Shown in pieces: positions 1 to 64,000 of a stretch of 64,000 nucleotides of DNA. The position numbers and the translations under genes are program-made. Under the pieces are notes generated by a model. It saw only the letters and a program-made list of their open reading frames with translations, was not told the origin of the DNA and ran no database searches. Source of the stretch: Desulfovibrio sp. TomC (lineage in GTDB: Bacteria > Desulfobacterota > Desulfovibrionia > Desulfovibrionales > Desulfovibrionaceae); NCBI RefSeq assembly GCF_000801335.2, contig NZ_JSEH01000008.1, positions 124,001 to 188,000 of the forward strand, written 5' to 3'. Positions within the stretch are counted from its first letter, which is position 1, and the number at the start of each line of letters is the position of its first letter.

Positions 1-1031
1 GCCCGGGAAAATTCGTCGGAAAGAGGACGTGAGGGCAGACCCTGGCGTTTGGCGGCCTGGGCGGCAAAGTAGCCGGCGAAATCGAGGATGTCGTCGGGAT
101 GGCCGGCCAGAGGCGGCAGTTCGATGCCAACGCCCTGCAAACGAAAGAGCAGGTCCTCGCGGAAAAGCCCATCCCGGGCCATGGCCTCCAAATCCTGGTT
201 GGTGGCGGCCACCAGCCGGAAATGGCACGGCGTTTCCTCCAGCCCGCCCACAGGGCGCACCCGGCGTTCCTGGAGCACCCGCAAAAAGGCCTTTTGCACC
301 GACAGCGGCATCTCAGCCACTTCATCCAGAAAGAGCGTCCCGTCGTGAGCCCGCAGCAGCAAGCCTTCGCGTTTGCGATCCGCCCCGGTATACACGCCCT
401 TTTCCGAACCAAACAACACGCTTTCGACAATGGAGGCGGGCAGGGCGGCGCAGTCCACCACCACAAAAGCGCCGCCGCGGCGGGGGCTGCTGTCGTGGAT
501 GGCCCGGGCAAACAGTTCCTTGCCCGTGCCGGTGGCGCCGGTCAGCAGCACGTTGACGTCGCTGGCTGCGGCCCGGGCCGCCTGTTCGACGCACTGGGCG
601 CGTCTGGAGTTGCCGCCGAGGATGCCGGGGAAACGGAAGGCCGCGGCTTGTCCGCTGGCCCTGCCGCGCAGCCGGTGTTCCATGGCGCTGACCAGCGGGG
701 CGGTCATGGTTTTGACCGTGGGCGGCTTCTCGATATAGTCCCAGGCCCCTTGACGCATGGCCCGTTCGGCTCCGTCCGGGTCGCCCCAGCCGGTGATGAC
801 GATGACTTCCGGGCCGGAGGGGGAGCGGCGGATGGCGCTGATGGCATCGAGGCCGTTGCCGTCGGGCATGCGCACGTCGAGAAAGACCACGTCCACCTCG
901 GCGTTGCCGGCCCGGCTGAGTCCTTCGGCCAGTGTCGAGGCCAGGGTCGGGGTATGGCCCAGCCGGCCCACCACCCGGGCCAGGGCGTCGCGGATGGTCT
1001 GGTCGTCGTCGATGATGAGCACGTTGCCCAA
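1..1031 (-). CDS. Sigma-54-dependent response regulator, NtrC family (3' part cut by window edge)
   Basis: This is a transcription activator of sigma-54 promoters controlled by phosphorylation. The visible 343 residues read as an N-terminal receiver domain (acidic DDD triplet near residue 10, phospho-acceptor in VFLDVRMPDG, lysine in YIEKPP) followed by the AAA+ domain. The Walker A reads GATGTGKE near residue 165 instead of the usual GESGTGKE, and Walker B is GTLFLDEVAEM. The sigma-54-contact loop reads GVYTGA (around residue 212) where the family has GAFTGA. The C-terminal HTH would lie beyond base 1. I chose the TTG start at 1031 because GGAGG sits 6 bases upstream; an alternative GTG at 1022 is less well spaced. 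The cognate kinase is not visible here. Confidence 0.9.
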   Translation of the reverse strand, partial: MGNVLIIDDDQTIRDALARVVGRLGHTPTLASTLAEGLSRAGNAEVDVVFLDVRMPDGNGLDAISAIRRSPSGPEVIVITGWGDPDGAERAMRQGAWDYIEKPPTVKTMTAPLVSAMEHRLRGRASGQAAAFRFPGILGGNSRRAQCVEQAARAAASDVNVLLTGATGTGKELFARAIHDSSPRRGGAFVVVDCAALPASIVESVLFGSEKGVYTGADRKREGLLLRAHDGTLFLDEVAEMPLSVQKAFLRVLQERRVRPVGGLEETPCHFRLVAATNQDLEAMARDGLFREDLLFRLQGVGIELPPLAGHPDDILDFAGYFAAQAAKRQGLPSRPLSDEFSR

Positions 1032-1119
1032 GGTGAGCCTCCGGGGCGTGCGGCTGGCCGCAGCGCGTCCCCCTGTTGGGATGACCATCCTAGCCGCGAA
1101 CTGTCAAGGGTCGCAGGCC

Positions 1120-1159
1120 ATGGCCCCGCCGGGTGGGGCTCAGTGCCCGGCGGGGCCAT
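1120..1159. repeat. 14-bp perfect inverted repeat, possible terminator without T-run
   Basis: Arms 1120-1133 and 1146-1159 are exact reverse complements around a 12-base loop. It lies after the stop of the EF-hand gene and before the response regulator start. No T-run follows on the minus strand, so it may act as an RNA-end stabiliser or a weak terminator. Confidence 0.6.
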
Positions 1160-1183
1160 GCGAAGCGCCTTTGAGGCTCCTGC

Positions 1184-1747
1184 TTATTGGCCGACGCCGG
1201 GCTTTCTCGGCCAGCCTTCCAGCCCGAACATGTTGGGCGGCACCACATTATTGACGTTTAAGGCCCGGGCCTTTTCCAGATTGGCCCGGGCGCAGGCGGC
1301 ATCGCCCAAACGCTGGCAGGCCACGCCCAGATTGTAATAGGCAAAGCTCAGGTAGTCCACGCAAAGCGGTTTGGTCACGGCCTGCTTGAGGATCAGGGCG
1401 GCTTCGGCGTTCTTGCCGGCCAGCAGCAGGTTCGTGCCCTGGGCGTACAGCCCCATGCCTTCCTTGGACGAACAGCGCCACCACGCCCTGGTCTTCTTGC
1501 CGGCCGCCTGCCGTCCGCCCATGGCGGCGTATTCGGCCTTGTCGATCTTCCCGTTCTTGTCGAGGTCAATGCGGGCAAAGGCCTCCAGGGTCAGTCCGGA
1601 ATTGAAGACCACGATTTCCTCAAAAACGAGGACGCCGTCCTTGTCCTTGTCCACAGCGGCAAAAGGCGGTTTCTTCCAGGCGTGGGCGGTGGCGGCCAGG
1701 GCCAGGACCGTCAGCAGGACGGCGAGAAGCAACAGCGTGCGTTTCAT
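1184..1747 (-). CDS. Secreted EF-hand / TPR-like protein
   Basis: A 187-residue exported protein of unknown function. It starts with a clear signal peptide (basic MKRT, a run of Leu/Ala/Val, then a likely cleavage after AHA near residue 24). Two EF-hand-like calcium loops follow, DKDKDGVLVFEE and DLDKNGKIDKAE, and then a C-terminal half with TPR-like helices (YYNLGVACQRLGDAACARANLEKA). The ATG at 1747 is preferred over upstream in-frame codons because GGAGGG lies 4 bases before it and the signal peptide begins there. It could be a periplasmic calcium-dependent scaffold; no enzyme motif is visible. The next gene on the same strand is the response regulator, 152 bases away. Confidence 0.8.
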   Translation of the reverse strand: MKRTLLLLAVLLTVLALAATAHAWKKPPFAAVDKDKDGVLVFEEIVVFNSGLTLEAFARIDLDKNGKIDKAEYAAMGGRQAAGKKTRAWWRCSSKEGMGLYAQGTNLLLAGKNAEAALILKQAVTKPLCVDYLSFAYYNLGVACQRLGDAACARANLEKARALNVNNVVPPNMFGLEGWPRKPGVGQ

Positions 1748-1839
1748 GGGTCCCTCCTTCGGCAACAGGGTTGGCAGTCCGATAGGTTCCCATACCACAG
1801 GAGCGGACTTTTGGGCAGTGGGGAGAGCGGCGGCGGCGC

Positions 1840-1865
1840 AAAAAAAAGCGGGCCGAAGCCCGCTT
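1840..1865 (-). terminator. Intrinsic terminator after the SGNH gene
   Basis: An 8-bp GC-rich stem (1846-1853 with 1858-1865) closed by a TTCG loop on the minus strand, followed there by eight T residues. It lies 28 bases past the stop of the gene at 1893-2537. Confidence 0.9.
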
Positions 1866-1892
1866 GATCGCTTTCCACGTCCAGGCCGCCGC

Positions 1893-2537
1893 TCAGTTGG
1901 CGCTGGAGGCCTGCTGCGGCTTCAGGCCGGCCACGGTGTCGGGCCGGGCGAGCACGTCATTGGGCTGGGTGACGTATTTTTCAATGAGCGCCTGCCACAG
2001 CTTGTAGCCGTCGGGGCGCAGATGCACGCCGTCGGTGGTCAGGCTCTCGTTCAAGGCCCCGTTGACCGCGAAATGGCTGAAAAGATCAATGTAGACACAG
2101 TTTGGCATATCGGCGCACAGGGCCTTGAGGCCGCTGTTAAGCTCCATGATTTTCTCATTGGACAGGTCAGGCCGGTTGACCACCGGCAGCACGCTTTGCA
2201 CAAAAATCATGGTCTTGGGCGACCCCTTGTTGATGCGCAGCAAGATCTCGCGGTAGCGGGCCAGGATGGCGGCATTGGGGCTGTAGAGTTCGTTTATGCC
2301 CTCAAGGATGAAGACCTTTTCGGGTTTCTGGCCGACCACCGGTCCCAGGGTCTTGAGAATCTTGGCCGTGGTGTTGCTGACCGCCGCCTTGTTCACCACG
2401 TCTTTAAACAGGCCCATGTGCTTCCAGCCGGCCGTCTGGCTGCCGCCCAGAAAAACCGTCTTGGCCAGTGCATCGGGCACATCACAAATAACCAGCGCCA
2501 CCAAAACGACGCTCATCCGCAACCAGGCCGCAACCAT
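1893..2537 (-). CDS. SGNH/GDSL-type hydrolase, exported, with altered block I
   Basis: A 214-residue protein resembling SGNH-fold esterases. It has an N-terminal hydrophobic segment (residues 5-26), a nucleophile block reading LGGSQT where the family has GDSx, a GINEL segment in the place of the GxND block, and the C-terminal catalytic block DGVHLRPDGY. The serine, asparagine and Asp-His positions are therefore present but the Asp of GDS is replaced by Gly. The ATG at 2537 has a strong purine-rich ribosome site (GGAGAGGGG) just upstream. Such proteins often deacetylate or acylate cell-envelope sugars; the substrate here is unknown. A terminator follows the gene. A second SGNH protein lies at 9099-9863. 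Confidence 0.8.
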   Translation of the reverse strand: MVAAWLRMSVVLVALVICDVPDALAKTVFLGGSQTAGWKHMGLFKDVVNKAAVSNTTAKILKTLGPVVGQKPEKVFILEGINELYSPNAAILARYREILLRINKGSPKTMIFVQSVLPVVNRPDLSNEKIMELNSGLKALCADMPNCVYIDLFSHFAVNGALNESLTTDGVHLRPDGYKLWQALIEKYVTQPNDVLARPDTVAGLKPQQASSAN

Positions 2538-2659
2538 CACTCCCCTCTCCTTACGCATACATCCTTGGCCCTGAGGGCAAACCGACACGGGGCAGCTGGT
2601 AGCATGACTCGAATCGATTGAAAAGAGTCGTTTTCCCCCGGCGGTTGGCTTGTATGCTG

Positions 2660-2688
2660 TTGCGGGCAGGTTCGCAATATTATAGAAT
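2660..2688 (+). promoter_or_regulatory. Candidate sigma-70 promoter for the PilZ gene
   Basis: TTGCGG, 17-base spacer, TAGAAT, in an AT-rich patch about 130 bases upstream of the PilZ start. Sequence match only. Confidence 0.4.
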
Positions 2689-2814
2689 TATGCCAACTTT
2701 CAACATCAGGCAGCACATACATGGCCACTGCCCGGCCATGACACCCTGCAACCGCACCGAACGCCCCGCCGGAGCTTCCGGTGTGCGGGCACGGGCAAAG
2801 AAGTTGTACGCCCG

Positions 2815-3645
2815 ATGACGTCCCCCGCCCCACCCCGACGCCTGCTGGAAGAGGCCATCGCCCAGCGCTCCCGCTGCCATCTGACCCTGCCGGAAGCCAT
2901 TGTCGGCCTCAAGGAACTCGACTGCACCATTTTGGAAGCCTCGACCCGGGGCGTTCTCCTGGAAAGCGTGGGCAAGGCTGCGGCCGGCCCGCACTGGGCG
3001 GGCCTGAAGGTGACCGGCTATTTCCGGGTGCTGGTGCGCCGCCAGACCCTGGAGGAGACCTTTTACACCTTTGACAGCCGCATCCAGGCGGCGGCGGCCA
3101 GTCCGGCCGGACTGGCCCGGCTGCGGCTGGTCGAACCGGACGCCCTGGTGTTTGGCCAACGGCGCAAGAGCCTGCGCCTGGAACCGGAGAAAGACCGGCT
3201 GGAGTCGGCTTTTTTCTGGCGCTATGACCGCAACAACGGCTTCAGCCTGGACGCGCCGGCCCTGCGAACCGGGGATTTCAAAAACGGCTCGGCCCGGTTG
3301 ACCAACCTGTCGGCCGGCGGCTTGTGCCTGGGACTTCGGGCCGGTCTGGCCAGGGAACGCAATCTCCAGGTCGCAGGGGGCGACCGGCTGGTCGTCCACC
3401 TGGAACTGTGCGAACCCCGGGCCGCGGAACCGGGCGAATTCTGGATGGTGGCCAAGGTGCGCCACGTCGAACCGGACCGGGCGAGCCAGGATCTGTTGCT
3501 GGGACTGGAATTTCTGGCCCAGGGCCAGCTCGACGCCCAGGCCGGCAAGATCCGCTGGCAGCCGGTGGAGGGCCACGTCATCGCCGGACTGGCCGACATC
3601 CTCTACCTCTGGGACCTCGACCGGCACCGCGAACGACTGGCCTGA
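2815..3645 (+). CDS. PilZ-domain (YcgR-like) cyclic-di-GMP-binding protein
   Basis: A 276-residue soluble protein. The N-terminal ~105 residues resemble the YcgR-type PilZN domain (GYFRVLVRR, then ETFYTFDSRI). The C-terminal half carries the two PilZ ligand signatures: an arginine-rich RRKSLRL near residue 120 and NLSAGGLCLGL (the DxSxxG-type motif) about 55 residues later. Proteins of this layout bind cyclic di-GMP and act as flagellar brakes or regulators of surface behaviour. The ATG at 2815 is the first codon consistent with the domain. The gene meets the minus-strand membrane-protein gene tail to tail with no spacer at 3645/3646. Confidence 0.85.
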   Translation: MTSPAPPRRLLEEAIAQRSRCHLTLPEAIVGLKELDCTILEASTRGVLLESVGKAAAGPHWAGLKVTGYFRVLVRRQTLEETFYTFDSRIQAAAASPAGLARLRLVEPDALVFGQRRKSLRLEPEKDRLESAFFWRYDRNNGFSLDAPALRTGDFKNGSARLTNLSAGGLCLGLRAGLARERNLQVAGGDRLVVHLELCEPRAAEPGEFWMVAKVRHVEPDRASQDLLLGLEFLAQGQLDAQAGKIRWQPVEGHVIAGLADILYLWDLDRHRERLA

Positions 3646-4599
3646 TTACAGCCCCGGAGCCTCGGCCCGGCGGCGCAGATCGGCCAGGGACAGGCCGCTT
3701 GTGGTCAATACGGTCAGGCCGGCCAGGGTCACAGGGATATACTGGAGCATGTGCAGGGCCAGCCCCACGGCAAAGGCCCGCTCCCGGTCCACGCCGAACC
3801 AGCCCAGGGCCAGCACCGCCGAGGCCTCGTAGACCCCCATGCCCCCCGGCGCGGCCGGCAGGGCGAAGCCCAGGGTGGTCACGGCAAAAAAGGTCAGCAC
3901 CAGGGTCGGGTCGAAGGGGAAGCCGGCCATGAGGCATAACCCAAGAGCCCCGGCGCTTATAAAACCGAGCCAGCACAGGCCGGTCCACCCTGCCAGACGC
4001 AGGAGGAATCCCGCCTGCATCCGCGTTTGCAAAAGCCCGAGCATCTCCCCGGCGAAAAGCCGCAACCGCTGCCCCGGCACCAGCTTCAGGCAGGCATGGG
4101 CCGCCCCGGGGCGCAGTTTGAGCAGCCCCAGAAAGGCCCAGCCCCCGCCGACAATCGCCAGCAGCGGATAGAGGATGAGGCTTTGGCCCAACAGTGCGGC
4201 CACGGCCACGCCCAGGCACAGCAGGGCCGACAGATCGAAAAACCGCTCCCAGAAGACCGCTTCCAGGGCCTGGCCCAGGGAGATCGAGGCCTCCCGGCGC
4301 AGATAGACGGCCTTGGCCATCTCGCCCAGGCGGGCCGGCAGGACATTGTTGACGCCAAGGCCGAGCAGACAGGCCTGCAAACCGGTAGCCGGCGTAATGC
4401 GCGACCCGGTTAAAAACCGCAGACGAAGGCCCGGCACGAGGGTGGTGGCCAAAACAGCCAGGGCGTACAGGAACATGTCCCGGACCCGAAATTCGCCCAA
4501 CGCCTGCCCCAGCCGGGAAAAATCAACGCCCCACAGGGCATAGCCCAGGCAGGCCGCAGCCAGGCCAAAACGGGCAATCAGGGACACAATGCGACGCAT
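3646..4599 (-). CDS. Lysylphosphatidylglycerol synthase TM-region / AglD-like membrane protein
   Basis: A 317-residue multi-pass membrane protein of the UPF0104 / flippase-like LPG_synthase_TM family. Seven to eight hydrophobic helices are visible. Typical family segments are the VPGLRLRFL stretch, GLGVNNVLPARLGEM near residue 80, and PGGMGVYEA near residue 240. It lacks the C-terminal soluble aminoacyl-transfer domain of MprF, so it is more likely a lipid or glycolipid translocator-type protein than a synthase. The ATG at 4599 has GGAAG 8 bases upstream; a TTG seven codons earlier is possible. It abuts the PilZ gene tail to tail. Confidence 0.8.
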   Translation of the reverse strand: MRRIVSLIARFGLAAACLGYALWGVDFSRLGQALGEFRVRDMFLYALAVLATTLVPGLRLRFLTGSRITPATGLQACLLGLGVNNVLPARLGEMAKAVYLRREASISLGQALEAVFWERFFDLSALLCLGVAVAALLGQSLILYPLLAIVGGGWAFLGLLKLRPGAAHACLKLVPGQRLRLFAGEMLGLLQTRMQAGFLLRLAGWTGLCWLGFISAGALGLCLMAGFPFDPTLVLTFFAVTTLGFALPAAPGGMGVYEASAVLALGWFGVDRERAFAVGLALHMLQYIPVTLAGLTVLTTSGLSLADLRRRAEAPGL

Positions 4600-4618
4600 G
4601 GGCGGAACTTCCTTGTGC

Positions 4619-4652
4619 AAAAGGCCATGGAAAAGGTCTCCATGGCCTTTTT
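4619..4652 (-). terminator. Terminator downstream of the cytochrome gene
   Basis: Perfect 12-bp inverted repeat (4619-4630 with 4640-4651) with a 9-base loop and T-runs at both ends. It can work in either direction and lies between the cytochrome stop and the next minus-strand gene. Confidence 0.85.
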
Positions 4653-4673
4653 CGCCGCATCGGGCAAGTCAGC

Positions 4674-4958
4674 TTATTTCTTGGGCAGGGAGGCGTAGTA
4701 GGCAGCCAGATCGGCCATATTTTCGTCGGACTGTTTTTTCATAATGGAGATCATGGCCTTGTTTTCGCCTTTGCCGTCCTTGAAGGCCTGCATTTTGGCG
4801 GTCAGCGCGGCCGCATCCATACCGTCAAGATCACCCTTGCTTTTATGGCAAGCGCATCCCTTGGCCAACTCGCCGCCCTTGGCCGGATCACCTGCCGCCA
4901 GGGCCAATGCGGCCAGACCAAAGACCAGTGCGAGGACAAGCAAACCAATCCGTCTCAT
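4674..4958 (-). CDS. Small periplasmic c-type cytochrome with CxCH heme motif
   Basis: A 94-residue exported protein of the cytochrome c-553 size class. A signal peptide (residues 1-22, ending ALA-A) is followed by KGCACHKSK. The heme-attachment motif is therefore Cys35-Ala-Cys37-His38, with one residue between the cysteines instead of two. The C-terminal part (AMISIMKKQSDEN then LAAYYASL) matches the fold that supplies the distal methionine in class I cytochromes. The ribosome site AGGAGG is 5 bases before the ATG. The reading of the motif is direct from the DNA (codons TGC GCT TGC CAT). It may be a genuine variant, a non-functional heme site or a sequencing slip; see findings. Confidence 0.8.
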   Translation of the reverse strand: MRRIGLLVLALVFGLAALALAAGDPAKGGELAKGCACHKSKGDLDGMDAAALTAKMQAFKDGKGENKAMISIMKKQSDENMADLAAYYASLPKK

Positions 4959-5084
4959 GGAAACCTCCTGGAGAACGTGCGTTGTAAGTGCCCCACAATG
5001 GCCGGGGCCTTGGTTCCTTCATACGCCCTCAGAGAAAAAAGACAATGCTTCCAGTCTGTTTCCCTTGCTTTTCAAAAATTTTTG

Positions 5085-5112
5085 TTGCATTTCCCCCAAC
5101 GCAGGGTAGGCT
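5085..5112 (+). promoter_or_regulatory. Candidate promoter for the DsbA-like lipoprotein gene
   Basis: TTGCAT, 16-base spacer, TAGGCT, ending 38 bases before the start codon. Sequence match only. Confidence 0.35.
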
Positions 5113-5150
5113 TGCACGTTGTGGACATCTCCATGCAAAGGACGTTTCCC

Positions 5151-5948
5151 ATGCTCTCGCGCACTATTTTGGCCCTGCTGTCCCTTGTTTTCCTTGTTGC
5201 CTGCGCTCCGACCGCCAAAGACGCCGGCCTCAAGGACGCCATCAAAGAACATCCCGAAATCGTTCTGGACGCCCTGGGCGAACGGAAGGCAGAGCTCTTC
5301 GCCCTGGTCATGGAAGGTCAGCACGACTTCCAGGACGGCCAACGCCAGGCCCGTCAGGACGCCGAATTCAAAAAACCCCTGTCTCCGGCCATCGATCCGG
5401 CCCGGGCCATGCGCGGCCCGGCCGATGCCGCGACCACGGTGGTGGTCTACTCCGATTTCCTGTGCCCGTACTGTGCCCGGGGCGCGGTGACGCTCGGCGA
5501 ATTCGCCGCCCGCCATCCGGATTCGGTGCGCATTGTTTTCAAGCACTACGCCACCGACGAACTGGCCAAGCAGGCCGCCCTGGTCTACGAGGCCCTGGCC
5601 ATCCAGGACCCCAAGATGGCTTTTGCCTTCCACGACGCCGCCTTTGCCGCCCAAAACGAAATCGAACAAGGCGGGGAGCCGGTGCTCTACGCCCTGGCCA
5701 TCAAGCTGGGAGCCAATGTGAGCCAGCTCAAGCGCGATCTCAAACGGGCCGATCTGGCCAAGCGCATCGACGACGACACGGCCGAGGCCCGGTCCTTCGG
5801 GTTCGACGCCACCCCGACGTTCGTCATAAACGGCGTGTCCGTTCGCGGGGCTGCCCCGCTTGACGAGTTCGAGGATGTGCTGCGCCGGGTGTCCCGCCCC
5901 GGCGGGCAGGAAGCGCCCTGCGCCGCCTGTGACAAGAAAAATTCCTGA
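5151..5948 (+). CDS. DsbA-like thioredoxin-fold lipoprotein
   Basis: A 265-residue envelope protein. The signal peptide ends in a lipobox LVAC with Cys18, predicting a lipid anchor. After a helical linker (about residues 22-90) comes a thioredoxin-like domain with the redox motif CPYC at residues 105-108 (FLCPYCARG) and the cis-proline segment ATPTFVING near the end. These features fit a thiol-disulfide oxidoreductase of the DsbA/DsbG/thioredoxin_4 class. The C-terminus adds a second pair, CAAC, eight residues from the end. The ATG at 5151 is preferred (AAAGGA 8 bases upstream) over an in-frame ATG at 5133. It could help form or reduce disulfides of exported cytochromes such as the divergent neighbour, but that link is inference. 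Confidence 0.87.
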   Translation: MLSRTILALLSLVFLVACAPTAKDAGLKDAIKEHPEIVLDALGERKAELFALVMEGQHDFQDGQRQARQDAEFKKPLSPAIDPARAMRGPADAATTVVVYSDFLCPYCARGAVTLGEFAARHPDSVRIVFKHYATDELAKQAALVYEALAIQDPKMAFAFHDAAFAAQNEIEQGGEPVLYALAIKLGANVSQLKRDLKRADLAKRIDDDTAEARSFGFDATPTFVINGVSVRGAAPLDEFEDVLRRVSRPGGQEAPCAACDKKNS

Positions 5949-5983
5949 TCGCCAAAACCGCGACTGACGAGGCGGCAAGCCCT

Positions 5984-6550
5984 ATGACTGTTGTGCCCAG
6001 ACGGATTGTCCTGCCCCTTGGGTTTGTGGTGTTGACGGCGCTGCTCGTCCTGGCCCCGGGTCGGGGATCGGCCCGGGCGGAACAGCCTGTCCAGCCCCCG
6101 ACCGAGGTCCTCCTTGACGACGCCACGCTGGTGGTCATGCTCGACGACCTCATCAAATACTATGTTGAGGCCCGGCCGGCCGAAAGCCAGATCATCGCCC
6201 TGCTGCCGATCTATGAAAAGAGCAAGGACAGCGCCGAATACAAGAAGCTGCGTTTCCTGTTTGACACCTACCAGAAAGCCACGATCAGCCTCAATAATCT
6301 GGTCGATGTGCTCTATATCTATCTCAAGCTCGGCAACAGCCACGAGAAAGACGTCAACGAGTACGTCGTCAATCGCAGCAAGAACGTCATCACCTTTTTA
6401 AACAGCATGGTCTATCTCCTGACCACCCGCAATCAGGAGCTGGACATCAGCGCATCGAGCGACGTGCAAAAGCTCTACGAAACCTATCTCGTGCGCCTGA
6501 CCACTCTGCTCTACGAACTCAACAAATCTGTCGCGCTGATGGCCAAATAG
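5984..6550 (+). CDS. Exported helical protein of unknown function
   Basis: I do not recognise this 188-residue protein. It has a signal peptide (hydrophobic residues 8-25, cleavage near ARA) and then an almost entirely helical body (DDLIKYYVEARPAESQI, then NLVDVLYIYLKLGNS, ending LLYELNKSVALMAK) without cysteines. It starts 35 bases after the DsbA-like gene and may be co-transcribed with it. It ends tail to tail with the hybrid kinase gene, with only 37 bases between. Confidence 0.7.
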   Translation: MTVVPRRIVLPLGFVVLTALLVLAPGRGSARAEQPVQPPTEVLLDDATLVVMLDDLIKYYVEARPAESQIIALLPIYEKSKDSAEYKKLRFLFDTYQKATISLNNLVDVLYIYLKLGNSHEKDVNEYVVNRSKNVITFLNSMVYLLTTRNQELDISASSDVQKLYETYLVRLTTLLYELNKSVALMAK

Positions 6551-6587
6551 CGGCCGACAGCGCCCGCGCCCCCCCCCAGACGCGGCC

Positions 6588-8957
6588 TCACGGCCCGGCC
6601 GGCCCATATCCCTTGGCGGCAAAGCCGGCCAGGGTGGCCTCAAGAACCGTGACCAGGGCCGCAATCAGGCCCGGCAACGCGGCAGTCTGGCCGGCCCGGG
6701 CGGCCAGTTCCACGGCCCTGGCCCGCTCGCCCGCCGGGGTGGCCCCGACAATGCCGGCATTGCCCTTGAGGGAATGGGCCACCAACGCCACCCGGGCCGT
6801 GTCGCCTGCGGCCAGGGCCGCTTCCAGACTGCCCCGGTCGGCCGGGGTGTCGCGCAAAAACACAGCCACCAGCCGATCATAAAGTTCCTGGTCATCGCCG
6901 AGATTCCCCAGGGCCTCGCTGCGGCCGGCGTCGAAAGCCGGCTCGTCCAGGCCAACCGTTGGCTGGACAACGGCCACTGCCGGCCGGGGTCCTTCCGGCG
7001 GCAGACAGGCGGTCGGGGCCAGCCCCAGACAGCCGGACAACACCTCCAGCAACCGGTCGAAATTGACGGGCTTGGTTAGATAATCGGTGACGCCGCACCC
7101 CAAAATGCGGTCGCGGTCGCGCCCGCCCCCGTAGGCGGTCAGGGCCACGATGGGGATGTCCGGCGACACCCCGGGCACGGCGCCGGCCCGGATGGCCCGG
7201 GTGGCGGCAAGACCGTCCATGACCGGCATCTGGATATCCATGAGCACCGCATCAAAGCGGCGAAGCCCCAGCGTGACCAGCGCCTCCTCGCCGTTGACCA
7301 CCCGGACTACGGTGTGTCCCTTGGGCGTGAGAAAGGCCTGGATCATCTCGGCGGACAGATCCGAGTCCTCGGCCAGGAGGATGTCCAGCGGCTCCAAAGC
7401 CCGGGACCGGGCCGTCGGCCGGACCGGCTGGCTTTCCAGCAACGACCGGAAGCGGGCGGTAAAATAGAATTCGCTGCCCTGGCCCGGGACGGAGGTCAGG
7501 CGCAGCCGCCCGCCCATAAGCCCCACCAGCCGGCGGCAGATGGCCAGGCCAAGGCCCGTGCCGCCAAAACGCCGGCCAATGGTTTCATCGGCCTGGCTGA
7601 AGCTGTCGAAAATGGTCTTCTGCTTGTCCGGGGCAATGCCGATGCCCGTGTCGCGCACGGCAAAACGCAGGGCCACCGCCCCTGGCAGGGCGCGACGGTT
7701 GGGCCGGGCCAGGGTCAGCGAGACCGTGACACTGCCGTCAGCGGTAAATTTCAAGGCATTGCCCACCAGATTGCCAAGCACCTGATCCAGACGGCCGGCG
7801 TCGCCCAGAAGAGAGAGGGGCACATCCAGGGCCGTTTCGCCAGCCAGACTGATCCCTTGTCGCTCAGCCACGGCCTTGTAGCGGTCAAGCACCGTCCTTA
7901 AAACCTTGGCCGGGGAAAACGGGAGAGACTCCATTTCCAGACGGCCGGATTCAACCCGGGACAAATCGAGCAGATCACCGAGGATGCCCCGCAGGGACGA
8001 GCCGGCTTCGTGGATCATTTGCAAGGCCCGGATTTGATCCACCTGCCCGGTGCTGTCCGGGCGCAGGGCCATGTCGGCCATGCCGAGGACCACATTGAGC
8101 GGCGTGCGTATCTCGTGGCTGACATTGGCCAAAAAAACGGATTTGGCCCGCAGGGCCTTGGCCAGCTTGAGCCGGGCCGCCTTGAGTTTGGCGGCCGTGC
8201 GTTCGTGTTCCGCGATTTCCGCCGTCAGTCGTTCATTGGTTTCCCGAAGGACCGAGGTGCGGCCGGCGATGACGGTCTCCTGGTCGCTCACCAGTTCGGC
8301 CAGGGCGGACTGGGCCGCCTTTTGCGCCGAAATATCGCCCAGAAAGCTCACTGCCGCCGGTTTTCCCTCCCACTCGATGCGCCCGGACGAGGCGCTCACA
8401 TGACGAATGCCGCCCGAGGCAGTAACCAGGCGAAAGTTGTAACTCTCCGGGGCGGCCTGTCCGGCCAGACGGCGGGTATGGGTGGCGAGCACCGTTTTGC
8501 GGTCCTCAGGATGCAGGAAGTCGGTAAAGGGGCGGGACAGGAGCGTGGCCGCATCGTGGCCGGTGAGGCGTTCCATGAAGGGATTGACGAAAACCAGCCG
8601 TCCGGCAACGGCAATGACCACGCCTTCGCGCGCGCCGTTGAGAATGGCGGCCAGCTGGTCTTGGCGAGTCGCGGCCAAAGCGGCGGCAACAGCCAGATCG
8701 GTGACGGCCAGACCGCGCACCGTGCGTCCCCCGTCGGGGTCGGCCTCGGCCCACAGCCGCCAGACAATGCCTTCGGCCGGCCAGTCCCGGGGTGTTCCCG
8801 GCTCTGGGCAGGGCACGGGGCTTGGAGCGCCCTGGCAGTCCCCGAATAGCGCCCTGGCCGCTTTGTCGCAGTCGACAACCCGGCGGTCAGGACCAAGTTG
8901 CAGACAAAAAAACGGCCCTGGGCCGTTTGTTTGCGTCACCGTATCGGCCTGTGCCAT
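6588..8957 (-). CDS. Soluble hybrid sensor histidine kinase (PAS-HisKA-HATPase-REC-HPt)
   Basis: A 789-residue multidomain phosphorelay kinase with no membrane segment. It has a weak N-terminal PAS-like region (about 10-70) and a PAS domain (about 100-215, AREGVVIAVAGRLVFVNP). A coiled coil (220-270) leads to HisKA with FLANVSHEIRTPLN near 280. HATPase_c has N (NLVGNALKFT), G1 (DTGIGIAP) and G2 (GGTGLGLAI) boxes. The receiver domain has VLMDIQMPVMDG, and a C-terminal HPt domain has AHSLKGNAG. All catalytic residues appear intact, so it can autophosphorylate and relay internally to the HPt histidine. No partner response regulator sits next to it. The start at 8957 has a G-rich ribosome site 3 bases upstream. 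Confidence 0.92.
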   Translation of the reverse strand: MAQADTVTQTNGPGPFFCLQLGPDRRVVDCDKAARALFGDCQGAPSPVPCPEPGTPRDWPAEGIVWRLWAEADPDGGRTVRGLAVTDLAVAAALAATRQDQLAAILNGAREGVVIAVAGRLVFVNPFMERLTGHDAATLLSRPFTDFLHPEDRKTVLATHTRRLAGQAAPESYNFRLVTASGGIRHVSASSGRIEWEGKPAAVSFLGDISAQKAAQSALAELVSDQETVIAGRTSVLRETNERLTAEIAEHERTAAKLKAARLKLAKALRAKSVFLANVSHEIRTPLNVVLGMADMALRPDSTGQVDQIRALQMIHEAGSSLRGILGDLLDLSRVESGRLEMESLPFSPAKVLRTVLDRYKAVAERQGISLAGETALDVPLSLLGDAGRLDQVLGNLVGNALKFTADGSVTVSLTLARPNRRALPGAVALRFAVRDTGIGIAPDKQKTIFDSFSQADETIGRRFGGTGLGLAICRRLVGLMGGRLRLTSVPGQGSEFYFTARFRSLLESQPVRPTARSRALEPLDILLAEDSDLSAEMIQAFLTPKGHTVVRVVNGEEALVTLGLRRFDAVLMDIQMPVMDGLAATRAIRAGAVPGVSPDIPIVALTAYGGGRDRDRILGCGVTDYLTKPVNFDRLLEVLSGCLGLAPTACLPPEGPRPAVAVVQPTVGLDEPAFDAGRSEALGNLGDDQELYDRLVAVFLRDTPADRGSLEAALAAGDTARVALVAHSLKGNAGIVGATPAGERARAVELAARAGQTAALPGLIAALVTVLEATLAGFAAKGYGPAGP

Positions 8958-9006
8958 GGACGCCCCCCAGTCTGGGCAGTGTCCGGCCTGGCCGGCGTGT
9001 TGTCAA

Positions 9007-9097
9007 GGCGCAACCGGATCCGCCAGGGAGCGTCGCGGAGGCAAGGGGCGGGAGGCGGCGGGGCAAAAGCGCAACCCTGTCCGCCAGGGAACGTCGC
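9007..9097. repeat. Imperfect direct repeat in the gap before the hybrid kinase
   Basis: Two ~30-base copies (9007-9036 and 9068-9097) sharing GCGCAACC, TCCGCCAGGGA and CGTCGC lie between the second SGNH gene and the kinase start. Nothing else is seen in this gap. Confidence 0.5.
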
Positions 9098-9098
9098 C

Positions 9099-9863
9099 TT
9101 AGGGCCGGGCCAGGGACTGGCGGATGGCGGCGTACACGGTGTCGCGCCACAGAACGGCGGAGGCTGGGTCAAGATGCACCCCGTCCACGGTATGGGAACC
9201 GGGCTGCGCCGCCCGTTGGGCCAGCAGCGCGGCATTGACGTCAGCCACGATCAGATTGTGCCGCGCCCCGATTTCCCGGATGATGGGGTTGTAGGAGGCC
9301 AGGCTCTCCCCGTTAAACATCCGAGCCCTGTCCCTGTCCGATTCCAGCGGCGGCAAGGTGGTCAGCACCAGCCGGCGGCCGCTGTCCAGCACCGCGCCGA
9401 CCAGGGCTTCATAGCCGGCGGCAAACTGCTCGGGGGTGGCGACCTTCCCGCCAAAGGCATCGTTGGTGCCCATGGACAGGACCACCAGGGGACCGCGGGA
9501 GGCAGCCAGGACGTTGTCGAGAAATGGTTTCGATTCCAGGGCTTTTGAACCTGAAATGGCTGTATTGATGACATTTATGCCATCAAGGGCCGGGTAGTAC
9601 ATCTGCTCGACGATGCTGTCGCCAAACATGACGATCAGGGGCAGGTCCTGGGAGCGCAGTTCGGCCAGGATAATGCTGACTCTGGTGCGGGAGTAGAGGC
9701 CGCTTAAGTCCTTGATGGCCGTGTTGACCGTATCGACGTCGGTGGAAATTTCCCGCATCTGCTTGTCCATGCGGTCCCAGCCAAGCTTATAATACAAAGC
9801 AATACCGGACATGCTGACAAGACAACCGAGGAGCAAGACGAGAATGACTTTATCTGCTTTCAA
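9099..9863 (-). CDS. Membrane-anchored SGNH/GDSL hydrolase
   Basis: A 254-residue protein with one N-terminal membrane helix (residues 6-26) and a periplasmic SGNH domain. Block I is FGDSIVEQ, block III is MGTNDAFGG and block V is DGVHLDP, so Ser, Gly, Asn and Asp-His of the family are all present. Likely an esterase or deacetylase acting on an envelope glycan or lipid; the substrate is not evident. The start is TTG at 9863, chosen because the membrane helix begins four residues later; AGGA lies 10 bases upstream. Unlike the homologue at 1893-2537 it has a canonical GDS motif. Confidence 0.82.
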   Translation of the reverse strand: MKADKVILVLLLGCLVSMSGIALYYKLGWDRMDKQMREISTDVDTVNTAIKDLSGLYSRTRVSIILAELRSQDLPLIVMFGDSIVEQMYYPALDGINVINTAISGSKALESKPFLDNVLAASRGPLVVLSMGTNDAFGGKVATPEQFAAGYEALVGAVLDSGRRLVLTTLPPLESDRDRARMFNGESLASYNPIIREIGARHNLIVADVNAALLAQRAAQPGSHTVDGVHLDPASAVLWRDTVYAAIRQSLARP

Positions 9864-10071
9864 GGGCGTATGGTCCTGGACTCAGGTGAGGCGATAGTTC
9901 GCCGAAGCCGCAGCACGTACCAGTTTCCGGCTGGATCGTAAACCAAAATAGCACGCCGTTAAAACCCGGAAAACCCGTTGACCGAAACGCCGGACACAGC
10001 CACATACCAGGGAAGAAATCCCAAACGGCCGACGGCCCCGGCCCTCCGGCCCAACCCAAACGGAGCCGCCC

Positions 10072-10494
10072 ATGTACGCCCGCCTGCTGCTTGTGCTGAC
10101 CGCTTGTCTGCTGCTGGCAACTGCCCCGGCCAGGGCTGCCGACATTGCGAACCTGCTCGGCGTCTGGAGCAGCGCCGAGCACGAGGGGATCACCACCGGC
10201 AGCCGCCATTTTCCCCATGACGCTCCCGGACCCCACTTCGTGTCCGGCCAGTTCACCCTGACCATCACCCGCCAGGAAGGCCGGCGCTTTACCGGCGTCA
10301 AAGCCAGCGGCAAGCACGAGGAAAAGATCATGGGCGTCATCGGCTATGACGGAACCACGGTGCACATCCTCGAAGACGAAGGGCAATTCACCGGACAGCT
10401 GCTGCCCGACGGGTCCCTGGAACTGATCTATTCCCACGACGTCGGCCCGTCCAAGGCCATCGGCATCACCCGCTACATCCGCAAACCCCAATAA
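10072..10494 (+). CDS. Small exported protein of unknown function
   Basis: A 140-residue protein not assigned to a known family. It has a signal peptide (MYARLLLVLTACLLL, cleavage near ARA) and a beta-rich body with GVWSSAEHEG, GQFTLTITRQEGRRFTG and ELIYSHDVGPS. It has no catalytic signature and no cysteines after the signal peptide. The pattern (W near the start, Gly-rich turns, repeated beta strands) suggests a small lipocalin-like barrel, which is only a guess. GGAG is 6 bases upstream of the ATG. It faces the glutamine synthetase gene tail to tail. Confidence 0.7.
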   Translation: MYARLLLVLTACLLLATAPARAADIANLLGVWSSAEHEGITTGSRHFPHDAPGPHFVSGQFTLTITRQEGRRFTGVKASGKHEEKIMGVIGYDGTTVHILEDEGQFTGQLLPDGSLELIYSHDVGPSKAIGITRYIRKPQ

Positions 10495-10571
10495 GGAACG
10501 CCCATAGGCCCAAACCCCGACCAATCGGACCAAGGCCCGCACCAAGGCTCCAACGCCCGGCACCAGCACTG

Positions 10572-10596
10572 AAAAAGGCCGCCCGAAGGCGGCCTT
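10572..10596 (-). terminator. Terminator of glnA
   Basis: 9-bp GC-rich stem with a TTCG loop on the minus strand (10575-10583 with 10588-10596) followed by a T-run. It lies 28 bases after the glnA stop. Confidence 0.92.
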
Positions 10597-10623
10597 GAAA
10601 ACCAGACGGAGACAGGGGCGGCG

Positions 10624-11961
10624 TTACAGGATCGGCAGATAGCGCTCGATCTCCCATTCCGTGACCTGGGTGCGGTAGGCGTCCCATTCGGCCTTTTTGT
10701 TCTCGACCAGGGCGGCGTGGAGATGGTCGCCCAGCACCTCGCGCATCAGGGGGCTTTTCTCCAGATTGTCCACGGCCTCACGCAGGCTGCCCGGCAGCGA
10801 GGTCACGCCCTTCTCCACCATCTCCTCATCGGTCATCTTGAAGATGTTCTCCTCGATGGGGTCTTCCAGGACGTAGCCTTCCTCGATGCCTTTGAGTCCG
10901 GCCCCGAGCATGGCGGCAAAGGACAGGTAGAGGTTGCAGGCCGGGTCGGGGCTTCGCAGTTCGATGCGGGTGGCCGACTCCTTGCCGGGCTTGTACATGG
11001 GCACCCGCACCAGGGCCGAGCGGTTGCGCCTGGCCCAGGCGATGTAAACCGGCGCTTCATAGCCCGGCACCAGCCGCTTGTAGGAATTGACCCACTGGTT
11101 GGTGATAAGCGTCAGTTCCGGGGCATGGCGCAACAAGCCGGCAATGAAGCCCTTGGCCTCGCCGGAGAGATGGTAGGGATCGGAAGCGTCGTAGAAGGCG
11201 TTTTTGGCCCCGCGAAAGAGCGACTGGTGGCAGTGCATGCCGGAGCCGTTTTCGCCAAAAAGGGGCTTGGGCATAAAGGTGGCGTAACAGCCGTGTTTGC
11301 GGGCCACTTCCTTGACCACCACCCGGTAGGTCTGGGCGTAGTCGGCCATGATCAGGCCTTCCTGATAGCGCAGGTCGATCTCGTGCTGGCTCGGGGCCAC
11401 TTCGTGGTGGCTGTATTCCACGGCCACGCCCATGGATTCCAGGGCGAAGTTGATGTCGCGGCGCACGTCGTTGGCCAGATCGCGCGGCGGCGCGTCGAAA
11501 TAGCCGCCGTGGTCGAGGATTTTCGGCTCGGTGGAATTGGCAAACAGGAAAAACTCCAGCTCCGGCCCGACGTAGTAGGTGTAGCCGAGGTCGGCGGCCT
11601 TCTTGAGCATGCGCTTTAACACATAGCGCGAGTCGGCCGCAAAGGGCGTGCCGTCGGGATTTTTCACGTCGCAAAAAAGCCGGGCCACCGGACGGTCGGA
11701 CGGCCGCCAGGCCACCAGCTGGAAGGTGGACGGGTCGGGAAAAGCCACCATGTCCGATTCCTGGATCTTGGTGAAGCCGGTGATGGACGAACCGTCAAAG
11801 CCCATGCCTTCTTCAAAGGCGTTTTCCAGTTCCCGGGGCGTGATCTGGAAGCTCTTGAGCACCCCCAGCACGTCAATGAACCAGAACTGGATAAACGAAA
11901 CGTTGTAATCCTTGACGGCCCGCAGCACGTCGTCGGCGTTTTTGCAATTAAAGACCGCCAT
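10624..11961 (-). CDS. glnA: Glutamine synthetase, type I
   Basis: Makes glutamine from glutamate, ammonia and ATP in the cytoplasm. The 445-residue length fits the shorter GSI-alpha class rather than the ~470-residue adenylylated GSI-beta class. Recognisable segments are the N-terminal MGFDGSSITGF, the glutamate/metal-binding EVAPSQHEIDL and MHCHQSLF region, NRSALVRVP and the C-terminal VTEWEIERYLPIL. The ribosome site AAAGGAGG is excellent. It is followed by a terminator and preceded by a ~130-base leader region, so it is probably a single-gene transcript. No obvious -24/-12 promoter was found upstream. Confidence 0.97.
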   Translation of the reverse strand: MAVFNCKNADDVLRAVKDYNVSFIQFWFIDVLGVLKSFQITPRELENAFEEGMGFDGSSITGFTKIQESDMVAFPDPSTFQLVAWRPSDRPVARLFCDVKNPDGTPFAADSRYVLKRMLKKAADLGYTYYVGPELEFFLFANSTEPKILDHGGYFDAPPRDLANDVRRDINFALESMGVAVEYSHHEVAPSQHEIDLRYQEGLIMADYAQTYRVVVKEVARKHGCYATFMPKPLFGENGSGMHCHQSLFRGAKNAFYDASDPYHLSGEAKGFIAGLLRHAPELTLITNQWVNSYKRLVPGYEAPVYIAWARRNRSALVRVPMYKPGKESATRIELRSPDPACNLYLSFAAMLGAGLKGIEEGYVLEDPIEENIFKMTDEEMVEKGVTSLPGSLREAVDNLEKSPLMREVLGDHLHAALVENKKAEWDAYRTQVTEWEIERYLPIL

Positions 11962-12091
11962 CTGGCATATCCTCCTTTTGCAGGTTGGCGCAGGGATGCG
12001 GCGCTCCCGGACGCGGGACGCGCCGCAAGGGCGGAAAGGCTGTATCCTCGCCTATTTGTCGCCTCAAATCAAGGCGTTAAGGCCGCTGCCG

Positions 12092-12616
12092 CTACAGGCC
12101 CTTGCGTTCGATAAACCGCAAAATACCGGCGAAAACCGCCAGCAGCGCCACAATGACCAGCCAGTGGTTGACGCCCAACATCCCCGGCAAGGTGAGCTTG
12201 CCGTAATCGCCCCAGGTGTAGACCGTGCCGAGCAGGCCGTCATAGGCCCGGGCAAAGACCGCCGCCCCGACCAACATGCCGGCTATGCCCCACAAGGCGT
12301 CAAAGCGCCCCTCGCCAACGGCCCCAAGCGATGTCCCCGGACAATAGCCGACCAGGCCCCAGCCCAGGCCGAAAATCAAGCCGCCGAGAATGTTGGCCCC
12401 AAGCACCGTAGACTTGAGCGACAGCTTGACCAGTCCCAGGTCGTTTAGAAGATACAGCCCCACCATGGCCACCATGATGTGGGACAGCATGAACTTGACG
12501 ATGGTCATGTCTTTGAGGCGAAGCGCCCCGAGCTGCTTGTCGTAGCGAAGGACCTGGCCGCGCTGGAGCAGGAAGCCAAAAAGCACGCCGGTCACCAGTC
12601 CGAAAAAGAGTTCCAT
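12092..12616 (-). CDS. YeeE/YedE-family sulfur-compound transporter, half 2
   Basis: A 174-residue membrane protein with about four helices and the family signature GYCPGTSLGAVGEGR, whose cysteine is conserved in YeeE (TsuA)-type thiosulfate carriers. In TsuA both halves are one polypeptide; here they are two adjacent genes. The start at 12616 follows the upstream partner stop by one base and has GGGGGAAA as ribosome site, indicating translational coupling. A sulfur-uptake role fits a sulfur-metabolising bacterium, but selenium or other sulfur species are possible substrates. Confidence 0.85.
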   Translation of the reverse strand: MELFFGLVTGVLFGFLLQRGQVLRYDKQLGALRLKDMTIVKFMLSHIMVAMVGLYLLNDLGLVKLSLKSTVLGANILGGLIFGLGWGLVGYCPGTSLGAVGEGRFDALWGIAGMLVGAAVFARAYDGLLGTVYTWGDYGKLTLPGMLGVNHWLVIVALLAVFAGILRFIERKGL

Positions 12617-12617
12617 A

Positions 12618-13130
12618 TCATTTCCCCCGATACAGCAGCCGGGCCATGACGATGCCGCCAAGGAAAAACCCGGCCCCGGCCAGATAGCCCGACACCGCCA
12701 GCTGGGACATGCCGGACAGGCCATGGCCGCTTGGGCAGCCATCGGCCAGCCGCGCCCCGAACATGGCAATCACGCCGCCCACAAAGGCCGCCGCCGCCCG
12801 CCGTCCGGCGCTGTCGCCAAAACGCGCCCGCCAGGAGTCCGGCACGAGCTGCACCTTGAAGTCGCTGTAGAGCCGGGCGGCCAGATACGCGCCCACGGCA
12901 ATGCCGCACACGAACAGGAACTGCCAATCGAAAACAGGTTTTTCCTTGATATAATAGGCCAGGGTCGTCACCACGTCCGGGGCGTACAGCCGCTCGGCCA
13001 TGCCCGCCCCGCGCACGAAGGTGGTGGACGCGCCCAGATATTTGCCGGCCACCAGCACCGATCCCACGGACACCAGCCCGGACAGCGCCCCGGCCAGATA
13101 CGGACTCCAGCCTTTTGACTGCGACGGCAT
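12618..13130 (-). CDS. YeeE/YedE-family sulfur-compound transporter, half 1
   Basis: A 170-residue partner of the preceding entry with N-terminal helix, two central helices and the matching signature DGCPSGHGLSGMSQL, again with one conserved cysteine in a membrane segment. I chose ATG 13130 because GGGAGG is 6 bases before it; the ATG two codons earlier would overlap the ribosome site. The two genes probably form a bicistronic operon; no accessory TusA-like protein is next to them. Confidence 0.85.
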   Translation of the reverse strand: MPSQSKGWSPYLAGALSGLVSVGSVLVAGKYLGASTTFVRGAGMAERLYAPDVVTTLAYYIKEKPVFDWQFLFVCGIAVGAYLAARLYSDFKVQLVPDSWRARFGDSAGRRAAAAFVGGVIAMFGARLADGCPSGHGLSGMSQLAVSGYLAGAGFFLGGIVMARLLYRGK

Positions 13131-13250
13131 ATCCATCCTCCCGCAAAACGGATTTGAAGCTTCCCACTTCTAGCCCAGCCAGGGCATGGCGTAAAGCAAA
13201 ACACCACGCCGCCCTTGCCATCCGGCCGCAGCCCGGGCACAAGACCGGCC

Positions 13251-13775
13251 ATGGAACAGTATCCGACTCCAGACGGCACGGACGCAGAAGCTGCGGTCTT
13301 TCTCGAACTGGCCGCAACCCTGGCCCAAAGCGGCCGGCCGCATGCCATTCACGTCCACGCCCCGGTGCGCACCATGGCCGAGGCCGACGCGGCGCAGCTT
13401 TTTGACGTCAGCCGCATCGTCAAGACCATCGCCTTTACCCTGCGCGACGGCGGGCTGGTGCTGGCCGCCCTGCGGGGCACGCGGCGGGTGGTCTACCCGG
13501 CCCTGGCCGGCCTCCTTGGCGTTGGCCGGCGGGACATTGCCCCGCTCTCGCCAGACGAGGTCCTGGCCCGGCTCGGCGTCGCGCCCGGCAGCGTGTCGCC
13601 GCTTTTAGCCGAGGGGCGGGGCCGGCTTTTGATCGACGTCGACGTGCTGACCATCACGCCGACGCTCTACTGTGGATTTGGAAGGCCCGACCGGACGCTG
13701 GAGATCGCGCCGGGGGATTTGGCGGAGATTGTGGGCGGGGTGGAGGTTGAGGTGGGGGAGTTTTCGAAGGAGTGA
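13251..13775 (+). CDS. YbaK/ProX-type aminoacyl-tRNA deacylase
   Basis: A 174-residue single-domain protein of the YbaK/EbsC family, which hydrolyses mischarged tRNA (for example Cys-tRNA-Pro). Family segments are FDVSRIVKTIAFTL with the conserved lysine, LLGVGRRDIAPLSPDEV and a final TLEIAPGDLAEIVGG strand-helix. I place the start at the ATG 13251; no strong ribosome site is visible and an in-frame codon at 13215 would add 12 residues without family support. A repeat-terminator element begins 15 bases after its stop. Confidence 0.82.
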   Translation: MEQYPTPDGTDAEAAVFLELAATLAQSGRPHAIHVHAPVRTMAEADAAQLFDVSRIVKTIAFTLRDGGLVLAALRGTRRVVYPALAGLLGVGRRDIAPLSPDEVLARLGVAPGSVSPLLAEGRGRLLIDVDVLTITPTLYCGFGRPDRTLEIAPGDLAEIVGGVEVEVGEFSKE

Positions 13776-13790
13776 AGAGAGAAGAAAGAA

Positions 13791-13918
13791 TGCCTCCGGC
13801 GGCCGGGGGCCTGAGGCCCCCGGACCCCCCATCTGGGTACAAAAAACCCGTAACCCGTTGTCAATTTTTCCCTTCAAGGGGGTCCGGGGGGGATTATCCC
13901 CCCCCGGCCGCCGGAGGC
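13791..13918. repeat. Dispersed GC-rich terminator-like repeat, inverted pair
   Basis: Two copies of the repeat family face each other between the convergent YbaK and XdhC stops. Each begins with the block GCCTCCGGCGGCC (13792-13804 on plus; 13906-13918 on minus). Each continues into a GC-only hairpin and then a GGACCCC block. Each copy lies just beyond the stop of its own flanking gene, in terminator position. Confidence 0.85.
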
Positions 13919-13937
13919 CTCTGTTCTTTTTCTTGCC

Positions 13938-14972
13938 TTACCCCCGCCGCGCCGCCCTCTCCTCGATCAGCTCGGCCACGATGCTGACGGCGATTTCTTC
14001 GGGCGTTTCGGCTGCGATCTCAAGGCCAATGGGCGAATGGACCCGGGCGATGTCGTCTTTGGTATAGCCTTCGGCCAAGAGCTTGTCGTAGAGGGCGTCG
14101 CGCTTGCGCAGGCTCCCGATCATGCCGATGTAGCCGGCCTCGGTTTTAAGGGCCAGGGCCAGCACGTCCTTGTCCTGGGCGTGGCCGCGCGTGACGATCA
14201 CCACCGAGGCGTTTTTGTCGATGCTCAGGCTGGCAAAGCAGTCGGGCAGGCTGGAAAAGACCACGGTCCTGGCCGCGTCCGGGAAGCGTTCGGCATTGGC
14301 GAATTCCGGGCGGTCGTCAAAGACCGTCACGCCAAAGCCCACCAGGGCGGCCATGTGGCAGGTGGGGCGCGACACATGGCCGCCGCCGAAAATATAGAGC
14401 GGATCAAGGGCCAGCATCGGCTCGAGCACCCACTGGCTGCCGTCGGCCGTAAGCAGGATCGGCGCGACAATGCCGTGGCCCTGGGCCCGGGCGGCCGTGA
14501 GTACGCCCTGCTCGGGACAGATGCCCACCACACCCTCGGGAGTGAGCAGACAGCGCGTCCCGCCCCAGGCCTCGCCGCCAACCCGGGTCAGCATCAGGGC
14601 GCTGCGCCCGGCGGCCAGACTCCCGGCCAGCGTGGCGAACAGTTCCTGGCCTACGGCGTCGGCCTCAATGCGCTCCAGAAAAACCCGCATCTTCCCGCCG
14701 CAGATGAGATCGGCCCCGGCCGCAGCCTGACCGGTCATGTCGATGCCCATGAGCCGGGACTCTCCAATGGCCAGCGTCTCCTTGGCCGCAGCGATGACCA
14801 TGCCCTCGCCAAGGCCGCCGCCCACGGTGCCGGCAATGGAGCCATCGGCAAAAACAAGCATTTTCGAGCCGGCGGTGCGCGGCGTCGAACCTTCGTTGGT
14901 GACGATGGTGGCCACGGCCAGGGACTCGCCCCGGGCCAGACGGTCGTTTATGGCGGCAATCAGTTCATTCAT
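13938..14972 (-). CDS. xdhC: XdhC-family molybdoenzyme maturation protein
   Basis: A 344-residue XdhC/CoxI protein. In known systems XdhC binds the molybdenum cofactor, helps its sulfuration and inserts it into xanthine-dehydrogenase-type enzymes. Visible features are the N-terminal XdhC_CoxI domain (STPRTAGSKMLV, GTVGGGLGE, GADLICGGKMRVF) and the C-terminal Rossmann-like domain (YIFGGGHVSRP, VTRGHAQDKDVL, IGMIGSLRKRD). The gene overlaps the ligase stop by four bases (ATGA) and has GGAAGGGG as ribosome site. Its obvious client is the aldehyde oxidoreductase encoded at the far end of the same cluster. Confidence 0.93.
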   Translation of the reverse strand: MNELIAAINDRLARGESLAVATIVTNEGSTPRTAGSKMLVFADGSIAGTVGGGLGEGMVIAAAKETLAIGESRLMGIDMTGQAAAGADLICGGKMRVFLERIEADAVGQELFATLAGSLAAGRSALMLTRVGGEAWGGTRCLLTPEGVVGICPEQGVLTAARAQGHGIVAPILLTADGSQWVLEPMLALDPLYIFGGGHVSRPTCHMAALVGFGVTVFDDRPEFANAERFPDAARTVVFSSLPDCFASLSIDKNASVVIVTRGHAQDKDVLALALKTEAGYIGMIGSLRKRDALYDKLLAEGYTKDDIARVHSPIGLEIAAETPEEIAVSIVAELIEERAARRG

Positions 14973-16027
14973 GGGGTTCCCCTTCCTTTATCGGGATTGC
15001 TGACGGTCCAGCCGGCTTCGGTTCGATTGATGCGGCCCAAAATCGGCCCCAGGCGGCGCAGCGGACTGCCGCACGGGCACGGGCCGGGCAGCATACGGGC
15101 CGCGTCGCCGGTGCGGTAGCGCACCAGCGGCACGCCGCGCCGGGAGAGCGTGGTGAAGACGACCTCGCCGACTTCGCCGGCGGCAACCGGCGCGTCGCTG
15201 CCGGGATCGAGCACTTCGAAATAGAGCTGGGCCTCACGCAAATGGTAGCCACTCCCGGCCAGGCACTCCATGCCGCCACCGTAGGCCATTTCCGTGGCGC
15301 TGTAATAATCAAACACCCGGCAGCCAAAGCGATTGGCGGTTTTTCCCCGGAGTTCGGACGAAACAAAGTCCGAGGCGTAGACCACCGAGCGCAGCGTGGC
15401 CCGGGCCGCTGCCATGACGGCCACGTCGTCCAGGGCGGCGAGCAGTTGGGAGGGCGCGGCAATGAGGCTTTTGGGCCGGTGCGCCAGCAGGGCCTCGGCC
15501 AGCCGGGCCGGGTTGCCGGTCGGGTCGCCAAAGATCGGATTGGCCCCCAGCCGGCGCATGCCGCGCCCGATCAGATCGCCCACGCTGTCCGGCTTCTCGG
15601 CCGGAAAGAGAATCAGCACCGTCTCGCCCGGCTCCAGGGTCACGGCCATGACCACCCGGAAACAGTCGAGGGTTTCTTCAATATCGTCGTCGGTCAGGCC
15701 CATGCGCTTGGGCGGCCCGGTGGTGCCGGAGGTGGCGACCGTGACCATGCGGGCGATGGCGTCCTGGGGAACGGTCAAAAACCGGGGGAAATCCGCGGCC
15801 AGTTCCGCCGGCGTCGTGGTCGGGAGCGCGGCAAAGGCCGCAAAACTGTCCGGGAACCCGGCCGGCAGATGGGACAGGCGGTCGCGGTAAAAAGGAGCCA
15901 AGCGGGCATGGTCCAGACTGCGGCCCAGGGCGGCCAGCTGCCAGTCGGCCACCCGGGCCGGGTCCGGTATTTCGCCGCTTTGGCCGGTGGCTGCGGCAAT
16001 CCAGGCGTCAAAGGGGCTTACGCGCAT
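14969..16027 (-). CDS. AMP-dependent ligase (PaaK-like), lacking the C-terminal lid domain
   Basis: A 352-residue member of the adenylate-forming family closest to phenylacetate-CoA ligases. The ATP-binding TSGTTGPPK loop (about residue 95), the FDYYSATEMAYGG motif and YRTGDAARM are present. The chain ends about 20 residues after the hinge-like GRINR. The ~100-residue C-terminal lid, which supplies the second catalytic lysine in complete ligases, is therefore absent. A CPCG pair precedes the hinge. It overlaps TrsS by 10 bases and XdhC by 4. I recall this family as the Desulfovibrio DVU_1553-type CoA ligase. The acid it activates is unknown; the carboxylic acid made by the aldehyde oxidoreductase is an appealing candidate. 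Confidence 0.85.
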   Translation of the reverse strand: MRVSPFDAWIAAATGQSGEIPDPARVADWQLAALGRSLDHARLAPFYRDRLSHLPAGFPDSFAAFAALPTTTPAELAADFPRFLTVPQDAIARMVTVATSGTTGPPKRMGLTDDDIEETLDCFRVVMAVTLEPGETVLILFPAEKPDSVGDLIGRGMRRLGANPIFGDPTGNPARLAEALLAHRPKSLIAAPSQLLAALDDVAVMAAARATLRSVVYASDFVSSELRGKTANRFGCRVFDYYSATEMAYGGGMECLAGSGYHLREAQLYFEVLDPGSDAPVAAGEVGEVVFTTLSRRGVPLVRYRTGDAARMLPGPCPCGSPLRRLGPILGRINRTEAGWTVSNPDKGRGTP

Positions 16028-17355
16028 GATTTTCGCCGATACAGGGCCGTGCCGTCGGCAGCGGTCAGGTTGTAGAGACAAAAGGGAATAAGCCGGTCGT
16101 CGGGCGCGGCCACATGGATGCAGCAGCCGCGCGCCCGCTCCAGGTCGAGCGTCCAGGCGTCCATGAAGGCCATGGCCGAAAGGCTTACGGTTGGCGTGGC
16201 CGCGGCCGCAGCCAGGAACCGATCGAAATCGTCCTTGATGGCCTCCGGGGCCGGGACAGGCCTGGCCGCGCCCCACTGCCGGGCCACGAAGGCCATGGAT
16301 TGCCGCGCGCCCTCCTCGGCCGGGATGGCCGTCTTGTCGCAGCAGCCGCCGCTCCCGGCCAGGGCCAGCCTGCCGTCGGGCAGGACGCGGTAGCTGGCGG
16401 AAAACGAGCACAGGGAATGTTCGCAACACGGCGGGTGCAGATCCTCCGCCCGGACCATGCCGCCGGTTTGCGTCTCCAGGGCGGCCATGACATCGGGCAG
16501 GGTCAGGCGCGGGGCGCTCCCCCCGTTGCCGGGATAGCGGCCGAAATGGGCGGCCGGCTGGAAATGGACGCCGCGCACGCCCGGGGCCAGGGACGCAGCC
16601 AGCCGAACCAGATCGCCGACTTCGCCGTCGTTGACGCCGGGGACCAGGGTGGCGACCAGCACCACGCCCAGGCCGGCGGCAGCGCAGGCCGCCATGGCGG
16701 CCCGTTTTTCCCGGACCAGCCCCCGGCCGCGCAGGGCCACATGGGCGGCGTCGGTCACGCCGTCGCACTGCAAAAAAACGGAATCGAGTCCGGCCGCCGC
16801 CAGTCGCCCGGCCAGGGCCGGGTTGGCCGCCAGGGCCAGACCGTTGGTATTGAGCTGCACAAAGGGGAAACCGGCGGCTTTGGCCAGGGCCACGATGTCG
16901 GGCAGATCAGCCCGAAGCGTCGGTTCGCCGCCGGAAATCTGGATATTGGCCGGCCCGGCGGCGCGTCTGGCCCGGAGAAGCCGGGTTTCCAGGGCGGCCA
17001 GGGTGGGATCGGCGTCAAAGCCGGTCCCGGCATCGGCAAAACAGACCGGGCACCCGAGGTTGCAGCGGCCGGTGACCTCGAAAACCACGGTGCAGGTGCG
17101 CTGGCTGTGCTCCGGGCACAGGCCGCAGACATAGGGACAGCCCTCGCCAGGCGCACTCCCGACCGCGGCCGTCCCCGGGGGCGCAATCTTGGGCTGGTCC
17201 CAGCCGGCCGGACCGGGCGGGCCGTGCCAGAAGCGGGTGCGAAATTCGCCGTGCTCCGGACAGGTGCGCACCAGCCAGCCGTCCTCTCCGACAGCCTCGC
17301 GACGCGCCGGCAGCCGGGCCAAACACACCGGACACAAACTCTCTGTCGCCGTCAC
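16018..17355 (-). CDS. trsS: Radical SAM protein TrsS
   Basis: A 445-residue radical SAM enzyme. An N-terminal cysteine-rich region (CPVCLARLPA, TCPEHGEF, CPYVCGLCPEHSQRTC) precedes the cluster motif CNLGCPVC (about residue 99), then SGGEPTLR and the TIM-barrel strands. The C-terminal part has CCEHSLC, GGCCDKT and RGCC. The CGLC...H...TC plus CNxxCPVCF layout is shared with the tetraether-synthase-type branch of radical SAM proteins. I recall the family name TrsS from Desulfovibrio annotation, where a cysteine may be selenocysteine; here the codons are ordinary Cys. The start is GTG at 17355 with AGGAG 6 bases upstream. The reaction is unknown. Confidence 0.88.
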   Translation of the reverse strand: MTATESLCPVCLARLPARREAVGEDGWLVRTCPEHGEFRTRFWHGPPGPAGWDQPKIAPPGTAAVGSAPGEGCPYVCGLCPEHSQRTCTVVFEVTGRCNLGCPVCFADAGTGFDADPTLAALETRLLRARRAAGPANIQISGGEPTLRADLPDIVALAKAAGFPFVQLNTNGLALAANPALAGRLAAAGLDSVFLQCDGVTDAAHVALRGRGLVREKRAAMAACAAAGLGVVLVATLVPGVNDGEVGDLVRLAASLAPGVRGVHFQPAAHFGRYPGNGGSAPRLTLPDVMAALETQTGGMVRAEDLHPPCCEHSLCSFSASYRVLPDGRLALAGSGGCCDKTAIPAEEGARQSMAFVARQWGAARPVPAPEAIKDDFDRFLAAAAATPTVSLSAMAFMDAWTLDLERARGCCIHVAAPDDRLIPFCLYNLTAADGTALYRRKSCA

Positions 17356-17394
17356 TGTTTACTCCTGCGAATTATACGAACAAGGCAGGATGCA

Positions 17395-17452
17395 TGCCTC
17401 CGGCGGCCGGGGGGATGATCCCCCCGGACCCCTGCAAAGGGGTAATTTTTTA
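17395..17452 (+). repeat. Dispersed terminator-like repeat with T-run
   Basis: The 14-base block at 17395-17408 leads into hairpin 1 (17407-17427, ATGAT loop). Hairpin 2 (CCCC TGCAAA GGGG, 17429-17442) follows, then TAATTTTTT, a complete intrinsic-terminator layout on the plus strand. It lies in the 314-base gap between TrsS and the C_GCAxxG_C_C gene. Confidence 0.85.
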
Positions 17453-17595
17453 ATGCGCCATTTACCCGCTACGCCTCAGGTCCGAAGTTCGTCCAGGCAA
17501 CTTCAGGTGTTTCCCGTCCCGTAATAACAAAGACCATGCTTGCCAGTCAGGCGACGGCCTCCCGCCGCCCGCGCCAGCCCCCCATGAAAAGTCTT

Positions 17596-17646
17596 TGGAA
17601 AGGGGGTCCGGGGGGAAACCTTTCTTCCAGAAAGGTTTCCCCCCGG
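17596..17646 (-). repeat. Partial copy of the dispersed repeat (hairpin module)
   Basis: On the minus strand this carries the CCGGGGGG...CCCCCCGG stem extended by an AAACCTTTCT arm, followed by GGACCCCC, but lacks the GCCTCCGGCGGCC head. It lies 24 bases past the stop of the C_GCAxxG_C_C gene. Confidence 0.7.
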
Positions 17647-17669
17647 TCTTCTCTTCCCCTCCCATCACT

Positions 17670-18113
17670 CTACTCCCGGCCTTCGGCCGGGTCGATGTCG
17701 TAGCTGACGAGGAGTTCCAGGATATGGTTCCAGGCGTCGGCCATAAGCCCGCCGCAGCGGCTGGGATCGGGTTTGCCGTCGTTTAAGATGGCGGCGCAGG
17801 TGATGCCGCCGTAGTCGTCTTTGACCCGTTCGGTGAACCAGTCCACGAAATCCGAGACGAGGGCGTCGCCTTGTTCAAAGGGGATTTCGTCGTCGCGGCC
17901 TTTGCCGATATAGAGGCCAAGGGCCAGACAACTGCCGGTCAGGATGCCGCAGGCGCCGCCCGTGCCGCCCATGCCGTGGCAAAGGCCCATGGAAGCGCGC
18001 ACCAGTTCGGGGTTTTCGCGGCCCTGGGCGGCCAGAGCCAGAAGCACCAGGATCTGGCTGCAGCAGTAGCCTTTGTGTGCAAGCGGCAGGATTTCGAGCA
18101 GCGTGGGATTCAT
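17670..18113 (-). CDS. C_GCAxxG_C_C family redox protein
   Basis: A 147-residue cysteine-rich protein of the C_GCAxxG_C_C family (the DVU_1555-type as I recall). Cysteines occur in GYCCSQ, GLCHGMGG, GACGILTGSCLALGL, ITCAA and SRCGGL, which fits the family pattern of conserved Cys around a Gly-rich centre. Such proteins are presumed to carry a metal or iron-sulfur centre; their chemistry is not established. The ATG at 18113 overlaps the methyltransferase stop (ATGA) and has AAGGAGG in front. A terminator-like repeat follows, so transcription may be reduced before TrsS. Confidence 0.87.
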   Translation of the reverse strand: MNPTLLEILPLAHKGYCCSQILVLLALAAQGRENPELVRASMGLCHGMGGTGGACGILTGSCLALGLYIGKGRDDEIPFEQGDALVSDFVDWFTERVKDDYGGITCAAILNDGKPDPSRCGGLMADAWNHILELLVSYDIDPAEGRE

Positions 18114-18883
18114 ACGGACACCTCCTTGCGGCTGATCCACAGGCCATAGCCCAGGTGGGGTTTTTCGCTGGTCCCGTCACAGGCTGGTTCCCGCCCGGTC
18201 AGCACGGCCATGACCTCCCGGGCCGAACCGAGTTCGAAAACGAGGCGGCAGGAAAGATCGACGAGCAGTTTGGTGTGGTCCTCGAACAGGACCGGCGTCA
18301 GGCCATGGCGCAGGAAACGGGCCTCGGCCACGTCCCGGGGCACGGCTCCGGCGGCGCAGCCCAGGCCCTGTCCGCCGCAGCCCGGAGAACCGGCCCGCAG
18401 ATAGAGGTCGGAAACGATGCAAAATCCGCCGGGAATCAGCACCCGGGTGATTTCGGCCAGGGCCGCCTCGGCATCAGGCAGGGCCGAGAGCACGCATTCG
18501 CAAAAAACGCCGTCAAAGGCGGCCTCGGCCAGCGGCAGCCGGCCGGCCTCGGCCAACAGCACCCGGCCAGGGACCCGACCGGCGGCCTCGGCGGCCAACA
18601 GCGGGGAAAGATCCAGGCCCAGGCCGCAAAACCCGCCGTCGTCCAGGCGCGCCAGGGTTGCCCCGGCCCCGCAGCCGCAGTCGAGTAGCAGTGCGCCGGC
18701 GGCAAAGGGAATGAGGTCCAAGGCCCGTTCGGTCAAGGTCAGGCCGCCGGGCCGGATGGCTCCGCCCGTGGCCCGGCGCACGTCCGCCCGCTCATAGGGT
18801 TTTTCCCTGATGCGTTCCGGGGGACGTCCCGGCGGCGCAACAGGTTCCCCGAGCCGTGGCAACGGCTCGCGCAGGGCCATCAC
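18110..18883 (-). CDS. trsM: SAM-dependent methyltransferase (TrsM-like)
   Basis: A 257-residue class I methyltransferase. The SAM-binding motif LLDCGCGAGATLARL is near residue 69, with motif II-like GLGLDLSPLLAAEA and a post-I segment VFCECVLSALPDAEAAL. A C-terminal region has a cysteine pair (SPGCGGQGLGC). It overlaps the zinc-ribbon gene upstream by 4 bases and the C_GCAxxG_C_C gene downstream by 4. I recall this family as DVU_1556. The substrate is unknown; partnership with the radical SAM protein is suggested only by the fixed gene order. Confidence 0.85.
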   Translation of the reverse strand: MMALREPLPRLGEPVAPPGRPPERIREKPYERADVRRATGGAIRPGGLTLTERALDLIPFAAGALLLDCGCGAGATLARLDDGGFCGLGLDLSPLLAAEAAGRVPGRVLLAEAGRLPLAEAAFDGVFCECVLSALPDAEAALAEITRVLIPGGFCIVSDLYLRAGSPGCGGQGLGCAAGAVPRDVAEARFLRHGLTPVLFEDHTKLLVDLSCRLVFELGSAREVMAVLTGREPACDGTSEKPHLGYGLWISRKEVSV

Positions 18884-19095
18884 TTGTCCTCCAGCAGCTG
18901 CTCCACCTCAAACATTTTGCCCACGGCCAGAAACTCCGGCACCAGCGACAGGCCGCAGGCCGGACAGGTCATGAGCGTAATGGTGAAGCCGCCCTGGAGA
19001 TAGGTGACCCCAACCGGGGCCGGGACAAGGTCCTGGCCGCAGGCGGCGCACTGCCAGTCGCCGGATTCGGGCAGATAGATCGGCGTATCGTTCAT
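18880..19095 (-). CDS. Zinc-ribbon-like small redox protein
   Basis: A 71-residue protein with two CxxC pairs, WQCAACGQDL and MTCPACGLSL, 25-30 residues apart, typical of a zinc ribbon or rubredoxin-like metal site. I recall the family as DVU_1557 redox protein. AGGAGGG is 9 bases before the ATG, and the gene begins 6 bases after the stop of the dicluster gene, so the two are likely translated together. A metal-binding adaptor or electron carrier for the cluster is plausible but not shown. Confidence 0.82.
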   Translation of the reverse strand: MNDTPIYLPESGDWQCAACGQDLVPAPVGVTYLQGGFTITLMTCPACGLSLVPEFLAVGKMFEVEQLLEDK

Positions 19096-19100
19096 GACTG

Positions 19101-21419
19101 TCAGCCCTCCTGCCGGTCCACGCCGGAGACGTTCATGCGGTGGCTGTAGGCGGCATGCACATGGGCCGCGCCGTCGATCAGTTCATAGAGCGCCCAGTAG
19201 GTGACGCGCGCCGTGGCAAACCCGGCCAGATGGCGGCCGGTGGTTTTGTCGGTAAACTTGCGGCCGGTGGCCTCGGCATGGGCCACGGTGCGGGCCACGT
19301 CGGTATCGAGCACATGGCGCGCTTCCATGACCCGGCGCACGGCGTCGGGGATGACAAGCGGCAGGGCCGGCGGCGTTTCAGGGGGCTGGGGCTCGTGCCA
19401 CACGGTTTCGAGAAGCAGGCGCTTGAGCCGCGCCCGGGCCTCGTGGCGGTAGGAAAAGCCAGGATCGGGCCGGTCGGCCGGGTCGCTCGGACCGCCCGCC
19501 CCCCCTGGGAAAAGCAAATCGAGGAGATGGTAGGTCCGCTTGCCGGCTCCGGCCAAACGGTCGCGGCACATGGAGCAGGTGGCCACGAAGTCGCGCGGGC
19601 TTTCGGCCACGCGCCGGGCAATGGTCTCGGCGGCCAGTTCCGGGTGGGCATTGGCTTGCAGTCCGCCAAAGCCGCAGCAGGAGGCCAGCCGGCCCGAGGC
19701 CGGGAGTTCCTCCACGGTCAGGCCGATCTTGCCGAGAATTTCACGCACAGCGGCCAAGGCGGCCGTATCGTGGCGACCGGTGCAGGCGTCGTGGACAGCC
19801 ACCGGGCCGGCCGGGCGCGGGACGCCGCCCGACTCGGGCAGGCCGGTCTCGTCCAGAAGAACCCGCCACAAGGAAACCACGGGGATGTCGGAAGCCATGC
19901 GGGCGAAGATGGCCTGACAGGAGGCACAGGCGGCTATGACCCGGGGCTTGCCAAGGGCCTCCCAATCGGAGCGAAAGGCAGCCATGGCCGCCTCGGCCAG
20001 ATCCTGTCGGCCGGCCCACCAGGCCGGCGCGCCGCAGCAGGCCAGCCCCAGGCCCACGCCGCCGGCCAGGCCGGCCCGCAGATGGGCATACACCGCAGGG
20101 ACGGACGCGGCCGGATCGCCACCGAGCTGACAGCCAGGAAAAAAGAGGTGGGAGCACGTCGCCTCGCCCGGTGCGGCCCGCAGGAGGCGAAAGGCCTCCG
20201 ACTGGGAAAAGGCCATGTCCTCCAGGACGAACTCATGGGCCCAAAGCGGCATCTTGCCGCGCGAAACCATGTCGCGCCGGGCAGCCCCAATGAGGTCGGG
20301 CATGGAAAAGCCCGACGGGCACAGCTCCTCGCACTGGCCGCACATGGCGCAGGAATTGATCATCTGATTGTAGGAGCGCGCGCCCTGGACAATGGAAAGA
20401 TTATTATAGATCTGGCGGGCGTAGACCTTAGGATAGCCCTTGTACTTGGCCAGATAGGTGCAGGATTTGACGCACTCCAGGCACTGGCATTCCAGACACC
20501 GGGCGGCTTCGGCCTTGGCTTCGTCCGGGGTCAGGCCGCTGGCCGGATCGGCCGGAGCCACGGCCGGGATGGGGATAACGCCCTTGGTATTGGTAAAAAG
20601 GCGCGTCGGGCAGGCCCCCTCGCGCTCCCGGGAGGCGGTGACGGACACGCCGGCCATGTGCCGGTCCATGGACACGGCGGCCTTGCGGCCTTCGCCGGCC
20701 AGATTGATGACGGAAAGCGGTTGTCCGGGAACGACAAAACCGCCGCAGAAAACACCCTCCCGGCCAGACAGGGCCAGGGTCAGGGCGTCTGCGGCCTCGC
20801 GGCCGACAGACAGGAAATTTGTGTCGAGCGCTTCGACATAGACGGCGTCGTATTCGCCCGAAAACCGCTCCAAGGCGGCCATATCCAGGCTCTGCCCCGG
20901 ATGGAAGGTCACGTTCATGCGGCCCATGACGGCCAGTTCGGCCTCAAGGGTCCCCGGCGGCAGCAATGCGCCCAGGGTCAGCAGATGGCCGCCCGCAGCC
21001 GCGCCGGCCACGTAGACGTCCACGCCGTAGCCCTTCTTGCCAAGATCCCAGGCCACGGTCAGCGCACTCACGTCGCCGCCCATGACCGCTGCCCGTTTGC
21101 CCTTGCCCGGCATGGACAGGGGTTTGGCCGCCGGCCCGGTGGCGTTTATGACCGTGCGTTCAAGGGAACCCATGCGCAAGGGGTCGTCGATGGCCGCGCG
21201 AACACACTTCGCCTGGCAGAGGTGGTCGCAAATCCGGCCGAAAACCGTGGGCAGGGGCAGGGTGCGGTCAAGAATTTTTCGCGCGCCGGCCATATCGCCG
21301 GTCCGCACGACGGTCATGAATTTGCGAACATCGACATGCAGGGGGCAGGCGGCCTGACAGGCGGGCTGTTCCTCCTGAATGCAACGGTATTCGATATCGT
21401 GCAAACCCTGCTGGTCCAT
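19101..21419 (-). CDS. GltD/HdrD-like dicluster oxidoreductase
   Basis: A 772-residue fusion. Residues ~1-90 resemble the Fer4 entry domain of glutamate-synthase small subunits (CIQEEQPACQAACP, CDHLCQAKC). Residues ~110-340 look like the FAD/NAD-binding region, but the first dinucleotide loop reads MGGDVSAL instead of GxGxxG, so flavin binding is uncertain. Residues ~345-400 hold two ferredoxin-like sites (CLECQCLECVKSC, CAMCGQCEELCP). Residues ~430-650 carry two CCG-type modules as in HdrB/HdrD and GlpC (FFPGCQLGG, CCGAPAWW, CTGRHD, CCGFGGLQ, CSMC). The last ~80 residues form a separate small domain. It probably moves electrons between mop and a thiol or ferredoxin pool. Ribosome site GGGAGGG. 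Confidence 0.85.
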   Translation of the reverse strand: MDQQGLHDIEYRCIQEEQPACQAACPLHVDVRKFMTVVRTGDMAGARKILDRTLPLPTVFGRICDHLCQAKCVRAAIDDPLRMGSLERTVINATGPAAKPLSMPGKGKRAAVMGGDVSALTVAWDLGKKGYGVDVYVAGAAAGGHLLTLGALLPPGTLEAELAVMGRMNVTFHPGQSLDMAALERFSGEYDAVYVEALDTNFLSVGREAADALTLALSGREGVFCGGFVVPGQPLSVINLAGEGRKAAVSMDRHMAGVSVTASREREGACPTRLFTNTKGVIPIPAVAPADPASGLTPDEAKAEAARCLECQCLECVKSCTYLAKYKGYPKVYARQIYNNLSIVQGARSYNQMINSCAMCGQCEELCPSGFSMPDLIGAARRDMVSRGKMPLWAHEFVLEDMAFSQSEAFRLLRAAPGEATCSHLFFPGCQLGGDPAASVPAVYAHLRAGLAGGVGLGLACCGAPAWWAGRQDLAEAAMAAFRSDWEALGKPRVIAACASCQAIFARMASDIPVVSLWRVLLDETGLPESGGVPRPAGPVAVHDACTGRHDTAALAAVREILGKIGLTVEELPASGRLASCCGFGGLQANAHPELAAETIARRVAESPRDFVATCSMCRDRLAGAGKRTYHLLDLLFPGGAGGPSDPADRPDPGFSYRHEARARLKRLLLETVWHEPQPPETPPALPLVIPDAVRRVMEARHVLDTDVARTVAHAEATGRKFTDKTTGRHLAGFATARVTYWALYELIDGAAHVHAAYSHRMNVSGVDRQEG

Positions 21420-21436
21420 GCGTACCCTCCCTGTTG

Positions 21437-21471
21437 AAAAGACGGGACGGGCGGCAAGCGCCCGCCCCGTC
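21437..21471 (-). terminator. Terminator after mop
   Basis: 13-bp stem with one mismatch (21441-21453 with 21459-21471) and a short loop, followed on the minus strand by TTTT. It separates mop from the dicluster gene. Confidence 0.7.
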
Positions 21472-21500
21472 GGGGTTAGGTCAGGATGCGGGAAACGGTC

Positions 21501-24233
21501 TTATTTGCCAAGGGCTTTGAGACCAGCCAGCACCTTCTCGGGGTAGGCCGGCAGGTGGCGGATGCGCACGCCGCAGGCATTGTAGATGGCGTTGATGATG
21601 GCCGGGTGCGGGCCGCACAGCGGCACTTCGCCGACGCCGGAGTTGCCGTAGGGGCCGTGCTCACGCGGGGACTCGACGTAGATCAGTTCCAAAGCGTCCG
21701 GGATGTCCTTGATGTAGGGCACGCCCGCGCCGGCAAGCGACGAATGCTTCTTGATGTCCTCGAAGTCCTCGGACAGGGCCAGGCCGATGCCCTGGGCCAA
21801 GCCGCCCCAGTTCTGGCCGTCGACGGTCTGACGGTTGTTGATGGTGCCGATGTCTTCGACCAGGACCATCTTGTCGACCACGGTCTTGCCGGTGGCCAGC
21901 TCGACAGTCACTTCGGCCAGGAACAGGCCGTACATGTAGCAGCAGAACGGGGAACCGAGACCGTTGGCGTCGCAATCCTTGGCCGGAGCGGTCCAGGTGC
22001 CGTTGTAACGGGTCTTGAGGCCTTCTTTGACCAGTTCGTCGTAGGTGCGATAGGTGCCGTCGGCCTTCTTGCAAGCGGCCACGAGCTGCTGGCAGGCGTT
22101 GATGATGGCCTGTCCGACCACGACGTTGGAGCGCGAGCCGCCGGCCGGGCCGGAGTTGGGGCACTTGCTCGTGTCGTTAAGGACCAGCTTGATCTTGCTG
22201 GCGCAGATACCCATGGGCTTCAAGGTCTCATGGGCGAAGCCGAGCGTGCCCAGATCCGAACCCTGGCCGTGATCCTGCCAGGTGTTGTAGATGGTCACGG
22301 AGCCGTCGGCATGAATCTCGGCGTCGGCGCCGGCGGAATCCGGGCCGTCAAGGCCGGAACCGTAGATGCCGATAGCCACGCCGACGCCCTTTTTATGGGT
22401 GGCGGTGGAGTTCTTTTTGGCGTTGGCCAGGGCTTCCTTGTACTTGGGACGCATGATGTCGATCATCTCGGGCAGCGTCCAGGAATCGGGCACCTGATCG
22501 GTCGGGGTGGTGTCGCCCGGACGGTAGGCATTGATATACCGGAATTCCAGGGGATCCATGCCGAGCTTTTCGGCCATTTCGTCCATGAGCACTTCGGACG
22601 GGAACATGATTTCCGGCGAACCGTAGCCGCGGAAGGCCGAACCCCAACCATGGTTGGTGGCCACGCAGTAGCCCTTGGCGCGCATGTTGGGGATGCCGTA
22701 ACCGGCCATCCAGTACTGCGAACCGCGAAGGGTGAGCAGATCGCCGAACTCGGAATAGGGACCGTGGTCAACGATCCATTCCATATCGGAAGCAACGATC
22801 TTCTTGGTGGCCTTGTCGACCGCGATCTTGCCCTTGGTCCAGAACGGGGAGCGCTTGCCGGTGTAGTACTGCTGCTGGGCGTAGTTGTAGCGCAGGTGCA
22901 CCGGGCGGCCGGTGACCATGGCGGCGACGCCGACCAGGGCTTCCATGGTGGGGCTGAACTTGTAGCCGAAGGTGCCGCCGGTGGGGTTCTGGACGAGGAC
23001 CAGATTTTCCGGCTCAACGCCCAGGCCCGGGGCGATCATGTACAGGTGCAGGTACAGGCCGATGGACTTGGAGTGGATGACCAGCTTGCCCTCGTCGTTG
23101 GTGTAGGCAAATCCTACGTCAGGCTCGATGGGCAGGTGGGGCTGGCGCTGGGTGTAGTATTCGCCGTAGGCGACTTCGTACTTGGCCGTATCGGCGAAGA
23201 ACGGAGCCACTTCGGCGCCCTTGGCGTGGTTCTGCTCGTAATAGGTGTTGGGGGTGCCGGGATGGATTTCGATGGCGTCGTCGGCCATGGCCGCCGGGGC
23301 GCTCATGTAGGCCGGCAGGACTTCCAGGTCGACCTTGACCATCTCGGCGGCAGCGCGGGCATTGGCTTCGGAGTCGGCCGCGACCAGGGCGATGGCGTCG
23401 CCGTACTGGAAGACCTTCTCGTCGCACAGGATCGGACGATCCCAACCGTCACCCTTGTTGGTGGGGAAGGTGATCAGACCGGTGATGCGGTTTTTGCCCT
23501 TGACGTCCTTGGCAGTGATGACGCTGTGCACACCGGGCATCTTGAGGGCTTCGGCGGTGTCGACGCCCTTGACCTTGGCGTGGGACACGCGGGCTTCGAC
23601 AATGGCCAGATGCAGCGTGCCGGCGGGCAGGGAGTTCTTGTGGTCGTCGCCGAACATCCACTGGCCGGTGACCTTGGCCACGCCCGAGGGACGCGGAGCG
23701 CGCGAACCGAAGATGTTGCCGTCGGCCGGCATGTTGTGGTTGATGCAAAGGGTCATTTCACCGCGCAGGACCTTGGCGGCGTCCATGACGGCATCGACCA
23801 GGGGGATGTAGCCGGTGCAACGGCACACGTTTTTGTGCTTCTGGAACCAGTTGCGGACGTCCTCACGGCTGGGCTTGGGATTTTCGTCCAAAAGGCCCTT
23901 GGCCGACAGGATGAAACCGGGGGTGCAAAAGCCGCACTGGGCCGCACCGTGGACAACCCAGGCGGTCTGCAGGGGGTGCAGGGTGGCCGGGTTGCCGAGG
24001 CCTTCAATGGTGGTCACGTTGGCGTAGTCGGCCAGGCGGCGGATCTTGGTGATGCAGGCCCGGGTGACTTTGCCGTCGATGATGACCGAGCAGGCGCCGC
24101 ACTGGCCCTGGGCGCAGCCGACCTTGACGCCGTTTAAGTGCAGTTGATTGCGCAGCACATCAGACAAAAACGCATCCGGATCGACAATGAGTTTGCGCTC
24201 ATAGCCGTTTACGATGAGAATTTTTTCCTGCAT
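21501..24233 (-). CDS. mop: Aldehyde oxidoreductase (molybdenum hydroxylase, MOP type)
   Basis: A 910-residue xanthine-oxidase-family enzyme oxidising aldehydes to carboxylic acids. The N-terminal plant-type ferredoxin domain has Cys40, 45, 48 and 60; the second [2Fe-2S] domain has Cys100, 103, 137 and 139, which are the positions I recall for Desulfovibrio gigas MOP. This supports the ATG at 24233 as start. The molybdopterin domains follow (AFRGYGSPE near the middle), with the catalytic glutamate segment NSGVGEVPL near the C-terminus. No FAD domain is present, as expected for this class, so electrons leave through the iron-sulfur centres. A terminator follows. XdhC and the MoeA-like neighbour are the likely cofactor-handling partners. 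Confidence 0.97.
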   Translation of the reverse strand: MQEKILIVNGYERKLIVDPDAFLSDVLRNQLHLNGVKVGCAQGQCGACSVIIDGKVTRACITKIRRLADYANVTTIEGLGNPATLHPLQTAWVVHGAAQCGFCTPGFILSAKGLLDENPKPSREDVRNWFQKHKNVCRCTGYIPLVDAVMDAAKVLRGEMTLCINHNMPADGNIFGSRAPRPSGVAKVTGQWMFGDDHKNSLPAGTLHLAIVEARVSHAKVKGVDTAEALKMPGVHSVITAKDVKGKNRITGLITFPTNKGDGWDRPILCDEKVFQYGDAIALVAADSEANARAAAEMVKVDLEVLPAYMSAPAAMADDAIEIHPGTPNTYYEQNHAKGAEVAPFFADTAKYEVAYGEYYTQRQPHLPIEPDVGFAYTNDEGKLVIHSKSIGLYLHLYMIAPGLGVEPENLVLVQNPTGGTFGYKFSPTMEALVGVAAMVTGRPVHLRYNYAQQQYYTGKRSPFWTKGKIAVDKATKKIVASDMEWIVDHGPYSEFGDLLTLRGSQYWMAGYGIPNMRAKGYCVATNHGWGSAFRGYGSPEIMFPSEVLMDEMAEKLGMDPLEFRYINAYRPGDTTPTDQVPDSWTLPEMIDIMRPKYKEALANAKKNSTATHKKGVGVAIGIYGSGLDGPDSAGADAEIHADGSVTIYNTWQDHGQGSDLGTLGFAHETLKPMGICASKIKLVLNDTSKCPNSGPAGGSRSNVVVGQAIINACQQLVAACKKADGTYRTYDELVKEGLKTRYNGTWTAPAKDCDANGLGSPFCCYMYGLFLAEVTVELATGKTVVDKMVLVEDIGTINNRQTVDGQNWGGLAQGIGLALSEDFEDIKKHSSLAGAGVPYIKDIPDALELIYVESPREHGPYGNSGVGEVPLCGPHPAIINAIYNACGVRIRHLPAYPEKVLAGLKALGK

Positions 24234-24332
24234 GTCGTCTCGCTCCGTTTCGGGTTGAGGGTTTGTCGCGTTTCCGAGGCCGCGCCCCCGGGTTTTGCTC
24301 CGGATGCGCGGCATTTGATCCTGTGCCGGCCG

Positions 24333-25397
24333 CTATCCCTTGCCAAAACCGCAGGCGGGGTAGCGGCATTGGGGACACATGGCGCACAAGCCGCCGTGTC
24401 CAAGCTCCACAATATCGGCCCGGGTCAGGCGCTGCCCAACCACGAGCCTTGGGACGGTCAGATCGAAGATGCTGGCCTTGTGGTACATGACGCAGCCGGG
24501 CAGCCCGACCACGGGGATCTCGCCGAGATAGGCCAGCATGAACATGGCCCCGGGGAAGGTGGGGGAACCGTAGGTGACCACCTCGCCGCCGGCCGCCCGG
24601 ATGGACGACGGGGTGAGATCGTCGGGATCGACCGACATGCCGCCGGTGACGGCGATCATGTCCGCGCCTTCTTCAATAAGGCGGTTAATGGCCCGCACGG
24701 TCATGTCCTGATCGTCGGGGACGAAGATCTGGCGGATGACGGTGCAGGACAATTCCTCGAACTTGCGGCGCAAAATCGGCCCGAAGGCGTCCTTGATGCG
24801 GCCATGGTAAACCTCGCCGCCGGTGGTCACCACGCCGACGCGCAGCGGCCGGAAGGGGCGCACCTGCACCACCGGACCGTACTCGGCGCAGCAGGCTTCC
24901 ACCGCGTCGATCTTGGCCTCGTCCACCACCAGCGGCACCACCCGGGTGCCGGCCAGCATCTGGCCCGGCCCGACCACCACATTGCCGTGCATGGTGGCGA
25001 TGGTGACTTCCTCGATGGAATTGAGCCGCCGCAAGATGTCCGCGTCTACGGTGAGCAGTCCGGACCGGGCGGCCAGCAGGTTGATGCGGCCTTCGCAGGG
25101 AGCCGAAAAGGCGACGCCCTCCCCGGCTATGGCCTCGGCCATGCGGCGGGCGGCATCGTCCTCGTGCAGAAATCCTTCGGCCAGATCCCAGACATAGATA
25201 TGTTCCTTGCCCAGACGCAGCAGGGCATCGATGTCGCCGACCTCGATGACGTGCCCCTTGCGAAAGGCCGGCCCCTTGCCCTCGCCCGGCACGATGCGGG
25301 TGATGTCATGGCAAAGGACCATGCCGGCGGCATGATGGACGGGTATGCTGCGCATGGGGGCGTTTTTATGGCGCGGTGCGGCTTGTGTGGCGTTCAT
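24333..25397 (-). CDS. MoeA-like molybdopterin-binding protein
   Basis: A 354-residue protein with a MoCF_biosynth (MogA/MoeA-like) core: VGVVTTGGEVYHGRIKDA, DMIAVTGGMSVDPDDLTPSS and PVVGLPGCVMYH. The N-terminus (HHAAGMVLCHDITRIVPGEGKG) resembles the MoeA domain that handles the cofactor entrance. The C-terminal tail is a cysteine cluster CAMCPQCRYPACGFGKG not found in ordinary MoeA, so it may bind a metal or hold the cofactor. The ATG at 25397 is chosen (GGGAAG upstream); a later ATG at 25355 is possible. It lies 99 bases before mop and probably heads the operon. Confidence 0.83.
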   Translation of the reverse strand: MNATQAAPRHKNAPMRSIPVHHAAGMVLCHDITRIVPGEGKGPAFRKGHVIEVGDIDALLRLGKEHIYVWDLAEGFLHEDDAARRMAEAIAGEGVAFSAPCEGRINLLAARSGLLTVDADILRRLNSIEEVTIATMHGNVVVGPGQMLAGTRVVPLVVDEAKIDAVEACCAEYGPVVQVRPFRPLRVGVVTTGGEVYHGRIKDAFGPILRRKFEELSCTVIRQIFVPDDQDMTVRAINRLIEEGADMIAVTGGMSVDPDDLTPSSIRAAGGEVVTYGSPTFPGAMFMLAYLGEIPVVGLPGCVMYHKASIFDLTVPRLVVGQRLTRADIVELGHGGLCAMCPQCRYPACGFGKG

Positions 25398-26428
25398 GGC
25401 GCGTTGTGCTTCCCTTGCGGTTGCTGGTTTCGTGGCTCCACCCGGGCGTTGCCTGCCGATCTGGTCCGGCCGGGGCCGAAAACGGCTCTCTCTCACGACT
25501 CGGACAGGGACGTTGCGGTTCGCCCGGGCCCCTGGCCGTTGCCCTGACGCCTGTCGGGGCCGGCCTGTCTCTGTCATTTTCAATACCGGCTCGCTGCATC
25601 GCTTCGGCCTGTTGCAGCCGCTTTTCCGAACCCTATTTTATGCTAATCAAAACATAGTTCATGCAAAAATTTCCGCTCTTGCGCGCTTGTGAGTGCTCCA
25701 GTCTCTCTTCTTCATGCTTTTTTTAACATCATCCTAGTGTTGTATTTAACTTAACACAAACACTGCACTCACACTGAAATAGCAATATACAGGCCAATGG
25801 CACTTCTCCATGGTCCAGGCGGCTTATGCCAATCGCAGTCGGCTTACGGCCTCATTCCCAATAGACATGGTGACCCCGCTGCCGAGGCAGGGTCCCTGGG
25901 AGTTGCCAGCTAACAGCAGCCAACACACCGGAATAAAATGAATTTTTAAAAAATGGGACTTTTGGGTCAATTTGGCCCGGCAAATGGGTCAAAAAGCGAC
26001 AGAGCAGTGGTCCTTCGCAGGCCGACATCGATTAGGCTAATTATAACATCGATGAAGGGGACGAGAAGCACGGCGAGTTGATCGAATAACGGACAGCTGC
26101 ATTGCCCCAAAGGGACATTTTGTCGCGGCAGGCAAGGCGCATCAGGATGCCGGCGCGGCCGGAAGGTCAGCGCGACGGCCACAGAAACAGGCAATGCAAG
26201 CGGAGAAACCGGAAGAAACATTCCCCTGGACGGCCTGCGGCTCACAGCCAAAGCCGGCGCGACAGCGGCAGAAAGGCTGGAAGGAGCGGCTTTCGGACAG
26301 GGAGATCGGGCTGCGCCACAGACCAGCCGGCCGGCGTCGCCTCCGGAGACGATCTCTGGGGAGGGGCCTGGCCGGCGGCCGCTGCGCCCGGAGTCAAAAC
26401 AGCCCCGGGCGGCCCCGCTCAAGCCGGT
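25398..26428. other. 1-kb gene-free region upstream of the mop locus
   Basis: No convincing gene. 25620-25960 is much richer in A and T than its surroundings and holds a candidate minus-strand promoter (25637-25666) and a nested inverted repeat (AGTGTT at 25736-25741 with AACACT near 25760). From 25960 to 26428 the sequence returns to high GC without codon structure typical of the neighbours. A 151-codon open frame on the minus strand (25967-26422) has no recognisable content. The region could hold regulatory sites or a decayed insertion. Confidence 0.5.
25637..25666 (-). promoter_or_regulatory. Candidate promoter for the MoeA-like gene and mop
   Basis: On the minus strand TTGCAT, 18-base spacer, CATAAA, in the AT-rich patch ~240 bases upstream of the MoeA-like start. 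Sequence match only; no ModE-type site was recognised. Confidence 0.3.
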
Positions 26429-27049
26429 CTAGCGGGGCAGACCGGCCGGGGCGTCGGCGTCTACCGGCAATTGCCGGCGATACAACCAGAACAGACCCAC
26501 CGCAAAAAACGCCCCCAACGTGTCGGCCAGCATATCCTTCTGGGCGTCCCAGACATCGCCCTGGCTGCCCAGAAACTCCACCCCGGCCTCGCCGCCCTCG
26601 GCCACGGCGTACCACCATTCGATGATCTCATAGGCGCAGGCCACGGCCATGATCACGGTGACGGCAAAGACGGCGATGACGACCGGATGGGCCAAGCGCC
26701 TGCGCCAGAGGTATTCGGCCAGGGCAAAGGCGTAAAAGCCCACGGTGAAATGGGCCAGCCGGTCGAAGTGGTTGCGCGAGAAGCCAAAGAGGTCGGTAAC
26801 AAAGCCAAAGGGCACGTTGGCAAAGGTGTAGTGCCCGCCGATGGTGTGCAAAAAGAGCCAGACGGCCATCAGGGCGTAGCCCAGGTTGGAAAACCGGAAC
26901 CGCCGGCTGGTCGCCGCAAAATACAAAAAGACGGCCATGACCGGGATGTTCTCCGCCCACCAGACCTGGCGCGAGACCGGGGCCAGACCCAGGGCCACAA
27001 AAAAGACCACGAACGTTGCCGCCAAAATCTCGGGAAACCGTCTGTCCAC
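26429..27049 (-). CDS. DUF2238 (YjdF-like) membrane protein
   Basis: A 206-residue inner-membrane protein with about six helices and conserved family segments: HTIGGHYTFANVPFGF, RNHFDRLAHFTVGFY, CAYEIIEWW and GDVWDAQKDMLADTLGA. The many histidines and acidic residues within helices are typical of this family, whose function is not known. The start is GTG at 27049 with GGAGG just upstream. It stands alone between the gene-free region and the divergent LhgO-like gene. Confidence 0.87.
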   Translation of the reverse strand: MDRRFPEILAATFVVFFVALGLAPVSRQVWWAENIPVMAVFLYFAATSRRFRFSNLGYALMAVWLFLHTIGGHYTFANVPFGFVTDLFGFSRNHFDRLAHFTVGFYAFALAEYLWRRRLAHPVVIAVFAVTVIMAVACAYEIIEWWYAVAEGGEAGVEFLGSQGDVWDAQKDMLADTLGAFFAVGLFWLYRRQLPVDADAPAGLPR

Positions 27050-27147
27050 GCCGCCTCCTTCCTGCCGCCGGCTCTGCGCCGGCCCAGGCCGGGCCGGCGG
27101 CGAATCACCGCTTTGCCAGAACTACCCCAGGTCGAAACGGCCGACAA

Positions 27148-27191
27148 CCAGGCCGCGTTGCCAAGCCAGGCCGCGTTGCCAAGCCAGGCCG
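27148..27191. repeat. 18-bp tandem repeat (2.4 copies)
   Basis: Unit CCAGGCCGCGTTGCCAAG occurs at 27148-27165 and 27166-27183 exactly, with 8 further bases of a third copy. It lies just upstream of the LhgO-like gene. Confidence 0.85.
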
Positions 27192-27242
27192 GCAGGGGCC
27201 GCCGGGTTGCGAAAAAACGTCGAAAGCGGCAAGCAATCCGCC

Positions 27243-28445
27243 ATGGACCACTTCGATTTCGTCATCGCCGGAGCCGGCATCGTCGGCCTGACCACGGCGC
27301 TTGCCGTACTGCGCCGCGCCCCGACCGCCCGCCTCGCCGTCGTCGAAAAGGAACCCGCCCCCGGACGCCACGCCAGCGGCCGCAACAGCGGCGTGCTCCA
27401 CTGTGGCCTGTACTACGGCAGCGACACGAAAAAGGCCCAAGTCTGCGCCGTCGGCGGCCGACGCATGGCCGAGTTCGCCGCCGAGCACGGCATCCGGCTT
27501 GACCGCTGCGGCAAGGTGCTGGCGGCCACCGATCCGGCCCAACTGCCGGTGGTGGAACGCCTGCTCGCCAACGCCCGGGCCGGCGGCATCCGGGCCGAAC
27601 GCATCGACAATCGGACTCTTTTGGCGCTGGAGCCGGCCGCGCCGCCCGAGGCCGTGGCCGCCATCCACTGTCCGGACACGGCGGTCATCGACATCCAAGG
27701 CGTCATGGCGACCCTGGCCGGCCGCTTGCGCGACGCCGGCGTCCGTTTTTTCTTCCAGCGCCGGGTGGCCGGGCCAGGACCGGACGGGGCCATTGCCACC
27801 ACGACCGGTCCCATTGCCGCCGGCTTTTTATTCAACTGCTGCGGGGCCTATGCCGACGTCCTGGCCAAGGCCTACGGCTTTGCCCGGGCCTATGCCCTGG
27901 TTCCGTTCAAAGGCATTTACTGGAAGCTCGCCCCGGCCAGCGCCGCCCGCGTTCGCGGCAACATCTATCCGGTGCCCGACATCGCCATGCCCTTTCTCGG
28001 CGTCCATTTCACCCGGGGCATCAGCGGCGACGTGTACGTCGGCCCCACAGCCATCCCGGCCCTTGGCCGCGAGAACTACGGCCTCCTGGCCGGGGCGCGG
28101 CCCCTGGAAGCAGCCGCGATCCTGGTCCGGCTGGCTCGCCTGTATCTGGCCGACGTCGACCATTTTCGAAATCTGGCCCACACGGAGCTGCGCAAATACG
28201 CCAAGGCGCACTTCCACCGCTGCGCCCAGCGGCTCATGCCTTCGCTTGGCATCGACGACCTCGTGCCCACGAACAAGGCCGGCATCCGGCCCCAGCTCGT
28301 CAATCTGGCCGAGGGCCGCCTGGAAATGGACTATATCTTGGAAGGCGACGCCCGGTCACTGCACGTCCTAAACGCCATCTCCCCGGCCTTCACCGGCAGC
28401 TTCGCCTTTGCCGAGATGATCGTTGCCGCCAGCGGTGTGATATAA
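27243..28445 (+). CDS. lhgO: L-2-hydroxyglutarate oxidase-like FAD protein
   Basis: A 400-residue FAD-dependent oxidoreductase of the DAO/LhgO group, which returns L-2-hydroxyglutarate to 2-oxoglutarate and passes electrons to the quinone pool. The FAD loop is IAGAGIVGLTTA at the N-terminus, followed by HASGRNSGVLHCGLYY, PFKGIYWKL, IYPVPDI and the C-terminal GIRPQL segment, all typical of LhgO. The ATG at 27243 lies directly before the Rossmann strand; no good ribosome site is visible and an 18-base tandem repeat sits upstream. The gene has no functional partners nearby. Confidence 0.88.
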   Translation: MDHFDFVIAGAGIVGLTTALAVLRRAPTARLAVVEKEPAPGRHASGRNSGVLHCGLYYGSDTKKAQVCAVGGRRMAEFAAEHGIRLDRCGKVLAATDPAQLPVVERLLANARAGGIRAERIDNRTLLALEPAAPPEAVAAIHCPDTAVIDIQGVMATLAGRLRDAGVRFFFQRRVAGPGPDGAIATTTGPIAAGFLFNCCGAYADVLAKAYGFARAYALVPFKGIYWKLAPASAARVRGNIYPVPDIAMPFLGVHFTRGISGDVYVGPTAIPALGRENYGLLAGARPLEAAAILVRLARLYLADVDHFRNLAHTELRKYAKAHFHRCAQRLMPSLGIDDLVPTNKAGIRPQLVNLAEGRLEMDYILEGDARSLHVLNAISPAFTGSFAFAEMIVAASGVI

Positions 28446-28453
28446 GTATTCGT

Positions 28454-28481
28454 TTGACAAGCCCGTCGACAAAGCGATATT
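28454..28481 (+). promoter_or_regulatory. Candidate promoter for the AT-rich orphan gene
   Basis: Consensus TTGACA, 16-base spacer, GATATT. A second possible extended -10 (TGCTATAAA near 28498) lies 20 bases downstream. The start codon is at 28600. Confidence 0.4.
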
Positions 28482-28599
28482 CAAGTACTAATCAAAATGC
28501 TATAAATATATCATCTAACAAAAATAATACAGACCACACTCTGGCTTTCTCCGTCGCACCCGTAGCGACACACGCAAAACCGCTGCGAAAGGGGACAAA

Positions 28600-29409
28600 A
28601 TGAACACACAGGATCCAGCTCTCCAACCCAAGGATTCCTTACTTGCCTCCACCTGGGTTCTTGTATGTGGTTTTGCAATCGGACTAATTGCAATCATATT
28701 CTTCATGGGATACATTATCCTTCTGACAGTTAATAAGCAGACAAGCATTCCTGATGACATAAAAAATCTAATAGAAATTGTTTTTTCATTTTCAATTGGC
28801 CTATCATATTCATTTATCGGTGGACACGCCGCTGTTAAAGGCAAAATAAACATTCCTTATGTCAAACAAAATCCTATATTATTTAGTGCTGGAGGCGGAA
28901 TAGCCGCCTTTTTTATAACACTTGTATTGTCACACTCACTGTTTCATCCCAAGTCTACACCTCCTCCACGACCTCTCTCTCCATTAATTTCTGGGTCAAT
29001 TATTTTACACGATGGCTTTCCTGAACCAGCGAAAAGTGGTTTTAACTTCAGAAAACAGCAAGTTGTAGATTGGTACTCTGGAGACGCAGATATCCTTGCC
29101 GCAAGCCCTGGTCAAACAGGAATGAGATTTTTTGTCCAACACGACCAACCACCATATAATAAAAACGCGACTGGAATTGACGCCGCGAACGGAGAAGTCA
29201 TCCAAACCAACGACTTTACCTTAGACAATTCAAAGCCATGTCCTCTAACTGGCTATAAATTCCATTGGATAGAACCCAAACAAAGTACCGTCTATTGCTT
29301 ACGAACTCGTGACGGGAAATCGTATGTAAAATTTATTGTCAATAGCATTAGTAACGACAGGATATCCATTGAGTATGCTTACAGGGAAGATGGGAAAAAT
29401 GAATTCTAG
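28600..29409 (+). CDS. AT-rich orphan membrane protein of unknown function
   Basis: A 269-residue protein I cannot place in a family. It has two membrane helices near the N-terminus (about residues 17-46 and 62-80), a third at about 88-110, a proline-rich hinge (PPPRPLSPL) and a ~140-residue soluble C-terminal domain with four cysteines or fewer and mostly beta-type sequence (GYKFHWIEPKQSTVYCL). Base composition and codon use differ sharply from all neighbours: many AAA, ATA, TTA and AAT codons, clearly below the GC level of the window. AAAGGGGA is 3 bases before the ATG. This looks like a recently acquired gene. Confidence 0.75.
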   Translation: MNTQDPALQPKDSLLASTWVLVCGFAIGLIAIIFFMGYIILLTVNKQTSIPDDIKNLIEIVFSFSIGLSYSFIGGHAAVKGKINIPYVKQNPILFSAGGGIAAFFITLVLSHSLFHPKSTPPPRPLSPLISGSIILHDGFPEPAKSGFNFRKQQVVDWYSGDADILAASPGQTGMRFFVQHDQPPYNKNATGIDAANGEVIQTNDFTLDNSKPCPLTGYKFHWIEPKQSTVYCLRTRDGKSYVKFIVNSISNDRISIEYAYREDGKNEF

Positions 29410-29607
29410 CATAAAGCAACATGTGCGTCCTCTATATCTAACCTAATCACGTTGCCAACTTGAAACAAGACACAAACATTTGTTCTGTTCGTTTTACCTG
29501 AATCGACCACGCAATGAATCATCGCCCAACATCTTGGAGATCATCGGATTGAGCCCTCGTTTAAAAGCCTGATATTCGCTGCCACAGCCCTCCACCACCC
29601 GCACCAT

Positions 29608-29638
29608 AAAAAAGGCCGGGGCGCATGTCCCGGCCTTT
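29608..29638 (-). terminator. Terminator of the threonine dehydratase gene
   Basis: 10-bp stem (29611-29620 with 29629-29638) with an 8-base loop and a T-run on the minus strand, 28 bases beyond the stop. Confidence 0.9.
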
Positions 29639-29665
29639 GCCTGTCCGTTGGCAGCAACGGGAAAA

Positions 29666-30865
29666 TCAGAGCACCAGCGGCGCAAATCCGGCCGCGACCA
29701 GGGCCGCCACCACGGACTCGCCGTGTTCGCGGTCGCGGGCCTCGAAGGAGATTTCCAGGCTGGCCTCCTTGGCCGGCAAGGCCAGCAAGGTGCGGTGGTG
29801 CTGGATCTCCATGATGTTGGCCCCGCAGTCGCGCAAAACGGCCGTGACCTGGGCCAGCGTGCCCGGACGGTCGGAAATGGGCAGGCGCAGGGTCACCACC
29901 CGGCCCTCGCGGATCAGTTCCCGCATGATGACCGAGGCCAGGAGCCTCGGGTCGATGTTGCCGCCGCTTAAAACCAGCCCGACCTTTTTGCCGGCAAAGC
30001 GTTCGGGATAGGCCAGCAAGGCGGCCAGGGGCGCAGCCCCGGCCCCTTCGGCCACGGTCTTTTCGATAAAGAGATACAGGGCCACGGCCTGCTCCAGGCG
30101 CGGCTCATCCACCACCAGCACGTCGTCCACCCTGGCCCGCACCACTTCCGTGGTCAGTGCGCCCGGGTATTTGACCGCGATGCCCTCGGCAATGGTGTTG
30201 CCTGTGCCGGTCGGCGGTTCGCCGCGCATGGCGCACAGCATCGACGGATAACACGAAGCCTGGACGCCGAAGACCTCGATGCCGGGACGCAGGCCCTTGG
30301 CCGCTGTGGCCACGCCGGAAATAAGGCCGCCGCCGCCAATGGGCGTGACAATGACGTCCAGGTCCGGCTGGGCCGACAACATTTCGAGCGCCACCGTGCC
30401 CTGGCCAGCCATGACCATGGCGTCGTCGAACGGATGGATAAAGGTCAGGCCGCGTGCGGCCGTAATCCGGGCCGCTTCCTCGCTGGCCTCGACCAGGGTG
30501 TCGCCGGCCAGGACCACCTCGGCCCCGTGGGCCTTGGTATGCTCCACTTTGACCGACGGAGTGTGGGCCGGCATGATGATGGTGGCCGGAATGCCCAGCT
30601 GTTTGGCGTGGTAGGCCACGCCCTGGGCATGGTTGCCGGCGGACATGGCCGACACGCCGCGGGCGCGTTCGTCGTCGGTGAGCGTTAAAAGCTTGTTGAG
30701 CGCCCCGCGCTCTTTAAAGGACGCCGTGAACTGATGGTTCTCGAATTTGACCAGGACGTAAGCTCCGGTCATGGCCGAGAGCACCTGGGAATGCAAAAAG
30801 GGCGTGACCCGCAGCCGGGGGGACAAACGGGCCTCGGCGGCCCAGACATCGGCAAGTTCGATCAT
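29666..30865 (-). CDS. ilvA: Threonine dehydratase with C-terminal ACT domain
   Basis: A 399-residue PLP enzyme deaminating threonine (and serine) to the 2-oxo acid and ammonia. The PLP lysine is Lys51 in SFKERGALNK; GNHAQGVAY binds substrate and GGGGLISG the cofactor phosphate. The C-terminal ~75 residues form one ACT domain (LPISDRPGTLAQVTAVL). The single ACT domain and ~400-residue length fit the catabolic/short form (TdcB/IlvA type) rather than the long E. coli IlvA. Its ATG overlaps the stop of the asparaginase-like gene (ATGA), so both are translated from one transcript. Confidence 0.93.
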   Translation of the reverse strand: MIELADVWAAEARLSPRLRVTPFLHSQVLSAMTGAYVLVKFENHQFTASFKERGALNKLLTLTDDERARGVSAMSAGNHAQGVAYHAKQLGIPATIIMPAHTPSVKVEHTKAHGAEVVLAGDTLVEASEEAARITAARGLTFIHPFDDAMVMAGQGTVALEMLSAQPDLDVIVTPIGGGGLISGVATAAKGLRPGIEVFGVQASCYPSMLCAMRGEPPTGTGNTIAEGIAVKYPGALTTEVVRARVDDVLVVDEPRLEQAVALYLFIEKTVAEGAGAAPLAALLAYPERFAGKKVGLVLSGGNIDPRLLASVIMRELIREGRVVTLRLPISDRPGTLAQVTAVLRDCGANIMEIQHHRTLLALPAKEASLEISFEARDREHGESVVAALVAAGFAPLVL

Positions 30866-31395
30866 TTTCCACTCTCTTGGCCGACAGCGCCGGCAGCGGC
30901 GTCCAGGGCCTCGAAACGGCCCCGCTCCCGGTTTTTGCGCACTGCCCCGGCGGCAAACACCCGGCCGCTCATGGCGATATAGACCCCGGGCGGCAGGGAC
31001 CAGACCGCGCCCACGGCGCAGCCGACGTTAAAGGTCGCGTCCGAGGCCGCGAACCGGGCCGGGCTCATGGCCCCGGTCAGGACGATGGTCTTGCCGGGAA
31101 CATTGGTCAGCACCAAGGCGGTCTCGGTCATGGTGTCGGTGCCATGGGTGACGAGCACATGGGGGCAGGGGTCGGCGGCGATCAGCCAGCGCAGTTCCTC
31201 GCGCTCGGCCGGGGTGACGTAGAGACTGTCCTTGCGGGTCACTTCCGTGACGGTAAAATCGAAATCCACCCCGGCCTGGGTCAGGATGGCCCGAACCTGC
31301 GGTTCGCCCACGGTGTAGTTGGACAGGTCGTCGAAGTAGACCTTGTCGATGGTCCCGCCCATGGAATAGACGGCTAATTTCACTTTTTTCCCCAT
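30862..31395 (-). CDS. Short asparaginase-like protein (N-terminal domain only)
   Basis: A 177-residue protein matching only the N-terminal domain of L-asparaginases, which are normally ~330 residues. It carries both threonine active-site motifs, YSMGGTIDK near residue 11 and VTHGTDTMTET near residue 82, then NVGCAVGAV. The C-terminal domain is missing without trace in the downstream sequence, which goes straight into threonine dehydratase. Short single-domain members of this type exist as a family, so truncation may be normal. The ATG at 31395 has no clear ribosome site; a GTG five codons later follows GGGGAAAA and could be the true start. Confidence 0.82.
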   Translation of the reverse strand: MGKKVKLAVYSMGGTIDKVYFDDLSNYTVGEPQVRAILTQAGVDFDFTVTEVTRKDSLYVTPAEREELRWLIAADPCPHVLVTHGTDTMTETALVLTNVPGKTIVLTGAMSPARFAASDATFNVGCAVGAVWSLPPGVYIAMSGRVFAAGAVRKNRERGRFEALDAAAGAVGQESGK

Positions 31396-31490
31396 TTATA
31401 GCTGTGTGCGCCAAGCAGCCCACAGCCGTCTTTTCAAGGGGCTGTCCCGGTCCCCAACCGACCGGCTGGCCGGCCAGCCCCCCAAAACCC

Positions 31491-31551
31491 TTAAAAAACT
31501 TTCCCCAGCAAGGGGGTCCGGGGGGATTATCCCCCCCGGCCGCCGGAGGCA
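31491..31551 (-). repeat. Dispersed terminator-like repeat after livF (cluster 1)
   Basis: On the minus strand the 14-base block (31538-31551) begins 24 bases after the livF stop. It is followed by hairpin 1 (six G/six C, ATAAT-type loop), GGACCCCC, a CCCC-GGGG hairpin 2 and TTTTTT. This is a full intrinsic terminator layout. Confidence 0.88.
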
Positions 31552-31575
31552 TCTCCCTCTTCTCTTTTCTCGTCC

Positions 31576-32280
31576 TTACCCCCCCAAATACGCTTCGCGC
31601 ACCCGGGCGTCAGCGATGAGCGACTCGCCGGTGCCGGACAGGGTGATGGACCCGGTTTCGAGCACGTAGGCCTGATGGGCGACCTTGAGGGCCGCGTAGG
31701 CGTTTTGCTCGACGAGGAGTACCGTCATGCCCCGGTCGTTGATCATGCGGATGATGGAGAAGACCTCTTTGACCAAGAGCGGAGCCAGCCCCAGGCTCGG
31801 CTCGTCGAGCATGACGAGTTTGGGCGCGCTCATGAGCGCCCGGGCCACGGCCAGCATCTGCTGTTCGCCGCCGGACAGGGTGCCGCCCTTCTGGTTACAG
31901 CGTTCGGACAGACGCGGGAACAGCTCGAAGACCCATTCGATGTCCTTGGCGATAGCCGGCTTGTCGCTGCGGCTGTAGGCCCCGAGGTGCAGGTTTTCCA
32001 GCACGGTCAGGTGGGCGAAAATACGCCGGCCTTCCGGCGACATGACGATCCCGGCCTTGACGATGTCCACGGGATTTTTCCCGGAAATGTCCACGCCGTT
32101 CCAGCTGATGTGGCCGCGCTTGTTCTTGATCAGCCCGGCAATGGCCCGCAGCGTGCTGCTCTTGCCGGCCCCGTTGGCCCCGATAAGCGTCACCACCGAG
32201 CCTTTGGGCACATCCAGGGAGATGCCTTTGAGGGCGTGGATGCCGCCGTAATGGACATGCAGGTCGCGGATCTCAAGCAT
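31576..32280 (-). CDS. livF: Branched-chain amino-acid ABC transporter ATPase LivF (cluster 1)
   Basis: A 234-residue cytoplasmic ATPase of the LivF branch. Walker A GANGAGKSS, signature LSGGEQQMLA and Walker B LVMLDEPSLGLAP are intact. It overlaps livG by 8 bases and ends the operon, followed by a terminator-like repeat. With LivG it powers uptake of leucine, isoleucine, valine or related amino acids through LivH-LivM. Confidence 0.95.
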   Translation of the reverse strand: MLEIRDLHVHYGGIHALKGISLDVPKGSVVTLIGANGAGKSSTLRAIAGLIKNKRGHISWNGVDISGKNPVDIVKAGIVMSPEGRRIFAHLTVLENLHLGAYSRSDKPAIAKDIEWVFELFPRLSERCNQKGGTLSGGEQQMLAVARALMSAPKLVMLDEPSLGLAPLLVKEVFSIIRMINDRGMTVLLVEQNAYAALKVAHQAYVLETGSITLSGTGESLIADARVREAYLGG

Positions 32281-33058
32281 GGTCGAGCGCCTCCTCGCCG
32301 AGGTAGGCCAGGATCACCTTGGGATCGTGGCGGATGGCCTCGGGGTTGCCCTGGGCGATGGTGACGCCGTAGTCCAGGACCCAGATGTGTTCGCAAATAC
32401 CCATGACCACCTTCATGTCGTGTTCGATGAGCAGGATGGTCAGGTTGAAGTCGTCGCGGATGGTGCGCACAAAGCCCATGAGGTCTTCGGACTCCTGGGG
32501 GTTCATGCCGGCGGCCGGCTCGTCGAGGAGCAAAAAGCCGGGATCGGTGGCCAAGGCGCGGGCGATTTCCAGGCGGCGCTGAGCTCCGTAGGCCAGACTG
32601 TTGGCCTTGTCGTCGGCCAGATCGGCCAATCCCACGGCGTCGAGCAGTTCCAGGCAATGGCTGCGCATGGCCTTGTCTTCGCGCAGGTAGGCCGGGGTAA
32701 AGAGCACGGCCTGGAGCCAGCCGGTTTTCTGGCGCAGATGGCGGCCGATCATGACGTTTTCGAGCACCGTCTCGTTGCCGAAAAGCCGGATGTTCTGAAA
32801 GGTCCGGGCGATGCCGGCCTTGCAGACCGTGTGCGGGGCCAGACCGGAAACCTCGCGGCCCTCGTAGACGATGCGGCCGGTGGTCGGCTTGTAAAAGCCG
32901 GTGATCATGTTGAAGCAGGTGGTCTTGCCGGCGCCGTTGGGACCGATCAGGCCGGCGATGGCCCCGCGTTTGACCGCTATGGAAAAGTCGGTCACCGCGG
33001 CCAACCCGCCAAAGCGCATGGTCACGTCCTCAGTGGAAAGGATGATGTCGTTTGCCAT
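32273..33058 (-). CDS. livG: ABC transporter ATPase LivG (cluster 1)
   Basis: A 261-residue ATPase of the LivG branch with Walker A GPNGAGKTT, the LivG-specific ARTFQNIRLF segment, signature LAYGAQRRLEIA and Walker B LLLDEPAAGMNP. The start codon shares a base with the livM stop and the end overlaps livF, showing tight coupling. Confidence 0.95.
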   Translation of the reverse strand: MANDIILSTEDVTMRFGGLAAVTDFSIAVKRGAIAGLIGPNGAGKTTCFNMITGFYKPTTGRIVYEGREVSGLAPHTVCKAGIARTFQNIRLFGNETVLENVMIGRHLRQKTGWLQAVLFTPAYLREDKAMRSHCLELLDAVGLADLADDKANSLAYGAQRRLEIARALATDPGFLLLDEPAAGMNPQESEDLMGFVRTIRDDFNLTILLIEHDMKVVMGICEHIWVLDYGVTIAQGNPEAIRHDPKVILAYLGEEALDHA

Positions 33059-34095
33059 TACGCCTTCCCCCGGGAAAAGACTCTGGTAAGCGATTGCCAG
33101 CTCAGTTCACGCATGCCCATAAGGCCCTCGCGTCGAAACAAAATGATCATGATGAGCGCCAACGAGAACACCACCATGCGCATGCCCGGGACGCCCGGCA
33201 GCTCGAAGCCGAAGAGGTCCACCGGGTTTTCCACCACCCGCAGCCACTCCAGCATGACGGTGATGCCGATGCCGGCCATGATGGTGCCGCTTAGGGACCC
33301 GAGGCCACCGGCCACCACGATCATGAGGATGTTGAAGGTGAGGGTAAAAAGAAACATCTTGGGATCGATGGTGGTGAGCAGGCTGGCCAGGAGCGCCCCG
33401 CCGACGCCGGCGAAAAACGCGCCCACGGAAAAGGACAGCAGCTTGTAGCGAAAGACGTTGACGCCCATGGCCCGGGCGGCGGCCTCGTCGTCGCGGATGG
33501 CTTTTAAGACATTGCCGGTGTTGCTCTGGAGCAGGCGTACGATGACGTAGAGGGTGACCAGACACCAGCCGAAATTCCACCACAGGTTGGCATAATCCGG
33601 GATGCCCTTGAACCCGAGCGCGCCGTTGGTGAGGCGGGGGAAGTTGTTGGCCAGGACGCGCACGATCTCGGCAAAGCCCAGGGTGGCGATGCCGAGGTAG
33701 TCGTCGCCCAGGCGCAGGAGCGGGTAGCCGACGATGACCCCGGCGAGGGCCGCTGCCAGCCCGCCGGCAATAACGGCCGCCAGAAAGGGAAGATGGGCGT
33801 TTTGCACCCAGTCATAGGCCGGCTCCAGAATAAACAGCATGTCCTTCTGGTCCGGGGTCATGATCAGAATGGAGCAGACATAGGCTCCGATGGCCATGAA
33901 CCCGGCGTGGCCGAGGCTGAAAAGACCGGTGAAGCCGTAGATGAGGTTGAGCGACAGGGCCAGGATGATGTTGATGGCGATGAGGTTTAAAATCTGGATC
34001 TTGTAGCCGTCGAACGAATCCTTGGCCAGCCACAGAAACAGTCCGGCAGCGATCACGGCCAGACAATTAAGCAGTATGGTTTGCCCGCGTCGCAT
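33058..34095 (-). CDS. livM: ABC transporter permease LivM (cluster 1)
   Basis: A 345-residue inner-membrane permease with 8-10 helices. Family segments are LSLNLIYGFTGLFSLGHAGFMAIGAY near the N-terminus and GLGSLSGTIMAGIG near the C-terminus, plus the cytoplasmic EAA-like loop with IRDDEAAARAMGVN. It overlaps both neighbours by one base. It forms the membrane channel with LivH. Confidence 0.95.
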   Translation of the reverse strand: MRRGQTILLNCLAVIAAGLFLWLAKDSFDGYKIQILNLIAINIILALSLNLIYGFTGLFSLGHAGFMAIGAYVCSILIMTPDQKDMLFILEPAYDWVQNAHLPFLAAVIAGGLAAALAGVIVGYPLLRLGDDYLGIATLGFAEIVRVLANNFPRLTNGALGFKGIPDYANLWWNFGWCLVTLYVIVRLLQSNTGNVLKAIRDDEAAARAMGVNVFRYKLLSFSVGAFFAGVGGALLASLLTTIDPKMFLFTLTFNILMIVVAGGLGSLSGTIMAGIGITVMLEWLRVVENPVDLFGFELPGVPGMRMVVFSLALIMIILFRREGLMGMRELSWQSLTRVFSRGKA

Positions 34096-34988
34096 CAGAC
34101 TTTATCCTCCAGACGTTCGCCGAGAAGCCCGGTCGGCTTGACCATGAGGACCAGGATGAGCAGCACGAAGGCGAAAGCGTCCCGGTAACCGGCCAGATCA
34201 GGGAAAAAGGCCACGGTCATGATCTCAATAAATCCCAGGGCCAGCCCGCCGATGACCGCGCCCGGAATGGAGCCGATGCCGCCGAAAACCGCCGCGATAA
34301 AGGCCTTGAACCCCGGGATGGTGCCCATGATGGGCTGGAGCTGGGGGTAGCGCAGCGCCCACATGATGCCGCTGGCGGCAGCCAGGGCCGTGCCGATGCC
34401 AAAGGTCAGGGCGATGATGCGGTTGACCGGCACGCCCATCAGGTAGCTCGTCTCGATGTCCTTGCTGATCGCCCGCATCCCAAGGCCGGCCTTGGTGCGG
34501 TAAACGATCCAGATCAAAACGAGCATGAGCGCCAGGGACAGAAGCGGCACGAACAGCGTCAGCGGCAGGATGCGCACCCCGTGCGTGATGATGGGGTCTT
34601 CGAGCCATTTGGGCCGGTAGACCTCGCGGGGGATGGCCTGGAAGAACACAATGGCCACGTTTTGCAGAAAAAATGAGACGCCAATGGAGCTTATGAGCGC
34701 CGAAATACGGGGGGCGTCGCGCAGCGGCCGGTAGGCCACCTGATCGACAATGACGCCGAGGGTGGCCGTGACGGCAATGGCAATGGCCATGGCCACGGGC
34801 CAGGGCAGATGGCCGAGGGTGATGCCCCAGAAAACGAAATAGGCCCCGAGCATGAACATTTCGCTGTGGGCGAAGTTGATCAGGCGCAGGATGCCGTAGA
34901 CCATCGTGTAGCCGATGGCGACCAGGGCATAGAGACTGCCGAGCGTCAGGCTGTTGAGCATATGCTGGATGAACATCGCCAGGTTCAT
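34095..34988 (-). CDS. livH: ABC transporter permease LivH (cluster 1)
   Basis: A 297-residue inner-membrane permease. Typical LivH segments are LGSLYALVAIGYTMVYGIL, NFAHSEMFMLGAY, AISKDIETSYLMGVPVNR and FGGIGSIPGAVIGG. AAGGA is 7 bases before the ATG. A strong hairpin separates it from livK upstream. Confidence 0.95.
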   Translation of the reverse strand: MNLAMFIQHMLNSLTLGSLYALVAIGYTMVYGILRLINFAHSEMFMLGAYFVFWGITLGHLPWPVAMAIAIAVTATLGVIVDQVAYRPLRDAPRISALISSIGVSFFLQNVAIVFFQAIPREVYRPKWLEDPIITHGVRILPLTLFVPLLSLALMLVLIWIVYRTKAGLGMRAISKDIETSYLMGVPVNRIIALTFGIGTALAAASGIMWALRYPQLQPIMGTIPGFKAFIAAVFGGIGSIPGAVIGGLALGFIEIMTVAFFPDLAGYRDAFAFVLLILVLMVKPTGLLGERLEDKV

Positions 34989-35038
34989 GCGGAAATCCTT
35001 GCTTGTGTCTTGGCCGCCGGCCGCCCGGACGGTGCGGG

Positions 35039-35067
35039 GGACGGGCCGCCTGGCAGGCGGCCCGTCC
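35039..35067. repeat. Intercistronic hairpin between livK and livH (cluster 1)
   Basis: Perfect 13-bp stem (35039-35051 with 35055-35067), 3-base loop, no T-run on the coding strand. It sits 23 bases past the livK stop. Such hairpins typically protect the upstream mRNA, giving more binding protein than permease. Confidence 0.75.
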
Positions 35068-35090
35068 CTTCGCTCTACACGGTCGACGGT

Positions 35091-36224
35091 TTAGAGTTCC
35101 GGGGTGATCTCGCCTTCGTAGACCTTCTTGCCGTCCTTGATGATGACCAGGCCCACGGGCTTTTCGGCGTCGTGGGTCTCGTTGATGGTCGTTGCGCCGG
35201 TGACGCCCTGGAAGCCCTTGGTGGCGGCCAGCGCCTTGGCGATGGATTCGGGGTCGGCCTTGCCGGCGCGGGTGATGGCGTCGAGGATGATCATGTAGGC
35301 GTCATAGCCCAGGGCCGCGTTCACGTTGGGTTCCTTGTCCGGGTAGGCAGCCTTCCAGCCTTCGGTGAACTTCTTGGCCATGGGGGTCATGTTCTTCATG
35401 GACGGGTCATAGGGGAAGGTGGTGTGGACGAACCCTTCCACGGCGGAACCGCCGATGGCGGTGATCTCGGGGTTGTCCATGGCGTCGCCGCCCATGATCT
35501 TGAAGGTCGCGCCCAGTTCCTTGGCCTGCTTCATGATGATGGCGCCCTCGGCAAAGTAGGAGGGGATAAACAGGACATCAGGCTTTTCGGAGATGATCTT
35601 GGTCAGCTGGGCGGTGAAGTCCTGGTCGCCGGACTGGTAGTTGAGCGTGGAGACGACCTTGCCGCCGAGCTTGGTAAACGACTTGTTGAAGTACTTCGAC
35701 AGGCCGACGGAGTAGTCGTTGGCCACGTCCACCAGCATGGCGGCGGTTTTGAGGCCCAGGGTCTTGTAGGCATAGGTGGCCGCGCCAGCGCCCTGGTAGG
35801 GGTCGATGAAGCACACGCGGAAGATGTACTTCTTGCCCTGGGTGACCAGCGGGTTGGTGCAGCTGGTGCCGACCTGGGGGATGCCGGCCTTTTCCGAGAC
35901 TTCGCCGCCGGCCATGGCCAGGGAGGAGCCGTAGGTGCCGATGATGGCCTGGACTTTTTCTTTCTCGATCAGGCGTTTGACGGCGTTGGCCGACTCGACC
36001 TTATCGGACTTGTTGTCCACGACAAACAGCTCGATCTTTTTGCCGAGCACGGTCGGATTCTCTTTGGCGGCCATCTGCACGCCCTCGAGTTCCAACTGGC
36101 CGCCAAAGGCGTTCTGGCCGGTCAGCGGCAGGAACACGCCGATCTTGATGGTGTCGTCGGCGCAAAGCGCCGTGTTGGCGAAGGCGAAAACCAGGGCCAG
36201 GCACAAAAGCATCATTTTGCGCAT
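35091..36224 (-). CDS. livK: Periplasmic branched-chain amino-acid binding protein LivK (cluster 1)
   Basis: A 377-residue type I periplasmic binding protein. Signal peptide MRKMMLLCLALVFAFANTA, then TIKIGVFLPLTGQNAFGG, GTYGSSLAMAGGEVSEKAGIPQVG (ligand-binding loop) and NAALGYDAYMIILDAI. The ATG at 36224 has GGAGG 7 bases upstream; an upstream in-frame codon at 36263 would add 13 unlikely residues. It follows the IclR gene by 54 bases and may share its transcript. Specificity cannot be read from sequence. Confidence 0.95.
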   Translation of the reverse strand: MRKMMLLCLALVFAFANTALCADDTIKIGVFLPLTGQNAFGGQLELEGVQMAAKENPTVLGKKIELFVVDNKSDKVESANAVKRLIEKEKVQAIIGTYGSSLAMAGGEVSEKAGIPQVGTSCTNPLVTQGKKYIFRVCFIDPYQGAGAATYAYKTLGLKTAAMLVDVANDYSVGLSKYFNKSFTKLGGKVVSTLNYQSGDQDFTAQLTKIISEKPDVLFIPSYFAEGAIIMKQAKELGATFKIMGGDAMDNPEITAIGGSAVEGFVHTTFPYDPSMKNMTPMAKKFTEGWKAAYPDKEPNVNAALGYDAYMIILDAITRAGKADPESIAKALAATKGFQGVTGATTINETHDAEKPVGLVIIKDGKKVYEGEITPEL

Positions 36225-36278
36225 GAGGATTCCTCCACAATTACGGGTTGCCGCCGGCGTCACAAACCGCTCCGGCGC

Positions 36279-37046
36279 TTACAACGAAACAACAGCCGAT
36301 ATCTTCTTGGCCAACTCCACCAGATAGCCGGCGAAGAGGCGTTCGAACTCCTGCATGGAATAGGTGGCGGTGGACGAGTCAAAGCTCACTGCGCCGACCA
36401 CGTTGCCGGTGCGCAGGGAGAAAAGCGGCGCGCCGATGGCAATGAGGCCGGGCAGCGATTCTTCGTTATTGCGGGCAAAGCCCAGTTCGCGCACCTGGGC
36501 GAGTTCGGCTTCGAGCACGGCCTTGTCGGTGATGGTGCGGTCGGTCTTGGCGACCAGTTCCAGGCGGTCCATCAGTTCGGCCAGGGCGCGCGGCTCAATA
36601 AAGGCCATGGCGGCCTTGCCGGCGGCCAGATAATGCAGGGCCGAGGCGTAGCTAAACGACCGGAAAGCGTGGGTGTCGGCGGAATCGCGGCGATAAATGA
36701 GATAGATGGCGTCGTTGGCCAGGATGCCGACGTCGATATGGAGACCGTGCCGGGCGGCGGCTTCATCGACCAGAGGTCGCAGCAGGCGCACCAGTTCGCT
36801 TTGTTCGATCATGGACTGGGCCAGGGCCAGGGTGCGCACGCCCAGGCGGTAGAGGCCCGAGCGGGGGTCGCGGGCCAGATAGCCCTGTTCGCAATAGGTG
36901 GTGACGTAGCGGTGGGCGGAGGTTTTGCTGATGCCCACACGGGCGGCGATTTCGCTTAGGGTGAAGCCGGCGTCCTCGATGCCGAACAAATCGAGGATGA
37001 GCAGCCCTTTGGCCAGGGATTCGGAGATATTGGCCTTTCCTGACAC
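36279..37046 (-). CDS. IclR-family transcription regulator
   Basis: A 255-residue regulator with an N-terminal winged HTH (SLAKGLLILDLF, TLSEIAARVGISKTSAHRYVTTY) and a C-terminal IclR effector domain (GILANDAIYLIYRRDS, SALHYLAAGKAAMAF, GLIAIGAPLFS). The start is GTG at 37046 with GGAG about 10 bases upstream. It directly precedes the first liv cluster on the same strand and has a palindromic candidate operator just in front of its start, so it probably regulates itself and the transporter. The effector is unknown. Confidence 0.92.
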   Translation of the reverse strand: MSGKANISESLAKGLLILDLFGIEDAGFTLSEIAARVGISKTSAHRYVTTYCEQGYLARDPRSGLYRLGVRTLALAQSMIEQSELVRLLRPLVDEAAARHGLHIDVGILANDAIYLIYRRDSADTHAFRSFSYASALHYLAAGKAAMAFIEPRALAELMDRLELVAKTDRTITDKAVLEAELAQVRELGFARNNEESLPGLIAIGAPLFSLRTGNVVGAVSFDSSTATYSMQEFERLFAGYLVELAKKISAVVSL

Positions 37047-37082
37047 GAAAATCGGCTCCGATTGCTAAAAATGTGAACCGTC

Positions 37083-37099
37083 GTTCCGACTGGCGGAAC
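37083..37099. promoter_or_regulatory. Candidate IclR operator
   Basis: GTTCCG-5-CGGAAC, a perfect 17-base palindrome of the type bound by many IclR proteins, 37 bases upstream of the IclR start codon. Confidence 0.55.
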
Positions 37100-37488
37100 A
37101 CTCGGACCGGTTGTGTGATACCCGGAGTCGGGGCGGCTGTCAAAGGTTCCGGGGAGGTTTCGGGAAGCGTTCGGGAAAAAGGTCACAATTATGGCGATTG
37201 TTCGGGGAGGGGCGGGTGCCTCCATGCCCAATTGGCCCGGCAGTTGCCATCCGAGGGGGTCAGCATGAACACGCTGGCCATGGCCTTGCCCCCCTCTCCC
37301 GCGATTGGCCGGCAAAAGGAACACGCGGAGGATGGAAAGGATCTTTGTACTGGACAAGCACACTATTTTGTGATTTTTTGAACTTTATGGCAGACCTGCT
37401 TGCACCAAAGGACGAATTTCGCGTCCGAGGGTTGGCTGCTCGACTGGACTGACTCTTGTGAACTTCAACATGATCAGGAGGTAAGGAG
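37100..37488. other. Gene-free region between IclR and the small exported protein
   Basis: 389 bases with no supported gene. Apart from the operator at its left edge, I see a weak -24/-12-like sequence at 37275-37290 (TGGCCA-5-TTGCC) reading toward the small exported protein, but GC-rich chance matches of this kind are common. The last ~110 bases are AT-richer and are likely to contain the promoter for 37489-37746. Confidence 0.4.
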
Positions 37489-37746
37489 ATGAGAATCTTT
37501 CTGCTCGCGATTTCGTTGTTGCTGCTCAGCGTTAGTGCCTTCGCTGCCGATGAAGCTGCTGATACCGCGAACAGGGCTGCGTTTGAAAAAGAGTGTGCGG
37601 CGCTGATTGCTCCGGGCGGACCGTGTGCCGACGTGCAGAAAGGCGGTGGCGGCCGCAGGGGATGCGTCGCCAAGCCAGAAAACATAGAGAAAGCCACTCC
37701 GGCCTGCAAAAAGGTCATTGAGGAATGGAAGGCGCTGCCGAAATAG
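37489..37746 (+). CDS. Small exported cysteine-containing protein
   Basis: An 85-residue protein of unknown function. Signal peptide MRIFLLAISLLLLSVSAFA, then a ~65-residue mature chain with four cysteines (KECAAL, GPCADV, RGCVAK, PACKK) and a Gly-Gly-rich turn. The four evenly spread cysteines suggest two disulfides or a metal site. The ribosome site AGGAGG is excellent. It reads away from IclR and toward the second liv cluster, tail to tail with livF. Confidence 0.78.
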   Translation: MRIFLLAISLLLLSVSAFAADEAADTANRAAFEKECAALIAPGGPCADVQKGGGGRRGCVAKPENIEKATPACKKVIEEWKALPK

Positions 37747-37941
37747 TTTGACGGCTGTTGCGTCACTCGACAGCTTGGTGTGCAAGATGCGTCACGCTGC
37801 GAAGGCTCTGCTTTCGCAGCCTGGCGCAGGAACCATCAAGGGCCAGGCCGGTTTCCTTTGCAGGCAGCGTTATGACATCTGCCTTAGCGTGGAAAATTCC
37901 TGGCCCCGGCCCCATTTGTTAAAATAACATGGCGATCCCGT

Positions 37942-37973
37942 GCCCCCTGCCTGGTTCACGCCGGCCAGGGGGC
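37942..37973 (+). terminator. Possible terminator between the small protein and livF (cluster 2)
   Basis: 8-bp stem (37942-37949 with 37966-37973) followed on plus by TTTCTCTT. The weak T-run makes this tentative. Confidence 0.4.
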
Positions 37974-37997
37974 TTTCTCTTCCAAATCAAAACTGCG

Positions 37998-38705
37998 TCA
38001 GCCCAAATACGCCTTGGTCACCCGCGCATCCACGGCCAGCTCGGCCGACGGGCCGGACAGGACAATGCCGCCCGACTCCACCACATAGGTGCGCGCCGCC
38101 ACCCGCATGGCCAGACGGGCGTTTTGCTCGACCAGCAATATCGTCGTGCCCATGGCCCCGAGGCCGGCAATGATCTCGAAGATTTCCGACACGAGCAGCG
38201 GAGCCAGCCCAAGGCTCGGTTCGTCAAGGAGCAGCAAGCGCGGCCGGCTCATGAGCGCCCGGGCAATGGCCAGCATCTGCTGCTCGCCGCCGGAGAGCGT
38301 CCCGGCCGACTGGTTGCGCCGCTCGGACAGCCGCGGGAACAGCTCGAACATGCGCTCCATGTCCTTGGCGATCCCGGCCCGATCCTTGCGCACGTAGGCC
38401 CCAAGCTCCAGGTTGTCGCCAACGCTTTGCTGGGCCAAGACCTGCCGGCCTTCCGGGGAATGGGCCATGCCCAGGCGCACCAGGGCCTCGGGCGGCAGGC
38501 CGGTCACGTCGCGGCCGTCAAAACGCACCACCCCGGCGCGCGGGGCGACCAGCTTGGAGACCGCCCGCAAAATCGTGGTCTTGCCCGCGCCGTTGGCCCC
38601 AATGAGTGTGACGATCTCGCCGGCCGCAACCGACAGGGACACGTCGCGCACGGCGGAAACCGCGCCGTAATTGACGCACAAGCCCTCGACCTCAAGCAGC
38701 GCCAT
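37998..38705 (-). CDS. livF: ABC transporter ATPase LivF (cluster 2)
   Basis: A 235-residue LivF-type ATPase: Walker A GANGAGKTT, signature LSGGEQQMLA, Walker B LLLLDEPSLGLAP. The ATG at 38705 follows GGAGGGG by 7 bases; the reading frame overlaps the livG end by 14 bases. It is clearly homologous to, but not a recent duplicate of, the LivF at 31576-32280. Confidence 0.95.
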   Translation of the reverse strand: MALLEVEGLCVNYGAVSAVRDVSLSVAAGEIVTLIGANGAGKTTILRAVSKLVAPRAGVVRFDGRDVTGLPPEALVRLGMAHSPEGRQVLAQQSVGDNLELGAYVRKDRAGIAKDMERMFELFPRLSERRNQSAGTLSGGEQQMLAIARALMSRPRLLLLDEPSLGLAPLLVSEIFEIIAGLGAMGTTILLVEQNARLAMRVAARTYVVESGGIVLSGPSAELAVDARVTKAYLG

Positions 38706-39474
38706 GGGCGTCCCCTCCAAGATAGGCTTCGATGACGTCCGGGTCGCGCTGGACCTCTTCCGGGGTGCCGACCGCGATCCGCTGCCCGAAATTCAGGACC
38801 ATCACCCGGTCGCACAGGCCCATGACCATGGGCACGTTGTGCTCGATCAAAAGCACGGTCAACTCGAAGTGTTCCTTGATGGCGCGGATGAAATCGGCCA
38901 GTCCGAGCTTCTCGGACGGATTGAGGCCGGCGGCCGGTTCATCGAGCAGCAGCAACTTGGGGCCAAGGGCCAAGGCCCGGGCAATTTCCAGGCGGCGGCG
39001 GTCGCCGTAGGGCAGCGAGGCGGCCAGGTGGGCGGCCCGGTCTTCGAGTCCGACCAGACGCAGCAGATTGTAGGCTATTTCGGTATTGTCCCGGTCCTCG
39101 CGCCGGCTGGCCGGGGTACCCAGGATGCCGCCCAAAAGCCCGGTGCGGGCATGGACCCGGCCGGCCACGCGCACGTTGTCCATGAGGGACAGGCCGCCAA
39201 AAAGCCGGATGTTCTGGAAGGTGCGGGCCAACCCCAGGGCGGCGATGGCTTCGGGTTTGGCGCTGGTGATGTCGTGGCCGTCAAAGGTGACTGTTCCGGT
39301 GTCGGCCCGGGTCATGCCGGTCAGGAGATTGAAAAAGGTGGTCTTGCCCGCGCCGTTGGGACCAATGAGGCCCATGATCTCCCCGGTGCGCACCTCGATG
39401 GAGACGTCGCACACGGCCATAAGGCCGCCAAAGGAACGGCGCAGGTCCTTGGCCAGAAGCAGCGCCTCGCTCAT
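38692..39474 (-). CDS. livG: ABC transporter ATPase LivG (cluster 2)
   Basis: A 260-residue LivG-type ATPase: GPNGAGKTTFF, ARTFQNIRLF, LPYGDRRRLEIA and LLLLDEPAAGLNP. The ATG at 39474 overlaps the livM stop (ATGA). An upstream open stretch in the same frame has no family similarity and lies inside livM. Confidence 0.95.
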   Translation of the reverse strand: MSEALLLAKDLRRSFGGLMAVCDVSIEVRTGEIMGLIGPNGAGKTTFFNLLTGMTRADTGTVTFDGHDITSAKPEAIAALGLARTFQNIRLFGGLSLMDNVRVAGRVHARTGLLGGILGTPASRREDRDNTEIAYNLLRLVGLEDRAAHLAASLPYGDRRRLEIARALALGPKLLLLDEPAAGLNPSEKLGLADFIRAIKEHFELTVLLIEHNVPMVMGLCDRVMVLNFGQRIAVGTPEEVQRDPDVIEAYLGGDAHGAA

Positions 39475-40373
39475 GCCGCACCTCCCCGGCCGCCAGCCAG
39501 TCTGGCCCGCAGCGCGGCCAGACCGCCCATGATGCCCTGGGGCAGATAGACGCACACGGCCACCAGCACCACGCCGTTTAAGATCATGCGCGAATCCTTG
39601 AGCGGCCGCAGCAGTTCGGGCAGGCTGACCAGCAGGGCCGCGCCAAAAAGCGGTCCCCACATGGAGCGCGAGCCGCCGATCAGCACGTAGGCCAGACAGG
39701 TGACCGAGGCGTCAAACGTGCCCTGCCGGGCGTTCCAGGTGTTCAAAAACGGCGCGGACATGGCCCCGGTGACGGCAGCCAGGGCGCAGCCCAGGACAAA
39801 GGCCGTGACCTTGTTGGCCGTGGTGCGAACCCCCATGGCCCCGGCGGCCAGCTCGTCCTCGCGCACGGCGAAAAAGGCCAGCCCCCGGCAGGTGGCGCTG
39901 ATGCGGTAAACGACAAACATGGTGAGCAAAAAGAGCGGCCCGAAAAACCAGATGTAGTCCAGGCGCGAGGCAAAGGCTTGCGGGATGCCGAAGATCCCGA
40001 CCGCGCCGCCGGCCAGGGGCATGTTGAGCACGGCCACGTTGACCACCTGGACAAAGGCGATGGTGGCCAGGGCCAGATAGATGCCGCGAAGGCGCAGGGC
40101 CGGATAGCCGACCACGACGCCAAGCACCACGCCAAGCACCAGGGCGAGGAGCCACTCCAGGGGAAACATCAGGAAACCCAAGGCTTCCCGCCAGGGAGCC
40201 AAGGCCGGGTGGGTGCCCATGATGGCCGCCACATAGCCGCCCAGGGAATAAAACCCGATGCTGGCCAGGGACAGCTGCCCGGCCATGAGCGGGAAATAGA
40301 GGCTCAGGCCCAGGAGCGCCTGCTGCACGATGGTGACCAGCAGGAAACCGTAATTTTCTAAAAAACCGGACAT
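39471..40373 (-). CDS. livM: ABC transporter permease LivM (cluster 2)
   Basis: A 300-residue permease with SLASIGFYSLGGYVAAIMGTH, LRLRGIYLALATIAF and IGGSRSMWGPLFGAALL. The ATG at 40373 comes one base after the livH stop. It is shorter than the cluster 1 LivM (345 residues), mainly at the N-terminus. Confidence 0.94.
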   Translation of the reverse strand: MSGFLENYGFLLVTIVQQALLGLSLYFPLMAGQLSLASIGFYSLGGYVAAIMGTHPALAPWREALGFLMFPLEWLLALVLGVVLGVVVGYPALRLRGIYLALATIAFVQVVNVAVLNMPLAGGAVGIFGIPQAFASRLDYIWFFGPLFLLTMFVVYRISATCRGLAFFAVREDELAAGAMGVRTTANKVTAFVLGCALAAVTGAMSAPFLNTWNARQGTFDASVTCLAYVLIGGSRSMWGPLFGAALLVSLPELLRPLKDSRMILNGVVLVAVCVYLPQGIMGGLAALRARLAGGRGGAA

Positions 40374-40374
40374 A

Positions 40375-41325
40375 TCAGACCTTTTGTTCCAGTCGGTCGC
40401 CGAGCAGGCCCTGGGGCCGCAGCAGCAAAATGGCAAACAGCAGGACAAAGGCCACCGCTTCCTTATACGAGCTCAGGTCCGGCGGCAAAAAGGCCTCGCC
40501 AAGACCGATAACCAGCCCGCCGGCCACGGCCCCGGGGATGCTGCCCAGGCCGCCAAGGACGATGACCGCCAGACCTTTGAGGCCGTAGGACACGCCGAAA
40601 TACGGCCCGGCAATGCCGAACGAGACGCCGATCAGCGTCCCGGACAGGCCGCCAAGCAGACCGGAGATGAAAAAAGTGCCCAGGATAAAACGGTTGACGC
40701 TGATGCCCAAAAGACTGGCGGTATCGGCGTTCTCGGCCGTGGCCCGCAGGGCCTTGCCGCCGCGGGTGCGGCCGATAAACCAGCCCAGGCCGACCAGCAT
40801 GACGAGGCTGGCCCCGAAAAGAATGATCTGGATGGTGCGCACGGCCACGGGCTTGCCGCCGACGCTGAAGATGACGGCCATGGGCAGGTCGCCGAAGATG
40901 TCGGAGGGAAAGGAATAGATCTCCGCGCCGACCAGATATTGGATCAGGTTGACGACGATGAGGGCCACGCCCAGGCTGCTGACCAGGGCCAGCAGCGGAT
41001 CGGCCCCCCGCTTTCGCAGCGGCTTAAAGGCCAGCCGCTCGACGGCCATGCCGGCCAGCCCGGAGAGCAGCGCGCCGACGAGGAGCGCCGCAAAAAACGG
41101 CAGGGTCACCGGCAGACTGACGTCGGAGAGCAGGCCGTTTATGCCAAAGCGCCCCACGCACAGGGCGTAGGTGAGGTAGGCCCCCAGGGTGAAGACCGCG
41201 CCGTGGGCGAAATTGATGATGCCGAGGATGGAGAAGACCAGGGTGTAGCCCAGGGCAAAGACGGCATAGACCGAACCGATGCTTAAGCCATTGAGCAGGC
41301 TTTGGATGAGCCAGGCAAAATCCAT
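40375..41325 (-). CDS. livH: ABC transporter permease LivH (cluster 2)
   Basis: A 316-residue permease with LNGLSIGSVYAVFALGYTLVF, NFAHGAVFTLGAYLTY, ATAENADTASLLGISVNRFI and LGGLGSIPGAVAGG. It is separated from the binding-protein gene by a hairpin, as in cluster 1. Confidence 0.95.
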   Translation of the reverse strand: MDFAWLIQSLLNGLSIGSVYAVFALGYTLVFSILGIINFAHGAVFTLGAYLTYALCVGRFGINGLLSDVSLPVTLPFFAALLVGALLSGLAGMAVERLAFKPLRKRGADPLLALVSSLGVALIVVNLIQYLVGAEIYSFPSDIFGDLPMAVIFSVGGKPVAVRTIQIILFGASLVMLVGLGWFIGRTRGGKALRATAENADTASLLGISVNRFILGTFFISGLLGGLSGTLIGVSFGIAGPYFGVSYGLKGLAVIVLGGLGSIPGAVAGGLVIGLGEAFLPPDLSSYKEAVAFVLLFAILLLRPQGLLGDRLEQKV

Positions 41326-41339
41326 GGGAACATTTTTTC

Positions 41340-41376
41340 CGGCGGCCGGGACGCGCGGTCCGCTCCCCGGCCGCCG
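41340..41376. repeat. Intercistronic hairpin between livK and livH (cluster 2)
   Basis: Perfect 11-bp stem (41340-41350 with 41366-41376) around a 15-base loop, 16 bases past the livK stop. Same position as the hairpin in cluster 1 but different sequence. Confidence 0.7.
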
Positions 41377-41391
41377 CCGTGATCGGGCGGT

Positions 41392-42573
41392 TTATTCGGA
41401 GACCAGGACAAAGGAGCCGGTCTTGCCGTCGGGATTCATGACGATCTTGGAGACGTAGAAGGCCTTCTGCTCCACTTCGCCCGAGGGCTGGATGCTGATC
41501 TCGCCGACCGGCGTCATGTAGGAGCCGGTTCGCAGCGACTTGTTGAGCGCCTCACGCAGATCGGCCAGTTCAAACTCGGCGATCTTCTTGCCGGTTTCCT
41601 TTTCGATCTTGGCCAGGGCCTCGGCGACCACCTGGACGGCGGTGTAGGCCTGGGCCGAGAACTGGGCCGGGCCTTTTTTGTAGGCGGCCTCAAAGGCGGC
41701 GACGAAATCCTTGTTGACCGGGTTCTTGTCCACCGTGGCCGGGCTGTAGGCCTGGGCCACCAGGATGTCGGCGCAAAGCGCCCCGCACACCGGGAACATG
41801 TTGGGGGAATTGAGCCCGTTGCCGCCGACGATCAGGCCCTTGTAGCCGAGCTGGCGCAGCTGCTTGACCAGATTGCCGGAATCGGCGGCCAGACCGGAGA
41901 TGATGACCAGATCGGCATTGGCCCCGAGCACGGCCGTGACCTGGGTGGTGAAGTCGTTGTCCGTGGTCTGGAACTTCTGGACGGTGACGGTCTCCAGGCC
42001 AAGGTTCTTGACCGCTTCCTGGAAGGTCACGGTCTCGGACGAGGAGAAGGCGTCGTTTTGGGCGTAGAGCACGGCCACGCGCTTGATGGCCGGATTGATC
42101 TTCATGGCCTGCTTGACCGAGTAGGGAGCCACCTGGGTCATGGGGGCGGAGATGCGGCCGACGTACTCGCCGATCTCGGGGATGCCCTTGGCCGTATTGG
42201 AGGGGCCGACCACCGGGGTCTTGGCCCGGTCGGCAATGGGGTTGGCGGCAAAGGCCTGCTGGGACAGGGTGGGTCCGATGATGGCCACGACCTTGTCGCG
42301 GTTGAGCAGATTCTGGAAGGCGTTGACCGCTCCGGCTTCGTCGCCGGCGGTATCCTGGAAGACCAGGGCGATTGGCGTGCCGCCAACGCCGCCGGCGGCG
42401 TTGATGCGCTCCTCGGCGATCTTCGCGCCATTGACCTGCTCCTGGCCAAAGAGAGCGACGTTGCTGGTCTGGCCCACGGCAATGCCGATGGGGATGGGGG
42501 TGGCCACCTTGTCGGCCAGAGCCGGATGGGCGGCACACAGGACCAGGGCCAAAGCGGTAACGAGACGCTTCAT
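41392..42573 (-). CDS. livK: Periplasmic amino-acid binding protein LivK (cluster 2)
   Basis: A 393-residue type I periplasmic binding protein. Signal peptide MKRLVTALALVLCAAHPALA, then PIPIGIAVGQTSNVALFGQEQVNG, GPTLSQQAFAANPIA and NDAFSSSETVTFQEA. GGAGG is 4 bases before the ATG at 42573. The upstream open frame to 42987 is composed of repeat sequence and is not coding. It is only distantly similar to the cluster 1 binding protein, so the two transporters probably differ in ligand. Confidence 0.94.
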   Translation of the reverse strand: MKRLVTALALVLCAAHPALADKVATPIPIGIAVGQTSNVALFGQEQVNGAKIAEERINAAGGVGGTPIALVFQDTAGDEAGAVNAFQNLLNRDKVVAIIGPTLSQQAFAANPIADRAKTPVVGPSNTAKGIPEIGEYVGRISAPMTQVAPYSVKQAMKINPAIKRVAVLYAQNDAFSSSETVTFQEAVKNLGLETVTVQKFQTTDNDFTTQVTAVLGANADLVIISGLAADSGNLVKQLRQLGYKGLIVGGNGLNSPNMFPVCGALCADILVAQAYSPATVDKNPVNKDFVAAFEAAYKKGPAQFSAQAYTAVQVVAEALAKIEKETGKKIAEFELADLREALNKSLRTGSYMTPVGEISIQPSGEVEQKAFYVSKIVMNPDGKTGSFVLVSE

Positions 42574-42789
42574 GGAGCCTCCGGGCAGGAAGGTTGGCGG
42601 CGACTTGGCGCGCACGTCGATGGTGAAAAATGTCTCTTGGGCAATGGTGACGGTTCTGTCAAGGCTTATGCGCCGAAAACCGGCCGCATCAGCCAATCGG
42701 CGGGCAATCGGCGGCCAATCGGGCGGCAGCGGCCCACAGACCGGGGCCGGGGGTGTCACACAAGCGTCAAACCGGCCGGAGCGGGGGCG

Positions 42790-42870
42790 TGCCTCCGGCG
42801 GCCGGGGCTTTGCCCCGGACCCCACCGGGGGGATGATCCCCCCGGACCCCTCGGCGGAAGACGTGTTTAA
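42790..42870 (+). repeat. Dispersed repeat with two tandem hairpin modules
   Basis: The 14-base head (42790-42803) is followed by hairpin GGGG CTTT GCCCC, then GGACCCCACC, a second hairpin with ATGAT loop (42826-42845) and another GGACCCC. A fused double version of the family. Confidence 0.8.
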
Positions 42871-42920
42871 AGGGGTTCCTGGCCCTGGCGGACAATACGG
42901 TCGCTTGACAGGAACCACTG

Positions 42921-42966
42921 TTGCTCCGGCGGCCAAAGGGGGAAAACCCTTTGGCCGCCGGAGCAA
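42921..42966. repeat. Perfect 20-bp inverted repeat, variant of the dispersed family
   Basis: Arms 42921-42940 and 42947-42966 are exact reverse complements with a GGAAAA loop. Each arm contains CTCCGGCGGCC, the core of the dispersed repeat head, here joined to a CAAAGGG stem. Confidence 0.9.
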
Positions 42967-43036
42967 CATGGATTGAGGTTGCTGCAAATACAGACAACGT
43001 TTGCTTGACAGTGGAGCCTGGTTCGTCGACGCCGCT

Positions 43037-43792
43037 TCAGAAATCCTTGTTTAAAAACTTCGGCAGGAGGTTTTTGACGGCAGCCAGGGCCATTTTGCGG
43101 CGCAGTTTGCCGAGTTGCTCCTGAAGTGGGATCTGCTTGGGACAGACGTCTTCGCAGGCGAGGAGCCCCATGCAACCGAAGATGCCCTCATCCGTGCCGA
43201 CAAGGTCAAAGTAGTCCTTCTCGGTGCGCTCGTCGCGGGGGTCCAGGATGAACCGGGCCAAACGATTAAGGGCCACAGCGCCGAGAAAGTCCTCGCGCAT
43301 CAGGGCCGTGCCGCAGGCAGCCACGCAGCAGCCGCATTCGATGCAGCGGTCGAGCTCGTAAATCCGCTCGGCCAGCCCGTTGTCCATGCGCTCTTCCTTG
43401 GCGGCGGGATCAAACACCTTGTTGGTGTGCACCCAGGATTCGATCTTGTCGTACATGCCGCGAAACCATGTGCCGGTATCGACGGACAGGTCGCCCACCA
43501 GCTTGAAGGCCGGCAGGGGCATGAGCGTGATTGCGGCCGGCATGTCCCTGGTCTTGGTGTGGCAGGCCAGTCCCGGCCGGCCGTTTATGACCATGGCGCA
43601 AGCGCCGCAGATGCCGGCCCGGCAGCAGAAATCGAACATCAGCGTGGGGTCGATCTCTTCCCGGATTTTGTTGAGTGCAATAAAGAGCGTCATGCGCTCG
43701 GTTTCTTCCAGCTCGAAGCGGTCGGTATGCGGCCTGGAGGCCGGATCCGCCGGATTATAGCGGAATATGTCGAAGGTCAGTGTTCTGCCCAT
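43037..43792 (-). CDS. frdB: Fumarate reductase iron-sulfur subunit
   Basis: A 251-residue subunit carrying electrons from FrdC hemes to FrdA flavin. The [2Fe-2S] motif is CRAGICGACAMVINGRPGLAC near residue 58-80, the [4Fe-4S] motif CIECGCCVAACG near 150 and the [3Fe-4S]-type motif CMGLLACEDVCP near 208. The pattern is that of the Wolinella-type quinol:fumarate reductase. AAGGAG is 8 bases before the ATG. Unlike the rest of the operon it is separated from its upstream neighbour by a 136-base spacer holding a terminator-like repeat. Confidence 0.96.
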   Translation of the reverse strand: MGRTLTFDIFRYNPADPASRPHTDRFELEETERMTLFIALNKIREEIDPTLMFDFCCRAGICGACAMVINGRPGLACHTKTRDMPAAITLMPLPAFKLVGDLSVDTGTWFRGMYDKIESWVHTNKVFDPAAKEERMDNGLAERIYELDRCIECGCCVAACGTALMREDFLGAVALNRLARFILDPRDERTEKDYFDLVGTDEGIFGCMGLLACEDVCPKQIPLQEQLGKLRRKMALAAVKNLLPKFLNKDF

Positions 43793-43838
43793 GTTCTTTT
43801 CTCCTTTTCGCTCGCAACGTCACCGTCGCGCCACTTTG

Positions 43839-43899
43839 CCCCTCCCCCCTTGCAGGGAGGGTCCGGGAGGGGGTTACCCCCTCCCGGCCGCCGGAGGCA
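43839..43899 (-). repeat. Dispersed repeat between frdA and frdB
   Basis: On the minus strand the 14-base head (43886-43899) begins about 30 bases after the frdA stop. Hairpin 1 (GGGAGGGGG with CCCCCTCCC), GGACCCTCCC and a second CCTCCC/GGGAGG-type stem follow. There is no T-run here, which may allow read-through into frdB. Confidence 0.85.
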
Positions 43900-43928
43900 T
43901 TCCCCCTCTTCTCCCCCTTCACTTCCCC

Positions 43929-45752
43929 TTACTCGTCCCGAGCGATAATCTTGCCGCCGCCGTAGCCGCGGTCGCCGGGGGGGAGTTCGAAGGTGTGGGT
44001 GGCTGGTTCGTAGGCCAGGGTCGGCAGATCGGCCCCGGGCTGCCAGGTGGCCAGGGTGCGGGTCAGCCAGTCGCGGTCGTTTCGCTCGGGGTAGTCCTCG
44101 CGGGTGTGCGCGCCGCGCGATTCGGTGCGTTTGAGCGCGCCGTAGGCCACGCAAAGGGCCAGTTTGACCATGCCTTCGATCTTTAAGGCCATGGTCAATT
44201 CGGGGTTGGCTCCCTGGCCGCTGCTGCGAAGGCCGACCTTGCGGGACCGGGCCAGAATTTCCTGGAGATCGGCCACGCAGACTTCGAGGTCGTGGCCGTT
44301 TCTGAAGATGCCGGCCCCTTTCATGATGGCGTCGTGCATGGCGTTTTTGACGGCGTAGGGATTTTCCCGGCCATTGACGCCGGCGACCAGCCCCTTGATG
44401 CGGGCCTCTTGGGCGGCCATGGCGTCGCGCACCACGCCGGTCTTGATGACGGACTCGGTCCCTTTGAGAAATTCGACAATTTTGGCCCCGACGATCATGC
44501 CGGCAACGACCGTCTCGGCCAGGGAGTTGCCGCCTAAGCGGTTAAAGCCGTGCATGTCCCAGCAGGCGGATTCGCCGGCGGAAAAGAGGCCCTTTAAGCC
44601 GTAGGCTGCGCCGTCTTTGTTGGTGCGCACGCCGCCCATGGAATAATGCTGCGTCGGGCGCACCGGGATAAGCTGGGTGACGGGATCGACGCCGAGAAAC
44701 GACTGGCAGATCTCGTCGACCTCGCGCAGCTTGGTGCGGATGTGGTGTTCGCCCAAGTGGCGGATGTCCAGCCACAGGTGGTCGCCGTAGGGGGAGGCGA
44801 CGCCCAGGCCCTTACGCATGTGTTCGGTCATGCGCCGGGACACCACGTCGCGGGAAGCCAGTTCGGCCTTGTCCGGCTCGTAATCCGGCATGAAACGGTA
44901 TTCGTTTTTATCCAGGAGCGTGCCGCCGTCGCCGCGGCAGCCTTCGGTGACCAGGATGTCGGTGGGCACGATGCCGGTCGGGTGAAACTGCACGGCCTCC
45001 ATGTTGCCAAGGGACGCCACGCCGGTGTCCAGGGCGGCGATCAGGCCGCCGCCGTCGCAGATGACCGCGTTGGTGGACTCGCGGTAGATGCGGCCGAAGC
45101 CGCCGGTGGCAATGAGGGTGGCCTTGGCCAGATAGGCGGTCAGCTCACCGGTCTTGAGGCAGCGCACCACCGCGCCCATGCAGGTTTCGCCGTCGTGAAT
45201 CAGGGCAACGGCCTCGACCTTGTCCACGACCGTGACCCCGACCTGGGCCGCCCGGTTATCCAGGGTGAAAAGCACGCAATGGCCGGTGCCGTCAGAGGTG
45301 TAGCAGGTGCGCCACTTGGCTGTGCCGCCGAAGTTGCGCGAATGAATGAGCCCCTCGTTTTCGGGCTTTTCAAAGGCGGTAAACGGCTTGCCGCCCTTGT
45401 AATAGGTCTGCTCGCCGGGCACGACCCGGTTCCAGGGCACGCCCCAGAAGGCCATCTGGCGCATGGCAATGGGCGCGCCGTTGCAAAAAAGCCGGGCCAC
45501 TTCCTGGTCGCAGCCCCAGTCCGAGCCTTTGACCGTGTCGGCGAAATGGACGTCGGGGCTGTCGCCCTCGCCCATGGCCGAGTTGCCGAGAGCCGCCTGC
45601 ATGCCGCCCTGGGCAGCCGAGGAATGGGAGCGCCGGGCCGGGACAATGGACAGGCAGATGGCGGAAAAGCCGTTCTCGGCAGCCTCGATGGCCACCCGTT
45701 CGCCGGCCAGGCCCGCGCCGACCGACAGCACGTCGGATTGTATGATCCTCAT
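43929..45752 (-). CDS. frdA: Fumarate reductase flavoprotein subunit
   Basis: A 607-residue catalytic subunit reducing fumarate to succinate. FAD loop GAGLAGERVAIEAAENG at the N-terminus, the covalent FAD histidine in RSHSSAAQGGMQ, HPTGIVPTDILVTEG in the capping region and MGGVRTNKDG near residue 370. The Asp/Arg pattern and FrdC partner support fumarate reductase over succinate dehydrogenase, but the enzyme may run both ways. AAGGA is 9 bases before the ATG; it follows frdC by 12 bases. Confidence 0.96.
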   Translation of the reverse strand: MRIIQSDVLSVGAGLAGERVAIEAAENGFSAICLSIVPARRSHSSAAQGGMQAALGNSAMGEGDSPDVHFADTVKGSDWGCDQEVARLFCNGAPIAMRQMAFWGVPWNRVVPGEQTYYKGGKPFTAFEKPENEGLIHSRNFGGTAKWRTCYTSDGTGHCVLFTLDNRAAQVGVTVVDKVEAVALIHDGETCMGAVVRCLKTGELTAYLAKATLIATGGFGRIYRESTNAVICDGGGLIAALDTGVASLGNMEAVQFHPTGIVPTDILVTEGCRGDGGTLLDKNEYRFMPDYEPDKAELASRDVVSRRMTEHMRKGLGVASPYGDHLWLDIRHLGEHHIRTKLREVDEICQSFLGVDPVTQLIPVRPTQHYSMGGVRTNKDGAAYGLKGLFSAGESACWDMHGFNRLGGNSLAETVVAGMIVGAKIVEFLKGTESVIKTGVVRDAMAAQEARIKGLVAGVNGRENPYAVKNAMHDAIMKGAGIFRNGHDLEVCVADLQEILARSRKVGLRSSGQGANPELTMALKIEGMVKLALCVAYGALKRTESRGAHTREDYPERNDRDWLTRTLATWQPGADLPTLAYEPATHTFELPPGDRGYGGGKIIARDE

Positions 45753-45764
45753 GGTGTTGCGTCC

Positions 45765-46424
45765 TTATTTGAGCGGCAGGAAGTAATAGCGAAGCAGGGT
45801 CAAAAGACCGATGCCGATAAAGAGCATGGTCATGACGTTCTCCTTCTTCTTGAGGGAAAAACGGCCGGGGCGGTCGAGGAAGCCCCACTTGACCAGGATG
45901 CGGTAAAACCCGACGCCGACGTGGAGTTCCACCATGGGGAGCAGGAAGAGGTAGAAAACAAACCAGAATCCGGTCTGGATGCGGGCAGCGGACTTCTCGG
46001 CGGTAATGGGCAGGTTGGTCAACACCACCCAGAGGTGGATGCCGCCCATGATGAGGATGCCCATGGCGGTTGTGGCCTGGACGATCCACAGCCAGGTATC
46101 GGGATGGCGCATGCGCCGGGCATTGGCGAGCATCACCCGCTGCTCTCTGGTCGTGAAGGGAATCTTCCGGGCGGCCAAGACGAAATGGACCAGGAAGGCC
46201 AGGAAAATCAGCGGCCCGCCAACCTGGGCCATGAACGTGACCTCGAAAAACCAGGCCAGGGCGTTCATGACCTTGGGGCTAATCAGCACGCTTGAGACCA
46301 GCATCAGATGGCACCACATGAAAAGGACCAGGGCCGCGCCGGTCAGCATCTGGACCCAGTCGAGCCAGGCCGCAAGTTTCCCGACAGGCAGCCCGGCCTG
46401 GGTTGCCGTAGATGGTACGGACAT
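45765..46424 (-). CDS. frdC: Fumarate reductase cytochrome b subunit
   Basis: A 219-residue membrane anchor with five predicted helices and histidines placed to bind two b hemes (MWCHLMLVSS, FLVHFVLAARK, GGIHLWVV, VELHVGVGFYR). It oxidises menaquinol and passes electrons to FrdB. This single-subunit diheme type is found in Wolinella-like reductases. I chose the ATG at 46424 because GGGAG is 7 bases upstream; an ATG two codons earlier would sit on the ribosome site. The dctA stop is 15 bases upstream. Confidence 0.93.
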   Translation of the reverse strand: MSVPSTATQAGLPVGKLAAWLDWVQMLTGAALVLFMWCHLMLVSSVLISPKVMNALAWFFEVTFMAQVGGPLIFLAFLVHFVLAARKIPFTTREQRVMLANARRMRHPDTWLWIVQATTAMGILIMGGIHLWVVLTNLPITAEKSAARIQTGFWFVFYLFLLPMVELHVGVGFYRILVKWGFLDRPGRFSLKKKENVMTMLFIGIGLLTLLRYYFLPLK

Positions 46425-46439
46425 TTCCATTCTCCCGTT

Positions 46440-47834
46440 TTACTGAGGATTATTGACGACGGAAAGCGCCGGCTCGGCCGACGCCGCCAAAGGGATGCCG
46501 TCCTCGTCGTTGGCCAGGGAGCCGTCCAGGGCGGCGGCCAGTCGCGTGGTATCCAGCGCCTTTTCCCATTTGGCGACCACCAGGGTGGCGATGCCGTTGC
46601 CGATCAGATTGGTGATGGCCCGGGCCTCGGACATGAAGCGGTCCACCCCCAGGAGCAGGGTCAGCGAGGCCACGGGGATGGTTCCCATGGTCTGGAGCGT
46701 GGCGGCCAGGGTGATAAACCCGCCGCCAGTGACAGCGGCCGCGCCTTTGGAGGTGAGAAGCAGGATGCCCAGCAGCGAGAGCTGGTGGCTGATGTCCAGG
46801 GGCGTGCCCGTGGCCTGGGCCAAAAAGACCGCAGCCATGGTCAGGTAGATGCAGGTGCCGTCGAGGTTAAAGGAATAGCCCATGGGCAGGCACAGGCCGA
46901 CCACGGATTTCTCGGCCCCGGCCCGTTCGAGCTTTCGCATCATGCGCGGCAAGGCCGCCTCGGAAGACGAGGTGCCAAGGACGAGCAGGATTTCGTCGCG
47001 GATGTAGACGAGATAGCGCCACAGGGAAAAGCCGGCCAGCCGGCACACCAACCCCAGCACCACGAAGATGAAGATCAGGCAGGTCGTGTAGACGCCAAGC
47101 ATGAGATAGAGAAGCTTAAAAAGCGCCTCATGGCCCTGGGAGGCCACTACGTAGGCCATGGCCCCGAAAGCGCCCAGCGGGGCAAAGTACATGATGTAGT
47201 GGATGACCTTGAACAGCCCCTGGCCGAACTCGTCGATGACCCCGGCCAGACGCGCGCCCTTCTCGCCAAGCTGGGCCAGGGCCACGCCAAAGAGGATGGA
47301 GAAGAACAGCACCTGCAAAATGTCGCCCTTGGCAAAGGCGTCCACGGCCGAGTGCGGCACGATGTTGAGCAGGAAATCCGTGGTGGAGAGTTTCTGCGCC
47401 TTGCCGGCGAACTCCTCGATCTTGGCCACCTCGGCCTGATTGGCCTGCATCCGGGCGGCGTATTCGTCCATGCCGGCCCCGGGCTGGTAGACATTGACGA
47501 CCACCAGCCCGATGGCCAGGGCGCACAAGGTCATGGCCCAGAAGTAGAGCATGCATTTGACGCCGACCCGCCCCACCTTGCCCATGTCGCCCATCTTGGC
47601 GATGCCCGTGACCACGGTGCAAAAAATGATCGGCGCGATCACCATTTTGACCATGCGGATAAAGGCCGTGCCAAAGGGCTGCATGGCCGCGGCAAAGCCC
47701 TTGGTGGCCGGAACCAGCCCCAGGACAATGCCGGCCGCGATGCCGACAACCACCCAGAAATAGAGCGAGGCGTACAGCGGCTTGCGGCCGCCCGGACGCG
47801 CCATCGCGTCCGAAGCGGCCGCGAGGTTAGCCAA
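46440..47834 (-). CDS. dctA: C4-dicarboxylate:cation symporter (DctA family)
   Basis: A 464-residue DAACS-family carrier importing succinate, fumarate or malate with protons or sodium. Segments MVIAPIIFCTVVTGIAKMGD, LGTSSSEAALPRMM (the serine-rich hairpin), GYSFNLDGTCIYLTMAA and ITNLIGNGIATLVVAKWE are diagnostic. The start is TTG at 47834, perfectly spaced from GGAGG and overlapping the fumarase beta stop by 8 bases. A DctA carrier in the same operon as a Dcu carrier is notable. Confidence 0.94.
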   Translation of the reverse strand: MANLAAASDAMARPGGRKPLYASLYFWVVVGIAAGIVLGLVPATKGFAAAMQPFGTAFIRMVKMVIAPIIFCTVVTGIAKMGDMGKVGRVGVKCMLYFWAMTLCALAIGLVVVNVYQPGAGMDEYAARMQANQAEVAKIEEFAGKAQKLSTTDFLLNIVPHSAVDAFAKGDILQVLFFSILFGVALAQLGEKGARLAGVIDEFGQGLFKVIHYIMYFAPLGAFGAMAYVVASQGHEALFKLLYLMLGVYTTCLIFIFVVLGLVCRLAGFSLWRYLVYIRDEILLVLGTSSSEAALPRMMRKLERAGAEKSVVGLCLPMGYSFNLDGTCIYLTMAAVFLAQATGTPLDISHQLSLLGILLLTSKGAAAVTGGGFITLAATLQTMGTIPVASLTLLLGVDRFMSEARAITNLIGNGIATLVVAKWEKALDTTRLAAALDGSLANDEDGIPLAASAEPALSVVNNPQ

Positions 47835-48381
47835 GGGCGGCCTCCAGATCGGGGGTGGCGTAGAGGTCGCCGCCGACGCAGTCGTTAATAACCAGCACCG
47901 GGAAGTTCTCGACCGTCAATTCGCGCACGGCCTCGGGTCCAAGGTCCTCATAGGCAATGACCTTGGCGTCCTTGATGCGAAGCCCCAGGAGCGCGCCGGC
48001 CCCGCCGGTGGCCCCGAAGTAGACGGCCATCTCGGTCTCCATGGCCTCGCGCACGGCCGGGGCGCGCATGCCCTTGCCGATCATGCCCTTGAGGCCAAGG
48101 GCAATCAGGCGTGGGGCATAGGAATCCATGCGATACGAGGTGGTGGGGCCGGCCGAGCCGATGGGCCGGCCGGGCCGGGCCGGAGACGGACCGACGTAGT
48201 AGATGACCGCACCCTTGAGGTCGAAGGGCGGGGCTTCCCCGGCGTCCAGGGCGTCCACGATGCGTTTGTGGGCGGCGTCGCGGCCGGTATAGATAATGCC
48301 GGTCAGGTAGACCACGTCGCCGGCCCGCAGTTTGGACACGTCGGCGTCAGACAGGGGCGTCGTCAGAGAATGGTCGGCCAT
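47827..48381 (-). CDS. Class I fumarase, beta subunit
   Basis: A 184-residue subunit corresponding to the C-terminal domain of E. coli FumA/TtdB. Typical segments are LRAGDVVYLTGIIYTGRDAAHKR, YYVGPSPARPGRPIGSAGPTTS, GKGMRAPAV and LVINDCVGGDLY. Its ATG shares a base with the alpha stop and has AGGAGG upstream. With the alpha subunit it interconverts fumarate and malate using a [4Fe-4S] cluster. Confidence 0.93.
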   Translation of the reverse strand: MADHSLTTPLSDADVSKLRAGDVVYLTGIIYTGRDAAHKRIVDALDAGEAPPFDLKGAVIYYVGPSPARPGRPIGSAGPTTSYRMDSYAPRLIALGLKGMIGKGMRAPAVREAMETEMAVYFGATGGAGALLGLRIKDAKVIAYEDLGPEAVRELTVENFPVLVINDCVGGDLYATPDLEAALG

Positions 48382-49223
48382 CAGAGCGTGACCTCCTTGT
48401 GCCGGGAGCTGTGGCATTGGATGTTGACGGCCAACGGCAGGCTGGCCAGATGGCAGGGCGCGACCTTGATTTTGACGCCCAGGCAGGTGGTGGCCCCGCC
48501 AAGGCCCATGGGACCGATGCAAAGGCGATTGATGGAGGTGAGCAGGTCGGCCTCCATGGCCGCCACGCCGGCCTCGGGATGGACGTCGTCCACCGCGCGC
48601 ATAAGGGCCTTTTTGGAATTGACGGCAGCCAGCTCGAAGTTGCCGCCGATGCCGACGCCAACCAGGATCGGCGGGCAGGGATTGGAACCGGACTCAGCCA
48701 CCCGGCGGATGACGAACTCGCGGATGCCGGCCCAGCCCTGGGCCGGGGCCAGCATCATGACGCGGGACATGTTTTCCGAGCCGCCGCCTTTGGCCATCAT
48801 GGTGATTTTAAGGCTGTCGCCCGGCACGAGATCGAAGTGGACGATGGCCGGCGAATTGTCGCCGACATTGGCCCGGGTGAAGGGATCGCAGGTGGACTTG
48901 CGCAGATAGCCGTCCGTATAGCCCTGGACCATTCCTTCGTTGATGGCGGCGCGAAGCCCCCCGCCATCAATCCGGACGTCCTCGCCCACCTCCACGAAGA
49001 ATACGCCCAGGCCGCAGTCCTGGCACAGCGGCAGCCCGGTTTCCTTGGCCAGGGCGGCGTTTTCCTCAAGCTGCTCAAAGATCGCCCGGGCGGCCGGGGA
49101 CGTTTCGGCCGCCTTGGCCCGGGCAAAAGACGCCAGCACATCGGCCGGCAGATACCGGTTGGCCTCCATGCACAGGGCGGCCACGGCATCGACCACGGTC
49201 TTCTTGGCAATGGTACGCATCAT
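48381..49223 (-). CDS. Class I fumarase, alpha subunit
   Basis: A 280-residue subunit carrying the cluster ligands: cysteines in LPLCQDCGLG and STCDPFTRANVG and in the GGATTCLGVKIK region. AKGGGSENMS and VGIGGNFELAAVNSKKAL are family hallmarks. Tartrate dehydratase is the main alternative, but the fumarate reductase and dicarboxylate carriers next door make fumarase far more likely. Two adjacent ATGs (49223, 49220) follow AAGGAC; either could be used. Confidence 0.93.
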   Translation of the reverse strand: MMRTIAKKTVVDAVAALCMEANRYLPADVLASFARAKAAETSPAARAIFEQLEENAALAKETGLPLCQDCGLGVFFVEVGEDVRIDGGGLRAAINEGMVQGYTDGYLRKSTCDPFTRANVGDNSPAIVHFDLVPGDSLKITMMAKGGGSENMSRVMMLAPAQGWAGIREFVIRRVAESGSNPCPPILVGVGIGGNFELAAVNSKKALMRAVDDVHPEAGVAAMEADLLTSINRLCIGPMGLGGATTCLGVKIKVAPCHLASLPLAVNIQCHSSRHKEVTL

Positions 49224-49243
49224 TTCTGTCCTTGTGCCCGGCG

Positions 49244-50587
49244 TTACATAAAGAGCTTGACCAGGGTGTAGCTCACGATGGTGCCGCAGCCGACACCGAT
49301 GGCTCCCGGGATGATAAAGCTGTGGTTTAGGATGTACTTGCCGATCCGGGTCGTGCCGGAGCGGTCGAAGTTGATGCAGGCCAGATCGCTCGGGTAGGTG
49401 GGCAGGATGAAGTAGCCGTAGCACATGGGCAAAAAGGCCAGCAGGATCTTGGGTTCAAGGCCCAGCGACAGGCCAAGCGGCACAACGGCGGCCAAGGCGG
49501 CAGCCTGGCTGTTGACCAGCTTGGACACCACCACCAGCACGATGGCGTAGGTCCAGGGGTAGGCCACCACCACGGCGGACAGGCTGGCCTTTAACGTCTC
49601 GTAATGGGCCTCGAAAAAGCTGTCGGTCATCCAGGCCACGCCAAAGACCGAGAAGATGGCCACCATGCCGGCCTTAAACACCGCGCTGTTGGCGATGGTC
49701 TGCTGCTTGACCTTGCAGAAGATGAGGATGAACGCGCCGGCCATGAGCATGACCATCTGGATGACGAGGTTCATGGACAGGGGCTTGAGCTTGCCCGGCA
49801 CGCCAAAGGAGGGCCGCAGGTCAGCGAACGCGCCAAGCAGGACCACTGTGGCGATGGCGGCAAAAAAGAACCACACGGCCCGGTAGGATTCCTTGGTAAA
49901 GACCTTGTCGAGCAGGGTGGCCCCGCCGTCGTAGATGTAGGCCCGCTGCTCGGGATCGGCCAGCTTGGCCTGGAATTCCGGGTCCTTGTCCAGATCCTTG
50001 CCCCGGTGCATGCTCCACAGGCCAGCACACAGCACGCCGGCGAAGGTGGCCGGGATGGAGATGCTCAGCAGATCGACGATGCTGATGGCCTTGCCGATGC
50101 CGTGGGCCTGGGCCAGCATGGACACCATGGACACGGCGGCCACCGACACGGGCGAGGCGCAGATACCGATCTGGGCCGAGACCGAGGCCACGGCCATGGG
50201 GCGTTCGGGACGGATGCCCTTATTAATGGCGATGTCGTAGATGATGGGGAACATGGTGTAGGCCACGTGCCCGGTGCCGCACATGACGGTGAGCGACCAG
50301 GTGGTGATGGGAGCCAGCAAGGTGATGTGCTCGGGATGCTTGCGCAGGACCCGTTCGGCCACCCGCATGAGGACGTCGAGGCCGCCGGCGGTCTGCAGGG
50401 TGGCGGCGCAGCCGATGACGGCCAGGATGGTGAGCATGACGTCTATGGGCGGCTTGCCGGGCTGCACGCCAAAGACGAAGCACAGGACGAACAGACCGAT
50501 GCCGCTGATAAGGCCCAGGCCCATGCCGCCAAAGCGGGTGCCCAGCAGCAGACAGGCCAGGATGACGCACAATTGCAGGGTCAACAT
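49244..50587 (-). CDS. Anaerobic C4-dicarboxylate transporter, Dcu family
   Basis: A 447-residue carrier with ~11 helices, of the DcuA/DcuB family that exchanges fumarate, malate or aspartate for succinate during fumarate respiration. LGTRFGGMGLGLISGIGL at the start, LLAPITTWSLTVMCGTGHVAYTMFPIIYDIA, ASVSAQIGICASPVS and YFILPTYPSDLACINFD are family segments. AAAGGAG is 8 bases before the ATG at 50587. It is the first gene of the operon, downstream of the candidate sigma-54 promoter. Confidence 0.94.
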   Translation of the reverse strand: MLTLQLCVILACLLLGTRFGGMGLGLISGIGLFVLCFVFGVQPGKPPIDVMLTILAVIGCAATLQTAGGLDVLMRVAERVLRKHPEHITLLAPITTWSLTVMCGTGHVAYTMFPIIYDIAINKGIRPERPMAVASVSAQIGICASPVSVAAVSMVSMLAQAHGIGKAISIVDLLSISIPATFAGVLCAGLWSMHRGKDLDKDPEFQAKLADPEQRAYIYDGGATLLDKVFTKESYRAVWFFFAAIATVVLLGAFADLRPSFGVPGKLKPLSMNLVIQMVMLMAGAFILIFCKVKQQTIANSAVFKAGMVAIFSVFGVAWMTDSFFEAHYETLKASLSAVVVAYPWTYAIVLVVVSKLVNSQAAALAAVVPLGLSLGLEPKILLAFLPMCYGYFILPTYPSDLACINFDRSGTTRIGKYILNHSFIIPGAIGVGCGTIVSYTLVKLFM

Positions 50588-50772
50588 GACGAATTCTCCT
50601 TTCCTCGGTTCGGATATCCCGGGTGCGGCCGGCCAGCGCCGCATCAGCCCTTCCACGACCAGCCCCGAAGCGCCCGGCCGGGCCGGCGGGTCAGCGCCGG
50701 CGGCAGCGGTCATGCGGCAAAGACCGCTGCCGCCGACGGACCGACCACTGGGGGTACTGGCAATAATGCCTA

Positions 50773-50788
50773 AGCATGGACGATGCCA
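50773..50788 (-). promoter_or_regulatory. Candidate sigma-54 (-24/-12) promoter of the dicarboxylate operon
   Basis: On the minus strand TGGCAT-5-ATGCT, with GG and GC exactly ten bases apart as in the consensus TGGCAC-5-TTGCW. The nearest upstream gene encodes a sigma-54 activator. Confidence 0.55.
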
Positions 50789-50847
50789 GGGCTTCATTTC
50801 ACAGCTAACTCGCCATAATCCATGAGAAATCCATCACAATCCCGGCC

Positions 50848-50897
50848 AAAAAGCCGGGCCGGCCCATAACCAAAGTTATGGGCCGGCCCGGCTTTTT
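50848..50897 (-). terminator. Strong bidirectional terminator upstream of the dicarboxylate operon
   Basis: Perfect 23-bp stem (50848-50870 with 50875-50897), 4-base loop, with five A before and six T after. It should stop transcripts from the two-component genes before the dicarboxylate promoter. Confidence 0.93.
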
Positions 50898-50978
50898 TCG
50901 ATGATAGATAGGTATTTCAGTCGGTTAGCCTGTCATAACACCCCCGCCCGACCCATTCCCAAAGTTATGCCCCCTTTT

Positions 50979-51202
50979 CCCCGTTGCAGGGGTCCGGGGC
51001 GCGTGAGAACAGAGAGAGAAAGAGTGCCTCCGGCGGCCGGGGGCCTGAGGCCCCCGGACCCCCCAAATGGGCAAAGGGGAGTGGCGTTACCGCGACGGCG
51101 AGCGGCATATGGGGACGACTGTTCCGCTGCAACGCCGCCCCCCTTTACCCCTTGCCTCCAGGTGGGTTTCCAAAGGGCACTGCCCTTTGGCCGCCGGAGG
51201 CA
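50979..51202. repeat. Cluster of dispersed repeat copies downstream of the NtrC-type regulator gene
   Basis: An inverted pair with heads at 51025-51038 (plus) and 51189-51202 (minus), plus a partial module at 50979-50999. The minus-strand head starts 44 bases past the regulator stop and runs into a CCAAAGGGC-AGT-GCCCTTTGG hairpin. The plus copy has the GGGGGCCTGAGGCCCCC hairpin seen also at 13805-13821. Confidence 0.85.
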
Positions 51203-51245
51203 TCTTTCTCGCCTCCCCTCTCATTTCCTCTCCTCACCTTCTCCC

Positions 51246-52661
51246 TCAATCGCCGCCTTCGGCGTCGCGGCGGGATTTGAGGCGTTTGGACAGGGCGGGT
51301 TGGGAGATGCCGAGCAGTCGGGCGGCCAGGGTCTGGTTGCCGCCGGCGCGGGCCATGGCTTCGGTGACCAGCAGATCAGCGGCTTCGATGAAGGTGGGCA
51401 GGCGTTCGCAGCCGGCAAAGAGATTGGCCGGGACGTCGTCCCGGCAGGCCTCGCCGTGGCCGGTGGCGGCCTGGATGCCGTCCAGGGCCAGGGTGGGGCC
51501 GGTGGTGAGGCTTACGGCGTCGAAGATCATGGCCCGCAGTTCCCGGATATTGCCGGGAAAGGCATAGCCGGCCAGACAGGCGGCCAGTTCCCGGGGCAGG
51601 GCCGGCACGGGTTTGTCCATGGCCCGGGCGGCCTCGGCGGCGAAGTGCCGGGCCAGGGGTTCGAGGTCTTCCCGACGGTCGCGCAGGGGGGGAATGCGGG
51701 TCTGGTGGGTGCGCAGGCGATAATAGAGGTCGCGGCGAAAGCGGCCGGCCGCCTCCTCTGCAGCCAGATCGCGGTGGGTGGCCACCACCACCCGGGCGCG
51801 CAGGCGCTTGGGCAGATCGCTCCCCAAGGCAAAATATTCGCCTTCCTGGAGCAGGCGCAGCAGCTTGACCTGGCAGGCGACGGACAGATCGCCGATCTCG
51901 TCGAGAAACAGCGTCCCGCCGGCGGCTTCCTCGATCATGCCCTTTCGCGGGGCCTCGGCCCCGGTGTAGGCCCCGCGCACATGGCCAAAAAGCGTGTCGG
52001 CAAAGACGGTGTCGTCCAGCCCGGCCACGTTGACGGCCACAAAGGGACCTTCCCGGCCGCTGACGGCATGGACGGCGCGCACGATGTTTTCCTTGCCCAC
52101 CCCGGATTCGCCGGTGACCAGCAAGGGCTGGCTGCTTTTGGCCACGGCCTCGATATAGGCAAAAACGGAAAACATGGCCCGGGAACGGGTGACGATGCCG
52201 GCGAAGGCCTCGGGATGGGCCAGCGTCCCGGCGCTCAGGCTGCTGGCGACGGCCCGGTTTTCCTCGCGCAACTCGATCATGCGGATGGCCCGCACGACGC
52301 CGCTGACGATGCGGTCTTCGTCATCGGTCTTGACGTAGTAGTCAAAGGCTCCCAGGCGCATACAGCGCACGGCGGTGTCGAGTTGGCTGACGCCGCTTAT
52401 GATGATGACGGCCACGTCCGGGTGGCGCTCGGCAATGCCGGCCAGGAGTTCCTCGCCGGACAGGCCCGGCATGGTCAGGTCGAGCAGCGCCAGACCGATG
52501 CCGCCTTTTTCCAGCAGCGGCAGCACCTCGCGGCTGTCCTGGCACAGAAACAGATTGGTGACCCCGGCTGAGGATTCCAGCGTCAGCGACAGGGAACGCA
52601 GCCAGGCCGGCTCATCGTCGACCAGCAGGATGCCGAAGGCGGGGAAAGGGGTGTCGTTCAT
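51246..52661 (-). CDS. Sigma-54-dependent response regulator, likely for C4-dicarboxylate genes
   Basis: A 471-residue NtrC-family activator. Receiver domain (acidic DDEP near residue 16, LLDLTMPGLSG phospho-site, YYVKTDDED), AAA+ domain with Walker A GESGVGKE, sigma-54 loop GAYTGA (Tyr for Phe), Walker B GGTLFLDEIGDL, and a C-terminal Fis-type HTH (NQTLAARLLGISQPALSKRLKS). It overlaps the sensor-kinase stop by 4 bases. By position and promoter type it probably activates the Dcu-fumarase-DctA-Frd operon, as DctD or DcuR-type regulators do elsewhere. Confidence 0.94.
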   Translation of the reverse strand: MNDTPFPAFGILLVDDEPAWLRSLSLTLESSAGVTNLFLCQDSREVLPLLEKGGIGLALLDLTMPGLSGEELLAGIAERHPDVAVIIISGVSQLDTAVRCMRLGAFDYYVKTDDEDRIVSGVVRAIRMIELREENRAVASSLSAGTLAHPEAFAGIVTRSRAMFSVFAYIEAVAKSSQPLLVTGESGVGKENIVRAVHAVSGREGPFVAVNVAGLDDTVFADTLFGHVRGAYTGAEAPRKGMIEEAAGGTLFLDEIGDLSVACQVKLLRLLQEGEYFALGSDLPKRLRARVVVATHRDLAAEEAAGRFRRDLYYRLRTHQTRIPPLRDRREDLEPLARHFAAEAARAMDKPVPALPRELAACLAGYAFPGNIRELRAMIFDAVSLTTGPTLALDGIQAATGHGEACRDDVPANLFAGCERLPTFIEAADLLVTEAMARAGGNQTLAARLLGISQPALSKRLKSRRDAEGGD

Positions 52662-54385
52662 GGGTTGCCCTCCTCCCGGGCCACGGGGAAGACGACGACG
52701 GCCGTGGTTCCCTGGCCCGGAGCCGAGGTGAAGCTCAGGCTGCCGCCGTATTCCTTGAGGATGCCGGCCGAGACGGACAGGCCCAGGCCAGTGCCGCCGG
52801 TTTCGCGCTTGGTGGTGAAAAAGGGATCGGTCACATGGGGCAGATGTTCGGGGGCGATGCCGCCGCCCTCGTCGCGCACGGTCAGGACGACCTGCCCGGC
52901 GGCCTCGTCGTGGCCAACGGTCACGGCGATGGCCTTTGACCGGTCGGGCAGGGCCTGACAGGCGTTTAGGACCAGATTGACGATGACCTGCTCGATGCGC
53001 TGGGAATGGCCCCAGACCAGCGGCAGATCAGGGTCGTAGTCGACGCTGAAATGGTCGGTGGCCTTGCGGATGGCGGCATCGAGCAGGCGCACGGCCTTGC
53101 GCGAGGCATCGGCCACGTCGATGAGCGAGCGGCCCGAACCTTCCTCCCGACGAGCAAAATCCTTAAGATCATTGACGATGCGCTTAATACGCAGCGCGCC
53201 CTCCTGCATCTCTTCGAGCAAACGCGGCAGTTCGCTGCGCATGCGGGAATAGGGAATGCCGCCGAGCAGAAAATCGCCCTCTTCCGCGAAACGGCGCTCA
53301 AGAATGCGGCCGCAATCCGCCTGGGCCTTGCGCAGGATGGGGATATTTAAAAGAATCAAGCCATTGGGGTTATTGATCTCATGGGCCACGCCCGAGACGA
53401 GGATGCCCAGGGCGGCCATTTTATCGGCCTGGACGAGCTGGCGCTGGTTGCGTGAGAGCTCGTCCAGGGCACGCGACAGCGAAGCCGTGCGCTGGGCCAC
53501 CTGCCGGCGCAGGGAGCGGCTCCACAGGACCGTGCCGCCAAGCAGGGCCAAGAGGGGCAAAGCCACGGCAGCGGCATAACGGGCCACGGTCGGCCAGGGC
53601 AACGGGCGGTCTTCCAGAACGCCCAGCCATTTGTTGTAGAGCGCCTCGTACTGGCCGGTGCGCCGCAGGATGGCCAGACCTTCGCTGAACCGGGCCAGCA
53701 AGGCCTCGTTGCCCTTTTTGACGGCAAAGCCGTAGCGCAGGGTGGCCACCGACCGGGCCACCGCCTCGATGTTGCCGAGCTTGTTGTCTTTTATGATGTA
53801 GTTGCCGGGCAGCATGGCCACCACGGCGAAATCGCCCAGGCCCGAGGCCAGCAGGCGCAGGGCGTCGGCGGGGGTATCGACCAGGATCAGGTCCTTTTCA
53901 TAGCCCTTGCCCGCCAGCAGGTCATGCATATAGCCGCGCCGATGGACAATGACCTTGCGCCCGGCCAAATTGTCGAGGTCCCTGACCACGGGATCGCCCT
54001 TTCTGGCGAAGATGGCGTGGTTGACCACGGCGCTTGGCGGGGCGAAATCCACCTCACCGGCGGCGCGCACCTCGGAAAAACTCATGCCCTCCAGAATATC
54101 CACCTCGCCGTCGAGCAAGGCCTGGCGCATCTCGGCCCAGGAGCCCAGGCGAAACTCGATGCGCATGCCCATGGCTTCGCCAATGGCCCGACTGAGATCC
54201 ACGCTGAATCCCGTCGGCAGGCCTTCGTTGTTCAGGAATTCATAGGGCGGATAGTCGCGGTCGCCGCCGACCACCACCGGGCGGGTGACGCCGGGGACGA
54301 CCTCGGCCCCGGCCGCCGGCCCCGGGCTGACGAACATGAGGACGACGCAGCAAAGCGTCAGGGCGATGGCGGCAAGGTGGCGCAT
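52658..54385 (-). CDS. Sensor histidine kinase with periplasmic solute-binding domain
   Basis: A ~575-residue membrane kinase. Signal segment, then a bacterial solute-binding (SBP_bac_3) domain of ~220 residues (RPVVVGGDRDYPPYEFLNNEGLP, GSWAEMRQALLDGEVDILEGMS), one membrane helix (AAAVALPLLALLGGTVLW), a coiled coil, a HisKA box (GVAHEINNPNG) and HATPase_c (NLVLNACQALPD, DEGGGIAPEH, GGTGLGLSV). The exported domain should sense a small organic acid or amino acid directly. I chose ATG 54385, where the signal peptide begins; a GTG at 54424 is the alternative. It is coupled to the NtrC-type gene by a 4-base overlap. Confidence 0.9.
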   Translation of the reverse strand: MRHLAAIALTLCCVVLMFVSPGPAAGAEVVPGVTRPVVVGGDRDYPPYEFLNNEGLPTGFSVDLSRAIGEAMGMRIEFRLGSWAEMRQALLDGEVDILEGMSFSEVRAAGEVDFAPPSAVVNHAIFARKGDPVVRDLDNLAGRKVIVHRRGYMHDLLAGKGYEKDLILVDTPADALRLLASGLGDFAVVAMLPGNYIIKDNKLGNIEAVARSVATLRYGFAVKKGNEALLARFSEGLAILRRTGQYEALYNKWLGVLEDRPLPWPTVARYAAAVALPLLALLGGTVLWSRSLRRQVAQRTASLSRALDELSRNQRQLVQADKMAALGILVSGVAHEINNPNGLILLNIPILRKAQADCGRILERRFAEEGDFLLGGIPYSRMRSELPRLLEEMQEGALRIKRIVNDLKDFARREEGSGRSLIDVADASRKAVRLLDAAIRKATDHFSVDYDPDLPLVWGHSQRIEQVIVNLVLNACQALPDRSKAIAVTVGHDEAAGQVVLTVRDEGGGIAPEHLPHVTDPFFTTKRETGGTGLGLSVSAGILKEYGGSLSFTSAPGQGTTAVVVFPVAREEGNP

Positions 54386-54481
54386 GGCGGGTGTCGGGTG
54401 CTCCGATGCGGTCGCAAGGCTCACCCGAGACTAGGTCAAAAGGCAACATCTGCCAAGCGTTCCCAGCCGGCCGCTGGCCCG

Positions 54482-57400
54482 TCAGGCCGGCGGCCGCTGG
54501 CGAAGGACCTTCGTTATGACCGCATTCAGTTCGTCCATGGAAAAAGGCTTGGGCACGTAGCCGTCCATACCGGCGGCCAGGAAGGTTTCCTGGTCGCCGG
54601 TCATGGCATAGGACGTCAGCGCGATGACCGGGATAGCCGCCTTGGCCGCCAGATGCGGCGCCGTGCGGATGGCCCGGACCGCCTCCAGGCCGTCCATGAC
54701 CGGCATCTGGATATCCATGAGCACGAGATCGAAGTCTTCGGCGGCCAGCCTCTCCAAGGCTTGCGCGCCGTCGAAAGCGACGGTCACGGCATGGCCGGCC
54801 TTTTCCAGCATCCGGCTGGTGGCCAGCCGGGTAACATGGTCGTCCTCGGCCAACAGCACCCGCAGCCCGGCGACAGCCGGAGAGCGACGGCCGGGCCTGG
54901 CAATCTGGCAGGCCAGGGCCTGGGCGCTGGCAAAGGTGACGCAAAAATAGATGGACGTGCCCACCCCGGGTTCGCTGTCCACGGCAATATTGCCGCCCAT
55001 AAGCGTGACCAGCCGGCTGCAAATGGAAAGCCCCAGGCCCGCTCCCTGGACATTGCGGCGATAGCCCTGGCTGACCTGGGTGAACGGTTTGAAAAGACTG
55101 CCTATGGCCTCGTCGGGGATGCCGCAGCCGGTATCCGCGACACAAAAAAGCACCCGCACCTCCTGGGCCTTGTGCGAGGGCAGAGGATAGGCCTCCACCG
55201 TGACGGAGCCGGCCGTGGTGAACTTAAAGGCATTGCCGATGAGATTGGTCAGCACTTGCTGCACCCGGGCGGCGTCCCCGACCACCACGGCCGGCAGGGT
55301 ATCGGCGATATGGCTGACAAGGGCCACCCCTGCCTGTCGGGCGACGGGCGTGAACAGTTCGAGCACCTGGCGCAGGGCGACGGACAGGTCGAAGGGGTCG
55401 GCCTGGATCTGCATCTTCCCGGCCTCGACCTTGGAAATGTCCAGGATATCGGCCAGAAGGCGGGTCAGCCGTCTGCTCGACTGGATGGCCAGCTCGGCGT
55501 ACTCGGCCTGCTCGTTGTCCAAAGGCGTTTCCTTGAGCAGTTGGAGCATGCCCAGAACGCCGTTTAGGGGCGTCCGTATCTCGTGGCTCATGTTGGCCAG
55601 GAAGGCGGACTTGGCCCGATTGGCGGCCTCGGCCTCGTTGCGCGAGACGGTCAGCGAGCGCTCCATTTCGATGCGCTCCGTAACGTCTTCCCGAATGAGG
55701 ATGCCGCCGGCAAAAGAGCCGTCGTCCTGGTAGAGCGGCACGCCGCGCAGGTTGACGTAGCCGGCGTGGCCGCCAGTGAACTCCGGAAAATACACGGCCT
55801 GCAAATCGACCGCCTCGCCGGAGAGGAGCGGCTTCAGCTTGTCGGCGATGCCGGCCCGGACGATGCCCGGCAGTTCCACCAGCCGGCGGCCCAGGAAGAA
55901 TTCCGGCGTTTTGCGGCCCCCGGCGAAGACGTCCAGATGCCGCTTGTTCACGAAAATAATGCGCCCCGCAGCGTCAAAGGCCATAATGGAAATGGGGGCC
56001 TGCTCGGCCAGCAGCTTGTAGCGCGTCTCGCTTTCCCGAAACCGGGCCTCGGCCTCCTTGCGCTCGGTAATTTCCGTGGACATGGTCCCGACCCCAAGCA
56101 ATCGGTCGTCGTCGGCATAGACGGGAAATTTTCGGGTGAGAAACGTTCGATTGCGCCCGTTCTCGCCGAGCATGCCCTCCTCGCTGGTCAGCGACTGGCC
56201 CCGGGGCAACGCCAGGGCCTGCCTGTCGTTGGCTATATACTGGGCGATCTGCTCCGGGGAGGACAGCCCGGCAAAGAGCTCCGCATCCGTGCGCCCCATA
56301 ATGTCGTCCAACCGGTGGCCGGTCAGGAGCAGATACGCCCGGTTGACCATGCCGTAGCGCAGGGCGCAGTCCTTGAAGACCACGACGGAATCGGCATTTT
56401 GCAACAGCTCGTAAAAGGCCAGCCGGGCGTCGTCGCGCTGCCGCCGTTCGGTGACGTCCGAGGCAAAGCCCAGGACGCGGTCCGGCAACATCTGCACGGC
56501 GGCAATGGACCACCAGCGCGCCGTCCCGTCCCTGTGCCGGCCGAGCACCTCGGCGGTCCTGGCCTGGGCGCCAATCGCGGCGAAACGACGCACAATCGCT
56601 TCCCGCCCGTCCGGGTCCAGGACGTCGGCAATGTTTTGGGCCAGCAGTTCGTCGCGCGACCAGCCGGTCATGCGACAGGCCGCGGGGTTGACGTCGTGCA
56701 GCCGGCCAGCGGCGTCGGCGATGAAAATGGCCGACGGCGCGCTGTCAACATAGGTCCGGTAACGCGCCTCGCTGGCCACAAGCGCCACAACCGCCCGTTT
56801 CCTGGCGCCCAGGGCCAGGGCCAGCCCCATGATGCACCCGGCCATGACCGCGAACACGGCCAGGGCCGTCCACACCAGCCCCCGGTAGCGGGCATAGAGG
56901 CTCTCCTGGCGGTTGACGACGACGACGCCCGGGGGCAGGTCGCCGACATCCAGGCCGAAACGGCGCAGCTGGATTTCGTCGACCATGGGCACGTTCGGGC
57001 TGTTGCGGATGCGGGGCAGACCAGCCACTGCCTCGCCGGCCAGGATGCGCCGGGCCAGCCCGCCGGCCGCCCGCCCCTGCTCCAGGCCGCTGACCACCAG
57101 GCCGCCAAGCGCCCCGGCGCCGACTTCGAAATCCCAGCAGGTCAGGACCGGAAACGAAGACGCCGTCGAACACGCAGCCATGCTGTCCCCCAGGGGCAGG
57201 CGCTCCCCGTCCGGCCCCTGGAGAATACCCAGGACCAGCACGAGGGTGTCCCGGGGCAAGCCTCCCAGTATCCCCGCCAAGTCGTCGCGCTTGACGTCAA
57301 GCAACTCCGTCACGGCCAGCGACCGGGGAAACCCGGGCCTCGCCTGGCGCAGCCCTTCAAGATTGGCCAGCCCGCCGCCAGTTGAATCAGCCACAACGGC

Positions 57401-58015
57401 CAAATGGGATGTCTTTGGGAAAAGCCTGAGACCAAGGTTGACCGTGCCCGTGATGTCCAGGGTCTCGCTCACGCCGGCAATGTCGGTCTCTTTGGCCAGC
57501 AGAGCCGGCGTGACGTTGTTGAGACCGCAAAAGACCAGCGGCAATTTCGGATCAAGGGCGGCCCGGAAACGGCGCAGGGAGTCAAAGGCCGCATCGTCCG
57601 CCGCCACCAGCAGGGCAAGGCGGCTCTGGCTGTATTTTGTGAGCAGGAAGCGTTCGAAATCGGCAACATGATGGACGCCTTCCGCACGTCTGGCATCGAG
57701 CCATTCCACATGCAGCACGACGCTGGACTGTTCCAATGAGGAACGCAATCCTTCTAAAATCGGAGCGGACCAGACATCCTGAACGTCATAGGACATCAGG
57801 ATAAGGACGTCTTTCGTATCGGCAGCCCCGGATGCTGCTGTCGACAGCGTCCAAAACAAAAGAAAAGCCGCCAGGAACAATGGCAAGATGCGCAGTCGGC
57901 CTCGTCCGCGCAGGAATTGCCGCAGGCAAAGACCGTCAGGCAACAATACCCTTTTCTGGTATTGCAGGAGACTGGGCGATCTCCCGGTGGAGCAGCGGAG
58001 AGGATACCATTTCAT
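54482..58015 (-). CDS. Membrane hybrid histidine kinase with ABC-substrate-binding sensor and PAS domains
   Basis: A 1177-residue kinase. An N-terminal export segment (~44-66) is followed by a ~280-residue periplasmic ABC substrate-binding (DUF534-like) domain (DVLILMSYDVQDVWSAPILEGL, FCGLNNVTPAL) and a membrane helix (~375-400). Three PAS domains (about 415-790) follow, then HisKA (MSHEIRTPLNGVLG), HATPase_c (NLIGNAFKFT, DTGCGIPDEA, GAGLGLSI) and a C-terminal receiver (VLMDIQMPVMDG). The annotated ATG has only a weak ribosome site; a TTG about 24 codons later follows AAAGGG. It faces away from the dicarboxylate regulators' control region and has no adjacent response regulator gene. Confidence 0.9.
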   Translation of the reverse strand: MKWYPLRCSTGRSPSLLQYQKRVLLPDGLCLRQFLRGRGRLRILPLFLAAFLLFWTLSTAASGAADTKDVLILMSYDVQDVWSAPILEGLRSSLEQSSVVLHVEWLDARRAEGVHHVADFERFLLTKYSQSRLALLVAADDAAFDSLRRFRAALDPKLPLVFCGLNNVTPALLAKETDIAGVSETLDITGTVNLGLRLFPKTSHLAVVADSTGGGLANLEGLRQARPGFPRSLAVTELLDVKRDDLAGILGGLPRDTLVLVLGILQGPDGERLPLGDSMAACSTASSFPVLTCWDFEVGAGALGGLVVSGLEQGRAAGGLARRILAGEAVAGLPRIRNSPNVPMVDEIQLRRFGLDVGDLPPGVVVVNRQESLYARYRGLVWTALAVFAVMAGCIMGLALALGARKRAVVALVASEARYRTYVDSAPSAIFIADAAGRLHDVNPAACRMTGWSRDELLAQNIADVLDPDGREAIVRRFAAIGAQARTAEVLGRHRDGTARWWSIAAVQMLPDRVLGFASDVTERRQRDDARLAFYELLQNADSVVVFKDCALRYGMVNRAYLLLTGHRLDDIMGRTDAELFAGLSSPEQIAQYIANDRQALALPRGQSLTSEEGMLGENGRNRTFLTRKFPVYADDDRLLGVGTMSTEITERKEAEARFRESETRYKLLAEQAPISIMAFDAAGRIIFVNKRHLDVFAGGRKTPEFFLGRRLVELPGIVRAGIADKLKPLLSGEAVDLQAVYFPEFTGGHAGYVNLRGVPLYQDDGSFAGGILIREDVTERIEMERSLTVSRNEAEAANRAKSAFLANMSHEIRTPLNGVLGMLQLLKETPLDNEQAEYAELAIQSSRRLTRLLADILDISKVEAGKMQIQADPFDLSVALRQVLELFTPVARQAGVALVSHIADTLPAVVVGDAARVQQVLTNLIGNAFKFTTAGSVTVEAYPLPSHKAQEVRVLFCVADTGCGIPDEAIGSLFKPFTQVSQGYRRNVQGAGLGLSICSRLVTLMGGNIAVDSEPGVGTSIYFCVTFASAQALACQIARPGRRSPAVAGLRVLLAEDDHVTRLATSRMLEKAGHAVTVAFDGAQALERLAAEDFDLVLMDIQMPVMDGLEAVRAIRTAPHLAAKAAIPVIALTSYAMTGDQETFLAAGMDGYVPKPFSMDELNAVITKVLRQRPPA
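57944..57964. promoter_or_regulatory. Inverted repeat at the start of the hybrid kinase gene
   Basis: CAATACC-7-GGTATTG, a perfect palindrome overlapping the first codons. If translation begins at the later TTG, this would be an operator in the leader. Confidence 0.3.
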
Positions 58016-58156
58016 GTTTTCTGATACGACCGGCGGCGTAGAGCGTCAATACAGACCTCTTCCACCGCCGCCGGAGAGGAACCAGACAGACAGGACAGAC
58101 CCTTTCGGGAGGGGAAGAGGCTCCCGGCCAACGGTCCCATCCACACCGGACCAGCC

Positions 58157-58624
58157 TCAGGCTCCGGCCAGTCCCATCTCCCGAATGATGCGAAATTCCT
58201 GCTCTGTCACCGGCATGACCGACAGGCGCGAACCTTTGCGCAGCAGTTCCATGCTGGCCAGTTCCGGCACGGTCCGAAGGACGGCCAGGGGCACGACCTG
58301 GGGGAATTTGGCCACAAACCGCACGTCCACCATGGACCAGATCGGGTTCTCCGGGGTGGCCCGGGGGTCGTAGTGTTGGGCTTGCGGGTCCAGAGCCGTC
58401 AGGTCGGGGTAGGCCTCGCGGGCCACCTCGGCCAGTCCGGCCACGCCCGGGTTGGTGATGCTGTGGTAAAAAAGCAGCCCGTCGCCCAAGCGCATCCCGT
58501 CGCGCAGGAAATTGCGGGCCTGGAAGTTGCGCACTCCGTCCCAGCCCGTCACCCCGCCCGGGGCGGCGGCCAGGTCGTCGATGGAAAAACAGCCCGGTTC
58601 GGACTTTATCAGCCAGCAGCCCAT
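58157..58624 (-). CDS. EVE-domain protein
   Basis: A 155-residue EVE (PUA-like fold) protein. Segments CWLIKSEPGCFSIDDL, WDGVRNFQARNFLR, LGDGLLFYHS and PIWSMVDVRF are conserved in the family, which binds modified nucleobases in DNA or RNA. GGGGAGG is 6 bases before the ATG at 58624. The only neighbour on the strand is a small zinc-ribbon gene 37 bases upstream. Stand-alone copies like this are of unknown role. Confidence 0.93.
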   Translation of the reverse strand: MGCWLIKSEPGCFSIDDLAAAPGGVTGWDGVRNFQARNFLRDGMRLGDGLLFYHSITNPGVAGLAEVAREAYPDLTALDPQAQHYDPRATPENPIWSMVDVRFVAKFPQVVPLAVLRTVPELASMELLRKGSRLSVMPVTEQEFRIIREMGLAGA

Positions 58625-58661
58625 GGCCGACCTCCCCTTGCGGCCGATTCCGGCCGGATGT

Positions 58662-58871
58662 TCAGCCCAGGCGGCCGACTTCGGCGACGCACTGGTCGTC
58701 CCATTCCAGACAACTGAGATCGGTGATGGCCTCGAACTGGCCCAGGCAGCGCTGGCATTTTTCGGCAACCGCCACCGAGCCGTCCCGGATGTCGGTTTCG
58801 GCGGCCGTTACCGTGACGGTCTGGCCGCAGGACGGGCAGGTGGCTTCAAACGTGGCTGTACGGGTGGTCAT
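58662..58871 (-). CDS. Small zinc-ribbon protein
   Basis: A 69-residue protein with CPSCGQT and CQRCLGQF, two CxxC pairs 26 residues apart, plus two further cysteines near the C-terminus (LSCLEWDDQC). Metal binding is likely; function unknown. A good ribosome site (AAGGGAG) precedes the ATG. It may be co-transcribed with the EVE gene. Confidence 0.78.
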   Translation of the reverse strand: MTTRTATFEATCPSCGQTVTVTAAETDIRDGSVAVAEKCQRCLGQFEAITDLSCLEWDDQCVAEVGRLG

Positions 58872-59190
58872 GGCAAGTGCTCCCTTGGCGCGTGGGCCGA
58901 AACGGCGTTTCTTCTCGTTCCCGACAGGCCGGGAACGGCCTCGACCCTACACCGGGCCGGCGCAGGGCGTAAAGACCGCAGCCGGTCCGGCCAGGTCCCG
59001 GCCGGTTCGGCCCCGGCCCGGGACGCCGCTGCGCCGACAGCCCTTCCAGCCTCCCCGGCGGTCATCCGCCAGGGCCGGGGAGACGTCGCGCCGCTCTCCT
59101 CGTGAACGGCCGGCTGGTCGGCTTGTCATCCCCGCCAAGGCCGGGTACACAGACAGGGTGTAGATTTGTGTCGTGCAACCTGGAGGCCCT
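58872..59190. other. Divergent intergenic region
   Basis: 319 bases between the zinc-ribbon gene (minus) and the DUF6599 gene (plus). GC-rich, no hairpin with T-run, no clear promoter consensus. It must contain promoters in both directions. Confidence 0.5.
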
Positions 59191-60261
59191 ATGGTCGTCT
59201 CACGCCCAGGTTTGAAAAGCGGGCAACGCGCGGCCGCCTGGATGGTGTTGGCCTGTCTGGCCGCCGTCGCCGTCTGGCTCGGCCTCGCCCAGGCCCGATT
59301 TTCCCCGGCCGTGCTGGTGGCCCTGACCCCGCCGAAAAGCATTGCCGCCCCGGGCGGCGACGCCGCCGCCGCCCGAGTTTTTGCCACGGCCGGGCTGCTT
59401 ACAACCCTCGCCGGCGCAACCCCGGCCGGGGCCATTGAAAGCTACGACCCCGTCACCCTGTCCGACCGCATCGACGGCAAGGCCGAACTCTATCTGGCCG
59501 CCAATTTCAAGGAAATGTCCTGCCGGACCGTGACCCTGCCAAACGGCGCGCGCGTCGATGCCTCCGTCTATGCCCAGGCCGGGCCGGCCGACGCCTTTGC
59601 CGTCCTAAGCGCCCAGCGCCGCCAGGGTTCGCGCCCCCTGCCCGCCCTGGCCCCGGACGCCTACGCCACGCCAAACGCCGTCTATTTCACCCGTGGCGGC
59701 CACTATGTGGAACTGACCGCCGACCGGGCCGACCCGGACACCATGGCTGGCCTGGAAACCCTGGGCGCGACCCTTTTTGCCGCCCTGCCGGCCGAGGCCC
59801 CCTCCCTGGCCGGGCAGGCCGACGCCCCGGCCCGGCCGGACCCCAAAACGCTCTTCCCGCCCGAGGGCCTGACCGCCGACAGCGTGCGTCTGGCCGTTTC
59901 CGACGCCATGGGCATGGCCGGATTTTCCAATGTCTACACGGCTGAATACGTCCTGCCCACCGGCGCGGCCACGGCCCTTTTGGCCGAGCGCGACAGCCCG
60001 GCGCAGGCGGCGGCCGAGGCCCGGGCCTTTGCCGCCTTCCTTGGCCAAAACGGCTATGCGGCAGCGCCCCTGCCGCCGGACGCGCCGAGGCTTCCGGCCG
60101 ACGCCGTCCTGCTTGCAGCCGACGGCTCTTATGAAATCCTCTGGACCCGGGGCAGCCTGCTGGCCGGGGTCCACGACGCCCTCAGCCGGCCGGCCGCCCT
60201 GGCCCTGGCCCAGACCCTGGCCGACGCCCTGGAGAAGGCCGGGCCCGAGGTGAGGCCATGA
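59191..60261 (+). CDS. DUF6599-like exported protein
   Basis: A 356-residue protein that I place tentatively in the DUF6599 group found next to DUF362 and polyferredoxin genes in Desulfovibrio-type genomes. An N-terminal membrane or signal segment (residues ~14-36) is followed by a soluble domain with ATAGLLTTLAGATPAGAIESYDPVTLSDRIDGKA split by conserved Asp/Gly, NFKEMSCRTVTLPNGARVDASVYAQ and repeated amphipathic strands. One cysteine only, so no metal cluster. GGAGG is 4 bases before the ATG. It overlaps the DUF362 gene by 4 bases (ATGA), the first gene of a four-gene operon. Confidence 0.72.
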   Translation: MVVSRPGLKSGQRAAAWMVLACLAAVAVWLGLAQARFSPAVLVALTPPKSIAAPGGDAAAARVFATAGLLTTLAGATPAGAIESYDPVTLSDRIDGKAELYLAANFKEMSCRTVTLPNGARVDASVYAQAGPADAFAVLSAQRRQGSRPLPALAPDAYATPNAVYFTRGGHYVELTADRADPDTMAGLETLGATLFAALPAEAPSLAGQADAPARPDPKTLFPPEGLTADSVRLAVSDAMGMAGFSNVYTAEYVLPTGAATALLAERDSPAQAAAEARAFAAFLGQNGYAAAPLPPDAPRLPADAVLLAADGSYEILWTRGSLLAGVHDALSRPAALALAQTLADALEKAGPEVRP

Positions 60262-61307
60262 CCCCCAAAACGCCCCTGTCGCCGCCGGACGCCCCACGCG
60301 CCGCCGGCCCCCAAAACCCCGACCGTCGCCGGTTCCTGGTCCGGCTGGGCGCGGCCTCGGCCCTGGCTGTGGCTGCCGGCGGCCTGGGGCTGGCCCTGCG
60401 CGATCCGGCCGGGCCCAAAGCCGGGCAAGGCGGCCGGGTCCTGGCCGGGCTGGGTGATTTTACCGTGGCCCCGCCCGCCCCGGGCCAACCCCGGCTGGCC
60501 ACTGTCCACGGCACGGACCGCCGGGCCATGTTCAACCAGGGCGTCAATGCCTTGGGCGGCATGGAGGCCTTTATTTCCCCGGGCGACGTGGTGCTGCTCA
60601 AGGTCAACGCCGTCATTGCCGCGCCGGCCCTGCTCGGGGCCACCACCAATCCCGACCTGCTGGCCGCCGTGGCCGAGGCCTGCCGCCGCGCCGGCGCGGC
60701 CAGGGTGCTCGTCGCCGACAACCCCATCAACAACCCGGACAGCTGCTTCGAGGTCTCGGGGCTGGCCGGCGCGGCCCGGCAGTCCGGGGCGGCCCTCATC
60801 CTGCCCCGGCAAAGCCTGTTTGCGCCGGTGAGCCTGCCGGGGGCCGCCTTTCTCACCGACTGGCCGGTCCTGGCCGGGGCCTTTGCCGGCGTCGCCAAGT
60901 GCATCGTGCTCTCCCAGGTCAAGGACCATCAACGGGCGGTGGCCTCCATGACCCTTAAAAACCTCTACGGCCTGCTTGGCGGGCGGCGAAACATCTTCCA
61001 CCAGGACATAAACGGCATTATCGCCGAACTGGGACGGCTGGTGCGCCCCACCTTGTGCGTGCTCGACGGGGTGACCTCCATGATGACCAACGGCCCGACC
61101 GGCGGCTCCCTGTCGGACTTGAAAGCCACCAACACCATGATCCTGTCCACCGACCCCGTGGCCGCCGACGCCCAGGGGATTGGCCTGCTTGGGCGCACCC
61201 CGGCCGACCTGCCCTATCTGGCCCTGGCCCAGGCCGCCGGCGTCGGCAGCATCGACCCGGCAGGGCTGCGTCCCGTCACCCTGAGCGTCGAACCGGCGGC
61301 GGGCTAG
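60258..61307 (+). CDS. DUF362 protein with Tat-type signal
   Basis: A 349-residue DUF362-domain protein. The N-terminus holds a twin-arginine-like motif RRRFLVRLGAASALAVAAG (residues 24-42), so it is probably exported folded. Domain segments are DVVLLKVNAVI, VADNPINNPDS, SQVKDHQRAVASMTLKNLYGLL and TDPVAADAQGIGLLG. Other DUF362 proteins carry ferredoxin sites; this one has none, so it would rely on the polyferredoxin encoded next. The biochemical role of DUF362 is not established. Confidence 0.86.
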   Translation: MTPKTPLSPPDAPRAAGPQNPDRRRFLVRLGAASALAVAAGGLGLALRDPAGPKAGQGGRVLAGLGDFTVAPPAPGQPRLATVHGTDRRAMFNQGVNALGGMEAFISPGDVVLLKVNAVIAAPALLGATTNPDLLAAVAEACRRAGAARVLVADNPINNPDSCFEVSGLAGAARQSGAALILPRQSLFAPVSLPGAAFLTDWPVLAGAFAGVAKCIVLSQVKDHQRAVASMTLKNLYGLLGGRRNIFHQDINGIIAELGRLVRPTLCVLDGVTSMMTNGPTGGSLSDLKATNTMILSTDPVAADAQGIGLLGRTPADLPYLALAQAAGVGSIDPAGLRPVTLSVEPAAG

Positions 61308-61310
61308 GCC

Positions 61311-63113
61311 ATGGGCATTGTCGCCGCGCGCCGCATCAGCCAGGGCTTTTTCCTGCTTGTGTTCGGCTGGCTGTGCCTGGTGGCCACGCTTGGCGACGGG
61401 CTGTTCGAACTGCGGGGCTGGCCGGTCAACTGGCTGCTCTCGCTCGACCCGCTGCCGGCCCTGGCCACGGCCCTGGCCACCGGGAGCCTTTATGCCCCGC
61501 TGCTCTGGGCCGTGCCGGCAGTGGTCCTGACCCTTTTTCTCGGCCGGTTTTTCTGTGGTTTCCTCTGCCCGCTCGGCACGCTTAATCAAATAAGCGGCTT
61601 TCTGGTCCGCAAGGGCCTGGGCCGCCCGGCCCGGGCCGAGGACAACCGCCCCGGCCCGGCCCAGGGGCTGAAATACGCCCTGCTCGCCTTGCTCCTGGCT
61701 GCGGCGGTCCTGGGCAACGTCCAGACCGGCCTGCTCGATCCCCTGCCGCTTCTGACCCGCTCGGTCGATCTCGGCCTGCTGCCGCTCCTTGATCCGCGTC
61801 AGGGCCTGGGCCTGGGCCAGGCCGAGGCCCGGCACTACGACGGGGCCTGGGTGTTCGGCTTGGTTTTCATCGCCATCCTGGCGGCCAATGCCCTGCGGCC
61901 CCGTTTTTTTTGCCGTTATCTGTGTCCCCTGGGAGCCTTTTTCGGCCTGCTCGTCCGATTTGCTCCCTGGCGCATCGGCAAGGCCACGAGCGACGACTGC
62001 GGCGCTTGCCGGAGGTGCGAGGAATACTGCGAGGGCGGCTGCCGGCCGTCGGGCAAGCTCATTGCCAGCGAATGCGTGCTGTGCCTCAACTGCCTTGCCC
62101 GCTGTCCCACCGGCCGCATCGGCTTTGCCGGCCGGGCCTCGGCAGCCGGGGAGCAGCCCTTGCCGGACTTTTCCCGGCGCGGGGCGGTGCTGGTCCTGGC
62201 CTCGGGCACGGCCGGGCTCGTGGCCGCGCCGCTGTGGAGCGTTGGCGGCGTGGCCGGGGCCGGGCGCAACCCGGGGCTGATCCGGCCGCCCGGGTCCTTA
62301 GACGAGGCCCGGTTCCTGGCCCGGTGCATCCGCTGCGGCCAGTGCATGCGGGTGTGCCCGGCCAACGTCATCCAGCCGGCCTTCACCGTGGCCGGGGCGG
62401 CCGGGATATGGACGCCGACGCTCGATTTCCGCCTGGGCCGGGCCGGCTGCCTGCAAAACTGCATCGCCTGCGGCCAGCTGTGCCCCACGGCCGCCATCCG
62501 GCCGCTGACCCTGGAAGAAAAGCTCGGCCAGGGCGATTTTGCCGCTGTCGGTCCCATTCGCCTGGGCACGGCCTTTGTGGACCGCACCCGCTGCCTGCCC
62601 TGGGCCATGGGCCGGCCGTGTCTGGTGTGCCAGGAGGTCTGCCCGGTCAGCCCCAAGGCCATTTCCGTGCGCGAGGTTTTTGAGCCGCTGCGCGCCCCGC
62701 GCCTGACCGTGGCCGGGGTCCGGGGAACGGAAGTGACCGTGGCCGCCCTGGCCCCGGTCGGGCGCAATCTGGCCTCGGGCGACTTCTCCCTGCGCCCGGT
62801 CGGAGCGCCAACCCAGCCGCCCCGGCGCATCCTCGGCGCGTCCGGGGTGCAGCTCACCCTGGCGGCCCCCCTGGCCGAGGCCGACACCGTCCCGGGCCGG
62901 GAGCTGGAACTCGTCGTGCGCCTGGAACAGCCCCATGTGGACCCGGCCCGGTGCATTGGCTGCGGCATGTGCGAACATGAATGTCCGGTATCGGGCCTGC
63001 GGGCCATCCGGGTCAGCAGTGAAAACGAATCGCGTTCGGGGCCGGGCCGCATGGTGGCCGACGCCGCCCCGCAAGGAGGAGCACCATGTCTCAGAAAACA
63101 GCTTCCGGCCTGA
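61311..63113 (+). CDS. Membrane polyferredoxin (NapH/NosR-like) electron-transfer protein
   Basis: A 600-residue protein. The N-terminal half has five to six membrane helices with the paired FFCGFLCPLG and FFCRYLCPLG motifs typical of NapH, NosR and CcoG relatives, which transfer electrons across or along the membrane. The rest carries multiple [4Fe-4S] motifs: CGACRRCEEYCEGGC, CVLCLNCLARCP, CIRCGQCMRVCP, CIACGQLCP, CLVCQEVCP and CIGCGMCEHECP. It probably takes electrons from menaquinol and delivers them to periplasmic partners such as the adjacent Tat-exported proteins. It overlaps the next gene by 28 bases. Confidence 0.9.
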   Translation: MGIVAARRISQGFFLLVFGWLCLVATLGDGLFELRGWPVNWLLSLDPLPALATALATGSLYAPLLWAVPAVVLTLFLGRFFCGFLCPLGTLNQISGFLVRKGLGRPARAEDNRPGPAQGLKYALLALLLAAAVLGNVQTGLLDPLPLLTRSVDLGLLPLLDPRQGLGLGQAEARHYDGAWVFGLVFIAILAANALRPRFFCRYLCPLGAFFGLLVRFAPWRIGKATSDDCGACRRCEEYCEGGCRPSGKLIASECVLCLNCLARCPTGRIGFAGRASAAGEQPLPDFSRRGAVLVLASGTAGLVAAPLWSVGGVAGAGRNPGLIRPPGSLDEARFLARCIRCGQCMRVCPANVIQPAFTVAGAAGIWTPTLDFRLGRAGCLQNCIACGQLCPTAAIRPLTLEEKLGQGDFAAVGPIRLGTAFVDRTRCLPWAMGRPCLVCQEVCPVSPKAISVREVFEPLRAPRLTVAGVRGTEVTVAALAPVGRNLASGDFSLRPVGAPTQPPRRILGASGVQLTLAAPLAEADTVPGRELELVVRLEQPHVDPARCIGCGMCEHECPVSGLRAIRVSSENESRSGPGRMVADAAPQGGAPCLRKQLPA

Positions 63114-64000
63114 CGCGGCGGGCAGCCCTCAAAACCCTGACCCTGGGCGGTCTGGCCGCAGCCGGGGCCGGCCTGGGCGCAACCGCCGCCCCGGCCCAGA
63201 CCCCTGACGCCCCCAGACCATCCCCCGCCGTACCTTGGGAAAGACCGGGCTTTCGGTGTCCATCTTAAATCTTGGCGGCATGTTCGACACCATCAACAGC
63301 CAGCTCCTGCTCAAGCAGGCCCTGGCCTGGGGCGTCAATTTCTGGGACACGGCCGAGGCCTACGGCAACGGCCAGTCCGAAGAGGGCTTTGGCCGCTTTT
63401 TCGCCCGCAATCCCGAGGCCAGAAGCCAGGTGGTGCTGACCACCAAACTGACCACCAAGGCCGGACGCTTTGACGAGCGCCTGGACGAAGCGCTTTCGCG
63501 CCTGAAAACCAACTATGTCGATCTGTTCTACGTCCACGCCATCTCCACTATCGACGAGATGGGCGGCCATTGGCGGGAGTGGGCGGCCAAACAGAAACAG
63601 GCCGGCAAGATCAAATTCTTCGGATTCAGCAGCCACAACAATATGGAAGCCTGCCTGGAAGGCGCGGCCAAGCTCGACTTCATCGACGCCGTCATGGTGG
63701 CCTACAATTTCCGGCTCATGGCCGAGCCGGCCATGAAAAAGGCGCTTGAGGCCTGCACCAAAGCCGGCATCGGCGTGGTGGCCATGAAGACCCAGGGCGG
63801 CGGGCCGGTCAAATCCGACAGCCAGGCCGAACTGGACATGGCCGGACGGTTTCTGGCGAAGGGCTTTACCGACAAGCAGGCCAAGCTCAAGGCCATCTGG
63901 GAAAACCCGGCCATCGCCTCGGTGTGCTCGCAAATGCCAAACCTCACCATCCTCTCGGCCAACGTGGCCGCCGCCCGCGACACCACTGCCCTGGCCCGGC
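63086..64000 (+). pseudogene. Tat-exported aldo/keto reductase, frameshifted, cut by window edge
   Basis: The gene starts at ATG 63086 behind a strong AAGGAGGAG site with a Tat signal (TRRAALKTLTLGGLAAAGAG). The frame then runs into a stop at 63269. From 63208 the plus-one-offset frame encodes a typical AKR: IPRRTLGKTGLSVSILNLGG, WDTAEAYGNG (catalytic Asp and Tyr), VVLTTKLTT (Lys), YVDLFYVHAIS (His) and FFGFSSHN, open to the window end. Inserting one C into the C5 run at 63210-63214 joins both frames exactly. It may be a true frameshift, a sequencing error or an unusual translational event. The C-terminus is outside the window. Confidence 0.85.

Follow-up and report, generated by a model that had tools for sequence, protein, structure and literature searches.

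A lysine-ended zinc protein as the probable target of the genes that accompany an aldehyde oxidoreductase in Desulfovibrio

What do the genes that accompany the aldehyde oxidoreductase gene mop in Desulfovibrio do, and on which partner do their products act? In the window, by which we mean the whole 64,000-nucleotide stretch of Desulfovibrio sp. TomC DNA that was analysed, the minus strand carries all nine genes of one operon at 13938-25397, as a sequence-only reading of the same DNA had placed them. Its remark that most of these genes overlap by 1-10 bases was overstated, since overlaps (4, 10, 7 and 4 bases) occur at just four of the eight junctions and gaps (314, 5, 81 and 99 bases) at the other four. 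The operon seems to hold a second, separable machine beside a classic molybdenum aldehyde-oxidising unit, and this second machine probably works on a tiny zinc protein, DVU_1557, that almost always ends in lysine. This protein is the key item of the operon, and it was missed by the earlier reading.

Eight of the nine gene products exceed the equivalog or exception cut-offs of NCBIfam models. The ninth, a MoeA-like protein (24333..25397), falls below every such cut-off, yet it has a molybdopterin-binding domain (PF00994, E 4e-24) and its gene precedes mop in most of the class loci examined. Mop itself (21501..24233), a molybdopterin-dependent aldehyde oxidoreductase of 910 residues, scores 1591 bits with NF045668 (cut-off 1100), and its best PDB matches are 1dgj and 1sij/1vlb. 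Last in the operon is an XdhC family aldehyde oxidoreductase maturation factor (13938..14972; NF045664, 400 bits). The dicluster protein (19101..21419; NF045663, 953 bits; PF14691, PF13534 and, in two stretches, PF02754) consists of a GltD-like N-terminus, a 4Fe-4S dicluster, two CCG domains, and a C-terminal domain of about 85 residues (CTD, at approximately 19120..19382). CCG domains are cysteine-rich and of the heterodisulfide-reductase type, and because of them disulfide chemistry at the dicluster protein is suggested. DVU_1557 (18880..19095; NF045645, 93 bits; PF24292), of the DUF7479 family, is a zinc-ribbon type protein of 71 residues ending in LEDK. It is followed by a DVU_1556 family methyltransferase (18110..18883; NF045667, 200 bits), previously called TrsM, and by a DVU_1555 family C_GCAxxG_C_C protein (17670..18116; NF045669, 169 bits against a cut-off of 103; PF09719). 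The radical SAM protein TrsS (16018..17355) and a DVU_1553 family AMP-forming ligase (14969..16027; NF045666, 377 bits) complete the set.

The conservation of gene set and order claimed earlier holds well beyond the window, as the order recurs across phyla far beyond chance. Among the best 80 of 531 TrsS loci from a contig scan, some of them cut by contig ends, mop lies in the same locus in 54. Where these best-80 loci reach at least 19 kb (n=42), they include mop in 37, the dicluster gene in 41, DVU_1557 in 40, the ligase in 39, the methyltransferase in 37 and the C_GCAxxG gene in 36. Judged by record titles, the TrsS module is spread over sulfate reducers, acetogens, Clostridia and Alphaproteobacteria. 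In a class sample of 149 genomes, mop is present in 104 of 106 genomes with TrsS (Fisher p ~2e-33 with relatedness ignored; the sampled genomes are related, so that such counts are not independent events). In nine genera that show both states, TrsS, mop, the dicluster gene and DVU_1557 switch together, with the exception of one genome (G092) in which mop was not found, and in the class of C. tyrobutyricum (G160), a genome chosen beforehand for carrying both genes, mop and TrsS exceed their cut-offs in the same 6 of 177 genomes. The fixed association with mop on which the sequence-only reading was built is thus well founded. In the phylogenetic profile that it had proposed, TrsS, the dicluster gene and DVU_1557 do track mop, but a minority of genomes depart from this in both directions.

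Both situations that the earlier reading had set against itself, mop without TrsS and the companion genes without mop, are found among these exceptions. One genome (G020) has a solitary mop, with TrsS, dicluster, DVU_1557 and ligase all below cut-off, and in three others (G143, G151, G155) mop was not found while CTD, DVU_1557, methyltransferase, TrsS and ligase are kept. Minimal units of mop, dicluster gene and DVU_1557 occur twice in G252 and once in G158; G252 has three mop and three DVU_1557 genes, two of the mops being in the minimal units, and one match each for TrsS and the ligase. A further candidate for an unlinked unit of this kind, in G153, was not counted as minimal, as its two contigs overlap by 127 bases and TrsS lies just downstream. 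Several other genes were seen in or beside these operons: a zinc alcohol dehydrogenase family gene inside a mop-dicluster-DVU_1557-C_GCAxxG-ligase operon without TrsS (L073), an HgdB-family protein (L067) and a FAS1/MaoC-type dehydratase (L127) beside TrsS modules, and, judged by eye, TRAP-like transporter genes beside TrsS modules in L258-L261 and genes of NifS-like look in some operons.

The steadiest partner of TrsS, the methyltransferase and the ligase is DVU_1557 combined with the CTD, the final ~85 residues of the dicluster protein. In the class sample, every one of the 106 genomes with TrsS has a DVU_1557-type protein (NF045645 detects it in 105, and the wider PF24292 in G143), and NF045645 matches nothing in the 43 genomes that lack TrsS. 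In a phylum sample of 395 genomes, TrsS exceeds its cut-off in 43, all of which have a DVU_1557-type protein; 15 of these 43 also belong to the class sample. The ligase exceeds its cut-off in all 20 TrsS genomes tested, whether linked or unlinked, with or without mop. DVU_1557 is absent from 14 of the best 80 (of 531) TrsS loci, and a genome-wide check of eight of these, which left out L083, L099, L139, L140, L144 and L158, found it in seven. G150 has TrsS and no DVU_1557 was found in it, the dicluster gene there running off the contig end. In two genomes with DVU_1557, G574 and G263, TrsS was not found, and the operons of both also hold methyltransferase, C_GCAxxG and ligase genes.

The near-invariant lysine at the C-terminal end of DVU_1557 is new here. 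With thresholds of E 1e-4 and 35 bits, 224 ORF hits gave 174 distinct sequences; these exclude a 46-residue fragment from L132/L252, which scores 21 bits and ends in LEDK, and a match in L210 below the cut-off (with no lysine end). The lysine is kept in 173 of the 174, as the last residue in 167, third from last in five, and inside a fusion in one; it is lost in one extra copy (L046). The mode of tail length accounts for a fraction of 0.99 of DVU_1557 members, as against 0.06-0.44 in the other eight families. An alignment of the family was trimmed at the model end and omits the lysine-less L046 copy and near-duplicates. A free C-terminus is not required, because five sequences extend two residues past the lysine and one genome (G156) fuses DVU_1557 to the ligase. 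In the window, the codon for this residue (Lys71, the proposed attachment site) is at 18883..18885.

The fold of DVU_1557 can be described only tentatively, since Foldseek on the isolated DVU_1557 and CTD-DVU_1557 models gave nothing with E <0.001. The DVU_1557 model resembles the MqsA zinc domain (probability 0.97, E 0.036), and the CTD resembles HigB/RelE (probability 0.57-0.72, but E 0.4-0.8); with a DUF4258 match in 7 of 71 CTD members (best 7e-4), a RelE/DUF4258-type fold of the CTD is possible. The YgiT/MqsA models TIGR03831 and TIGR03830 match 36 and 43 of 92 DVU_1557 members at E<1 (best about 1e-4), and neither is among the six matches of the window protein at E<1. A PDB sequence search with the DVU_1557 profile gave weak, mostly zinc-finger-type matches (best E 0.002). 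AF2 models, made with no metal, gave pLDDT 75 for the isolated window protein, and for a different protein, the CTD-DVU_1557 of L131, a single confident unit (pLDDT 91, pTM 0.83) with a high-confidence C-terminal helix. The order of CTD then DVU_1557 parallels the gene order of toxin-antitoxin pairs of the MqsR/MqsA kind. Unlike such pairs, however, CTD and DVU_1557 belong to a redox operon and are frequently joined to a protein that resembles an Fe-S flavoprotein, and with scores this weak the likeness implies no toxin role. A second resemblance is to carrier proteins. LysW has a C-terminal Glu as its attachment residue, and LysX is an ATP-grasp ligase. Like LysW and ArgW, DVU_1557 is small, of the zinc-ribbon type and conserved in its C-terminal residue, but it ends in Lys, its ligase is of the AMP-forming ANL type, and sequence similarity to LysW is weak, with matches in 10 of 92 members and a best E of 0.011. 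In the accessible part of the LysW/ArgW account, the substrate is joined to a side-chain carboxylate of the carrier.

TrsS belongs to its own family (NF045646, 593 bits against a curated cut-off of 490), and its second match is to tetraether synthase, Tes (NF045702, 305 bits against a cut-off of 450). A profile of 17 TrsS sequences matches Tes (MJ0619, GDGT-MAS; PDB 7TOL/7TOM) over most of the length of TrsS (E 2e-122 for 7tol); the match falls into two pieces, and the unmatched part between them is longer in Tes. TrsS has about 440 residues and the crystallised Tes chain 526. Unlike Tes, TrsS sits in redox operons. In an alignment of 160 rows, four of which are Tes or only TrsS-like (L071, L072, L177, L178), the Tes ligands of the rubredoxin site (C8, C11, C32, H35), the N-cluster (C73, C77, C80, H83) and the SAM cluster (C98, C102, C105) are conserved in 159-160 rows, and 157 rows keep M395, which aligns with the labile Met439 in Tes. 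Cysteines C316, C411 and C426 are each kept in 156 rows; their assignment to the C-cluster is our own, the accessible part of the Tes paper not naming them. With these ligands and the C-cluster Met conserved, TrsS would be equipped for Tes-type chemistry. Selenocysteine was set aside as a general clue to catalysis, Cys311 of the window protein being kept in just 114 of 160 rows; the L155 TrsS has an in-frame TGA at that place, while a TGA in G319, near the profile end, was taken for an ordinary stop. TrsS-like proteins of G127, G148, G166 and G294 were not accepted as TrsS, as that of G127 scores as Tes and DUF7479 is in none of the four genomes.

The window ligase matches the AMP-binding domain and retains a Lys-Gly tail, but the C-terminal domain is absent, and its PaaK-like PDB matches stop at residue 322-334 of 352. 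A plain CoA-ligase role is uncertain for this protein because that usual domain is missing. Among 106 ligases, 26 are short in this way and 78 keep the domain; by their domain content, the latter could be ordinary CoA ligases. A P..KG motif is found in 19 of the 26 short ligases, the lysine codon of the window copy (PDKG) being at 14987..14989. Gene fusions join the same proteins: dicluster with DVU_1557 (seven cases), CTD with DVU_1557 (one), TrsS with methyltransferase (L141), methyltransferase with ligase (L129), TrsS with ligase (one) and DVU_1557 with ligase (the G156 case). In several loci without mop (L127, L142, L155, L172, L251, L253, L256) the CTD is a stand-alone gene beside DVU_1557.

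Our preferred reading divides the operon in two. In the oxidation unit, the MoeA-like protein and XdhC would mature Mop, and the dicluster protein and DVU_1557 would be its redox partner; the second machine would be TrsS, the methyltransferase, the ligase and probably the C_GCAxxG protein, acting on DVU_1557 rather than on Mop maturation. We consider it possible, if short of probable, that the DVU_1557 lysine bears a group assembled by ligase, TrsS and methyltransferase, and that DVU_1557 is thereby a swinging carrier for the dicluster protein, with Mop the commonest client. The partnership itself is shown, as are the gene content, the co-occurrence, the fusions and the conserved lysine and metal ligands; what follows on the covalent group, on its chemistry and on the path of the electrons we infer. 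DVU_1557 would dock on the CTD; the ligase would convert a carboxylic acid to an acyl-AMP and load it onto the lysine at the tip of DVU_1557; TrsS would abstract hydrogen from an unactivated carbon of the bound group, and a C-S or C-C bond would form at the C-terminal cluster of TrsS, as in its relative Tes; the methyltransferase would finish the group; and the product would be a lipoyl-like or LysW-like arm that extends to the dicluster protein. The likeness to lipoyl domains and lipoate-protein ligase is one of proposed function, a lysine-linked group swinging between redox sites; no sequence relation was found, and we claim none. Oxidoreductases other than Mop seem to use the same module.

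The same genes might instead form a small-molecule pathway, in which Mop oxidises a specific aldehyde, the ligase makes the CoA ester, TrsS and the methyltransferase act on the free substrate, and DVU_1557 is a mere zinc-ribbon subunit of the dicluster protein. The PaaK-like ligase family, with its C-terminal domain mostly retained, fits this, as do the dehydrogenase, HgdB-family, dehydratase and transporter genes noted above, yet the pathway leaves unexplained the near-invariant lysine end, the absence of the C-domain from 26 of the 106 ligases, the great variety of neighbouring enzymes, and the presence in G252 of one TrsS and one ligase beside several mop-dicluster-DVU_1557 units, and we regard it as rather doubtful. 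The lysine could also be a docking feature, its helix a non-covalent docking or regulatory element for TrsS, ligase or dicluster protein; the likeness of CTD-DVU_1557 to a toxin-antitoxin pair and the confidently modelled C-terminal helix speak for this. Docking tails, however, seldom keep an exact length across phyla, and the DVU_1557-ligase fusion and two-residue extensions preserve the lysine rather than a free end, so that this explanation is distinctly unlikely.

The sequence-only reading held that TrsS, the methyltransferase and the C_GCAxxG protein build or modify the Mop cofactor or peptide. Its strengths are the co-occurrence with mop, even where the genes are not adjacent, and the cofactor genes in the operon. 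D. gigas speaks against it. The D. gigas locus (L058) is a full cluster whose mop encodes the protein of PDB 1sij/1vlb, of the same family as the window mop, and in the accessible part of its structural account, the cofactor of Mop purified from D. gigas cells is seen at 1.28 A as an ordinary molybdopterin cytosine dinucleotide. It is therefore unlikely that the companion proteins modify Mop in a lasting way. Together with the solitary mop and the modules in which mop was not found, this makes the Mop-modification idea very improbable, and it was rejected as the main one. The related claim that the dicluster protein is the electron acceptor fared better, as the minimal units favour a role beside Mop, but in the part of that account available, flavodoxin is the acceptor with which D. 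gigas Mop was reconstituted in vitro. That DVU_1557 is a sulfur or selenium carrier, its C-terminal carboxylate adenylated by the ligase to give a thiocarboxylate for the Mo sulfido ligand, can hardly be right, despite the NifS-like genes and the proximity of an adenylating enzyme to a small protein whose end is conserved, because the lysine and not the free end is kept (DVU_1557 ends in Lys rather than small residues, and five variants extend beyond it), and modules where mop was not found and a solitary mop without DVU_1557 both occur.

The D. gigas enzyme provided the first crystal structure in the xanthine-oxidase family and has been studied for almost 40 years, according to the accessible portion of an account of it, which mentions neither 'operon', 'gene cluster' nor these partners; the genetic partners of this enzyme appear undescribed in the open-access literature. 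In that literature (subscription journals and preprints being outside our scope) TrsS is named in a table of a review, no relevant account of DVU1553-DVU1558 or DUF7479 was found, and DVU155x does not occur in the main text of a D. vulgaris fitness study. A proteome of D. vulgaris Hildenborough does list DVU_1559, with counts.

The broadest form of our preferred reading, which we offer as speculation and think somewhat unlikely, is that DVU_1557 is a new kind of carrier, a zinc ribbon whose C-terminal lysine bears an undescribed organic group. An AMP-forming ligase, a methyltransferase and a radical SAM enzyme of the Tes type, the last functionalising an unactivated carbon, would build this group on the protein, which would then be the electron or acyl shuttle of a dicluster protein serving Mop and several other anaerobic enzymes. 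If true, a lysine-tipped carrier of ~8 kDa, served by a radical SAM protein, a methyltransferase and a ligase of its own, would represent a new system for a protein-bound prosthetic group.

The nine genes run on the minus strand from 25397 to 13938, in the order MoeA-like, mop (the molybdopterin-dependent aldehyde oxidoreductase), dicluster protein, DVU_1557, methyltransferase, C_GCAxxG protein, TrsS (a radical SAM protein), ligase and XdhC. The sequence-only reading was right that they are co-oriented and wrong that most overlap by 1-10 bases: four of the eight junctions overlap, by 4-10 bases, and four are gaps of 5, 81, 99 and 314 bases. In a profile scan of the window, eight genes match NCBIfam models over cut-off and the MoeA-like gene matches PF00994. 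The families are already catalogued, as the NCBI models show, and the portions of the literature consulted assigned no role to TrsS or to DVU1553-1558. Outside the window, many operons (L079-L158) hold a DVU_1551 NTP transferase that includes an HD domain, together with a CobC-like histidine phosphatase (L079:13703-14854 and L108:14800-15414 are examples); a single joint cluster of them is found in 45 of the 80 loci, and by eye none was seen beside the window cluster. Elsewhere in the window, a 269-residue ORF (28600-29409, plus strand) has third-position GC of 0.34, where most of the listed ORFs have about 0.8, and looks like a recent acquisition.

The steadiest partner of TrsS is DVU_1557 (DUF7479), a 71-residue zinc-ribbon-type protein. 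Profile searches with curated cut-offs found TrsS in 106 genomes of a 149-genome class sample and PF24292/NF045645 in all 106 (for G143 the broader PF24292 model alone detects it), with NF045645 in none of the 43 class genomes lacking TrsS. Among 395 genomes of the phylum, DVU_1557 is present in 46, including 43 of 43 with TrsS over cut-off, 15 of them counted in the class sample too. The remaining three are G380 and G659, whose TrsS is split or contig-broken, and G574, where no TrsS was found. In a mixed set of 26 genomes it accompanies TrsS in 19 of 20; in the twentieth, G150, no DVU_1557 was found and the dicluster gene runs to the contig end. In the same set G263 has DVU_1557 with no TrsS found, and DVU_1557 was not found in four genomes with only Tes-type or TrsS-like proteins (G127, G148, G166, G294) or in G020, whose mop is solitary. 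The ligase exceeds its cut-off in each of the 20 TrsS genomes searched for it and falls short of it in G020; its class total, compared as a number only, is 106 of 149.

The proposed fixed linkage to mop holds well in the class sample, where 104 of the 106 TrsS genomes have both genes. Matches to mop occur in 105 genomes (104 over cut-off), TrsS alone in G092 and G143, and neither in 42; in G092 only 292 bases separate the cluster from the start of its contig, so mop may be missing from the assembly. The dicluster protein and DVU_1557 occupy an identical set of 105 class genomes, every one a TrsS genome, and in nine genera that hold both states TrsS, mop, dicluster protein and DVU_1557 change together, G092 excepted. 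In the 177-genome class of G160, mop and TrsS are over cut-off in the same six genomes, five of them independent since G160 was the chosen centre. No mop is seen in 26 of 80 named TrsS loci, 11 of which were followed to genome level: mop lies elsewhere in eight genomes (seven above the threshold and G154 just short of it, at 1099.7 of 1100 bits), the matches in G149 are weaker (766 bits), and none was found in two (G151, G155). The G153 mop adjoins its TrsS cluster across a contig break, and G157 and G159 carry a second TrsS beside mop. The exceptions that the reading had named do occur, mop without TrsS in one of 149 genomes (G020) and companions with no mop found genome-wide in G143, G151 and G155.

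The operon appears to be made of two modules. Minimal mop-dicluster-DVU_1557 units without TrsS occur in G158 and twice in G252, which has one TrsS match and one ligase match; locus L073 of G015 has such a unit plus C_GCAxxG and ligase. The C-terminal domain of the dicluster protein (CTD, about 85 residues), DVU_1557, methyltransferase, TrsS and ligase stand beside HgdB-like genes in L127 and L257 (labelled by eye from N-terminal residues), Frd-like flavoprotein and TRAP-like genes in L260 and L261 (by eye), and a pyridine nucleotide-disulfide oxidoreductase in L172 (Pfam). No mop was found in the fetched stretches of these five loci; G273, the source of L172, has mop elsewhere. Fusions join dicluster protein to DVU_1557 (seven ORFs), CTD to DVU_1557 (L131), TrsS to ligase (L087) or methyltransferase (L141), methyltransferase to ligase (L129) and DVU_1557 to ligase (G156). 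Around these sets we also saw a G252 mop-dicluster-DVU_1557 unit adjoining genes that by eye resemble a glycyl radical enzyme and its activase (L182:5060-14347), tandem TrsS paralogues followed by ligase (L067:5641-11316, L172:6876-10856), the former set also with an MbdU-like and an HgdB-like protein, and TrsS adjoining a CobW-like GTPase, by eye, in records titled Clostridiaceae and Pelotomaculum (L130:3467-4636, L146:617-1702).

The last residue is lysine in 167 of 174 distinct DVU_1557 sequences, many from related genomes, and 157 of these end in EDK. Five others have lysine third from last, the G156 protein has it at the fusion point with the ligase, and only an extra copy in L046 (10241-10612, ending MEETWNGV) has lost it; this copy is a natural control for the idea of a carrier. 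Because the exceptions mostly keep the lysine and not a free C-terminus, the pattern points to the side chain as what matters. Among 92 aligned sequences (21-70% identity to the window protein; trimmed where the model stops; L046 extra copy excluded), only three Cys, one Tyr, two Glu and the terminal Lys are invariant. As an internal control, the fraction sharing one tail length is 0.99, against 0.06-0.44 in the other eight families, where some of the sequences counted are fusions or truncated matches.

AlphaFold2 modelled DVU_1557 alone at pLDDT 75 and pTM 0.59, and the natural CTD-DVU_1557 fusion of L131 at 91 and 0.83. Foldseek placed DVU_1557 on the MqsA zinc domain (probability 0.97, E 0.036) and CTD-DVU_1557 partly on HigB/RelE folds (0.57-0.72, E 0.4-0.8), below unrelated low-probability top matches. 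Family scans agree weakly: of 92 members, 36 match the YgiT finger and 43 match MqsA (E about 1e-4 at best), alongside matches to many further zinc-ribbon families. DUF4258 is matched by 7 of 71 CTD members, and the LysW carrier by 10 of the 92. On these models and scans, CTD and DVU_1557 may derive from a pair of the toxin-antitoxin type, with no toxin role implied.

That TrsS, methyltransferase and C_GCAxxG protein modify Mop or its cofactor, as first proposed, fits poorly with Desulfovibrio gigas. The G035 mop is identical to the PDB 1sij/1vlb chain over 906 aligned residues as printed, which makes it the D. gigas protein, and the full set lies beside it (L058), yet Mop purified from D. gigas cells contains ordinary molybdopterin cytosine dinucleotide at 1.28 A, according to the part of the source consulted. 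It is therefore unlikely that cofactor or peptide is permanently altered; a labile change may occur. Extra mop copies in full-operon genomes also stand with no companions nearby (L075-L077, L169) or with only a MoeA-like gene (L078, L170, L171).

We propose instead that the DVU_1557 lysine would carry a group assembled by ligase, TrsS and methyltransferase, and that the resulting arm would serve the dicluster protein as redox partner of Mop. The partnership of these proteins is shown by their distribution; the covalent group and its chemistry we infer. The end could be read in 106 ligases: 78 have the C-terminal domain, and 26 are short, as in the window, 19 of these with a P..KG motif in the tail. 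In ANL enzymes, losing the C-domain would impair adenylation less than CoA transfer.

A profile of 17 TrsS sequences matches tetraether lipid synthase, Tes (PDB 7tol), with an E value of 2e-122. As described in the portion of the Tes source consulted, Tes carries a rubredoxin iron along with three 4Fe-4S clusters and bonds a substrate carbon to a cluster sulfur; the rubredoxin-site, N-cluster and SAM-cluster ligands that this source names are conserved in 159-160 of 160 distinct TrsS rows. Residues C316, C411 and C426 are each kept in 156 rows, and M395 is kept in 157; the 160 rows include four that are Tes- or only TrsS-like. These cysteines would be C-cluster ligands, and M395 would correspond to Met439 of Tes by profile alignment with a 20-residue tag offset. 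In an acidobacterial TrsS (L155:9893-11302), an in-frame TGA takes the place of window Cys311; this is likely a selenocysteine form. TrsS-like proteins without the rest of the set occur in two members of the class of the window organism, G127 (L071:8214-9800) and G148 (L072:7765-9366). The G127 protein exceeds the Tes cut-off at 519 bits, which suggests that relatives of the window organism have membrane-spanning lipids.
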